Virus record (IMG/VR): IMGVR_UViG_3300037010_003012
Coordinates: 1-37,722 of that record
Source: a virus
Strand: one strand, 5' to 3'
Length of the DNA: 37,722 nucleotides
Shown: piece after piece, positions 1 to 37,722 of the stretch
Numbering within the stretch: position 1 is the stretch's first letter
Layout of the letters: every line of letters starts with the position of its first letter
Notes under the pieces: generated by a model
What the model was told of the DNA's origin: nothing
What the model saw: only the letters and a program-made list of their open reading frames with translations
Database searches by the model: none
Position numbers and translations under genes: made by a program

Positions 1-4
1 TATT

Positions 5-1306
5 TCATTCTGAACTGCTGATTAGACGACTTTCATCAATTGATAAATCAAATCCCAATTGATCATTTATTTCTTGTTCTAACTGCTTCATATCGATTTG
101 TTTATTGCTTAGCCAGCCATCATGAATTAACAGATAACTTGCACCTAACTTATTGAGGTGTTCACTTACGACATCTATCACTTGTCGCTCATAACCAAAA
201 TATGTATGAGCTACCGCTTGTCTCGTGTTCCATCGATTAAAGCGCTTAATTCCACCAGCGCTGTTTGTTAACTCAATGACAGTCCCATTAATTCTCGTTT
301 GTTCTTCTCTTAAATGTCGAGCAATACGTCGCATTATTTTTTTCTGGCATTCAATTACAATTTCATTGAAGAGCTCATTACTTAACAACTTACCAGTAAC
401 CTCAGGTCCAAAGGCAATTAACATTGAAAATTTGAAAGTGTCTTGAGTTGTTTTGATGTCCCAAGATACTTGCTTTTGAGATGGAACAGTTAAGCCGAAG
501 AATAGACCAGTTAAAGCACGTTTAATTGTTATTTCAGGAAGGCCAGTTTGAATAGCAATTTTTTCACGAATTTCCGTTCGTCGCTGAATGAACACCTCAA
601 TCGCTGGCAAAGCTTCTAGTGGCTCTAATTTATAGTACAACTGTTTTAATATCGCTGGAGCACAGGCTCTAATGTCATACGAATACCAATCGTCAAATAA
701 GTATGCTCTTATATCTTTCTTTATGTTTTGAAGTGGATGATGGAGCCTACCAGTATTTGCTACTGAATAAGTAATTGGCAAGCCATCTTTAAGCTTTTCA
801 ATATATGAAACGAGAATTAACCCAGCTTCAATATTTTCAGTCTTTGGAATTTCAACTGACATTGGTAACTTAATAACCGAGCGCGTTATCAACGTCTCAG
901 CATCGGTAAATGTTATCAAATTCTCGATAATAGACCGCCATTTTGGCTGAACTCTAAACCTATAATCAGAAACAAATCTAGCTGATCGCTCTTTAAATTC
1001 TGGAGTGACATACCATTCTCTCGCTAATTTACGCGAATAATCATAATGGCCATCAGTAAAAACATATGGCTCAAGAGCATCTTTAACATCAAAATGCCAA
1101 CGGTGACTGTTAAGCATATGCTTATCCCACCAACTTGCATATAGAACAATGCCACGATTAAATTTATGCCTAGCTCTAGAACAGTGGACCCATACACAGA
1201 GATCACAAAAGGCTGTTAGAAATCGTTGCCATTGTTTTTGATGCGTCTTACGAAGGTTTGGTTTATATAATTCTGGGAAATGCTCAAATAGCAGGCTAAA
1301 ATCCAT
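5..1306 (-). CDS. Divergent family A polymerase-like palm protein
   Basis: The protein has 433 residues. Motifs seen in order: TGRL (185-188) followed by PLQNI (191-195), as in the PolA sequence TGRLSS..PNLQNIP; YSYDIRACAP with D211 in the position of motif A; KRALTGLFFG (262-271), which has the K-to-aromatic spacing and closing glycine of motif B (K-x7-Y/F-G) and resembles the T7 RNA polymerase segment; and LIHDG with D396 in the position of motif C (HDE in PolA, HDS in T7 RNAP). Residues 1-170 match no exonuclease I recognise. Family knowledge: these motifs make up the palm and fingers of PolA-type DNA polymerases and single-subunit RNA polymerases. Inference: a specialised polymerase in a phage that also encodes a family B replicase. 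Whether it makes DNA or RNA cannot be told. It is transcribed away from the + strand gene at 1367. Confidence 0.6.
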   Translation of the reverse strand: MDFSLLFEHFPELYKPNLRKTHQKQWQRFLTAFCDLCVWVHCSRARHKFNRGIVLYASWWDKHMLNSHRWHFDVKDALEPYVFTDGHYDYSRKLAREWYVTPEFKERSARFVSDYRFRVQPKWRSIIENLITFTDAETLITRSVIKLPMSVEIPKTENIEAGLILVSYIEKLKDGLPITYSVANTGRLHHPLQNIKKDIRAYLFDDWYSYDIRACAPAILKQLYYKLEPLEALPAIEVFIQRRTEIREKIAIQTGLPEITIKRALTGLFFGLTVPSQKQVSWDIKTTQDTFKFSMLIAFGPEVTGKLLSNELFNEIVIECQKKIMRRIARHLREEQTRINGTVIELTNSAGGIKRFNRWNTRQAVAHTYFGYERQVIDVVSEHLNKLGASYLLIHDGWLSNKQIDMKQLEQEINDQLGFDLSIDESRLISSSE

Positions 1307-1335
1307 AATTTTGATTTTTAAGAACAGATAGATAT

Positions 1336-1344
1336 ATCATAACA
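1336..1344 (-). promoter_or_regulatory. Putative extended -10 promoter for the PolA-like gene
   Basis: The minus strand reads TGTTATGAT, matching the extended -10 form TGnTATAAT with one mismatch, about 30 bases upstream of the start at 1306. The same box type precedes the clamp, Thg1, kinase and DsbA genes. No clear -35 element is seen. Confidence 0.35.
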
Positions 1345-1366
1345 CAAAATACAGATAGGAGCACAA

Positions 1367-1828
1367 ATGAGAGATTATTCGGGCCGCGTTGAGGCACCAA
1401 ATAGAGTTGTATTACCAGTTACTGAAAAATTTCCAGATAGTCCAATTATTGGCGAAATTGTTTACCTGAACATATACCCACATCAAGGCATTTACTTATT
1501 TTCTGGCCAGGGCTGGGTTCCAATGTATATGACGGATAATAATATCTGGGAAACTGTGATTGCGGAAAAGGAACAGCGAGTGTTTAACCTGCAGAACCAA
1601 TATCAAACTGATGGCAAGAGTTTAGTGGTGTATAAGAACGGTGTACGATTACAGAAAAACTGTTATGCTGAAATTGGCCCTAATGCATTTGCCTATAAAG
1701 AGCTTAACGCAGATGGTGATGTAATAGATTTAGAAGGTGGCGAAATATTTGAAGTTCAAATATTCAATGTTAAACGTCATGGAATATTTGATGTCAAAGC
1801 TCTAAATAGACGCAATGGGTTGTGCTAA
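1367..1828 (+). CDS. Putative virion structural protein
   Basis: The only intact + strand gene in the window (153 residues). Its start follows the ribosome site AGGAG, 6 bases upstream. The N-terminal half has one copy of the GE(I)VYLN...YLFSGQGWVPM type module (about 28-54), similar to the five GQLWYD...LK.Y.G..W modules of the protein at 33557-34369. The second half (about 70-135) resembles the beta-sandwich type found in phage tail and fibre proteins, with LVVYKNGV followed by a GDVIDL element. Inference: a virion surface or tail component. Its 3' end overlaps by 27 bases the end of the convergent gene at 1802-2086. No terminator lies between the two. Confidence 0.55.
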   Translation: MRDYSGRVEAPNRVVLPVTEKFPDSPIIGEIVYLNIYPHQGIYLFSGQGWVPMYMTDNNIWETVIAEKEQRVFNLQNQYQTDGKSLVVYKNGVRLQKNCYAEIGPNAFAYKELNADGDVIDLEGGEIFEVQIFNVKRHGIFDVKALNRRNGLC

Positions 1829-2086
1829 ATACTCAGTTAAATCATGGTTGATACCGCATTCTTTTACCTGGTCCCATAGTAATAAAGTGCCATCTTCCAT
1901 CCAATCACCAAGTTTTAAGTACGTACAATAGCCATTTAGTTGTTCTGGCTTATCAGCAAATTTACGCCAGAACGGGCAGACAGAAACTTGTCTAAAACCA
2001 ATGTTAGAATCTATTCCTATTAGAGTATAGCAATAATCTCCAAGTGGAATGTTAGCTTCAAGACTTGGCAAAAGTTTTAAATCCAT
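1802..2086 (-). CDS. Small conserved phage protein of unknown function
   Basis: 94 residues. A Trp/Cys-rich core (VCPFWRKFAD, GYCTYLKLGDW, LLLWDQVKECG) looks like a compact folded domain; the two or three cysteines could bind metal, but no clean CxxC pairs are present. The ATG at 2086 lies inside the KNG codons of the upstream tail-family gene (overlap 29 bases), so it is probably translated by coupling. It is convergent with the + strand structural gene. Function unknown. Confidence 0.6.
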   Translation of the reverse strand: MDLKLLPSLEANIPLGDYCYTLIGIDSNIGFRQVSVCPFWRKFADKPEQLNGYCTYLKLGDWMEDGTLLLWDQVKECGINHDLTEYLAQPIASI

Positions 2087-2703
2087 TTTTGAATAAATCC
2101 GTTTGACAAGCTGCTACATTTTTATCAGCATAATGTTTTATGAAAATTGTCCACCATTTAGGATTTTCTTCTATTTGCAAATTATTCAGATAATAATTGT
2201 ACATCAAACCATCAAATTTAAAAAGCCCTAATAAACTATCAGAAATGTATTGATAATTTGTTATTTCTAATTTGTCACAAACCAAAAGCTTATTAACATT
2301 ATGAAATGAAGCTGGTTTTTGTAGAATTAAATGAATTTTATCTTTATGGTGAGTTGCTTTATTTCTAAAAACTATTTGTTTAGTACAAGCAACTTCATTT
2401 TCAAATCTGAAATCAGCAAATTTTAAAAATTTTTTATATTGAGTTATCGTTTCATTTGAAATATCATTTTTAAAATAAAAATGAATGCTCCATTCATTAG
2501 CATCATAATTTATCTGATTAACACCATCAAAATGCATATGAAGTGTTTTTCAATTAAAGATTTAGATGCAACTAAATTTCTATCGGACCTAGCTGAAATT
2601 TGATGTTTAAATTGGTCTAAAAAGGTCTTGTTTTAAATGTAATTTCTAAGTAAAATGGAAAATCTACTTCAGTTTCAGACATGAACTGTTTAAAGCGTTG
2701 CAT
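2058..2703 (-). pseudogene. Tail-family paralog broken by two frameshifts
   Basis: The longest open part (2058-2537, 159 residues) ends in ACQTDLFKNGFKTFAKS, the family tail. Upstream, the missing N-terminus can be read in two other frames: MQRFKQFMSETEVDFPFY up to RPF, then DQFKHQISARSDRN up to SLIEK, then the main frame. Each junction lies at a homopolymer: T5 where T6 would restore the frame (just after RPF), and A5 where A6 would restore it (around SLIEK). The repaired protein would be about 215 residues, matching intact paralogs (202-212). Its ATG at 2703 lies inside the EYA codons of the upstream paralog's tail. The 159-residue part could still be translated from the ATG at 2537. The indels could be real decay, phase variation or sequencing error. 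Confidence 0.65.
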
Positions 2704-3355
2704 ATTCTTTAAATCCACTTTTGAATAAATCAGTTTGACAAGCTCCAACATTGCCTGATGTTTGAATGTAATGATTAACTATTTCACAAACTTCATTTAA
2801 TCTTTCATTTTTACTGTACTCAGCATTAATTGCCTTTAGTTCATTAATTTTTAGAACTGATAAAATTGGACCTTCATACATGTGCGGTAGAGTTAAAGTA
2901 CCAACTACAGTTTTTAAATACTTTTGGACATTATGTAGTGAAATCCCATCAAAATCATATAATTTAACATCACCCTCTACTGAAATTTCATCCATTCCAT
3001 TTAATGTTTTAATCTGTTTATAATTAAAGTCCATTGACGTTGTTATGGCAAAATCATAGCTTTTAGAAGCTTTAATATATTTTGGAAAGTTTTTAAAAGA
3101 TTTAAAATTAGTTCCTTTAATAATTACTGAGTTCGATTTGTTAATAGGAAATGGTAAACAACCTTCTTCCTCATCAATTAACTCATTATTGACGATTAAT
3201 AAATTGCCAACATAATTCACTGAGCCATCAGCCTGAACTTTAAAATCGCTCATGTCATATGAAGAAAATTTTTGGTCTTGCTGCAATTTTTTAATAGCGG
3301 CCATAGTTTCTTCATATGAAGTTGAAGTTTTTTCAAATAATTCTATTACTTTCAT
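2690..3355 (-). CDS. Tail-family paralog, LRR-like body
   Basis: 221 residues. The body has short leucine/isoleucine repeats (LLIVNN, SVIIKGTNF, IKTLNGMDEISVEG) typical of irregular leucine-rich proteins. The C-terminal domain contains YEGPILSVLKI, nearly identical to YVGPILSVLKI in the paralog at 7159-7963, and ends in ACQTDLFKSGFKEYATL. The N-terminus MKVIELFE has the look of a short T4 capsid-targeting peptide (ending L-x-E), but this is only suggestive. The start is 9 bases downstream of the VWA gene's stop. Function unknown; a protein-binding or internal-capsid role is possible. Confidence 0.65.
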   Translation of the reverse strand: MKVIELFEKTSTSYEETMAAIKKLQQDQKFSSYDMSDFKVQADGSVNYVGNLLIVNNELIDEEEGCLPFPINKSNSVIIKGTNFKSFKNFPKYIKASKSYDFAITTSMDFNYKQIKTLNGMDEISVEGDVKLYDFDGISLHNVQKYLKTVVGTLTLPHMYEGPILSVLKINELKAINAEYSKNERLNEVCEIVNHYIQTSGNVGACQTDLFKSGFKEYATL

Positions 3356-3364
3356 ACTAATTCC

Positions 3365-5206
3365 TTATTTTTCATCTTCAACATAACTGTGATAGTCAGT
3401 TGCCATTCCAGTTATCTTTCTAAATTCGATATAGTTACGTCTTGTATCAAATATCAAGAATACTTTACCTGTTTTAATTTTCAAAATCTTTTTCAGGCTT
3501 TCTAAATTTTCACCTGATAAAACGTCACTATCCGTAAAAATAATGACATTGTACTTATCAGCAAGTAGCTTTTCAATCTGCTCAGCGGTAGTGCCATAAA
3601 AGTTAGTCACGCTGCCATAATGCTCATGAAATACTTTATCTAAACTAAGTGGCATTGCACTATATGTGTCATTGACATCTTTTAATTCAGCGGCTTTATC
3701 GGTCTTAAAGATGCCTTTGTAGATGTGACAATCTGAGCTAAATCTAACTAATGTGAAAACTAATCCAGCTAATTGTGGTCTAGTTTTTAAAACCTGGATG
3801 ATGTTTGCATAAACTTTAGCAACAACCCCACCCATAGAACCAGAACTATCTACACAAAAAGCTAACTTCACTTTCTTTAAATCTGTTGGTCTTTCAGTTG
3901 GTTTACCAGAGCTTGGAGCACTTCCACCAGTACCTAATGTATGATTCCATTTAGGTCTTACCCAATTCTCTTCAAACTGTGTACTTTGGGTATCAATGAA
4001 CTGTTTGATTAGAGCTGTCCAATTTTTAGGTTTTACATTAGAATAATCAATTTGCGATGGGTCTCCATCTTGGCCTTTTGCGCCAGAACCACCAGAATCG
4101 GCTTCTTTTTTTAAAGACTTGTCACTTTCTTTTTTATCTTTTGCATCTTTTTCAGCTTCAGCTTTTGACTTGTCTTTTGCATTTTTAAAATTTTCATTTT
4201 GCTTTTTAGCTTTTTCATCAATATCATTTTCGTCAAATTCACCATCAGCTCCTTCTTCCATATCACTGCCCTGCTGTTGACCAGGTCCATGGTCATCGCT
4301 CATTGAATCTAAAACTTTTTTTATTTTGTCTTGGTCATCTTTTTTAAGCTTTTTAAATTCTTCTTCTACTAACTTGTACATTTCAATGTATGACTTTTGG
4401 CGATCAAAATTAATTTTGTCGTTATATAGTCCCAAAGGCAATTGTGCATAGCCTGATTTGACTAACAGATAGTTCGATCTGAAATCGCCAACCCAATTTA
4501 TAATAGTTGGATCTGCTTTTTTGATAACTTTTTGATAGTGAAAATCATCATTAGTATAATGCATGAATTCATGTAAGATAACAAATTCTACATATGCATA
4601 TTCGTCAGGAAATTCACCGCCATTACATTTGTATTTTTTACCATTAGGTTTTAACTCTTCAAGGTGAGCCCAATCCATTAACTTCTGCAAAAAATCAGTG
4701 TTAAAAATGAATTGACCTTTTGGGGTTGCCGCAGCCGTATTAATATTTTTAAATTCTGGATATCTGTTTAAATCTCGAGGAATTAAAATGAATTCTAATT
4801 CACGAAGACGTTTACCATCCATGAAACCACGCATTGGATTAAACTCACCATTCTCTCCCTTTATGCGCTCAATTAATAGGTTAAACCAGGTGGCATTGAA
4901 TTTAGGTGAACCTTCTACTTTAACAGAACTTGCCTCAAATTTAGAAAAGACTTGTTCTTCTAGAAAATTTTGAACAATTGTATGATAAAGTATTGGAGCT
5001 TTTTCAAACTGTTCCTTAAATTCAGCTAGCTTTGCATAAATTTCTCCAAGCAAATCATCAATATTTACCCCATCAGTTTGCGCAATTAAATCTAAAGCCT
5101 TTTTAATGTGAGGGTCATGTAGTGCAGACTGTTTGAACTTAACTTCACCTTCTTTGAAACGTCTGCTTTCAAAAGCTTCTACAATTAATCTGTCTAATTT
5201 TTTCAT
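3365..5206 (-). CDS. Metallopeptidase-like / VWA domain protein (DUF2201-like)
   Basis: 613 residues. Residues about 60-260 form a putative metallopeptidase domain with HEFMH (212-216), a HExxH zinc motif. Residues about 285-385 are a highly charged, Lys/Asp/Glu-rich, low-complexity linker. Residues about 445-605 form a von Willebrand A-like domain with the MIDAS motif DSSGS (453-457). This order is that of the VWA-like metallopeptidase families, which often work with a MoxR-type AAA ATPase; none is in this window. The N-terminus MKKLDRLIVE|A fits the T4 prohead-protease pattern (I/L-x-E before a small residue). A late-like box (5241-5248) lies about 35 bases upstream. The gene splits the tail-family cluster in two. 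Its substrate is unknown. Confidence 0.75.
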   Translation of the reverse strand: MKKLDRLIVEAFESRRFKEGEVKFKQSALHDPHIKKALDLIAQTDGVNIDDLLGEIYAKLAEFKEQFEKAPILYHTIVQNFLEEQVFSKFEASSVKVEGSPKFNATWFNLLIERIKGENGEFNPMRGFMDGKRLRELEFILIPRDLNRYPEFKNINTAAATPKGQFIFNTDFLQKLMDWAHLEELKPNGKKYKCNGGEFPDEYAYVEFVILHEFMHYTNDDFHYQKVIKKADPTIINWVGDFRSNYLLVKSGYAQLPLGLYNDKINFDRQKSYIEMYKLVEEEFKKLKKDDQDKIKKVLDSMSDDHGPGQQQGSDMEEGADGEFDENDIDEKAKKQNENFKNAKDKSKAEAEKDAKDKKESDKSLKKEADSGGSGAKGQDGDPSQIDYSNVKPKNWTALIKQFIDTQSTQFEENWVRPKWNHTLGTGGSAPSSGKPTERPTDLKKVKLAFCVDSSGSMGGVVAKVYANIIQVLKTRPQLAGLVFTLVRFSSDCHIYKGIFKTDKAAELKDVNDTYSAMPLSLDKVFHEHYGSVTNFYGTTAEQIEKLLADKYNVIIFTDSDVLSGENLESLKKILKIKTGKVFLIFDTRRNYIEFRKITGMATDYHSYVEDEK

Positions 5207-5240
5207 TTGGCCAATGACTTATAAATCTAAATTGATTATC

Positions 5241-5248
5241 TATTTATC
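5241..5248 (-). promoter_or_regulatory. Putative T4-type late promoter (GATAAATA)
   Basis: One mismatch to TATAAATA, 35 bases upstream of the VWA gene start. It overlaps the last codons of the upstream paralog. Confidence 0.4.
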
Positions 5249-5882
5249 GTCTTGCAAATTGTTTCAATCCATTTTGAAGCAACAGCGTCTGGAATTTAGT
5301 AATTGAATAATCGTTATTTTGCGCATATTGCATTAAATCTACCCATTGGGGAATTTGGTCGGTGCAAAAGACTGTAAAGTCATTTTTGGGTCGATTGTGT
5401 ATAACACGATATAAACTAAGCACGTCTTCAGTAATATGATTAGCGTTTATTAATTGAATCATCGAGCACTGTTCGCTAATAACTTTATCAAAGTTAGTTA
5501 GCGCGGTTGGACCTGTAAATTCTAAAATCAAATGATTAAATGCTATTTTTTCTAATGAAGATATGTCACCATTTATTTTAATTACATAATTTCTAGTGGT
5601 GCTAGTAATTTTGCCTTGTGAATATTCAGCAACAACATTAAGAATTTGCATATTTTTATTTGGGTCTGCCAAATCAGCAAATGATAATTGAATATCTAAT
5701 TCTATTTTAACTGGAGATGCTGCCCTAACAGTGTTAATTTGACACTTTCTATCCGTTTGATTTGAAATATGTGATGCTAGAGAAATAAGGGAAATATCTG
5801 CATATGAAAATTGTGGGAAAAACTCCAAAGTAGCTCTAAAACAATATGCAACCGGCTTAACCGTACTATCAATAGGTTGCAT
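5244..5882 (-). CDS. Tail-family paralog
   Basis: 212 residues. Ends in FQTLLLQNGLKQFARR. The C-terminal domain has ANHITEDVLSLYRVI, then a PQWVDL element, then the tail, in the same order as in the neighbours at 5869 and 6497. The N-terminal 100 residues (KPVAYCFRATLEFFPQF) align by eye with those of the 5869 gene. The ATG (5882) is out of frame inside the QYA codons of the upstream paralog, giving a 14-base overlap and no Shine-Dalgarno site, so translation is probably coupled. No enzymatic motif is seen. Confidence 0.65.
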   Translation of the reverse strand: MQPIDSTVKPVAYCFRATLEFFPQFSYADISLISLASHISNQTDRKCQINTVRAASPVKIELDIQLSFADLADPNKNMQILNVVAEYSQGKITSTTRNYVIKINGDISSLEKIAFNHLILEFTGPTALTNFDKVISEQCSMIQLINANHITEDVLSLYRVIHNRPKNDFTVFCTDQIPQWVDLMQYAQNNDYSITKFQTLLLQNGLKQFARR

Positions 5883-6495
5883 ATTGTTTTAGACCATTTT
5901 TCAATAACAGTGTCTGATACGCCGGTGTTGTCATTTTTGAAAACCTTGCTGTATAAGCTAATCCTAACCATAGTGGGGTTTTTTCAATACCGTCTTTACA
6001 AAAGACCAAATTAGTATCGTTGTTTATAAACTCATACAGGCTTAGTGCACCACCAGAAATATAATGACATTTTTCAATATGGAGCGTTAATGTAAATGGA
6101 CCTATCAACTTATTGATGTTAGTTAATTTTGTTTCACTCAAAAAGAATAACGTAAAATTGGCAGTGTTAATTGGTAGCAATGTTGATATATCGCCGTCAA
6201 CTTCTGCAATGATTTCATCTTCAGAATAAGTTATTTGCAAATTATGAAGTGAAAAACACTCATGAACTTTACTGTATATTATTGACAAGTCTTTTAAATC
6301 ACAAGTTTTCAATTCCACCATCAATTGTAATCCCACTGGACTAAATGGTTCAAGTGTTTTAAGATAACATTTTCTATTCGTATTATACTCAATATTTCTC
6401 ATCATTGAATTCAATGTATGTGTATTAATGAAATTATGGTATGAGCTAAGCTTTAACAATACAAAAAGCCGGTATTTAATAGGTTTTGGTTCCAT
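5869..6495 (-). CDS. Tail-family paralog
   Basis: 208 residues from the ATG at 6495 (MEPKPIKYRLF), which falls one base after the upstream paralog's stop. An in-frame ATG at 6525 lies inside the upstream tail codons and would add ten residues (MVLSNLPNIE). I prefer 6495 because the alignment with the 5244 paralog begins there. Ends in YQTLLLKNGLKQYATY; the C-terminal domain has YISGGALSLYEFI and PLWLGL. Neither start has a good ribosome site, which suggests coupling. Function unknown. Confidence 0.62.
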   Translation of the reverse strand: MEPKPIKYRLFVLLKLSSYHNFINTHTLNSMMRNIEYNTNRKCYLKTLEPFSPVGLQLMVELKTCDLKDLSIIYSKVHECFSLHNLQITYSEDEIIAEVDGDISTLLPINTANFTLFFLSETKLTNINKLIGPFTLTLHIEKCHYISGGALSLYEFINNDTNLVFCKDGIEKTPLWLGLAYTARFSKMTTPAYQTLLLKNGLKQYATY

Positions 6496-6496
6496 C

Positions 6497-7105
6497 TCAA
6501 TATTTGGCAAATTGCTTAAGACCATTTTTCAGCAACAAGGTTTGGAATGCGGAAATACTTAATTTGTGTTGTTGAAATTCTTGCAATAATTCTATCCAGC
6601 GAGGAGTATTCATTCCACGTGTTGCAAACTGTACTGTTATGCCACGATTTATTAAAGCACAAAGACCAAGAATATTACTTTCGATTTTATGACAATTGGT
6701 TATTCGAATGGTTTTAACATTGCTACCAACAATTTGGTCGATACCAAATAAATTTGTATTTCGTCTAAAATTCAAAAAAAGCTTAGGAGCCTCTAGTGGT
6801 TTTTCAATTCCGGCAAGATTACCTTCACAATCAACCATTAATGACCATTTAATGGTACTTAGACTTTCTTCATTGAATGGATGCGTAACGACAATCGCTT
6901 GTTTAATTTTTTCATCAAGCAATTCTCGTTCATCAAGGTGCTTTTTATTGATTTTGATAATCACATAAGTGTACTTACTAGTTCTTGTGACTTCGCAAGC
7001 ACGGCTAGTGAATTTGAGGATGTTATTACTTAGAACAACTGTACCAGCATCTGATTGTTGTCCATCGTGTGTAATTTTGTAAACTAGTGAAAATTCAACA
7101 GCCAT
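6497..7105 (-). CDS. Tail-family paralog, first of a coupled group
   Basis: 202 residues, ending in FQTLLLKNGLKQFAKY. The C-terminal domain has NCHKIESNILGLCALI and PRWIELL, the pattern shared by the two following paralogs. It has its own ribosome site (GGAGG, 7 bases before ATG) and a likely promoter at 7130-7138, so it probably heads the 7105 to 5244 group, whose later members start within the tails of earlier ones. Function unknown. Confidence 0.65.
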   Translation of the reverse strand: MAVEFSLVYKITHDGQQSDAGTVVLSNNILKFTSRACEVTRTSKYTYVIIKINKKHLDERELLDEKIKQAIVVTHPFNEESLSTIKWSLMVDCEGNLAGIEKPLEAPKLFLNFRRNTNLFGIDQIVGSNVKTIRITNCHKIESNILGLCALINRGITVQFATRGMNTPRWIELLQEFQQHKLSISAFQTLLLKNGLKQFAKY

Positions 7106-7129
7106 GACAATTCCTCCAATAATAGAAGA

Positions 7130-7138
7130 ATCATATCA
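7130..7138 (-). promoter_or_regulatory. Putative extended -10 promoter
   Basis: The minus strand reads TGATATGAT, one mismatch to TGnTATAAT, about 25 bases upstream of the ATG at 7105 in a 53-base gap between two paralogs. Confidence 0.4.
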
Positions 7139-7158
7139 TGATTTATGTTAGATGTAAA

Positions 7159-7963
7159 CTAGTATTTTGCATATTCTTTATATCCGTTTTTCATTAACTC
7201 TGTCTGACAGGCTGATGCATTACTATTACCATCTGGCGAATAATATTTTTTAATAAGTTGCCCGACAAATGGCATTGATTTACTAGCAGGATTAGACCCT
7301 CTAATCATAATAATTTGAATTTTTTTAATTTTTAAAACACTTAGAATTGGGCCAACATAACTACGATTCAACATTAATAAATTTTTTATGCTATTAACAT
7401 ATTTATTAATTTTATGTAATGAAACTTCAGCATCAGCCAAATTTAATGAATTCAAATTTTTAGGAATACCTTCTAAAGTTTTTAACTTTGGGCAATTTGA
7501 AATTTCAATATTTTTTGTTTTTATTTGAATGCCTTTTAAACTTTCTAGCTCATGACAATCAAGAATATGTAAATTACCAATTGCAGGCAAGCCAACAAGA
7601 TTTTTTATGCTCGTATCTTTAATCTTAACTGAAGAGGAATTGTCAAAATCAATTCCTTCTAGCGTGGTAATTTCATGGCCTTGAATTGTGATTAATCCAC
7701 TCTTTTTAGTTAATCTTTTGTAGTATTTTTTCTCAACTTCTTCCAAAGCATTAATGTAAATGGAATACTGAGATTGATCTTTGTGGACTAGCGGAGATTG
7801 TAACCTGAACTGAATAATTAGTACTGCCACCATTTGACAATCTAATTTGACCATGTCGTTGAACTTTATAAATCTTTTGGCTCAAGTTTTCAGAAGTTTT
7901 ATCTCTTGGCTTAAGCATAAATGTTCCATTACGTTTAGCAACAGGGCCAGTAATGTCATCCAT
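7159..7963 (-). pseudogene. Tail-family LRR-like paralog with a frameshift
   Basis: Two overlapping frames make one natural protein. The first starts at 7963 (MDDITGPVAKRNGTF...) and runs sensibly to about SNGGSTNYSVQVTISAS. The second continues from about HKDQSQYSIYINALEEVEKK to the stop at 7159. The junction is near 7788-7800 and needs removal of one base (or gain of two). The extra second-frame residues before the junction (MVKLDCQMVAVLIIQF) look like out-of-frame translation. The body has five or so leucine-rich-like repeats (ITTLEGIDF, IKNLVGLPAI, LESLKGIQI, LKTLEGIPKN), then YVGPILSVLKI and the tail ACQTELMKNGYKEYAKY. Repaired length is about 267 residues. The 231-residue part from 7854 may still be made. 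Confidence 0.6.
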
Positions 7964-7975
7964 AATTTTAACTAG

Positions 7976-8089
7976 TCATTTGTAAACGTCTAATTCTTTA
8001 ACTTTGTCCACGGTACAATAAAGTTCTTCTTTATCAACGATAGGACTCATTGGACCAAAATACGCTTCAAATAGTTCATCAATTCTCGT
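7976..8089 (-). pseudogene. Small ORF with a lost start codon
   Basis: An open frame reads (T)RIDELFEAYFGPMSPIVDKE and ends VKELDVYK before a stop at 7976. A ribosome site AAGGAT (8098-8103) is followed 8 bases later by ACG (8087-8089) where ATG would be expected, so the start looks mutated; an in-frame stop lies just upstream (8096-8098). An internal ATG at 8050 would give 24 residues. Composition is protein-like. Function unknown. The rest of the 7964-8132 gap holds only AT-rich sequence with a possible TATAAT-like element near 8110. Confidence 0.35.
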
Positions 8090-8132
8090 AGTAAATTATC
8101 CTTGTATAGGTATAATATTGTTAATTTACTAT

Positions 8133-8984
8133 TTAATTACTTTTAATATATTGAATGATTTTTGGAAGAACTAAATTTTCTTTGGAAATAAATTGAGGAG
8201 CTGAATTTATTTCGAACACAAACCAAGTTCCATCTTTTTCAGATTGAACTAAGTCCACACCAGCAAAATCTAGCTCAAAACAACAAGCAATTTTCTTTGC
8301 CAATATTTTAACATTTTCTGGTAATTCGACGAATTCTTGAGTTGCTCCAAGGGAAAGGTTATTTCTAAATTCTTTACTTTCCTTTTTACGCTCGCGCTTG
8401 ATAGCATATAAAAGTTCATTTTTAAAAAAGAAAATTCGATAATCACAAGAGTTAGGAATGAACTCCTGAAAGATAAATTCTTGCTTTGGATTTGCCTTTA
8501 AAAATCTAACGACGGCGGCATTAGTATCTAGCTTTGAGATGCCTTTACCTTGAGAACCATTCGTAATTTTTGCAATAATAGGAAGTTTTAATTCTTTAAC
8601 TAATTTTTCAGCATCAATATTGCTTGTATGCGAAATGATAGTTTTTGGTTGAGCGATATCATTCTGTGAAAATAAAAATGATTGAAGAGGTTTATTTTCT
8701 AAGTAAGCTGGAACACCATAGTATAAATGTGGAACACTATATTTTTTGATGTAATCTCTGATAACTGAAGCTTTAACTTGATTTTCAGTCACTGGACCCA
8801 TGAATATAAAACCAAATTTTGTTATTGGCTCTTTTGCTACGGTGAGTATTCCATTTTCAACGGCGACTTCATCCCAACTAACAAACTTACATGTATCTAA
8901 CTCAGCGGTGAGTTCAGCCTCAAAGTGATGAAAGCTGATAAACAATTTTGGAATAATCGGGTGGAACAGCGCTGCTAATTTCAT
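8133..8984 (-). CDS. RimK-like ATP-grasp ligase
   Basis: 283 residues. The ATP-grasp fold is shown by the glycine-rich loop in PIIAKITNGSQGKGISKL (about 135-152), the QEFIPNSCDYRIFF segment, and the metal-binding end FAGVDLVQ...WFVFEINSAPQF with the E-x-N pair. Family knowledge: such enzymes use ATP to join a carboxylate to an amine, for example adding Glu to a protein or peptide end (RimK) or closing rings in microviridin-type peptides. Substrate unknown. The ATG overlaps the stop of the oxygenase gene (ATGA), so the two are co-translated. Inference: part of a peptide- or protein-modification cassette with the next two genes. Confidence 0.75.
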   Translation of the reverse strand: MKLAALFHPIIPKLFISFHHFEAELTAELDTCKFVSWDEVAVENGILTVAKEPITKFGFIFMGPVTENQVKASVIRDYIKKYSVPHLYYGVPAYLENKPLQSFLFSQNDIAQPKTIISHTSNIDAEKLVKELKLPIIAKITNGSQGKGISKLDTNAAVVRFLKANPKQEFIFQEFIPNSCDYRIFFFKNELLYAIKRERKKESKEFRNNLSLGATQEFVELPENVKILAKKIACCFELDFAGVDLVQSEKDGTWFVFEINSAPQFISKENLVLPKIIQYIKSN

Positions 8985-9637
8985 AGGTATTCTTTAAACC
9001 AAGACATTATGACACCCTCTTTTGAAATTGGAAAATTTTGAGGTTGATAAAGCCAGACAGTTCCATTTTTAGCACTTATAGCAATATTAATTTTTATTAA
9101 GTACATATCACTAACTAATAATGGACTTAAGGCTGTTATAAAATGAGGAGTTGCTGGCCAAAGAATTAAAGTACCACGCTCTGGTACTAATGAAAAATCT
9201 AAACCAGGGAATTCCATTTTACCACCATATACTTCAAACCTAGAATCAAGTGGAACTTTATCTTGGAAATCCTTTAACCAAATTACACCAGTTAAATCAA
9301 CATCTTTTGTTTTAACCCATTTTTTTCTGATATACTGTGCACTTTCGCAGTGAGGATTTTCAGCTGGAAGTTTACTATATTCTGGATAATGAATTATTTC
9401 TAGTGGTTCAGTACCTCTATAAATTGCATTATATCTTTCTTCAATGTCAGGAATTAAATTTCTAATTTTTTGTAAGATAATCTCTTGACCAAGGTTGGGT
9501 AAAATAGTTTTAGCGAATTTAGTTGGATTTCCATCTTTATCTAAATTTGGAGTTTTAACTCTGTATGTATCAATAAATTCTTCACATTGTTTAGGAGATA
9601 AAAATTCCTGAACAACTGTAAATGGAGACTTTGCCAT
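8981..9637 (-). CDS. Putative 2OG-Fe(II) oxygenase, prolyl-4-hydroxylase type
   Basis: 218 residues. The pattern follows the P4H-like double-stranded beta helix: HCE (H96, E98) as the HxD/E iron pair, then VDLTGVIWLKDF, GGKMEFPGLDFSLVPERGTLILWP, the distal H165 in TPHFITALSP, and K182 in YLIKINIAI where P4H enzymes hold 2-oxoglutarate with Lys. Family knowledge: such enzymes hydroxylate proline or other side chains, and they occur in T4-like phages. The use of E instead of D in the iron pair is less common. It lies between two ATP-grasp genes, which suggests a shared substrate. Confidence 0.65.
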   Translation of the reverse strand: MAKSPFTVVQEFLSPKQCEEFIDTYRVKTPNLDKDGNPTKFAKTILPNLGQEIILQKIRNLIPDIEERYNAIYRGTEPLEIIHYPEYSKLPAENPHCESAQYIRKKWVKTKDVDLTGVIWLKDFQDKVPLDSRFEVYGGKMEFPGLDFSLVPERGTLILWPATPHFITALSPLLVSDMYLIKINIAISAKNGTVWLYQPQNFPISKEGVIMSWFKEYL

Positions 9638-9669
9638 GATATTTCCTATGCTTTATATGTTAATTTGGT

Positions 9670-11199
9670 TTATTCTTCTTCTTGCTTTTTTAATTCTTTA
9701 TTTCCTTCAATTGGAGTAATATTACCAACCGCAGGGTTAACTAAGAAGCCTGCTTGCGCTAATGTATTTCTACCAAGTAAAACATCATATTTCATATCTT
9801 CTCTTGAAGTCACATTGATTTCGACATTACGTAGAGTTTGATTATTTACCGTTAAATCAACACGTATGACTGGTCGCTCTGAAATATCATTAGCGTCAAC
9901 TTGTTTAATTTTAGATGTTCTAACCAAGTGAAATTTATAAACAGTGCCTTTAAATTTAAAACGAACCGAACTATCATCAATCTTTATATCTTCCCCATGA
10001 ATTGAACTCATTGCGGCGCCAGTATCAACACGTGCTTCAAGCGGCTCTTCATTATTGAAGTGCTTAATGATAACATGCGAAACAGTGCCAATAACACCAG
10101 CTTCTTCTGAATGAGTTGGAACTTCAACTTCATCATCAGCATCCCCATCAGGTTCTTTATCTAAGTGGGGTTTCTCAATTTCAGCCTCAGGTTCGACTTT
10201 AATGTCAACTTCAACTTTAACATCTTTTTCTTCTTCAGCTTCCACATCTTTAAGCTCGTGCTCATCCTTGTCAATCTTTTTAGCCGGAGTAGGTTTATCA
10301 GTTGGCAATTCTTTTACGTCAGTGGCTTTTAATGTTTCAATGCAATAGTTAATAATAACCGCGGCAATATCTAAATCAGGCACGACCTTTTGCATTGATT
10401 CAAAACCAGGAGAACCATTAACTTCTAGTACCACAATTTCATCATTATTAACAATGTAATCAACCGCCGCAAAATTAATACCGATTGCTTCAGCTGATTT
10501 TTGACAAACTTTAATCTCTTCAGCTGAGGCTTCATGAATTTTAAGTTCTGCTCCAAGATGAGCGTTACTTCTGAAATCGTCTTCAGGGATGGTGCGCATT
10601 ACACTAACTAATGGCTTACCATCTAATAGTAAAATTCGACCAGATTGTTTATGTGGGATAAACTCTTGTAAGATAAATTGAACTTCAGTCTTTAATAATT
10701 GTTGAACAATTGAACGCAAGCTTGCTAAACTATCCGCTCTAATAACCCCGATACCATGAGTACCATATATTGTTTTTACGATAACTGGAAACTTTTCACC
10801 AATTGCTTTTACTGCGTGCTCTAATTGATGCTCAGATGTAAACATGGTCGTGCGCGGGGTAACTATACCTGCATCATTTAGTAAGATTTGACTTTCGACT
10901 TTGTTACTAGCGTTACGTAAAGCTTTCCCATTATTAATAACCTTGACACCCATTTTTTCTAAATGGTTAACGATAGCAACTTTATATTCAAGGTCATTTT
11001 CAGATAATCGTGGAATACAAATATCAGTTCCAGTAAATTGAGTACCATCATGTGAGATGTAATCATTTCCGGCTAAAGAAATATAACACTTATCAGGGTT
11101 GATTACCTCAACCTTAAATCCAGCGGCTTTAGCTTTCAATTCAATTTCTTTTGGCGCCCAATTTTCTGGTTCTGCCGTTAAGATTATCAAAGATGTCAT
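9670..11199 (-). CDS. RimK-like ATP-grasp ligase fused to RimB/DUF785-like aspartic protease
   Basis: 509 residues. Residues 1-295: ATP-grasp domain with FPVIVKTIYGTHGIGVI (137-153), QEFIPHKQSGRI and NFAAVDYIV...VLEVNGSPGFESM (E259, N261), which is the RimK pattern. Residues about 300-365: acidic Glu/Asp/Lys/Val linker. Residues about 370-490: a retropepsin-like domain with VDTGAAMSSIH (D392), ERPVIRVDL and YDVLLGRNTLAQAGF (LLGRNTL 474-480), the signature of the RimB/ATP-dependent zinc protease (DUF785) family. In bacteria, RimK adds Glu to the end of ribosomal protein S6 and RimB trims it. Here both activities would be in one chain. Known for the family: ligation and trimming. Inferred: a phage target or S6 itself. 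Confidence 0.85.
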   Translation of the reverse strand: MTSLIILTAEPENWAPKEIELKAKAAGFKVEVINPDKCYISLAGNDYISHDGTQFTGTDICIPRLSENDLEYKVAIVNHLEKMGVKVINNGKALRNASNKVESQILLNDAGIVTPRTTMFTSEHQLEHAVKAIGEKFPVIVKTIYGTHGIGVIRADSLASLRSIVQQLLKTEVQFILQEFIPHKQSGRILLLDGKPLVSVMRTIPEDDFRSNAHLGAELKIHEASAEEIKVCQKSAEAIGINFAAVDYIVNNDEIVVLEVNGSPGFESMQKVVPDLDIAAVIINYCIETLKATDVKELPTDKPTPAKKIDKDEHELKDVEAEEEKDVKVEVDIKVEPEAEIEKPHLDKEPDGDADDEVEVPTHSEEAGVIGTVSHVIIKHFNNEEPLEARVDTGAAMSSIHGEDIKIDDSSVRFKFKGTVYKFHLVRTSKIKQVDANDISERPVIRVDLTVNNQTLRNVEINVTSREDMKYDVLLGRNTLAQAGFLVNPAVGNITPIEGNKELKKQEEE

Positions 11200-11200
11200 G

Positions 11201-11653
11201 TTATTTTTTCACGTAATTAAGAGGATGGTTAATACCAGATAGCTCAATTAAACGCTGAGTCATTGGTGATGGGCCTTTTTCTTGTTTGCTTTCCACATAT
11301 GTAGCTGTCGCTTTAGTAATTGAATCTTTTATTGCTGCTTCACGTGCCAAATGGTCTTTATACATTTTGATACGTTTAGAAACTCTTGTTGAATTAGCTT
11401 CACAAGTAACCATGATGTCTAAATCAATGAATATTTCAGTACTTTGCTGATTTGTATAATCATTTACCATTTGAGCTTTCTCAACATAAAAGCTATATTT
11501 CGATAAATCAATTCCATTTTCTGGAGCTGGACTAGGAACAGGTTCAGCCACTTGCATAGGCTCTGGTTCTACTTGTGGTGTTGGATAAGCTAATGCTGGT
11601 TGTTCAGCTGAATAAGCTTCAATTGGGCTATTAGAAAATTCAAATGATGTCAT
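11201..11653 (-). CDS. Uncharacterised protein with Pro-rich N-terminus
   Basis: 150 residues. Residues about 15-48 are rich in Pro, Glu and Ala (TPQVEPEPMQVAEPVPSPAP), a flexible linker type. The rest is a small mixed domain with FYVEKAQMVNDYTNQ and IFIDLDIMVTCEANS. No motif is recognised. The start overlaps the stop of the upstream nuclease gene (ATGA), and the ligase gene follows after 1 base, so it belongs to the same operon. Confidence 0.6.
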   Translation of the reverse strand: MTSFEFSNSPIEAYSAEQPALAYPTPQVEPEPMQVAEPVPSPAPENGIDLSKYSFYVEKAQMVNDYTNQQSTEIFIDLDIMVTCEANSTRVSKRIKMYKDHLAREAAIKDSITKATATYVESKQEKGPSPMTQRLIELSGINHPLNYVKK

Positions 11654-12324
11654 GCGCGTAATCCTATCTTTTTGTTTAATTTTTCGTAGAATTCTTCTAC
11701 TCGTGTAATTAGTAATGGGTATTGTTCCGCTAAAGAAAATTTAAATTCCTGCGGAAAACCACCAGCTGAAGTCATTAAGATGACCCCCTGTGTAATCTCT
11801 ATCTCAAATTGCTCTAAAAAACCAATTGAATAAAATGCACATTGTAGTTTGTAGTCAGCAATTTCTTTTTCAGTTTTAATTCTTGAAGCTGTTTTATAAT
11901 CAATGATACTCGGAACTCCTCGATAAACCGCAATACAATCACATCTTCCAGCTACTTCTAATGTATCAGAATAGAGGGAAACTTCTTGACCCCAAACTTC
12001 TTCAATTCCTTTTAACTTTAATTTAAGAGCATTGAAGCTATTTACATCAGCCTGACTAAACGTTGAAAGCTGTAAATCTTCACCCTTCAAAAGTCGCTCA
12101 ATTAATAGATGAACGTTAGTACCCCTACTTGCGGCTTGCCTTGTTACTTCTGCAGCTTTACTTGCACCTAAGGAATTTTGCCAATGTGCCAATGATTGCT
12201 GTTTTTCTTCTGTTACAGTAGCACCTAAGATACTAGTAATAGATGGATAAAAATTACCACCTGGAGTTTTATAAAACCTGTAACCCAATTCATTACAGGT
12301 TTCTAATTCAGCAAAATTAAACAT
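11650..12324 (-). CDS. PD-(D/E)XK exonuclease, MGME1/RecB-like
   Basis: 224 residues. Motifs: YPSITSILGAT (26-36), RGTNVHLLIERLL (67-79; H72 and E76), GRCDCIAVYRG (D129) and SIIDYKTA with D142-Y-K144, the catalytic D...(D)xK core. This order is that of MGME1-like and Cas4/RecB-type single-strand DNA exonucleases, common in T4-type phages. Likely role: processing DNA ends or flaps in recombination or packaging. It overlaps the 659-residue gene by 8 bases upstream and the 150-residue gene by 4 bases downstream. It has no promoter of its own and would be read from the late promoter at 17061. Confidence 0.75.
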   Translation of the reverse strand: MFNFAELETCNELGYRFYKTPGGNFYPSITSILGATVTEEKQQSLAHWQNSLGASKAAEVTRQAASRGTNVHLLIERLLKGEDLQLSTFSQADVNSFNALKLKLKGIEEVWGQEVSLYSDTLEVAGRCDCIAVYRGVPSIIDYKTASRIKTEKEIADYKLQCAFYSIGFLEQFEIEITQGVILMTSAGGFPQEFKFSLAEQYPLLITRVEEFYEKLNKKIGLRA

Positions 12325-14296
12325 TAAAAAGTTTTGTTAAATTACGAACACTTTTAGCGGTAAATAAGATACCACCACTATAATCTTCAAATGTGTCTGA
12401 ATATACAATATACTCTGCACCAGTTGATATTGGAACAAATTTAAAACCGTTTACTGATATTTGATCACCTGCATTAATTGCCTCAACTAATTTTTTAGTT
12501 TGACTATCATTAAGCTCAATTGCAACATCTTCAACTGATAAAGTAATAGATTTATTCATTTGAGTGATAGACCAATTTCCTAGCTTTGCAGCATGTTCTT
12601 TTGCAAAAATCTTAGCATCTTCAGTGACAGTTGTAGTTTGTTGCAAAGTCTGAATCAATTGTACTAGCCTTGGTTTAACTCGACCAATATCAATTTTCAA
12701 AGTTTTATTTCGTAAACTTTGAATCAAATTAGCTTTTTGAAAATTTAAATTATCATCAGGAACTCCAAGCTCTGTCAACAGCGCTGATACTAATTGAAGA
12801 TATTTGTTAGTGCCAAGATTTACTTCTTCAGTTACTTCTTCTTCACCATCATCAATACCAATTGCTTTTGCAAATGAATGCAGATACATTTGAACTTTTG
12901 CATGTTTCAAAAGTTCTTTAGCTAATGGACGCATCTGTTGTTTTAACTGTGCATGACGAACATCAAGAGCTGCATTTGGAATACCAATATTTTTCAAAAT
13001 TTTGAATATGATTTTCAATAGTACTTCAATTTTTTCAGTTTGTGTTTCATCTTGCTCTTTCAAATCTGATTTTTTATGATTGGCAATAACTTTTTTTTCA
13101 TTGTTATGAATCAAATCCATATCACGAACACTTTCTAACTCAGCAATAAGTTTATCTAAAAAGATTTTCGCTTTATTATTTGACATCAATTCAATCGCTG
13201 AACTTCTCAAATTTGCTCTTAAATCTTGTTTATGCGCAATTAAACGTTGAGTTGGAAAATCAAACAATGAGATTAGCCTAAACAGTTTTCTTTGCATTGG
13301 TGTTTTAAAGATGTCTTCTAACTTAACATCTTGGTCGTCACTATGGTCAATTGGCTCATTAGTTTTAGTTTCTTCTTCAGTCGATTTTTTATTAGAACTT
13401 TTTATCGTCTCTTTAGGCTCTACTTTATCAGAAGCTTCATTTAAAAATCTAGCTTTTACGCGAGCGCCAATTGATAGCCTTTCAGCTACAGGTTTTTCTG
13501 CTTTATCTTTGCTGTCTTTTTTCTTTTTCTTTTTAGGCTTACCATTTTTGTCTAATTCTTCTTCATCATCAGTTTCTTCAGAATCATCTTCTTTATCGTC
13601 TTTTGCAGCAATATCATCTTCAACATCAAAATTAGCGCCATCATCTTCTTTATCATCTTTGGCATCATCTAATTCAATTCCATCATCATTTTTCTTTTTG
13701 TCTTTATCTTCTGGCGCATCAGTCTCTTCTCCTTCGCCTTCAGGTTTTTTAGCTAGTTCGCCAAGGTCAAAATCAACTTTGACCTTATGAAATGGTTGTG
13801 CTGAACTACCTTCACTATCAACTGCTGGAGCTACTACACTCGCTGGAGTTTCTCCATTTTCATTGTCAAGGCTTGATGCATTCATGGCAGCAGCCTTACG
13901 ATTTTCTGGCCATTCAACTGATACGATATCAAAGGTTTGCCCCATTTTATCAATTGCATCTTCAACATCATCTTCTTGGCCAAGAATATCAGCCATAGCC
14001 TTTTCAAAATCATCTGCTTGCTCAGCATTAACATAGACTTTAACGACCTCTCCATCGTTAAGCTCTAAACCAAAAGCAACTGTATCAACCTCTTCGGCTG
14101 AGTCATGAGCCTGTTGAACCAAATTTGAAGCGCTGCGATTTGAAATTCTATTATCAAATGGAATACCAAAATTGCTGAGCTTTTTTAAAAACTCAATATC
14201 GCCAATTTTTTTCTTTTGCTGGTTATTTGCCGCAACATCTTCGCCTATTGGCTGAATATTGTCAAAGTTTGTTTGGAGTTCTTTAAACAAATCCAC
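12317..14296 (-). CDS. Large acidic uncharacterised protein, possible virion/head component
   Basis: 659 residues in three parts: an N-terminal mixed domain (1-150), a long Asp/Glu/Lys low-complexity stretch (about 175-315), and a helical C-terminal half with repeated helical units (PTQRLIAHKQDLRANLRSS, NAALDVRHAQLKQQMRPLAK, DDNLNFQKANLIQSLRNKTL look like three copies of one repeat, each followed by a helix ending in a KxxLxxL type pattern). No enzyme motif is seen. It starts 1 base after the stop of the 906-residue gene, so the two are co-expressed, probably late. A head-core or virion role is a guess. Confidence 0.6.
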   Translation of the reverse strand: MDLFKELQTNFDNIQPIGEDVAANNQQKKKIGDIEFLKKLSNFGIPFDNRISNRSASNLVQQAHDSAEEVDTVAFGLELNDGEVVKVYVNAEQADDFEKAMADILGQEDDVEDAIDKMGQTFDIVSVEWPENRKAAAMNASSLDNENGETPASVVAPAVDSEGSSAQPFHKVKVDFDLGELAKKPEGEGEETDAPEDKDKKKNDDGIELDDAKDDKEDDGANFDVEDDIAAKDDKEDDSEETDDEEELDKNGKPKKKKKKDSKDKAEKPVAERLSIGARVKARFLNEASDKVEPKETIKSSNKKSTEEETKTNEPIDHSDDQDVKLEDIFKTPMQRKLFRLISLFDFPTQRLIAHKQDLRANLRSSAIELMSNNKAKIFLDKLIAELESVRDMDLIHNNEKKVIANHKKSDLKEQDETQTEKIEVLLKIIFKILKNIGIPNAALDVRHAQLKQQMRPLAKELLKHAKVQMYLHSFAKAIGIDDGEEEVTEEVNLGTNKYLQLVSALLTELGVPDDNLNFQKANLIQSLRNKTLKIDIGRVKPRLVQLIQTLQQTTTVTEDAKIFAKEHAAKLGNWSITQMNKSITLSVEDVAIELNDSQTKKLVEAINAGDQISVNGFKFVPISTGAEYIVYSDTFEDYSGGILFTAKSVRNLTKLFNV

Positions 14297-14297
14297 T

Positions 14298-17018
14298 TTA
14301 CTTATCTCCGATCAGAGTGATTGAACTGATGATTTTTGCATCAGCTTCATATACGTTAGTTAAAAAGTCAATGAGCTGCTGCTTTGAGCCCTCAAGTTTT
14401 ACCACAGGCCAACCATTAAGTGCTTTTTCATAAATCAATTCAGCATTAATTTTGTAGTGCTCTTTTAACAATTTAAATCCTGGGTCAGTTGCTGCATTGC
14501 CAGTAAAATCAGCATCAGGCCAGCTTAAGATAATGCTATATCGTTTTTCTAAAAATTCCTTAAGGTCATACCCAGTTGGAATCAAACGCTTGATAATACG
14601 CTTTTTCTTTTTACCTTTACCACCAAATAGTTTTTGTGGATATGTTGCTATTGCCCCAGATGAAGTATAAAGCTCTCCGTTTGGTGTACCACCATCTACA
14701 GCAGACGAAGTTGACCCAGCGTCATCCTCGTGAACCAGGTCAGCTAAATTGGGACGTTCAAACCTTTTCTTTCTCTCATAATCACGTTTACGTTTAACAA
14801 TGTGTCGACCATGGTACATTCTGAGAGTATCAGTTTTATTGGCTCGATTAGCAACTTGACCTTGGGTGTTGCCATCAATATCTGGTGCTTTTGCAGTTCC
14901 AATGTCAGTCCATGTTGATGAGCCATATGAATTGTTTGATGCCGACGCGGTGAATGCGCCCATCTCTACTTCTAATAAACTAGCGAGCAAGTTTTCTTGA
15001 ATTCCAGCTACTGGGTCTTTAATTGTTTCACTATCTTGATTTGCCATTGTGAGTACATTGTTAGCTAAATATCTTATGCGTCCCAATAATGGTGAATTTG
15101 GAACTGCCTGCTGAAGGTAATAAAAAGTTCTGGCAACAACCGTATGCTTATCACTATAATCAAGCTCAGTCCAATGTTTAGTACCTGTAATAATAGTATT
15201 TATTACCGTTGAACGTGTACTCAACCTAACTGAAACTAATCTTGCATTTTCTTCTTGTAAGTTCCAATCTTGCTCCATATTAGTATTAGCTGATAATGTA
15301 ATATGAATCTTTTTTACTCTTGGTAAAATGAAACGACCTGCAATCTTTTTAAGGTCTTTTGCTACTGTTGAATTTAATTGCCCCTTCATATCAGCTAAAA
15401 ACGGGCTAAATAAAATACATCCCCAATAATTTAAAGGACTTAAACCAGCTTCAAATTTATTCAAATTAGCATGTCTAGCATCTTTAAGCATTGTGCTAGC
15501 TTGCTTATCTTTAGCTCTCAACAATAATTGAGCGGCTAATAACGTTGCTGTATACGCATGGCAAATTTTCTCAGTTGTGAGAAATTTTGTGTCAATATTC
15601 CCTTCTTCTATTATTCCTTCATGCAATCCATGCTGAACAACTCCGTAGATAATTGGCCCATACAAACTTAATATTAATTCAGCAAATGTCTTAGCTTGCT
15701 TGACTTCATTTTGTAAATCAAGCAGGTGCTCTTTTGCTTCAGCAAATGCCAAAAGATTTCTTTTATATTGAGCTGGAGTTAATGTAACGGTTTTATCTGA
15801 ATCACCAGTAATTAACTTAAATGATAATGCATTGTCTTTAAAATTAGCTAATTGTTCACTTAATTGCTTAAGCGTAGAGTTAATAACAGCGTTTATCTTT
15901 TGTTTAACTCCATTAAAATCTAAATGCCCTAACCCAACTGCAAATTTGCGGGCCGCATCATTTGGACTTTTTGCATGAAGCTCTCTAAAAATTTTCGCCG
16001 CCGATTGATACATTGAGAGCTCTGGAACTCCAAGTAGCTCTGATATGCGTTGCTCGAATATTCCAAGTAAACCCCCCTGGTCTTCAACTGAAGCTGAACT
16101 ATCAGTGGTGCGTTGAATACCAGCAACTTTTCTTTTTGCCATTGTATCAAAGCGACCAATCTCTGAAACTTCGCTGTCGACAATTCTAACATCATCACCT
16201 TTACTATGAATTAAACCTGCGTTAGTTCCCAATTTATTTTCTAAATTAACAAGCAGCTCAGCTTTTATTGGTAGCTTAAAATGCTGCAAGAGGTATGAGT
16301 TTAATCGTTCACGTTCAGCTTTAACCTTAGGACGTTGTTTCAAGTCAATAGACGTTAAATTTGTAGTTAATACTTGATGATTACTTAATCCAAGCTCTTC
16401 TAATTGTTTATTTGGTTCACTTAAAAATGCTTTAAGTTTTAACTTTAATGATTTAAATTTACTTGAATCTAAATGAGAACCTGAAACTCGTTTAGCATAT
16501 ACAACTTTCCATGCTTCTAAACTTGTAATGGTGTGTAACTCTTCGCCATCCGTCGTGTCTATTTGTTTAACTGAAACTAAAATTTTGCTTGTCGCAAGCT
16601 TATGAGCTAGTTCATGAACATGTTGTGAATCTGGTGTTGCAACTTCACCTTTAGCGCCATTGATGATTGAGATAATGTTTGTAGCTGATTCAGTAAATTT
16701 AGCGGCGTGAGATGTTAATTGAGCACTAATCGCTTCACCAGGCTGTAAAAATTTTGCAATCATTTTTACTTTTTTCTCTAGCGCAGCATGCGCTGAGATA
16801 AATGTATTATTTTCTGGTTTATGCGGATAATCGCTCGGAGAAAAGTTAAATTTTTCTTGCTTGTTAGCTGAATACGGACTAGTAAAAAAATTTCCGTTTT
16901 TATCAAAACCAAAAAAGAAATCAAGGCCGTCAGCTTGCGCGCTGATGCTAAATTCATTAAGTTTTGACAAGTGTTGAAGAAAATCTTCTATTGGTAAATC
17001 TTCAAAATTTGTTGTCAT
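14298..17018 (-). CDS. Giant uncharacterised protein with degenerate ligase-like N-terminus
   Basis: 906 residues. The N-terminus (about 22-52: SISAQADGLDFFFGFDKNG followed by NFFTSPYSANK) resembles the start of covalent nucleotidyltransferases (KxDG...FxFG...G), but the expected motif I lysine is Q28 in AQADG (27-31), so it would be inactive as a ligase. The middle is mostly helical. About 730-780 is a charged, Arg/Lys-rich region (IVKRKRDYERKKRFERPN), and the end is a small mixed domain. I do not recognise the full protein. A late-like box (17061-17068) lies 43 bases upstream and a terminator separates it from the gene before, so it starts a late operon running to about 8133. Confidence 0.6.
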   Translation of the reverse strand: MTTNFEDLPIEDFLQHLSKLNEFSISAQADGLDFFFGFDKNGNFFTSPYSANKQEKFNFSPSDYPHKPENNTFISAHAALEKKVKMIAKFLQPGEAISAQLTSHAAKFTESATNIISIINGAKGEVATPDSQHVHELAHKLATSKILVSVKQIDTTDGEELHTITSLEAWKVVYAKRVSGSHLDSSKFKSLKLKLKAFLSEPNKQLEELGLSNHQVLTTNLTSIDLKQRPKVKAERERLNSYLLQHFKLPIKAELLVNLENKLGTNAGLIHSKGDDVRIVDSEVSEIGRFDTMAKRKVAGIQRTTDSSASVEDQGGLLGIFEQRISELLGVPELSMYQSAAKIFRELHAKSPNDAARKFAVGLGHLDFNGVKQKINAVINSTLKQLSEQLANFKDNALSFKLITGDSDKTVTLTPAQYKRNLLAFAEAKEHLLDLQNEVKQAKTFAELILSLYGPIIYGVVQHGLHEGIIEEGNIDTKFLTTEKICHAYTATLLAAQLLLRAKDKQASTMLKDARHANLNKFEAGLSPLNYWGCILFSPFLADMKGQLNSTVAKDLKKIAGRFILPRVKKIHITLSANTNMEQDWNLQEENARLVSVRLSTRSTVINTIITGTKHWTELDYSDKHTVVARTFYYLQQAVPNSPLLGRIRYLANNVLTMANQDSETIKDPVAGIQENLLASLLEVEMGAFTASASNNSYGSSTWTDIGTAKAPDIDGNTQGQVANRANKTDTLRMYHGRHIVKRKRDYERKKRFERPNLADLVHEDDAGSTSSAVDGGTPNGELYTSSGAIATYPQKLFGGKGKKKKRIIKRLIPTGYDLKEFLEKRYSIILSWPDADFTGNAATDPGFKLLKEHYKINAELIYEKALNGWPVVKLEGSKQQLIDFLTNVYEADAKIISSITLIGDK

Positions 17019-17060
17019 GATAAGTGTCTCACGTGCTGCTGCGCTGCTAATTGATAAGAT

Positions 17061-17068
17061 TATTTATC
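17061..17068 (-). promoter_or_regulatory. Putative T4-type late promoter (GATAAATA)
   Basis: One mismatch to TATAAATA, immediately downstream of the terminator at 17077-17103 and 43 bases before the 906-residue gene. Terminator followed by late box also occurs at 36694 and, with a hairpin lacking a clear T-run, at 34888. Confidence 0.45.
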
Positions 17069-17076
17069 AGACAACA

Positions 17077-17103
17077 AAAAGGAGAAGCAGAACTTCTCCT
17101 TTT
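17077..17103 (-). terminator. Rho-independent terminator
   Basis: A perfect stem GGAGAAG/CTTCTCC (81-87 with 93-99 of 170xx), extended by A/T pairs, with a 5-base loop. On the minus strand it is followed by TTTTTGTTG. It ends transcription of the gene at 17118-17363. Confidence 0.85.
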
Positions 17104-17117
17104 ATCGCATACTAATT

Positions 17118-17363
17118 TTATTCAGGAGCTTGAGTTGGTTCAGCCTCTTCAGCCATGGCCAATTCAGCCTTGATTTTATTGATTAACTCACGAGTTAAAT
17201 CACGTACGGCCGCTTCAGAGCGAGCTACTTCCAGTCGTGCTTCAACTACTTTGTGTTCCCAATTTTGATGAATTGAGATAAGTTTTTTAACTTCATCTGA
17301 AAAGATGGTTAAGTCATATTGAACGCCATCAACAGTGATAGTTTGAGCGGTTTGTTCAGACAT
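17118..17363 (-). CDS. DUF6447-like small phage protein
   Basis: 81 residues. TVDGVQYDLTIFSDEVKKLI matches the start of the small family found in many T4-type phages (I believe DUF6447), followed by a helix of Glu/Ala/Arg heptads (about 35-65) that probably forms a coiled coil, and an acidic tail. Monocistronic: a late-like box upstream (17392-17399), ribosome site AGAGGA and a strong terminator downstream. Function unknown. Confidence 0.7.
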   Translation of the reverse strand: MSEQTAQTITVDGVQYDLTIFSDEVKKLISIHQNWEHKVVEARLEVARSEAAVRDLTRELINKIKAELAMAEEAEPTQAPE

Positions 17364-17391
17364 TTGTGTATCCTCTTTATTATAAAAAAAA

Positions 17392-17399
17392 TATTTATG
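17392..17399 (-). promoter_or_regulatory. Putative late promoter (CATAAATA)
   Basis: One mismatch to TATAAATA, 28 bases upstream of the ATG at 17363, followed by an A/T run. Confidence 0.4.
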
Positions 17400-17416
17400 G
17401 TTTTTAAAAATGAACT

Positions 17417-18742
17417 CTAGTGCTTTACAAAATCTAATAAATTTTGCTTTTTCTCATAGTTGGTCTCTAAAATAGTTTCTATAGCTTTAGATTTAGCTGT
17501 TTGAAATGAAAGTTTTTCGGACTTATTAGAGTCTGAAATTCTCAATGAAATAGGGTCCCATGTCATTTCAACTGAAGAACCAACTCCACTTGAATTACGT
17601 GTTTTTGTGAACTCAAATACATATATTCCCATGTCTCGCATTTGGTCAGTTTGGACAATGGCTATCATATTATCGGCGGTTTGAACTTTTGAATAACCAC
17701 CTTGTATATGCTGTTGACCAACTTTTTCAGCATCTAAACTTGCTCTACCTAACTGTGATGCGGTTACGATGGCGCAATCAAATTCAAATCCGATAGCTCT
17801 GAGCTCTTCAGCTTTATACTTATCAGCAAGCCAAATATTTTCATTTGAAACACCACGATTGGTCGACATTAAATCTAGGTAATCGACTACGATAAAGTCA
17901 GGTGCATATCCATGAGTTTGTTGAAACTCTTTCATATACGCTCTAATATGATTTGCCGTAGTAACGTTTTCAGGCATCCTCTTAATATAGAGTTCACCAC
18001 CACACTTAGTATGAAATCCTTGAACTTTTTCAGCAACCGTGGTAATATTTTTTAAAATATCAGATTGACCAATCATTGTGACCATACTGTCAAATCGTTT
18101 ACCAACGACTCGATCAGCAAGCTCTAATGAAAAGTAAACGCCCTTAAAACCTTGAGCAACAACATTAATTGCTAAGTTAGACATTGTCACTGACTTACCA
18201 ACACCTGAGGCGCCAGCTAATAACAACAACTCTTGTCTTGCTATACCACCTATAACCTCATCGACACTATTCCAGCCGGTTGGAATAGTAGGTGAATTCA
18301 TCAACAAATCATTTAGTCGAGCTTCAACGTTATCAAAGTATGAAATGCCGAGATCACGGTTTAATGATATACTTGCGGCGGCTTTTAAACCTTGCCATAG
18401 TGATTCAACATTTCCTTGTTCAATTAACTCCGGTCCTTTAAACGCCCATTCAATTGCTTCAGATAGTTGACAAAATTTTTCAATCTCTTCAGCGGCGTAT
18501 GCCTGTTCACCTTTTGTCAATTGAGCAAATTCAACATCAAAGTTAGTTTCAGCTTTGATGATGTGTGCATTCGGAATCTCACGATAAGTTTCAAAATATT
18601 CTTGAATGAAACTTACTGACTTTTTGATAGATGGGTCGAAATAACTTGGTTTAATGATAGTATTGCAGCGAGCGAAAAGTTCTTGATTACCAAGAAGAAG
18701 CTCGATGAGCACCTTCTGTTTTTCGACGGTAAAGTCGAACAT
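17417..18742 (-). CDS. 41: Replicative DNA helicase, T4 gp41 / DnaB type
   Basis: 441 residues, near the family length. The N-terminal helical domain (1-150) is followed by the RecA-like core with Walker A GASGVGKS (177-184), the segment GVYFSLELADRVVGKRF, Walker B FIVVDYLDLM and the later VTASQLGRASLD and RNSSGVG elements. The enzyme is a hexamer that moves 5' to 3' on the lagging strand and works with the primase. It follows the primase gene by 2 bases, so primase and helicase are co-translated. In T4 the genes are also adjacent. Confidence 0.93.
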   Translation of the reverse strand: MFDFTVEKQKVLIELLLGNQELFARCNTIIKPSYFDPSIKKSVSFIQEYFETYREIPNAHIIKAETNFDVEFAQLTKGEQAYAAEEIEKFCQLSEAIEWAFKGPELIEQGNVESLWQGLKAAASISLNRDLGISYFDNVEARLNDLLMNSPTIPTGWNSVDEVIGGIARQELLLLAGASGVGKSVTMSNLAINVVAQGFKGVYFSLELADRVVGKRFDSMVTMIGQSDILKNITTVAEKVQGFHTKCGGELYIKRMPENVTTANHIRAYMKEFQQTHGYAPDFIVVDYLDLMSTNRGVSNENIWLADKYKAEELRAIGFEFDCAIVTASQLGRASLDAEKVGQQHIQGGYSKVQTADNMIAIVQTDQMRDMGIYVFEFTKTRNSSGVGSSVEMTWDPISLRISDSNKSEKLSFQTAKSKAIETILETNYEKKQNLLDFVKH

Positions 18743-18744
18743 AC

Positions 18745-19725
18745 TTACCTCCGTGTTGAAAACCTGGACAACATGTCCAAGTGCAATAATATTGATTTAT
18801 CAGTTGATTTATTTTTTAACAGCTCGTGAATGGTCCAAAGCTTCCCATTGGTGACAATTGAAGAACAAATATCGTGTCCTCGCGGTGCATATGTTAGTGA
18901 GCCCATGCCAAGTTTGAAGACTATTTCAGCTAAGTGCTTACCAGTTTTATCTTGATCGATAACAAAGATTAATTCTCTTCTAGTTTTCTTTAAAAGTTCA
19001 ATCTTTGTTTCATTGAGTCCACTCCCAGCAAGGGCGATTCCATTCACATGGATTGCATCAAATACTCCTTCACAAACAAATAGCGGTAGGTCATGGTTTC
19101 TGAATAGCTCATCATGGTTAAATATAACCGCATCCCGTGGGACTGAGCAATTTTTGTAGCGGGGATTCTGCTGGTCAATTGACCTTGCTTGCCAGTAGAT
19201 GATTTTCCCAGCTTTAAAATAAGGAATAATAAGTCGATTATTATATTTTAAATCAGTTGAAATGTAAAATGGATAGTCAAACGCTGTTAAATTTCTTTCA
19301 ACTCGTAGATATTCACAAAATATTGGATTTAAACTCTCAGTGAGTAATGAACTGTTTTGTGGAAGTTCAACTATTGGAGTGAAAAGGTTAATCTTTTTCA
19401 GTTCGGCTACTGAGATATTTGATTCTTTTGCCTTATTGAAAAAGGCAGAGCCAGCAACTTGCAAAATTTGATCATTTGGAATTCCAAATGATATTAGTAA
19501 AGCTTTTAATTTTTTTGAAATATGACCATCAGTTGCGTCATATATTACAGAATATCCACAATTGAAACAATTATAATGGATAAATCCTGCTGAAAAAGAA
19601 AATCCACCTCTTTCTTTATAATCTGAGCACATTGGACATTTTACTGAATGGTATTTGCTATTTTTAGATACATTCAGATTTATATTGAATTTAATTAATT
19701 CTTCTAACGATTTAGATTTTATCAT
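18745..19725 (-). CDS. 61: DNA primase, T4 gp61 type
   Basis: 326 residues, near the T4 length (342). A zinc ribbon with C30, C33, C53 and C56 lies at the N-terminus. The Toprim core shows FVCEGVFDAIHVNG (E219) and FVIDQDKTG (D257, D259). The enzyme makes the short RNA primers for Okazaki fragments. The start at 19725 has ribosome site AGGAG only 12 bases away from the divergent start of the homing endonuclease remnant at 19738, so the two share the intergenic control region. Confidence 0.92.
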   Translation of the reverse strand: MIKSKSLEELIKFNINLNVSKNSKYHSVKCPMCSDYKERGGFSFSAGFIHYNCFNCGYSVIYDATDGHISKKLKALLISFGIPNDQILQVAGSAFFNKAKESNISVAELKKINLFTPIVELPQNSSLLTESLNPIFCEYLRVERNLTAFDYPFYISTDLKYNNRLIIPYFKAGKIIYWQARSIDQQNPRYKNCSVPRDAVIFNHDELFRNHDLPLFVCEGVFDAIHVNGIALAGSGLNETKIELLKKTRRELIFVIDQDKTGKHLAEIVFKLGMGSLTYAPRGHDICSSIVTNGKLWTIHELLKNKSTDKSILLHLDMLSRFSTRR

Positions 19726-19737
19726 AGGAGTACTAAA

Positions 19738-20201
19738 TGAAAATTTTTACACCAACAATTCTTTACATAAAATGTCATACAATTACTGGAAAACTTTATT
19801 TTGGAAAAACAAAAAGAAAAACGTTGACAAATATTTAGGTTCAGGAAAATATTGGAAATATCATATTAACAAACACTGGAAACAACATGTAGTTACTTTA
19901 TGGAGCGACACATTTAATTCATTTGAAGAATTAACTAATTTCACTACAACTTTTTCAATAAAACTATCTAAAAGTAAATCTGGAGCAAATCATCCACAAT
20001 TTGGAAAATGCAGAACATCAGAAGAAAAGAAAAATTTCATTGGGCTCAAAAGGTCGCAAATTATCTGAAGAACAAAAAAATAATAGACCGATACTAATAT
20101 ACCCTCACTGCGAAAAACAAGGCAGATCTGCTGGAGCAATGAAAATTCAATTAATTCTCGAAGTGATTTCATACATCCATGTTAAAAAGAATAGAGAATA
20201 G
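19738..20201 (+). pseudogene. Decayed GIY-YIG homing endonuclease
   Basis: Three frames are needed. Frame 1: MKIFTPTILYIKCHTITG then KLYFGKTKRK, a GIY-YIG start (LYIK...YFGKT). Frame 2: NVDKYLGSGKYWKYHINKH, continuing to HPQFGKCRTSEEKK. Frame 3: SLGSKGRKLSEEQKNN, a NUMOD3-type DNA-binding motif, then YPHCEKQGRSAGAMK, like the CPHC-GK-G-x-GG-x-MK element at the end of these enzymes. The junctions lie in A-runs: one missing A (A5 for A6) and one extra A. It is on the opposite strand to its neighbours, and so is probably a free-standing mobile gene that landed between primase and muramidase and then decayed. Confidence 0.75.
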
Positions 20202-20228
20202 AAACCCGTATTCTATCCTCTATTTTGG
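20190..20228. terminator. Bidirectional terminator between convergent genes
   Basis: Stem AATAGAG/CTCTATT plus ATAGAA/TTCTAT with one A/C mismatch and a 7-base loop. Followed by TTTT on the + strand and by TCTTTTT on the minus strand. It would serve the homing endonuclease remnant (+) and the muramidase (-). Confidence 0.65.
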
Positions 20229-20236
20229 TGTGATGT

Positions 20237-20851
20237 TTAAACGAATATCATTTGAAGTGTCTTTATATGATTATAGACCAGGCGAACATATGGTAGTTTC
20301 CACGGGGCTTTGCCCACATTACCTGGTCCTCTATTATACGCGGCAATTACCCACATATCATCATTTTTTATATGATATAACGATTTTAAGTATCGACTAG
20401 CAATGGCGACATTAAATTTATCATCTGTTGCTAGCTTTTGCTTAATGTTAGCATCGGCAACTTTAAAGGTGGTTCTTAAGTCTGGATTTTCAGCCAAAAC
20501 TCCCTTTGCTGTTGAAGCTTTTATTTGTGCTAAACCGACTGACTGGTCAACTTGCCGCTTATGGCGAGCCGTCCTAAATTTATCAGCGGTTCCAGCCTTT
20601 GATTCTTGCATTATGATGCCAGTCAAAATCGCTGGATTTCTTAGGCCGTCTTTTTTGGCAACTAGATAAGCCATCTTTAAGACGTCCGTTTGTTGATCAG
20701 AAAGCTGTTTTGCACTGTGAGCAGTGTGTTTACGACTTTCGCCCGTGTGTTTCACAATCTTATGTTGATCATGAACTCGTTTCGCATGTGCTGGTTCAGA
20801 AAAAGCAATCATCACACCAAGCAATGCAATGCAGGTTACAGTGTTTCTCAT
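20237..20851 (-). CDS. Secreted lytic transglycosylase-like muramidase (SLT family)
   Basis: 204 residues. A signal peptide is visible: MRN, hydrophobic core TCIALLGVMIAF, then a likely cut after AHA (21-23). Residues 24-50 are a basic, His-rich spacer. The SLT domain shows IIMQES with the catalytic E83, SVGLAQI (104-110) and IAAYNRGPGNV (169-179). It cleaves the glycan chain of peptidoglycan, probably in the periplasm after export, and could act as a lysin or in lysis control. The ribosome site GAGGGAG is 7 bases before ATG. A 257-base structured leader and a late box precede it. Confidence 0.82.
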   Translation of the reverse strand: MRNTVTCIALLGVMIAFSEPAHAKRVHDQHKIVKHTGESRKHTAHSAKQLSDQQTDVLKMAYLVAKKDGLRNPAILTGIIMQESKAGTADKFRTARHKRQVDQSVGLAQIKASTAKGVLAENPDLRTTFKVADANIKQKLATDDKFNVAIASRYLKSLYHIKNDDMWVIAAYNRGPGNVGKAPWKLPYVRLVYNHIKTLQMIFV

Positions 20852-21108
20852 AGGTTTCTCCCTCTTTACACTTTTGTCGCATCAGTAAGGGTAACTACTC
20901 CACGGGAAAATCATCTTTCTTACCCTACACGACGGGGCACAAGACTTCGGGTTGTCTTTTCGTGCCGTTTCCTTAACCTATTGAGTAAAAAGGTTGAACA
21001 CCTTCTTAGGTTAAGGCCAGAAGACCAAGCTGATATAGCTCTGATACCCAAGCTGGTGGGTGCCATAAAGGTCAATAAACACCAGACTCAAAAAAGAGAC
21101 TGATAATT
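20852..21108 (-). ncRNA. Structured late leader or small RNA upstream of the muramidase
   Basis: No minus-strand gene fills these 257 bases, and they are richer in G+C than the surroundings. On the minus strand there are three strong stems: CCTTAACCTA/TAGGTTAAGG (10 bp) enclosing AAGGT/ACCTT; GGCAC/GTGCC with inner AGAC/GTCT; and GGGTAA/TTACCC extended by GTA/TAC with one bulge. Near the 5' end is a weaker CAGTCTC/GAGTCTG hairpin. The late box at 21109-21116 would start transcription at its edge. I do not recognise a known RNA family, tRNA or intron core. It could be a leader controlling lysin synthesis or a separate RNA. Confidence 0.5.
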
Positions 21109-21116
21109 TATTTATA
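21109..21116 (-). promoter_or_regulatory. T4-type late promoter (TATAAATA, exact)
   Basis: Exact match to the T4 late -10 box, just downstream of the Thg1 gene stop (21119). It faces the structured leader and muramidase. Confidence 0.6.
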
Positions 21117-21118
21117 AA

Positions 21119-21910
21119 TTATTTTTCAAACTTTACCGGGTCTGCCCCAAAAAATAAAGCTTCTTTTGGATTTGTCAAAGAAGTTAAAATTGGCAGTTCT
21201 AATCGAACAATACCAGATCGTTCTACTGGACCAGTTGGTCTAAATTGAACTGGTATATTTTCCAATTCTTCTTGACGTAATTCGCGCAAAATCTTAGCTC
21301 GTTTAAAGATAGATCCACGCTTATAACGAGTTGCCAATCCATGCCAATCATATCCGGCTTCTTGCAATCTTGCTAAACGTTGTTTAGTTCCCATACCTTG
21401 TAATGACTTATGACTAAACAAAGAACTCGCGGCCATATTGATACTGTTACGATAAGCATCAAGTTCTCGCCACATAACATTTTCTGCAGCTAAATCTAAA
21501 CTTGGAATATGCCAAATACGACAGTCAAATGTAGGAACATTAACATTATGTTCCAGTTCAGTTTCAGATAGATGCTTTGCAAAAACAACCGAAGTTGTAG
21601 CAGCTAAAGTTGTCAAAATCTTGTTAACACGCCCATCAAAAATGTTTAACTCATTCCATACCAATGTAATTTCATCTGATTGGACATATGCAACTAAAGC
21701 ACTGAACTCATCAACAAGATATTTTGCAGTTTCTTCCATTGCCCAAATAAAGCCACTGTCAAAAGGCTTTATTGCTTTCCTTGTCAGTGTATGAAAAGAA
21801 CGACCATCAAGTCTGGCAATCACTGGAACACCGGCAATTAGCTTCTGTTCAAAGTGCTTCTCAAACACCTTGTGCTTGTCGCCTAGTGACATAAAATTTA
21901 AACTTGTCAT
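21119..21910 (-). CDS. tRNA-His guanylyltransferase (Thg1/TLP family)
   Basis: 263 residues. Matches: VIARLDGRSFHTLT (D35, G36, H40) and VAYVQSDEITLVW (S78, D79, E80), the two metal-binding motifs of the Thg1 palm; then an AYRNSINMAASSLFSHKSL segment like bacterial and phage Thg1-like proteins rather than the eukaryotic HINNLYN motif. Family knowledge: these enzymes add nucleotides in the 3' to 5' direction, either G-1 on tRNA-His or in tRNA 5'-end repair. No tRNA gene is seen in the window. Inference: 5' repair of host or phage tRNA. It overlaps the stop of the 62-residue gene by 1 base and is probably co-transcribed from 22123-22131. Confidence 0.9.
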   Translation of the reverse strand: MTSLNFMSLGDKHKVFEKHFEQKLIAGVPVIARLDGRSFHTLTRKAIKPFDSGFIWAMEETAKYLVDEFSALVAYVQSDEITLVWNELNIFDGRVNKILTTLAATTSVVFAKHLSETELEHNVNVPTFDCRIWHIPSLDLAAENVMWRELDAYRNSINMAASSLFSHKSLQGMGTKQRLARLQEAGYDWHGLATRYKRGSIFKRAKILRELRQEELENIPVQFRPTGPVERSGIVRLELPILTSLTNPKEALFFGADPVKFEK

Positions 21911-22098
21911 TACTTAATTCCAAATTGAGTTTTAATTTCCGCCAAATGAAGTGCTTCATTTGTTACTCTGACTTTTCGAATTCCGTCAACCTCAACTTCT
22001 TTATTACAAAAGACATATTCTTCAGCAGTCAATGAAATTGATTCAAAAAACTCAGTGGAAAATTCAAAATTAATTTCAGATATTGTATCTGTTTTCAT
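21910..22098 (-). CDS. Small uncharacterised protein
   Basis: 62 residues with acidic and hydrophobic stretches (EINFEFSTEFFESISLTAEE) and a basic IRKVRVTNE strand. No motif. The ribosome site GTAGGAGG is well placed before ATG, and the Thg1 ATG overlaps its stop by one base, so it is the first gene of a two-gene unit. Confidence 0.55.
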   Translation of the reverse strand: MKTDTISEINFEFSTEFFESISLTAEEYVFCNKEVEVDGIRKVRVTNEALHLAEIKTQFGIK

Positions 22099-22122
22099 AA
22101 CTACCTCCTACAACACGAAATT

Positions 22123-22131
22123 ATTATATCA
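22123..22131 (-). promoter_or_regulatory. Extended -10 promoter for the Thg1 unit
   Basis: The minus strand reads TGATATAAT, an exact match to TGnTATAAT, 25 bases before the ATG at 22098. It overlaps the end of the upstream gene. The same exact box precedes the clamp gene (26729). Confidence 0.55.
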
Positions 22132-22359
22132 CAATTTCAACGAATGTTTATCTAAAAGTTTGATGAGTTTATCATATTCTTGATTTCGTTCATCTAGTTC
22201 ATCATACATCCAATAAACTTCAGTTTCATGCCCAAATGAAAATTTTATACTAGGATGTTGAGCCCATTCAGCTTTTCTAAAATAGCAGCAAAGCTCCAAA
22301 TTAATTGGTAAACGCTGCCTAAACGCATTTTCGGGTATTGTGGTTTTAATCCATTTCAT
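22129..22359 (-). CDS. Small uncharacterised protein
   Basis: 76 residues, with Trp/Tyr-rich strands (LELCCYFRKAEWAQHPS, ETEVYWMYDEL) and a helical Leu/Lys end. Ribosome site AGGAG before ATG. It lies between a terminator (22377-22403) and the Thg1 promoter. No motif recognised. Confidence 0.5.
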   Translation of the reverse strand: MKWIKTTIPENAFRQRLPINLELCCYFRKAEWAQHPSIKFSFGHETEVYWMYDELDERNQEYDKLIKLLDKHSLKL

Positions 22360-22376
22360 ATGCTTCTCCTAAAGAC

Positions 22377-22403
22377 AAAAATGGGGAACCGAAGCTCCCC
22401 ATT
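22377..22403 (-). terminator. Rho-independent terminator
   Basis: Perfect 9-bp stem AAATGGGGA/TCCCCATTT with a short loop, followed on the minus strand by TTTTTGTCTTT. It closes the monocistronic gene at 22423-22866. Confidence 0.85.
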
Positions 22404-22422
22404 TAGCTAAATCAAAACTTAC

Positions 22423-22866
22423 TTATAGTAAGAATGTCTTAGTTGCTTGGTCAAGGTTCGATTCAGCTGGATTTACAAAATCAGCACCAATCATTCCGTC
22501 AGAGATACGACCTAACTGCAGGTTTGCCAAGCTATCTTGCGTAGCCCTTGCGCCTTTTGGACGTTTAATTTTAACGAAATTAACATGCACATAATCTAAA
22601 CCGTTAATGCCATTTGAAAAACGAGCTTGTGATAACAATTCATAAAGCGGATACTTATCAGCATGAGGACCAGTAACAACGCGTTTAATACGACCTTTGT
22701 CAATTTGATGCAGTGATTGAATATCAACATACGCCAATGAACCATCAGCGAATTCATTAACAATCGCAACTTCTTTTAATAGACCACTGTCATCTACATC
22801 AACCAAAAAGATATGTGGCAAAGAAGTTGGGGTTTTTTGGATTTTATTAGCTTTTTCAGCTGCCAT
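22423..22866 (-). CDS. Uncharacterised protein with RNA-controlled start
   Basis: 147 residues, mixed alpha/beta, no transmembrane segment. Recognisable strands: HIFLVDVDDSGLLKEVAIV, GSLAYVDIQSLHQ, YVHVNFVKIKRP; the end is Ala/Asn-rich. I do not recognise the family. The gene stands alone between a strong terminator and a 120-base structured leader that can hide its ribosome site (see 22869-22988), the arrangement used by T4 late genes that must stay silent early. This suggests a late product, possibly virion or lysis-related. Confidence 0.6.
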   Translation of the reverse strand: MAAEKANKIQKTPTSLPHIFLVDVDDSGLLKEVAIVNEFADGSLAYVDIQSLHQIDKGRIKRVVTGPHADKYPLYELLSQARFSNGINGLDYVHVNFVKIKRPKGARATQDSLANLQLGRISDGMIGADFVNPAESNLDQATKTFLL

Positions 22867-22868
22867 GC

Positions 22869-22988
22869 TTTATTCTCCTATTTGAGGGGTTCACGTATAA
22901 CGTTTTAAATAACCCTGGTTACGATAGCCGAGAGGACATCCTCTCTGACAAGAAGTAGCTTGTCTAATACTATCTATAGGAGAATAAA
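22869..22988 (-). promoter_or_regulatory. Multi-helix leader that sequesters the ribosome binding site
   Basis: A perfect 13-bp inverted repeat, TTTATTCTCCTAT (22869-22881 on +) and ATAGGAGAATAAA (22976-22988 on +), closes a region with four inner hairpins: GGGTT/AACCC around ACGT-ATA-ACGT, GGTTA/TAGCC, GAGAGG/CCTCTC with a 4-base loop, and GACAAG/CTTGTC with a 6-base loop. On the minus strand the inner-side copy carries AGGAG, the ribosome site of the gene starting at 22866, so it would be fully paired in RNA read from upstream. Possible 13-bp alternative: a remnant inverted duplication. Confidence 0.6.
22971..22978 (-). promoter_or_regulatory. Late-like promoter inside the sequestering stem
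   Basis: The minus strand reads TATAGATA, one mismatch to TATAAATA. RNA started about 6-7 bases downstream (near 22964) would lack the 5' half of the 13-bp stem (22976-22988), leaving the ribosome site free. Confidence 0.4.
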
Positions 22989-22995
22989 AGTGACT

Positions 22996-23260
22996 TTAAT
23001 ACCCGTTAAAATCAACCTCTTCTAGCAATTCAGCGAGCGCTTTTAAATTATTTGCTCAGCTGCATTCATTAATATCAATGTGGTATTTGTCTGGATTTAA
23101 ACTATCTCCTGCTTCTATGCTATAAGAAAAAGAACCAGGAAAGCCTCGCTCCAAAAACTCATTGATAAAATAAGAACATTAAGCTTTTGTTAAAAAATGA
23201 AAGCTGTCACTGACAAATCGATGCTTTAGTTCCAGCTTCAGTTTCACCGCTATAAGCCAT
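22996..23260 (-). pseudogene. Decayed small gene with one frameshift and two stops
   Basis: Starting from ATG at 23260 (overlapping the previous stop) the reading is MAYSGETEA, then after a one-base shift ELKHRFVSDSFHFLTKA, stop (23179-23181), CSYFINEFLERGFPGSFSY, SIEAGDSLNPDKYHIDIN, ECS, stop (23056-23058), ANNLKALAELLEEVDFNGY, stop at 22996. With the shift and two stops repaired it is a plausible 86-residue protein. I do not recognise it. Unlike the tail-family breaks, it carries nonsense changes, so this is true decay and not only a homopolymer artefact. Confidence 0.65.
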
Positions 23261-23498
23261 AATCTTTTATTCTTGTATTACCATCACCACCATATGGTAC
23301 ACACATACCATCCCAACCTTCAGCATTTGAGCCAGTAAATAATTCAAATTCGATATCAAATTCAGAGCTACTCATATCTAATATGGCTTCACTGACAACA
23401 GCTTGAGCTAAAGCTGTATTTTCTGCATATGTTGAATCTTCGTCAACAGCAATTACCATATCAAAATGTACCCTAGCAACTAACAATTTTTGACTCAT
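23250..23498 (-). CDS. Small uncharacterised acidic protein
   Basis: 82 residues, acidic, with ARVHFDMVIAVDEDSTY and FELFTGSNAEGWDGMCVPYGG. It begins with a beta strand and ends in a Gly/Asp loop. Ribosome site AGAGG before ATG. It is followed by the decayed gene, with overlapping stop and start. No motif recognised. Confidence 0.5.
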   Translation of the reverse strand: MSQKLLVARVHFDMVIAVDEDSTYAENTALAQAVVSEAILDMSSSEFDIEFELFTGSNAEGWDGMCVPYGGDGNTRIKDYGL

Positions 23499-23510
23499 AT
23501 AAACCTCTTA

Positions 23511-23804
23511 TTAATATAAATTTTCGCTAAACAGTTCTTTACCATCACCGCCGCATCGGTCCCAAATTTGGTTAGCTTCTTGAGCAATTATCCAAGCAGC
23601 TTCTCTGTCATGGAATTTTCCAAACTTATCGATAAACCCTTGAACATGGCCTAGCTTTTTCCAATAGTTCCAATCTGGATTAATACGCTGCATTGCAGTC
23701 CGCATAGTCTCATCAAAATGTCGTGGACCTACAATTATAGTGCCATCACCATATTGATTTGCCGCACAGACTATTCGATTTTTTGTTCTATCTCTATTTG
23801 ACAT
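23511..23804 (-). CDS. Conserved small T4-type phage protein
   Basis: 97 residues. The arrangement VCAANQYGDGTIIVGPRHFD, then GFIDKFGKFHDREAAWIIA and a C-terminal GGD...LFSENLY is one I recognise from uncharacterised proteins of T4-type phages, without a known function. Overlaps the upstream gene's 3' end by 34 bases. Confidence 0.6.
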   Translation of the reverse strand: MSNRDRTKNRIVCAANQYGDGTIIVGPRHFDETMRTAMQRINPDWNYWKKLGHVQGFIDKFGKFHDREAAWIIAQEANQIWDRCGGDGKELFSENLY

Positions 23805-24031
23805 TCTAATTCCGAGAGTTGTAATATGGAGACTGGTTGAACTTCAAATTTCACAATCTCAATTTGCTGAATATATAGATTGACTTGTTCTATTGGCAAT
23901 ATTTTTTTAATATAATGCAAATGGTCTTTTATCTCCATTTTAGAAAACCAGATTTTACCACTATGTTTAAATTCTAAACCACCATTACAAAACATTCCGT
24001 TGTGTTTGTTTCGTATTTTATAGACATACAT
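23771..24031 (-). CDS. Small phage protein, MYVYKIRNK type
   Basis: 86 residues from the ATG at 24031. A longer in-frame ORF starts at 24121 but its first 30 residues lie inside the RNase H gene; the start MYVYKIRNKHNGMFCNGG is preferred because the recognisable fold begins there and GGAG precedes it by 13 bases. Small domains of this kind (YVYKIRNK...GLFxxGG...GKxW...KxHL) occur in many T4-type phages, function unknown. The C-terminus is hydrophobic and acidic. Confidence 0.6.
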   Translation of the reverse strand: MYVYKIRNKHNGMFCNGGLEFKHSGKIWFSKMEIKDHLHYIKKILPIEQVNLYIQQIEIVKFEVQPVSILQLSELECQIEIEQKIE

Positions 24032-24032
24032 A

Positions 24033-24986
24033 TTAAAATTGTAGCACTCCACTTTGTTTAATTTGTTCAGCAGTTGGTTTACAGTTAAACATTCTGACAA
24101 ATCTGTCAGAATTTTCAGCAATCTTTGTTAACTCATGCTGCCCTAAAAATTTTGAAAAATGAAACATTGAAAATTTTCCATGATTTAACAGAGCACTATC
24201 AATTGTTTCAGCTATTAATGCTCTAATTTCAGCAGGTTGAGCTTCAAGGTCCATAAGAGTTTGATTTTCTTTAAACAAATCTCCAACTCTATATTCTATC
24301 TCTTCATGAGATTCTGGGTTAACAAATTTCCAAGTCTCATTCATAAAAAGCGTGCGCTCATATTCATCTTTAAAAGCTTTTTCAATTCTAGTTTTTCTAA
24401 CTTTTGGATATGCAGACCTTACATTATCACCAGCATCACCACGTATACATTTTTCAAATACAAAAAATTCTGGATCGTCGTGCTCTCTTAAAATACCTTT
24501 ATCAGGATTTAATAATTGAACACCTTGATATCGCAGCAGCTGTGTAAAATCTTTATCTCCACTAAGAATTACAACTTCATCACCCAGTGCCGAGAACTTT
24601 TGAGCAACCCCAGCTATCAAATCATCACCTTCTAATCGAGGATTAGACAAACATACGATAGAAGTGTGTTCTCTTGCAAGCTTTTCAAAATCACTCATGA
24701 CCTGAAACAGATGGTCCATAGAAGGGTCTCTTACTCGATTTGCTTTATAGCCAACCTTAGAAAGGCACTCAGATGATGCAGTGAAATCTTTTCGCCAATT
24801 CTTAGAGCCTTCAAAGGTAACTAATATTTGGTCAGGATTCACCTGTTTAAACCATTTATTCATGGTGACCAAACAGCTATGTAGAGCAAGTCCAGCTTTA
24901 TCTTCTGAATTAGGCGATTGATATTTTGAATGAGCTGAAGCAACCCTAAAAAATAAATTTGCCGTGTCAATTACTAATCGTTTCAT
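24033..24986 (-). CDS. rnh: RNase H / 5'-3' exonuclease, T4 rnh type
   Basis: 317 residues, similar to T4 RNase H (305). Metal ligands of the FEN1/5'-nuclease fold: D7 in LVIDTANLFFR, E119, D121 and D122 in RLEGDDLIAG, D144 and D146 in LSGDKDFTQL, and D184/D187 in RGDAGDNV. It removes RNA primers and adjacent DNA from lagging-strand fragments. It belongs with the clamp, helicase and polymerase of this window. Confidence 0.92.
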   Translation of the reverse strand: MKRLVIDTANLFFRVASAHSKYQSPNSEDKAGLALHSCLVTMNKWFKQVNPDQILVTFEGSKNWRKDFTASSECLSKVGYKANRVRDPSMDHLFQVMSDFEKLAREHTSIVCLSNPRLEGDDLIAGVAQKFSALGDEVVILSGDKDFTQLLRYQGVQLLNPDKGILREHDDPEFFVFEKCIRGDAGDNVRSAYPKVRKTRIEKAFKDEYERTLFMNETWKFVNPESHEEIEYRVGDLFKENQTLMDLEAQPAEIRALIAETIDSALLNHGKFSMFHFSKFLGQHELTKIAENSDRFVRMFNCKPTAEQIKQSGVLQF

Positions 24987-24996
24987 AACATCCTTG

Positions 24997-25287
24997 TTAA
25001 GTTAAAGCCTTTGGTACAAAGGTTGCATGGTCTACAATCCAATCTTGTGAATAATGCCAAACTAATTCATTGTTTACCCAAACGCTGGTTATACCTGAAT
25101 CATGCTCTTCCGCAGTGCATTTTACATATTCATGCCAAGATTGCGAGTTATAAAATGGCCAATGTCTAACACATTCCCAATTAAGTTCTTTTGTAAAGAC
25201 ATAGCCAAACGAGTTGCTTGGTTCCATATCAACCGGTTGTTTGCTGGTTGTCCAATGAATGTCAATTATATCAGGTAATTGCATCAT
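24997..25287 (-). CDS. Small Trp-rich uncharacterised protein
   Basis: 96 residues with eight tryptophans (WTTSK, NWECVRHWPFY, SVWVNNELVWHYSQDW). The pattern suggests a compact beta domain. It is joined to the upstream gene with no gap (stop at 25288) and ends 11 bases before the RNase H start. No function known. Confidence 0.55.
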   Translation of the reverse strand: MMQLPDIIDIHWTTSKQPVDMEPSNSFGYVFTKELNWECVRHWPFYNSQSWHEYVKCTAEEHDSGITSVWVNNELVWHYSQDWIVDHATFVPKALT

Positions 25288-25614
25288 TTAACCTCTCTTT
25301 AACTTGTTGCGCTCGTCTTGTAGATATGGATGTTCAGCTGACCGAACTTGCTCGAGCATGTCATCAGGGAACATATCTTTTGGTGCCATGATTGTTCCAA
25401 GTAAAAAATTCTGAACAGTCTCATCATCATTAGCACCAACCAAGCCATGCTTTGCACAATTTTTAATGAACGCTTTGTTGTAGGCTGAAACGATTTTAAC
25501 CTCACCATCATCAGAAATTCCATACATTATGAAGCGAACCCACGGTTTTTTTGAGCTAGCCATTAATTTATCAGTAAACCATTCAAAAAATCTAACAATC
25601 ATTTTTATCACCAT
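25288..25614 (-). CDS. Uncharacterised protein
   Basis: 108 residues. The N-terminus is hydrophobic and aromatic (MIVRFFEWFTDKL) and may be an amphipathic helix; no true transmembrane segment. The start at 25614 overlaps the upstream stop (ATGGTGA); the alternative M5 at 25602 is also possible. The rest (DETVQNFLLGTIMAPKDMFP) is helical. Function unknown. Confidence 0.55.
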   Translation of the reverse strand: MVIKMIVRFFEWFTDKLMASSKKPWVRFIMYGISDDGEVKIVSAYNKAFIKNCAKHGLVGANDDETVQNFLLGTIMAPKDMFPDDMLEQVRSAEHPYLQDERNKLKRG

Positions 25615-25958
25615 TTGCCTGTAGTTTTTAAGGTAATTCGATTTGCATCAAGAGCTATAATTCTGTCTTTGATTTGATTTTCAATTAGTTTGTAATAAAT
25701 GTCGCCAATCAAACTTCTAACAAAACTATCAACTTTTGTTGTAACATCAAAATCCTCTACTTGTTCTTTTGATAAAGAATATGAAGCTACCATATTATTT
25801 TGGGTAATGGTAGCTATCATGCTTCCAGTATTAATATCATATGAGATATTAATATCAGGTTGCCATTTTGCTAGCTGTTCGCGTAACGCTTTATTATCAG
25901 CGACTAAATTTTGGATTGTTTGATTTTCAAGCAATTCTTCCATAATTGGTGATGACAT
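25608..25958 (-). CDS. Uncharacterised protein with N-terminal coiled coil
   Basis: 116 residues. Residues 1-33 (MEELLENQTIQNLVADNKAL) form a probable coiled coil; then a beta region (INISYDINTGSMIATITQNN) and helices. It follows the clamp gene by 9 bases and so is in the clamp operon. Could be a clamp or replisome partner, but this is only inferred from position. Confidence 0.55.
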   Translation of the reverse strand: MSSPIMEELLENQTIQNLVADNKALREQLAKWQPDINISYDINTGSMIATITQNNMVASYSLSKEQVEDFDVTTKVDSFVRSLIGDIYYKLIENQIKDRIIALDANRITLKTTGKW

Positions 25959-25967
25959 ATTCTATCC

Positions 25968-26690
25968 TTATTGATTGTCCATTGGGCAGAGCAAAGTCAA
26001 TGGATATGAGTTAACTGGAAATATAGCTGAAGCTTCAAATGCAGTAAATGTAATTAATTGGTCAGTTTCAGCCAAAACAGCTTTCAAAATTGCTGAAAAT
26101 ACGTCACTGAAATAATAACTTACTAAATCACGGTCAGTGCCAATCGGTTTAGCAGCATTTTCAAGTTCAACTTCAAACTTATCATTGTTGCTATCAGTTA
26201 ATTCAATTTTAACCTGTTTACCCTTTTTCATGATAAATGCAACCTTCTTTGCTCCCATGCCTTTTATAGCATTAAGAATCGTTGTTGCTTCATCTTTAGT
26301 GATAATTACAGTTTTTACTGGGGTATCATTAATTGCTTTTGGTGCTTTAACCGTGCTGCGAACGGCGGTGGCATGTTGAATTTTAGCTTTTGTTCCTGAG
26401 ATATTTAGGCGAGAAACTTCCCCATTATTTTTATCAACAGTTTCAACGATTAAAGCTTGTTCACCTTTAAAAATGTCTAATCTATCTTTCAACATTTTGA
26501 GCTTGCTTAAGCTTAATTTAACATTTTCAGGTAAAACAGGAATGTTATCACCAGTCAAAAATGCGCAAGTTCTATCTGCATTAACTGAAGACAACCTGCC
26601 ATCTTCTATAACGAAAGCATCAATTCCAACGAGTGAACAGATAGACAGAATGTTGTTTAAATTTGCTAAGTCTTGGTTTGTAAATTTCAT
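25968..26690 (-). CDS. 45: DNA polymerase sliding clamp, T4 gp45 type
   Basis: 240 residues, near T4 gp45 (228). MKFTNQDLANLNNILSI at the start, paired beta-alpha-beta units, and the C-terminal NSYPLTLLCP strand are typical of the family; LPENVKLSLSKLKMLKDRLD matches the inter-subunit region. The ring tethers the polymerase and, in T4, activates late transcription with gp55/gp33. The exact extended -10 box at 26729-26737 and AAAGGAAATTTAAAT ribosome region lie upstream, so it starts its own operon after the polymerase gene. Confidence 0.88.
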   Translation of the reverse strand: MKFTNQDLANLNNILSICSLVGIDAFVIEDGRLSSVNADRTCAFLTGDNIPVLPENVKLSLSKLKMLKDRLDIFKGEQALIVETVDKNNGEVSRLNISGTKAKIQHATAVRSTVKAPKAINDTPVKTVIITKDEATTILNAIKGMGAKKVAFIMKKGKQVKIELTDSNNDKFEVELENAAKPIGTDRDLVSYYFSDVFSAILKAVLAETDQLITFTAFEASAIFPVNSYPLTLLCPMDNQ

Positions 26691-26728
26691 ATTTAAATTT
26701 CCTTTTAAAGTATTGATTCTAATGGAAA

Positions 26729-26737
26729 ATTATATCA
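26729..26737 (-). promoter_or_regulatory. Extended -10 promoter of the clamp gene
   Basis: The minus strand reads TGATATAAT, exact to TGnTATAAT, 38 bases before the ATG at 26690. The upstream TTTAACTTTAG could hold an activator site, but no clear -35 or MotA box is seen. Confidence 0.5.
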
Positions 26738-26757
26738 CTAAAGTTAAAAATAGTACA

Positions 26758-29682
26758 TTACCATTCAATAATTTTATTTACATGAGTAATAAATGCGGTT
26801 GGTACTTCATATCCCCAAGCTTCAAATATTCCAAGTAGTTTGTTATCAATCAATTTTTCCTCAGTTTCAGTCAAATCAATTTGGAAATATTCAAAAAACC
26901 ATTCTGGAAATTCATCAGCTTCAGCTGGTATAGCTAATGTTTTATAGTCAAATGAGTTTGGTTTCATATTGAATACCTTCACCTTATCACCAGTGGAAAT
27001 TTTTGTTCCATCGGCTCCTTCAAACTCTTCAACTAATCGATTAAAATTAATTGCGGCTCTTACATGTCCAGGAACTGTTATCTTAGTTTTTCCATCTTGC
27101 TTAAGCAGCGGCCGACCGGTTAATTCAGCATCATACGCTTTTTCATAATGAATTAACTCATTTGCTGCTTTTGTAGTTCCAAACAACATAATATCATCTA
27201 CATCTAAATCAACTGTGAATAACCTTTTTCTTTCGGCGTTAACAAAAGTTTCAACTTCAGAATAAGGTTTACCGTCTAATATCATATCAACTGTAGCCTT
27301 TAAAAACTTTTGAATAACCTTTGGCGTATCCGACTTTTTAATCTCAGAACCTTGAGCTTTAAATTTTTCAACAGGGAATCCGTCAAGGTCAACTACTTTC
27401 AACATATACTTTTTACGAGCTTGAAATAAGCCACGTTCAGCAACTACTTCGCGACCTGCCCTAATTAAAGTATCAAACTTTGGCTGGCAATTAAATGCTG
27501 ATTGCATAAACTCTTGAAAGCTATCATTTACTAATTCAGCAATGCCATCTGCAATTTCAATCGCACTAGCTTTATTATCAGCTCCAGTCGCAAAATAACA
27601 ACTGTCAGTATCAGAATAAATAACGCAAGGTTCAGTTGAAACATAAATGTTCGCAATTTCACCCTTTGTCGAAACATCATGTGATTTTATTAACCTAGTG
27701 CTATTGCCAGAAATAAGTTTACCTATGGTTGAACACATATGATTAGTTACAGCTCGACCAGAATAAGTAACTGAAGCTCCAATATTTTCAGCTCCCCACC
27801 TAAAGCCGGCCGCCAGTAATGCGCCATAAGCTGAGTTTAATTGGATTTTTTTGGTCAATTGCAAAAGGTCGTAATATTCCTCTTGAGCTTTTGCATAAGC
27901 AATTTCTTTTTTATCGGCTTTTGCTTTCTCAAGCTCTTTAACTTTCTTTGTCCACTTTTTCTTTTCAGCTTGTAGTCTTAAGCGCTCTGAATACCAGAAC
28001 TCAAGGGTACGTGGCATAATGCCTGAACCTTCAGCTTCATTAATAAGAGTTCCGTATGCAGTTAGGGCAAATCCATTTGCCTTTAACATGCTCTTCCATT
28101 CAGCTCCGGTTAATGTTATGACTGATTCATCAACTAAATGACAAGTATGCTTATAGTCATCACTAGCCATGATGCCACGCCAATCTTCTTCTCGCGCGGT
28201 GGCAATCTTAAACATCTCAATATCTGGTCTTAAATCTCTTGCATTAGGTCGTTTACGCAGCGTTTTTTCATTATTTTCAATTGCTCTATTGACAATGTCG
28301 CGAAACTCTTTATTTTCCCAAAGCCGCTGTCTAGTTGCTTCAGTATCAAACTGACCTAGTACTTTTTCTGGAGATAGGTTTAAGCTTCGAATAATTGATG
28401 GATATAGTGAATTAATATCAACTGAGCCAACCCATTCATGTAAACCACGATTTGGGGTAAGAACAATTGCACCTTCAACTTTTCCATTTTTTTGAACCAC
28501 ATCTTTATCTTTAACCCTAACACCAACTACGTGGTGAGCAAAGTTTGTAATGCCCGTATCAACATACTTTGTAGTACCTAAGATTGCATCAAATACAACT
28601 GTATTTTCATGCGCCATCTGATTAACTAATTGCACAAACTTGAATTTCAAGTCAATCATCTTGATTAAGATAACGTCAATCAAGTTGTAATGAACAAACT
28701 TTTCAAACTGCTCATGGTACAGCCTGTATAAACCGATATGCTCAAGTTTTACAGCATTAACTTCTTCAGCTGAGATAGCATTCAAAGCATAGCTTTCACG
28801 ACCTCCAAAGGTGAACTTCTTAAACATGTGCATGTAGTCCATGTGTGTTCTACCACGAAGCTTAACGGTAAGCTCCATCATTCCAGCTTTTGCTAATTCA
28901 GCTTTATCTTGATCATCACCCCAATGTTTTTTGCTTCCACCCTTATTTTCATAATCGACTTTAACTTCGCCAGCATTCGGAAAGTTAAGTTGATTTGCGT
29001 ATTTCTCTCCAAACAAAATTTCGATACGCTTATAGATGTAAGGCATATCATAAAAATGGGAGTTCCATCCAGAGATAAGGTCAAAATCTCTCAGATGCGT
29101 TAAGAACATTGATAAAAGTTCTGCCTCATCTTCTACTAAGATTAATTTAACTTTTTCTTCTGCGTAACCATATTGAGTAAGGTTAATGTCAAAAGTAGGT
29201 TTGTCATATCCTGGTGGCGGAACTGCAATGCAAACAAACTCATCAAGCCATTGTTTATAGACAGTAATCGCATTGATTGGGGCAAAAGCATTGACTGGTC
29301 GACTAAATCCTCGTCCTTTTATGATTTCAGATTCAATGTCAAAAAAACCATAATTGAATTTAGGAACAGGTCGATTATAGTAATTATCCATAAGGACACG
29401 TTCTATAAGACCAAAGTCACTTTCAAATTTAGTTGGGAAGGCTCGCTTAGCTCGCTTGAATTCAGCATCATTATCAAATGATAGTTTTTTCAAGCGATGG
29501 CCAAACATTGAGGTAAATTCTTCAGTTAATTCTTCATCAGCTGATGCTGGCACAAAGAAATATCTTCTAGGATTGTGTAAAACTTCTACACGATTTCCTT
29601 TTTCGTCACGTTCCCAAGCTAAGATTTTTCCTGAACCTCTATCGTCAAAGTCGATACCGACATATGATGGGATAAAGGTCAC
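26758..29682 (-). CDS. 43: Replicative DNA polymerase, family B, T4 gp43 type
   Basis: 974 residues (T4 gp43 has 898). Exonuclease: FFDIESE (113-119; D115, E117), SGWNSHFYDMPYIYKRI and HYNLIDVILI. Polymerase: SVDINSLYPSII (motif A), KIQLNSAYGALLAAGFRWG (motif B) and IYSDTDSCYF (motif C, DTD). The 3' to 5' proofreading residues are intact. The start codon is GTG at 29682, overlapping the DsbA stop as TAGTG, with GGAGG five bases before it, so translation is coupled to DsbA. No intein or intron is visible. Confidence 0.96.
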   Translation of the reverse strand: MTFIPSYVGIDFDDRGSGKILAWERDEKGNRVEVLHNPRRYFFVPASADEELTEEFTSMFGHRLKKLSFDNDAEFKRAKRAFPTKFESDFGLIERVLMDNYYNRPVPKFNYGFFDIESEIIKGRGFSRPVNAFAPINAITVYKQWLDEFVCIAVPPPGYDKPTFDINLTQYGYAEEKVKLILVEDEAELLSMFLTHLRDFDLISGWNSHFYDMPYIYKRIEILFGEKYANQLNFPNAGEVKVDYENKGGSKKHWGDDQDKAELAKAGMMELTVKLRGRTHMDYMHMFKKFTFGGRESYALNAISAEEVNAVKLEHIGLYRLYHEQFEKFVHYNLIDVILIKMIDLKFKFVQLVNQMAHENTVVFDAILGTTKYVDTGITNFAHHVVGVRVKDKDVVQKNGKVEGAIVLTPNRGLHEWVGSVDINSLYPSIIRSLNLSPEKVLGQFDTEATRQRLWENKEFRDIVNRAIENNEKTLRKRPNARDLRPDIEMFKIATAREEDWRGIMASDDYKHTCHLVDESVITLTGAEWKSMLKANGFALTAYGTLINEAEGSGIMPRTLEFWYSERLRLQAEKKKWTKKVKELEKAKADKKEIAYAKAQEEYYDLLQLTKKIQLNSAYGALLAAGFRWGAENIGASVTYSGRAVTNHMCSTIGKLISGNSTRLIKSHDVSTKGEIANIYVSTEPCVIYSDTDSCYFATGADNKASAIEIADGIAELVNDSFQEFMQSAFNCQPKFDTLIRAGREVVAERGLFQARKKYMLKVVDLDGFPVEKFKAQGSEIKKSDTPKVIQKFLKATVDMILDGKPYSEVETFVNAERKRLFTVDLDVDDIMLFGTTKAANELIHYEKAYDAELTGRPLLKQDGKTKITVPGHVRAAINFNRLVEEFEGADGTKISTGDKVKVFNMKPNSFDYKTLAIPAEADEFPEWFFEYFQIDLTETEEKLIDNKLLGIFEAWGYEVPTAFITHVNKIIEW

Positions 29683-29981
29683 TATTCCTCCAGCTCTTTC
29701 TTGAATAAGATTGAGATTGCGATGTCGAGGGCGGAAAGTTCATGTTGAGTTTCCATTGGATTACCATTGAAACTAACTTTCAATAGTGAATTGAACATTT
29801 TTGGTTCGACACCTAAATCATCACGAGCGGCAATTCGTAAATCTTTGATGGCTTCATTTTCATCAGCAATGCGAAGTTTGCAACGACATGCTTCAGCCAA
29901 AAGTGTATCAAGTTTTGATTTATCACTTGGGTTGTTAAGAACGTCAGTGATGTCGCGGATTTGTGGTTTTTCTTTTGCCAT
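29682..29981 (-). CDS. dsbA: DsbA-like double-strand DNA-binding protein
   Basis: 99 residues. The core (LLAEACRCKLRIADENEAIKD then LRIAARDDLGVEPKMFNSLL) matches T4 DsbA (KLKI...IKDIRIRAKDELGVDGKMFNRLL). In T4 it binds near late promoters and helps late transcription. Its position directly before and overlapping the polymerase gene is noted. The promoter/terminator hairpin lies upstream at 30016-30035. Confidence 0.8.
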   Translation of the reverse strand: MAKEKPQIRDITDVLNNPSDKSKLDTLLAEACRCKLRIADENEAIKDLRIAARDDLGVEPKMFNSLLKVSFNGNPMETQHELSALDIAISILFKKELEE

Positions 29982-30015
29982 ATTAAAGTCCCTTTATGTT
30001 ATAAAATATAAAATT

Positions 30016-30035
30016 CTATCACTATTGAGTGATAG
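30016..30035 (-). terminator. Terminator hairpin overlapping an extended -10 promoter
   Basis: Stem CTATCAC/GTGATAG with a 6-base loop, followed on the minus strand by AATTTTATATTTTATAAC. It ends the 30447-30046 gene. The 3' strand plus the next bases read TGATAGAAT, one mismatch to TGnTATAAT, so the same bases may act as promoter for dsbA-43. Confidence 0.5.
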
Positions 30036-30045
30036 CTTACACAGC

Positions 30046-30447
30046 TTAATGTAAGTCAGTTGTGTCGTCAGTCGTAAGATTTACGGCCGCCGCAAGAAAT
30101 GGTTTGAAAGTTGACATCTTGATTGGTTCTGCAGTTTGTTCAACTACATAAAGTTTTAACAATTCATTGTCACTCCATTTTTCTTTTGGAGTGATAGTGT
30201 TAACGGTTTGTTGATGATTTGGGTTTAATTCCCATGCAATTGCGTATTCTTTAGTTGGATTTTCAGCTTTTAAGATTGCCATATAATCATTAACTAATAG
30301 TTGAATTGCTGAAATACATTGATTATAATTCGTAAATAAGGAGCTCTCCATTATCACATTTGCTATATCTAACTCAACACTAAGTGGATGAGTCTTTAAC
30401 TGCTCAGGATGAGCACTCAACATTGCCGCAGAATAAAAAAATGGCAT
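30046..30447 (-). CDS. Uncharacterised protein
   Basis: 133 residues. N-terminal small/hydrophobic MPFFYSAAMLSAHPE, helical middle (NQCISAIQLLVNDYMAIL) and an Asp/Thr-rich end. No motif recognised. Starts 1 base after the stop of the 167-residue gene (30449) and is followed by a terminator, so it ends an operon of structural and unknown genes. Confidence 0.55.
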   Translation of the reverse strand: MPFFYSAAMLSAHPEQLKTHPLSVELDIANVIMESSLFTNYNQCISAIQLLVNDYMAILKAENPTKEYAIAWELNPNHQQTVNTITPKEKWSDNELLKLYVVEQTAEPIKMSTFKPFLAAAVNLTTDDTTDLH

Positions 30448-30448
30448 A

Positions 30449-30952
30449 TTAGTGTACCGTTTTAAATTGTTTGAAGTTTAAACTTGCGGCAGTGCTACCA
30501 TTAGAGATAACTTTAGCGAATAATAATAGGTGATTAAAATAATCATCCATAAAATGGTGTGTGCTTTGAATGATATCAATATCATTTTTAATAATATTGA
30601 ATCGTTGGTCTTCATCATTTTTAGATATTATATCATCATTTTCTAAGACTGTCAATAAATCTAATTCATAATAGGCTTCATCATCTTCGTCATCTTCATC
30701 ATCTTCGTCATCAATAGGCATGTCAATTGAATCTTTACCGGGAAAAAATAAAGGGTTAAATTCATTTATTACACTATCTAATAATTCAGCTGGTATAATG
30801 TTCTGAATAACATTTTGCGCTCCACAATGAGCTGAAACATCATGAGCATATTCTTTTGAAATTAAACAAACCTTTGCTAATTTATAATCATGTGCGTTTT
30901 CAAAAACAGTTTCTATTAGATTTCCGTAAAGTTCAATTACAAAATAATGCAT
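30449..30952 (-). CDS. Uncharacterised acidic protein
   Basis: 167 residues with an Asp/Glu run (DDEDDEDDEDDE, about 82-93) coded by a perfect 18-base tandem duplication. The flanks are ordinary helix/strand sequence (MHYFVIELYGNLIETVFENA). The ATG overlaps the upstream stop (TAATG). Unknown function; the acidic run could be a linker or a DNA-mimic-like patch. Confidence 0.55.
   Translation of the reverse strand: MHYFVIELYGNLIETVFENAHDYKLAKVCLISKEYAHDVSAHCGAQNVIQNIIPAELLDSVINEFNPLFFPGKDSIDMPIDDEDDEDDEDDEAYYELDLLTVLENDDIISKNDEDQRFNIIKNDIDIIQSTHHFMDDYFNHLLLFAKVISNGSTAASLNFKQFKTVH
30677..30712 (-). repeat. Perfect 18-base tandem repeat
   Basis: Two identical copies (30677-30694 and 30695-30712) of TTCATCATCTTCGTCATC on the + strand, coding the Asp/Glu run of the 167-residue protein. 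Units keep the frame, so copy number change would only lengthen the acidic run. Confidence 0.9.
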
Positions 30953-32046
30953 TATACTGGTCCAATAATTGATGTGGCAAAGTCAATGACTTGAGCACTT
31001 GAGGTATCAGCCGTAGAAAGTATTTCAGCTGATGCGGTTTTTAATTTAAGAAGTTGTAAATTTTTCAATTCAGCTAGTGAATCACTTGATATCTTAAGTG
31101 TTTTAATATTGTTTGCAAAAGTGACCTTAATATATTGACCAGGCAAACTTAATCGATTTAATTGAACCCCAATTGAATAAACTCTATCGGCAATTGAATA
31201 TGGCGAATATGATAACAGAAAATAAAAATCTTCAAGGCGTGATTTTATTGGGTCAGAAGCAACCTCATATAAATTTAACTGTGAATTATCAGGCAGACTT
31301 GTTGTTGACGTGCATGTATACACCGTCCATTGTTCACCAGCTAAATTAACAGCTTCAACATTTGCCCAAGCTGAATCAATCGAAAGAATTGAATTTTTAG
31401 TAAAATATAATGGTGTTGTTTCAGTTAATGTTACACCTTGAAAAACAACTATCTTAACAGAGGTAGCAAAAGATTGAGCTGTGTTAAATTCAACTGAATA
31501 ACCAACATCACTTTGATAGTTTAAGGTATAACCTAATGTTGCATCAGCTTGTGGCCTTAAAACCCCCTGAACATAGACATTTATTAAATCAGTTGGTAAA
31601 AAACGTAATGTCTTACCAGAAGTATCTTTACCAATAACTATTTTAGAACCACTCGCTAAGGTATAATCATATTCGATATAATCTTGAACACTATCAAGTT
31701 GTACCGTAAATGATAATGAATAAGTTGAGGGCGCGGTAGCAAATGGTTCTTTTGAAATCAAAGTCATTGCTCGATTGACATTTGATGAAATATCATATTC
31801 AATTAGCTGATTTACACTGCTCACTGAAGGAGAGTTGGTTCCACGTGGTGACCAATTCTGAAGACCAGCCGCGCCTTTAGTTGGTAGTATATCTCTTAAA
31901 TTTTTTGCTTTTATTGGGAATAACCTACCTGTACAATTTTTAGTAATTGTACACTTATCAACAAAGCCATGGATAAGGTCGACAGGAAGGTCTTTTGCTC
32001 GCTTGCAAGTATCGCATTCGTACGTGATGAATTTTTTAATTGTCAT
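30952..32046 (-). CDS. Putative virion structural protein with N-terminal zinc ribbon
   Basis: 364 residues. Four cysteines at the start (CDTC, then DKCTITKNCTG within 40 residues) form a zinc-ribbon-like element. The middle (about 110-240) is beta-rich with repeats like those of tail and neck proteins (YIEYDYTLASG, INVYVQGVLRPQADATLGY), and the end is a helical/beta mix. Inference: a virion protein with a metal-binding knob. The start at 32046 overlaps the end of the 71-residue gene by 11 bases. Confidence 0.55.
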   Translation of the reverse strand: MTIKKFITYECDTCKRAKDLPVDLIHGFVDKCTITKNCTGRLFPIKAKNLRDILPTKGAAGLQNWSPRGTNSPSVSSVNQLIEYDISSNVNRAMTLISKEPFATAPSTYSLSFTVQLDSVQDYIEYDYTLASGSKIVIGKDTSGKTLRFLPTDLINVYVQGVLRPQADATLGYTLNYQSDVGYSVEFNTAQSFATSVKIVVFQGVTLTETTPLYFTKNSILSIDSAWANVEAVNLAGEQWTVYTCTSTTSLPDNSQLNLYEVASDPIKSRLEDFYFLLSYSPYSIADRVYSIGVQLNRLSLPGQYIKVTFANNIKTLKISSDSLAELKNLQLLKLKTASAEILSTADTSSAQVIDFATSIIGPV

Positions 32047-32251
32047 TGTTGTCTACCAGGTATAAGTCAGTTTCCCTAACCCATTTTTTCCAATCGGCAA
32101 GTTCATCAATTGGCTTAATTTCAACTAGTTCAACTTGGCCAGTGATTTGTCTAGTCGACCGAACTGTTTTGGCTGGAATTTGTCGTTTAGCCACCCTTCC
32201 AGTTTTCTTTACTTCAACGCCGTCATAAACATAAGTTTGAAGTTCAGCCAT
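32036..32251 (-). CDS. Small uncharacterised basic protein
   Basis: 71 residues. Basic N-terminal half (VKKTGRVAKRQIPAKTVRSTRQ), then an acidic helix (IDELADWKKWVRETDLYL). Overlaps neighbours by 8 and 11 bases, so fully embedded in the operon. No known family. Confidence 0.5.
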   Translation of the reverse strand: MAELQTYVYDGVEVKKTGRVAKRQIPAKTVRSTRQITGQVELVEIKPIDELADWKKWVRETDLYLVDNNDN

Positions 32252-32840
32252 TTATTGCAGCCTCAAACAAGAGTCTCATATTTTTTGCGGCCTCAAGTGT
32301 CATTCGACAATCTTCTAAAGCATTATGAGTATCACGTTTACCATTACACAGCAGGTCAAAAAGGTCATCAGATTTGTAAGTAGTAAATGCTATAAACTCT
32401 GCAGCAGCTGTATCAAGTCTTACATGATGAATGTTAAACATTAGTTCAAATTCATCAAGCAATTGATGCATAAATTTAATATCATAGCCAATATTGTGTC
32501 CACAAACCATTACATTTGGGTTAGGTCCAAAGTATTTAAGCATAAATTCTATAACTCGACAAGCCGCTTCTTCTTTTGTTAGGCCAAATTCTTCTAAAAA
32601 CTCTTGGGTTAAACCGTGAATTTTTTCAGCATCTTTTGACCATTTGTACTTTGTTGCATCAAACTTGATTTCGAAATAATCTTCAGCGATAATGTCAAAG
32701 GTTCTAGTTTCAAATACAACAAGGCCTAGTGAAATTCCCTGATAGTCGATTGCGCTATTTGGAGAACCCCAATCTGAGCCAGAAGTTTCAAAATCAAAGC
32801 AAAGACCGAAGCGGGGAGCACGTGTAGGATAAAGTGGCAT
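32244..32840 (-). CDS. DEDDh 3'-5' exonuclease (DnaQ/RNase T-like)
   Basis: 198 residues. Exo motifs: CFDFETSG (D16, E18), CGHNIGYD (D120) and the end motif THNALEDC (H172, D177), which defines the DEDDh class. T4 encodes a similar exonuclease (DexA), but identity is not close enough to use the name. It degrades single-strand DNA or RNA ends. It lies 1 base after a kinase gene. Confidence 0.82.
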   Translation of the reverse strand: MPLYPTRAPRFGLCFDFETSGSDWGSPNSAIDYQGISLGLVVFETRTFDIIAEDYFEIKFDATKYKWSKDAEKIHGLTQEFLEEFGLTKEEAACRVIEFMLKYFGPNPNVMVCGHNIGYDIKFMHQLLDEFELMFNIHHVRLDTAAAEFIAFTTYKSDDLFDLLCNGKRDTHNALEDCRMTLEAAKNMRLLFEAAING

Positions 32841-32841
32841 A

Positions 32842-33489
32842 TTAATTCCGATTTGGTAAACTGTCTAAAAAATGAATTGTCTTGTCCATCCTAAGTTTTA
32901 AGTCGAGGTCTAATATATTTACAAATGGTTGTAAGTGATTATTTCTTTGACAAAAATCTAAATATTTGTTTTGAAACACCTTTTCATATTTGTTATTCAA
33001 TTCGCTTGACGCTCGATGTGGGTCTTGTTCAATTGCTATTTCAGGGTGTTTTGGAATGATGATGATACCATCGTAGATTTTTTGAGCTTCAGCGCATTTG
33101 TCAAGATAGGTTTCTAGCCACATCCAATGTTGGTGAACAGTTTTATCCATTTGCTGTTCAAACCAGAGCACTGTATAAGCAGCAATATCTATAAACGATC
33201 GCTCTACAAACACAAAGTCGATATCTTCAGCTTTGTCAGCAAGAACAATATCGTGCCTGAGCTTTTGATCGTAGATTAGTTCTTGAAATTGAATAACCCG
33301 TTCAATATCGTCAATCGCATTAGCAAGCGTCCAACCAAGCTTTGCTTGGACGGAACGAGAAACTTTGAAATGATCGAAATAAACAAAATGTCCTTTGATA
33401 AAGGTGGTTAACCTATCTCCGGATAGAGCTTTTATTAGAGTGGATTTTCCAGACCCCTGTGTCCCAGAGACTGCTATAAGTTGTGCCAT
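32842..33489 (-). CDS. P-loop kinase-like AAA protein
   Basis: 215 residues. Walker A GTQGSGKS (9-16) in LIAVSGTQGSGKSTLIKAL; a lid-like or switch region with FVERSFIDIAAYTVLWF; helical C-terminus. The pattern resembles phage nucleoside/nucleotide kinase and NadR-type AAA proteins. Substrate cannot be told. It has its own promoter (33525-33533) and heads the operon 33489 to about 30046. Confidence 0.7.
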   Translation of the reverse strand: MAQLIAVSGTQGSGKSTLIKALSGDRLTTFIKGHFVYFDHFKVSRSVQAKLGWTLANAIDDIERVIQFQELIYDQKLRHDIVLADKAEDIDFVFVERSFIDIAAYTVLWFEQQMDKTVHQHWMWLETYLDKCAEAQKIYDGIIIIPKHPEIAIEQDPHRASSELNNKYEKVFQNKYLDFCQRNNHLQPFVNILDLDLKLRMDKTIHFLDSLPNRN

Positions 33490-33524
33490 ACGTCATCCTT
33501 AAGTCCATTGCACTGTCAGGAGCT

Positions 33525-33533
33525 AATATAACA
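33525..33533 (-). promoter_or_regulatory. Putative extended -10 promoter
   Basis: The minus strand reads TGTTATATT, one mismatch to TGnTATAAT, about 36 bases before the ATG at 33489. Confidence 0.4.
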
Positions 33534-33556
33534 CAACCTTTATCATTTTAACATTA

Positions 33557-34369
33557 TTACATTGCCAATAGGCCAAGCCATTTAATGCCTTCATCTTGAA
33601 CTGGAATGGCTGGCATGAAGGTCGTTCCATCGAAAATCTTAAGGGTGAACGCTGCAGAATCATACCACAACAGTCCTAACTGAGGATTAGATGGAGTTGT
33701 TCCACTAACTATTGCAACTGAACGATGCGATACATCCCAACTTAAGCCAGTCCAAATTTTTAAAGCCATGTCAGTTGTATCAAACCAAAGCTGCCCAAGC
33801 GCTGATCCAACTGGAGCCGTGGAGCCGCTAGTGACTGTGACCGTGGAGCTTGTTATTGATATCCAGATGCCACTATTATACAGCTTAAGAGTCGTATTTG
33901 CTAAATCATACCAAAATTGCCCTTGGAATGGACCATTTGGAGAAATTGGAGCTGTGGCTGAAATATAGGTTGAATTAATGCCAACTGCCATCCAAATTGA
34001 ACCAGTGTAAACTTTCAACTTTGAGTTTGGAATATCATACCAAAGTTGTCCAACTTCTGGACTAGTTGGTTGAGTGGTATTAATAGCCATCTGTGATATA
34101 GAAACCCATTGAGCTGGACTTTCTTGAATACAGGTGTACAACTGGCTATCAGAAGGTTTATACCAAATTTGACCTTCAATTGGCTTAACTGGTTGTGAAT
34201 CACTTGCAAAGTTTTCCAACAACCTTAAAAAGTTAGTGTGCTCAGCTTCGCCATAATCAGGGACGCCACGACCAACAAATGTTAAATCAGTTGAGGTATC
34301 AACCATCAATGGTTGAACGACAATATCAGGCTTGCTGTTATCGGCGTGAACAAGGTTATATGCTGCCAT
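33557..34369 (-). CDS. Virion structural protein with five beta-repeat modules
   Basis: 270 residues. Five copies of a roughly 40-residue module: GQIWYKPSDSQLY, GQLWYDIPNSKLKVYTGSIW, GQFWYDLANTTLKLYNSG, GQLWFDTTDMALKIWTG and GLLWYDSAAFTLKIFDGT. These are short beta hairpins with conserved GQ-x-W-Y/F-D and K-x-Y/F/W-x-G, like tail-fibre or adhesin repeats. A late-like box (34411-34418) lies 42 bases upstream and a ribosome site TTGGAG precedes ATG. It shares the module with the + strand gene at 1367-1828. Confidence 0.72.
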   Translation of the reverse strand: MAAYNLVHADNSKPDIVVQPLMVDTSTDLTFVGRGVPDYGEAEHTNFLRLLENFASDSQPVKPIEGQIWYKPSDSQLYTCIQESPAQWVSISQMAINTTQPTSPEVGQLWYDIPNSKLKVYTGSIWMAVGINSTYISATAPISPNGPFQGQFWYDLANTTLKLYNSGIWISITSSTVTVTSGSTAPVGSALGQLWFDTTDMALKIWTGLSWDVSHRSVAIVSGTTPSNPQLGLLWYDSAAFTLKIFDGTTFMPAIPVQDEGIKWLGLLAM

Positions 34370-34410
34370 TTAATAAATCTCCAACAGAGAGAATAAGTTA
34401 TTCGTTAACG

Positions 34411-34418
34411 TATTTATC
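34411..34418 (-). promoter_or_regulatory. Putative T4-type late promoter (GATAAATA)
   Basis: One mismatch to TATAAATA, 42 bases before the repeat-protein gene and just past the stop of the 144-residue gene. Confidence 0.5.
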
Positions 34419-34424
34419 ACTTGT

Positions 34425-34859
34425 TCAATCTTGAGCTTGAGACACGTATTGAATCCAAGCAGATAGCCCCATCTGTGGGTTTACCCACTTTGCAAGTTGT
34501 TCATCAGCTTCAGCAAGAGCCAATTGAGTAGCACACCAGTAAGCAAGCTTAACTTGGTCTTCAGCCACTAAAGCTCTGATATCATCATAAACCTTCTTAG
34601 AAGGCTGCTGTTCATACATATACCTTGGCTTAATTGCACTTGTAAATTTAGGAATTTCAATCGCTTGTCCTTGCTGCCCATTATACGGGGCGTATTTAAA
34701 CAATTCTACTAATTGACCTAAAATAACTACTTGCGCGGTATTAGTAATTTTTCCAGCTTTTATAACTTCATTTAACATCATAGTGATGTGAATCGGGGTT
34801 GTTGATTCAGCTAATACTTCGGTCGCAGGAAGACCTTCTTTAATCTCATGTAATCTCAT
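34425..34859 (-). CDS. Uncharacterised late protein
   Basis: 144 residues. The N-terminus MRLHEIKE|G fits the T4 prohead-protease pattern (I-x-E before Gly), which is only suggestive. The rest is helical (PIHITMMLNEVIKAGKI, VILGQLVELFKYAPYNG, QVKLAYWCATQLALAEAD). It has its own exact late box (34888-34895) and AAGGAAAAAGC ribosome region. Unknown function; a virion or packaging-related role is likely from context. Confidence 0.6.
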   Translation of the reverse strand: MRLHEIKEGLPATEVLAESTTPIHITMMLNEVIKAGKITNTAQVVILGQLVELFKYAPYNGQQGQAIEIPKFTSAIKPRYMYEQQPSKKVYDDIRALVAEDQVKLAYWCATQLALAEADEQLAKWVNPQMGLSAWIQYVSQAQD

Positions 34860-34887
34860 GCTTTTTCCTTACAAAAAGTTACTTTAC

Positions 34888-34895
34888 TATTTATA
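34888..34895 (-). promoter_or_regulatory. T4-type late promoter (TATAAATA, exact)
   Basis: Exact match, 29 bases before the ATG at 34859, right after the hairpin at 34898-34918. Confidence 0.6.
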
Positions 34896-34897
34896 TT

Positions 34898-34918
34898 ATA
34901 GCCTGATTTGAAGGCTAT
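34898..34918 (-). other. Hairpin in the intergenic region after the terminase gene
   Basis: Stem ATAGCC/GGCTAT with a 9-base loop. It has no T-run, so terminator function is uncertain; it abuts the late box. The remaining bases up to 34991 hold no other feature that I can support. Confidence 0.4.
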
Positions 34919-34991
34919 GAAAACTGACAGACTAAGGGTCTTGTCTCGCTTGCAAATTTTTTCTCTCAGCTTTTTCAAAAACGTAGCGTTC

Positions 34992-36533
34992 TCAAAAGAC
35001 GAATGGAAGTGGTTCATCACTCGAGTCAACTGTTATTTCTCCATTGACATAATCGCTTTCATTATATTCATAGAGAATAGTTCTAGCTGAATCATCAAAC
35101 TGACTTATGTGTTTTAACAAACGAGCTATCAATAACAATGCGGATACCGCGTCATCAGTTGCTCCTGCTTTAGCTGCGTATGAACCACCGGAGCTGATAA
35201 AATTTTTCAATTCAAATATTGCAATATCAGATTTGATTTCTAAGCCATTCTTAATCTTTTCTATTAAAGTTTTCAATTGCAAACATGCAAGAACTTTAGT
35301 TCGACTATTGGTATTCATGCCAAGCCTGTTATTGACATCATTTACTAGCTCAGCATATTCCGGCTGCTTTTCATCAGTCTCATAAAGAGCACCAATTGCT
35401 TCACCAATTGCATTTCGCTCAAATGTCCAAAATACCTCAGGTCGACGATTATTGAATGGAGCGCTCAACCATTTTAATATCCATTTAATCTTTATATACA
35501 GCTCTGGTATATTGATTAAATTTGAACGATACTCTGCAACTTGTCGCAAAGTAGGGAAGTCATAAACTTGGATGACACTAAAATCTTTACCAGTTCCAGT
35601 TGCAATATCAACGCCAACCAGATATGCAAGTCCTGGCGCCCTATCTTCCCAAAACCTAAATCCATTATCTACCCTAATTGGAACCTTCTCTTTAAGCTCA
35701 ATAAGTCGTTGTGAGTTAATCAGCAATGCATCAGATGATAAGAATTCGCACATCAATTCCACACGGCATCTGAGCTCACCAATTTTCCCTAGCATATCCT
35801 CATAGTAGCCAGACCCAGGACCACGTTCTGGATGTCTTTCATACGTGACAAAATAATTCGCAAAATTATTTTGTCCTGAAACACTTTCGCGCCATAACCT
35901 TGCAAATAAATCAGTATCCCCATTAGGTGTAGTTGTCAAAATTAATTTACCACCAGTTGATAAAGATGGAGCAAGTGATGCCCACAATTCTTCTTGAATT
36001 CTTTTAGAAACGAACGCAATCTCATCAATAAAGATTAATGATGGACTTCCACCACGACCGGTTTTTTCAGTTGTCGCTTCAGTGCTTATTTTAGAACCAT
36101 TATCCATTTCCATACTGGTTCTGTTGTAAAATTTACAACCAGCTTTTAACCAATGAGGAAGCTCCTCATATGAAAATTTTATACGTGACATGATTTCAGT
36201 CGCATGCTTCATATTTTTAGAAGCGATTCGACAATCTTTATCTTTATGAAATGTTGCGAGCCATAAGATATAACCAGTCGATATAGTTTGTGTTTTTCCT
36301 AACTGCCTTGCAGCCAGTATCATCGCGTCTTTATTATTGTGAACCAAATGAAGAATTTCTTCTTGATAATCATATAACTCGAAAGGAACGGTTCCTTTCG
36401 TTGGATGCTGAATTTTTACATATTTCTTTATAAAATAAATGTAATCTTCAGTACATTTTTCAAGTTCTTCAATATGCCATGGCTCAAATTCTTCTTGTAT
36501 ATTTGCCCTTTTAATTAAGTTATTAGCAGCCAT
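34992..36533 (-). CDS. 17: Terminase large subunit, T4 gp17 type
   Basis: 513 residues (T4 gp17 has 610; the first about 95 residues of T4 are absent here). The segment NLIKRANIQEEF...YQEEIL aligns with the T4 segment NLKRANIKTQW...YQRDML. ATPase: Walker A ARQLGKT (75-81), Walker B LIFIDE (166-171), coupling LILTTTPNG (197-205). Nuclease: LVGVDIATGTGKD (D309). It drives DNA into the prohead and cuts concatemers. It starts with TAATG overlap at the stop of the 42-residue ORF and is under the late box at 36694. Confidence 0.95.
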   Translation of the reverse strand: MAANNLIKRANIQEEFEPWHIEELEKCTEDYIYFIKKYVKIQHPTKGTVPFELYDYQEEILHLVHNNKDAMILAARQLGKTQTISTGYILWLATFHKDKDCRIASKNMKHATEIMSRIKFSYEELPHWLKAGCKFYNRTSMEMDNGSKISTEATTEKTGRGGSPSLIFIDEIAFVSKRIQEELWASLAPSLSTGGKLILTTTPNGDTDLFARLWRESVSGQNNFANYFVTYERHPERGPGSGYYEDMLGKIGELRCRVELMCEFLSSDALLINSQRLIELKEKVPIRVDNGFRFWEDRAPGLAYLVGVDIATGTGKDFSVIQVYDFPTLRQVAEYRSNLINIPELYIKIKWILKWLSAPFNNRRPEVFWTFERNAIGEAIGALYETDEKQPEYAELVNDVNNRLGMNTNSRTKVLACLQLKTLIEKIKNGLEIKSDIAIFELKNFISSGGSYAAKAGATDDAVSALLLIARLLKHISQFDDSARTILYEYNESDYVNGEITVDSSDEPLPFVF

Positions 36534-36661
36534 TATTTTATTCCTTTAATATAATATTTTACTGCAGATAAAAAAACTAAATTTAATTTTGCTTGTTCTA
36601 ATGATGGTGCTCTTAGTTGAGCTTTTTGAATTAAACTTTGATTTATTTTTTCATAATGCAT
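36533..36661 (-). CDS. 42-residue ORF coupled to the large terminase
   Basis: The translation starts MHYEKINQSLIQKAQLRAP and ends KYYIKGIK, all helical. The stop overlaps the terminase start (TAATG), which supports coding and coupling. In T4 the gene before 17 is the small terminase 16 (164 residues); this ORF is far too short to be that on its own. It may be a small regulator or a leader peptide. The ATG is directly next to the hairpin at 36663-36694. Confidence 0.5.
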   Translation of the reverse strand: MHYEKINQSLIQKAQLRAPSLEQAKLNLVFLSAVKYYIKGIK

Positions 36662-36662
36662 A

Positions 36663-36694
36663 AAACGTATCTTTTTAGTAATTTAGATACGTTT
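36663..36694 (-). terminator. Hairpin terminator overlapping a late promoter
   Basis: Stem AAACGTATC/GATACGTTT (9 bp, plus one T/A pair) with a 12-base loop. On the minus strand the stem is followed by a short T-run and then the ATG of the 42-residue ORF. It would end transcription of the phosphoribosyltransferase gene or hide that ATG in read-through RNA. Confidence 0.6.
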
Positions 36695-36701
36695 ATTTAT
36701 A
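36694..36701 (-). promoter_or_regulatory. T4-type late promoter (TATAAATA, exact)
   Basis: Exact match, 33 bases before the ATG at 36661. A start at about 36688 would fall inside the 5' strand of the hairpin at 36663-36694. Confidence 0.65.
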
Positions 36702-36716
36702 TTTTTAAAATGGCGT

Positions 36717-37541
36717 TTATGAACCAGAGCGTTTAAAAATTGTCAATCCGATGACAGATTTTGGGTCATATTCTTTTACTACTCTGAATAACTCAGCAAA
36801 TGAAGAACCTGAGCCAATTAAATCGTCTACTATTAGGACATGTTGATTTTCGATATCTAAAATTGAATCAGAAACCGCGTGCATGAATTTATGTAAGTAG
36901 TGAGTATCTCGTTTAAATCCAACATTTTTTAGTGTTATAATTGAGCCGCGACCTTCCTGTTCATTACTTTTAACATTGTTAATTATTTGCTTAATCAAGC
37001 TCAATTTTTTAGAAGCGGTTAATTTACTGATGCCATAATAGTCTGGATTAATTAAATGTTCAGCTTCAGCTTCAATCTCTTTGAATTGCTTTTTAGCGAT
37101 TGCGTCTTTAATGAATATGACTTTATCGTCTAATTTATCTTTCAGCTGTTCAATAAAATCGGCTAAGAATTTAGAGGTTGAAGTAGGATAAATGACACAA
37201 TTTATTTCTTGGTTGCTGATAATATCAGAAGCATATTTTGCAGCATCTGCTAAAAATCTTTCATAGGTGCCTTCAGTTAGCTTATAAGGTCCTAATCCTT
37301 TTAGCGAAGAAATTATGTCATGCGATTCAGCATCTGACTTATAATTGAATAAGCTATAAACTGTTTCACCATTGAAATCTTTGCCGGCTTTATTTAGATA
37401 TGAATCCTTAGCTCTAAAGTAAGTTGAAATCAATCCTTTCTCTGAAGAGTATGGTTTAGCTTGCTTATAGTAAATGACCTTATCATTTTTAAGTTCTAAG
37501 GTTTCGCAGATAAATGTTGACAGATAATGTTTGAAGTTCAT
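36717..37541 (-). CDS. Phosphoribosyltransferase-like protein
   Basis: 274 residues. The PRPP-binding motif VLIVDDLIGSGSS (235-247; D239, D240) is typical of type I phosphoribosyltransferases, followed by a strand ending SVIGLTIFKRSG. The first 20 residues (MNFKHYLSTFICETLELKND) are like the N-termini of the tail-family ORFs (FKQY/FKQF) and could be a capsid-targeting peptide. The middle (about 70-210) has no recognised motif. Possible roles: nucleotide salvage or a regulatory use of the fold. It starts 1 base after the stop of the tail-family remnant. Confidence 0.6.
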   Translation of the reverse strand: MNFKHYLSTFICETLELKNDKVIYYKQAKPYSSEKGLISTYFRAKDSYLNKAGKDFNGETVYSLFNYKSDAESHDIISSLKGLGPYKLTEGTYERFLADAAKYASDIISNQEINCVIYPTSTSKFLADFIEQLKDKLDDKVIFIKDAIAKKQFKEIEAEAEHLINPDYYGISKLTASKKLSLIKQIINNVKSNEQEGRGSIITLKNVGFKRDTHYLHKFMHAVSDSILDIENQHVLIVDDLIGSGSSFAELFRVVKEYDPKSVIGLTIFKRSGS

Positions 37542-37542
37542 T

Positions 37543-37709
37543 TTAGCAGTACGCCTTTAATCCATTTTTAAGAAATGCCGTTTGGCACTTTGCTTTATTT
37601 CCATTTTTCAAATTTTCATTTACTATGTTTTCAACTAATTCATTATCACTACGTTTTCATGTATCTTTTCTAGAGTAGTTTCAGACAAATATTGTTTAAA
37701 GCTTAGCAT
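37543..37709 (-). pseudogene. Minimal tail-family remnant, frameshifted
   Basis: Two overlapping frames: MLSFKQYLSETTLEKIHEN from ATG 37709, then RSDNELVENIVNEN and CQTAFLKNGLKAYC to the stop at 37543. The shift is at an A4 run, where one more A would restore the frame. The repaired protein would be about 56 residues, essentially a targeting-like start plus the family tail with almost no body. The ATG lies inside the EYA codons of the partial gene upstream. It may be a naturally short member or a deletion product. Confidence 0.55.
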
Positions 37710-37722
37710 ATTCTTTTAATCC
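37696..37722 (-). CDS. Partial tail-family gene at the window edge
   Basis: Only the last eight residues, GLKEYAKL, and the stop are inside the window. They match the family tail, and the following bases TTTAAACAxxxxTGTCTGAAAC match the same junction at 2680-2695. The rest lies outside. Confidence 0.5.
   Translation of the reverse strand, partial: GLKEYAKL

What the first reader, a model, noticed from the sequence alone, without database searches (positions are those of the whole stretch)
22866..22988. Late promoter placed inside a stem that hides the ribosome binding site
The 13-bp perfect repeat would pair the AGGAG of the gene at 22866 in any RNA coming from upstream. A late-like box (TATAGATA, 22971-22978) overlaps the blocking strand, so late RNA would begin after it and stay translatable. 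This is the logic known for T4 gene e (lysozyme), where early read-through RNA is blocked by a hairpin and late RNA starts within it. Four further hairpins fill the interior, which the T4 case does not need.
Basis: partly seen in the sequence, partly recalled or inferred. Interest (0 to 1): 0.75.

Follow-up and report, generated by a model that had tools for sequence, protein, structure and literature searches.

The report
Timed, structured leader on phage late mRNA
In a large family of uncultured giant phages, a small gene has a start signal that folds shut in RNA read through from upstream but is released when the phage's late promoter is used, and the late message carries a conserved, previously uncatalogued RNA structure that the phages sometimes reuse in front of their DNA-packaging motor gene.

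Summary
A 13-bp perfect inverted repeat (22869-22881/22976-22988) pairs the Shine-Dalgarno (SD) of the 147-aa gene 22423-22866, and TATAGATA overlaps its outer arm. I recovered 51 distinct orthologous leaders from uncultured, mostly large phage contigs. A TAAATA-type late box lies 50-126 nt upstream in 49 of 51 (one is the window's TATAGATA). The 25 nt before the box pair with their own SD better than with other phages' SDs (z -7.2, 0 of 20,000 permutations; controls z -1.8 to +1.4), also without the window. Calculated SD opening costs 12.9 kcal/mol in read-through RNA against 3.3 in late RNA; T4 gene e gives 11.6 and 2.2. The strong arm occurs in only about a fifth of relatives. Two of the interior hairpins belong to a conserved late-leader RNA: a hairpin starting at +1, then GGGUU...AAAACGU-loop-ACGU...CCC, with covarying stems in 37 leaders and no Rfam match. 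A model trained without the window finds it there. Four contigs carry a second copy in the terminase large-subunit (TerL) leader, one with its own 10-bp anti-SD arm. Nothing was tested by experiment; the role of the core is inferred.

The parts
22976..22988 (-). 5' (blocking) arm, TTTATTCTCCTAT, complementary to the SD region; present only in RNA initiated upstream
   Evidence: covariation of arm and SD in relatives
22971..22978 (-). T4-type late promoter box TATAGATA (predicted -13 to -6), overlapping the blocking arm by 3 nt
   Evidence: same position as TAAATA-type boxes in 48 other orthologous leaders; -13/-6 placement from PMC1524935
22965..22965 (-). predicted late transcription start (+1)
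   Evidence: box end plus 6 nt (PMC1524935); a hairpin begins at or next to this site in most relatives; not mapped experimentally
22947..22964 (-). P1, hairpin at the 5' end of the late RNA (GACAAG-CTACTT-CTTGTC)
   Evidence: P1 covariation in relatives
22930..22945 (-). additional hairpin GAGAGGA-TG-TCCTCTC, seen only in this phage and its near-identical copy L001
22922..22975 (-). stem (22922-22928 with 22970-22975) closing the two hairpins above; possible only in read-through RNA because its 5' arm lies upstream of +1
22886..22915 (-). conserved leader core GGGUUAUUUAAAACGUUAUACGUGAACCCC (P2 GGG/CCC enclosing P4 ACGU/ACGU)
   Evidence: model R1 1.4e-7 (its near-identical copy L090 is in the training set); model R2, trained without the window, 9.1e-4
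22869..22881 (-). 3' arm, ATAGGAGAATAAA, containing the SD AGGAG (22875-22879)
22423..22866 (-). target gene: 147-aa conserved protein of unknown function
   Evidence: ORF; orthologues; no Pfam or PHROG match
22379..22404 (-). strong intrinsic-terminator-like hairpin just after the gene (11 pairs, TTCG loop, T-rich tail), consistent with a short late transcript

Best explanation
This is the regulatory leader of a late gene in a phage with T4-type late transcription. RNA read through from upstream contains 22976-22988, which pairs with the SD and shuts the gene. The late promoter sits at the inner edge of that arm, so late RNA starts at about 22965, lacks the arm, and leaves the SD much more accessible; the gene is therefore translated mainly late, as for T4 lysozyme gene e. 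The late RNA starts with a hairpin (P1), most likely protecting the 5' end, followed by a conserved core (P2/P4, with an added P3 in one subclade) just upstream of the SD, most likely a translation-control or protein-binding element. Shown by computation: the pairing, its covariation with the SD in relatives, the conserved box position, the covarying P1, P2, P3 and P4 stems, and the second copies in TerL leaders. Inferred: the transcription start, that read-through RNA exists, that pairing blocks ribosomes, and the roles of P1 and the core.
For: Arm-SD self-pairing in 49 orthologues: mean -10.18 against -7.92 (sd 0.31) when partners are permuted, z -7.2, 0 of 20,000. Control windows z -1.8 to +1.4, GC-stratified p 2e-4. 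Still z -4.9 with 27 non-redundant leaders and z -5.2 with 35 leaders excluding the window. Independent arms: L038 TCTCTCCTTGC/GCAAGGAGAGA, L062 AGAGACTCCT/AGGAGTCTCT, L085 GATTCTCCT/AGGAGAATC, L055 GTTTCTCC/GGAGAAAC. SD opening 12.9 early against 3.3 late in L090, the near-identical copy of the window, with T4 gene e at 11.6 and 2.2. Late boxes in 49 of 51 leaders. 26-nt segments are most stable at box+9: -6.07 against -1.0 to -2.5 at all offsets up to the box. P1 covaries. P2, P3 and P4 covary. Model R2, trained without the window, finds the core in it. gp55 homologues in XacN1 and RAS14 and a sliding-clamp-like gene in the window. T4 precedents e, soc, 49, I-TevI (PMC3014915).
Against: The arm is strong in only part of the family: 10 of 49 leaders gain 4 kcal/mol or more, and L007, L008, L010, L033 and others have none. 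The window's box is the variant TATAGATA rather than TATAAATA. The only close relative, L001, is nearly identical, so the window itself has no independent variation. In XacN1 and RAS14 the same-placed arm is the RBS of a divergent gene. No expression data. The fold of the late RNA keeps a weak local hairpin at the SD.
Confidence: 0.7

Rival explanations
1. The outer stem is a by-product of divergent genes: the 5' arm is, or descends from, the ribosome binding site of a gene on the other strand, and two RBSs facing each other are complementary by nature.
For: XacN1 and RAS14 have a divergent gene starting at this place. The window's + strand has AGGAG followed by a GTG at 22990 with an 11-codon frame.
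Against: Of the 18 leaders with pairing of -12 kcal/mol or stronger, 14, including the window's copy, have no divergent ORF of 30 or more codons with an SD near the arm. Complementarity extends beyond the SD core into flanks that change together between phages.
Confidence: 0.12
2. The leader exists for RNA stability or translation efficiency of the late mRNA (5'-terminal hairpin against RNase E or RppH attack, structured core as enhancer); the outer stem adds little.
For: P1 starts at or next to the predicted +1 in most leaders. P1 and the core are found in more leaders than the strong blocking arm.
Against: The blocking arm covaries with the SD far beyond controls, which this does not explain. 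The two functions are compatible, so this is mainly an addition.
Confidence: 0.3
3. The core is a translational operator: a phage protein, perhaps the 147-aa product itself, binds P2-P4 next to the SD and represses its own mRNA and, in some phages, terL mRNA.
For: Core sequence and structure are conserved next to the SD. Only two gene contexts are found, this gene and terL. The protein has a conserved basic KRP-G stretch.
Against: No RNA-binding fold recognised: best PDB match E 1.0, no PHROG or Pfam family. TerL copies occur in only one subclade. Entirely inferential.
Confidence: 0.25
4. A DNA-level element (cruciform, mobile inverted-repeat insertion or origin) rather than an RNA element.
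For: Perfect inverted repeat with several nested hairpins; both strands fold well.
Against: No second copy in the record. The element is locked to one orientation and to the late-promoter/SD geometry in 37 diverged leaders. The flanks of the arms show no obvious target duplication.
Confidence: 0.03

Closest known systems
T4 gene e (lysozyme) late promoter within an SD-blocking RNA stem; also soc, 49, I-TevI (PMC3014915, PMC2988022)
   Same: T4-type late box at the 5' arm of a stem that hides the SD in read-through RNA; late RNA lacks the arm; calculated SD opening costs are nearly identical (11.6/2.2 in T4 e, 12.9/3.3 here).
   Different: Different gene, of unknown function. In T4 e the late RNA starts immediately before the SD; here about 100 nt of structured leader lie between +1 and the start codon, with a 94-nt loop. 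T4 has no match to the core models.
Autogenous translational operators of T4 gene 32 and gene 43 mRNAs (PMC3014915)
   Same: Structured RNA in the leader of a phage mRNA, close to the SD.
   Different: Different genes. The gene 32 operator is a pseudoknot and the gene 43 operator a hairpin about 40 nt upstream; here a late leader with P1 and P2-P4, and no known binding protein.
Rfam 15 families
   Same: None.
   Different: No family reached its gathering score in the window and none reached E 1 in the window element. In five relatives the only hit was a sub-threshold one to an unrelated sRNA family downstream of the leader.

Membership tests
T4 gene e-type late-promoter/SD-sequestering stem | RNA from upstream contains a strand complementary to the SD | tested here: met
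   13-bp perfect arm; SD opening 12.9 kcal/mol in read-through RNA
T4 gene e-type late-promoter/SD-sequestering stem | T4-type late promoter placed so that late RNA lacks the blocking strand | tested here: met
   Met by sequence: TATAGATA 22971-22978, position conserved in 49 of 51 leaders, -13/-6 rule from PMC1524935. The start site itself is not mapped.
T4 gene e-type late-promoter/SD-sequestering stem | SD is accessible in late RNA | tested here: met
   Calculated opening cost 3.3 kcal/mol against 2.2 for T4 e; a weak local hairpin remains
T4 gene e-type late-promoter/SD-sequestering stem | Structure maintained by selection (paired changes in relatives) | tested here: met
   Arm-SD covariation z -7.2, robust to redundancy and to removing the window, though strong arms occur in only a subset
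T4 gene e-type late-promoter/SD-sequestering stem | gp55 late sigma and sliding-clamp coupled late transcription | tested here: inconclusive
   gp55 homologue in complete relatives XacN1 and RAS14; clamp-like gene in the window; the window is a fragment with no gp55 in it
T4 gene e-type late-promoter/SD-sequestering stem | Early read-through RNA exists and is not translated; late RNA is | not testable with these tools
   No transcript or protein data
Any Rfam 15 RNA family | Covariance-model score at or above the gathering threshold | tested here: not met
T4 gene 32/43 autogenous operator | Gene product binds its own leader RNA | not testable with these tools
   No binding data; protein fold not recognised

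The most novel reading that the evidence does not exclude
The late-leader core (P2-P4) is a phage RNA operator shared by a two-gene regulon, the conserved 147-aa protein and, in one subclade, the packaging terminase, read by a trans-acting factor, and combined with an SD-blocking stem that only read-through RNA can form. Timing would be set by transcription start choice and amount by the operator.
Probability: 0.25. Interest if true: 0.85.

Novelty: new variant of a known kind. Interest (0 to 1): 0.72.

Why it matters
The T4 gene e trick has rested on a few genes in T4 and close relatives; here the same logic recurs at a different gene across diverged, mostly large, uncultured phages, with enough sequences to see arm and SD change together. 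It comes joined to a structured late-leader RNA that I found in no RNA library and that also appears before terL in some phages. This gives a concrete tool (covariance models) to recognise late mRNAs in uncultured phages and an entry point to a widely conserved phage protein with no known function.

Tried and rejected
Looked for tRNA or tmRNA and Rfam families: none. BLAST of the region against deposited phages: none. Searched the element's DNA in the record: one copy only. Rejected a simple divergent-RBS explanation as general. Tried to name the 147-aa protein: PHROGs and Pfam, PDB sequence, AlphaFold with 6 sequences (pLDDT 61) and 45 sequences (pLDDT 78.5), Foldseek PDB (no meaningful match), T4 gp33 and DsbA by hhalign (no match); the good BFVD matches are unnamed or uncharacterized phage proteins. 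Searched the core models in T4, 121Q, RaK2, SCTP-2, Phosso, Hallingskeid, XacN1 and RAS14: none. A joint alignment of both core types aligned poorly (which also held two mis-specified references) and was not used. Weak extra model hits in G012 and G013 had no late box and SD around them and were set aside.

Full report
What was checked. The finding concerns the 5' side of a 147-aa gene on the minus strand (22423-22866). The 13-bp perfect inverted repeat is there (22869-22881 and 22976-22988), the inner copy contains the SD AGGAG, and TATAGATA (22971-22978) overlaps the outer copy. The 133-nt region folds to -40.1 kcal/mol, z -4.35 against shuffles. By length alone a 13-bp repeat is not remarkable (3 in the window, 0.47 expected), and TATAGATA as a bare string is not either; position and comparison carry the weight.

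Context. The window is a 37.7-kb virus record with genes for a family-B DNA polymerase (best matches about 30% identity, to phages such as XacN1, 121Q and RaK2), helicase, primase and terminase large subunit and a sliding-clamp-like protein. All three exact TATAAATA strings lie on the minus strand in intergenic positions. Complete relatives XacN1 and RAS14 encode a gp55 (late sigma) homologue. T4 late boxes occupy -13 to -6 (and CTAAATA from -12 in Aeh1; PMC1524935). The gene is followed at once by a strong terminator-like hairpin.

Relatives. The gene has no family in PHROGs or Pfam, but profile searches of viral contigs gave 63 loci in one scan alone (after); 51 distinct leaders were readable. 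In 49 of 51 a TAAATA-type box (or the window's TATAGATA) lies 50-126 nt upstream of the start codon. The window's TATAGATA occupies this position, so it is very probably the late promoter.

Blocking arm. For each of the 49 leaders I took the 25 nt before the box plus 3 nt of it and calculated pairing with the SD region of the same phage and of all others. Own pairs average -10.18 kcal/mol, permuted pairs -7.92 (sd 0.31): z -7.2, 0 of 20,000 permutations. Windows further upstream, in the leader, or in the coding region give z between -1.8 and +1.4, and GC-stratified permutation leaves p 2e-4. Non-redundant subsets of 44, 36 and 27 leaders give z -7.0, -5.7 and -4.9; without the window z stays at -6.8, or -5.2 non-redundant. 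The arms differ in sequence (L038, L055, L062, L085, L054, L096 and the window), so this is change in pairs, not a shared string. Of 18 leaders with strong pairing only four have a divergent reading frame with an SD nearby. Opening the SD costs 12.9 kcal/mol in read-through and 3.3 in late RNA (L090, a near-identical copy of the window); T4 gene e, run as a positive control, gives 11.6 and 2.2. Across the 49 leaders the mean opening cost is 5.2 in read-through RNA, 2.6 in late RNA, and 3.0 when the upstream part is shuffled. Only 10 of 49 gain 4 kcal/mol or more, so the switch is strong in a subset and weak or missing elsewhere.

Leader RNA. The interior hairpins are not filler. Counting six bases from the box gives the predicted +1, and a hairpin (P1) begins at or next to that base in most leaders: 26-nt segments are most stable at box+9 (-6.07 kcal/mol, against -1.0 to -2.5 at all offsets up to the box), and in eight short forms all 32 cells are paired with three of four pairs changed on both sides. 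Then follows a core, GGGUU...AAAACGU-loop-ACGU...CCC, in 37 leaders. One group (21 sequences, A5) has P2 and P4; another (16 sequences, A6) has an added stem P3 inside P2. RNAalifold on A6 finds P2, P3 and P4 unaided, with both-side changes in P3 and P4; P3 is a hairpin of different sequence in nearly every member. In A5, P4 has two pairs changed on both sides. Model R2, built only from A6 and therefore without the window, finds the window core at 9.1e-4; R1 finds it at 1.4e-7, but a near-identical copy was in its training set. Rfam has no match. The window carries one extra hairpin (22930-22945) and a stem (22922-22928/22970-22975) that only read-through RNA can form.

Second copies. The models find a second core in four contigs (G023, G025 and G028 with R1; G022 with R2). 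In all four it lies between a late box and the SD in front of the terminase large subunit gene, in G023 with a small ORF in between. In G028 that leader also has a 10-bp perfect anti-SD arm (GTTCTCCTAA/TTAGGAGAAC) with opening costs 14.5 and 2.0. TerL in the other subclades examined, and in the window, lacks the core. Six other deposited phages tested (XacN1 and RAS14 apart) and T4 itself have none.

Interpretation. The best-supported reading is a T4-gene-e-type timing switch joined to a structured late leader. Timing logic: supported by covariation, geometry and energy; not measured. P1: probably 5'-end protection, by analogy with known 5' stem-loops (established knowledge, not tested here). 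Core: conserved next to the SD at two different late genes, which suggests a translation-control or protein-binding site; this is inference. The protein itself remains unidentified (AlphaFold pLDDT 78.5, no PDB match), with structural relatives only among unnamed or uncharacterized phage proteins.

Caveats. Contigs are uncultured and many are fragments; calibration of the RNA models is short, so E-values are rough; the energy calculations ignore cotranscriptional folding and ribosomes; the first-stage finding chose the window, so tests without the window are the fair ones, and they hold.

Noticed in passing
window 22998-23262, - strand: Upstream of the element lies what looks like a decayed same-strand gene: an open frame (HRFVSDSFHFLTKA*CSYFINEFLERGFPGSFSY...INECS*ANNLKALAELLEEVDFNGY*) with two in-frame stops and a shifted start (MAYSGETEAGTKASICQ*). 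The two internal stops are also in L001.
   Followed up: partly
window 5835-5893, - strand: A 19-bp perfect hairpin (CTAAAACAATATGCAACC...GGTTGCATATTGTTTTAG) covers the ATG of the ORF starting at 5882: another start codon inside a strong stem.
   Followed up: no
L007, about 2720-2950: A divergent GIY-YIG homing-endonuclease-like frame (MSGIIYKSKKVLPYVYLATNRITGEFYIGYREANK...) overlaps the late box of the orthologous leader.
   Followed up: no
window 21119-21910, - strand: tRNA-His guanylyltransferase-like gene (phrog_4717, E 1.3e-59) in a phage fragment in which ARAGORN finds no tRNA gene.
   Followed up: no
window 8133-8984 and 9670-11199, - strand: RimK-like ATP-grasp (PF08443) and a second gene matching the PHROG for ribosomal protein S6 glutaminyl transferase (phrog_2599), in the same stretch of the fragment.
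   Followed up: no
L108 985-1019 (+), L109 1651-1684 (-), L110 1613-1646 (-), L118 1019-1050 (+): Copies of the leader core in front of the terminase large subunit gene, with P2 stems of different sequence (UGCAGGG/CCCUGCA, GCGGG/CCCGC).
   Followed up: yes
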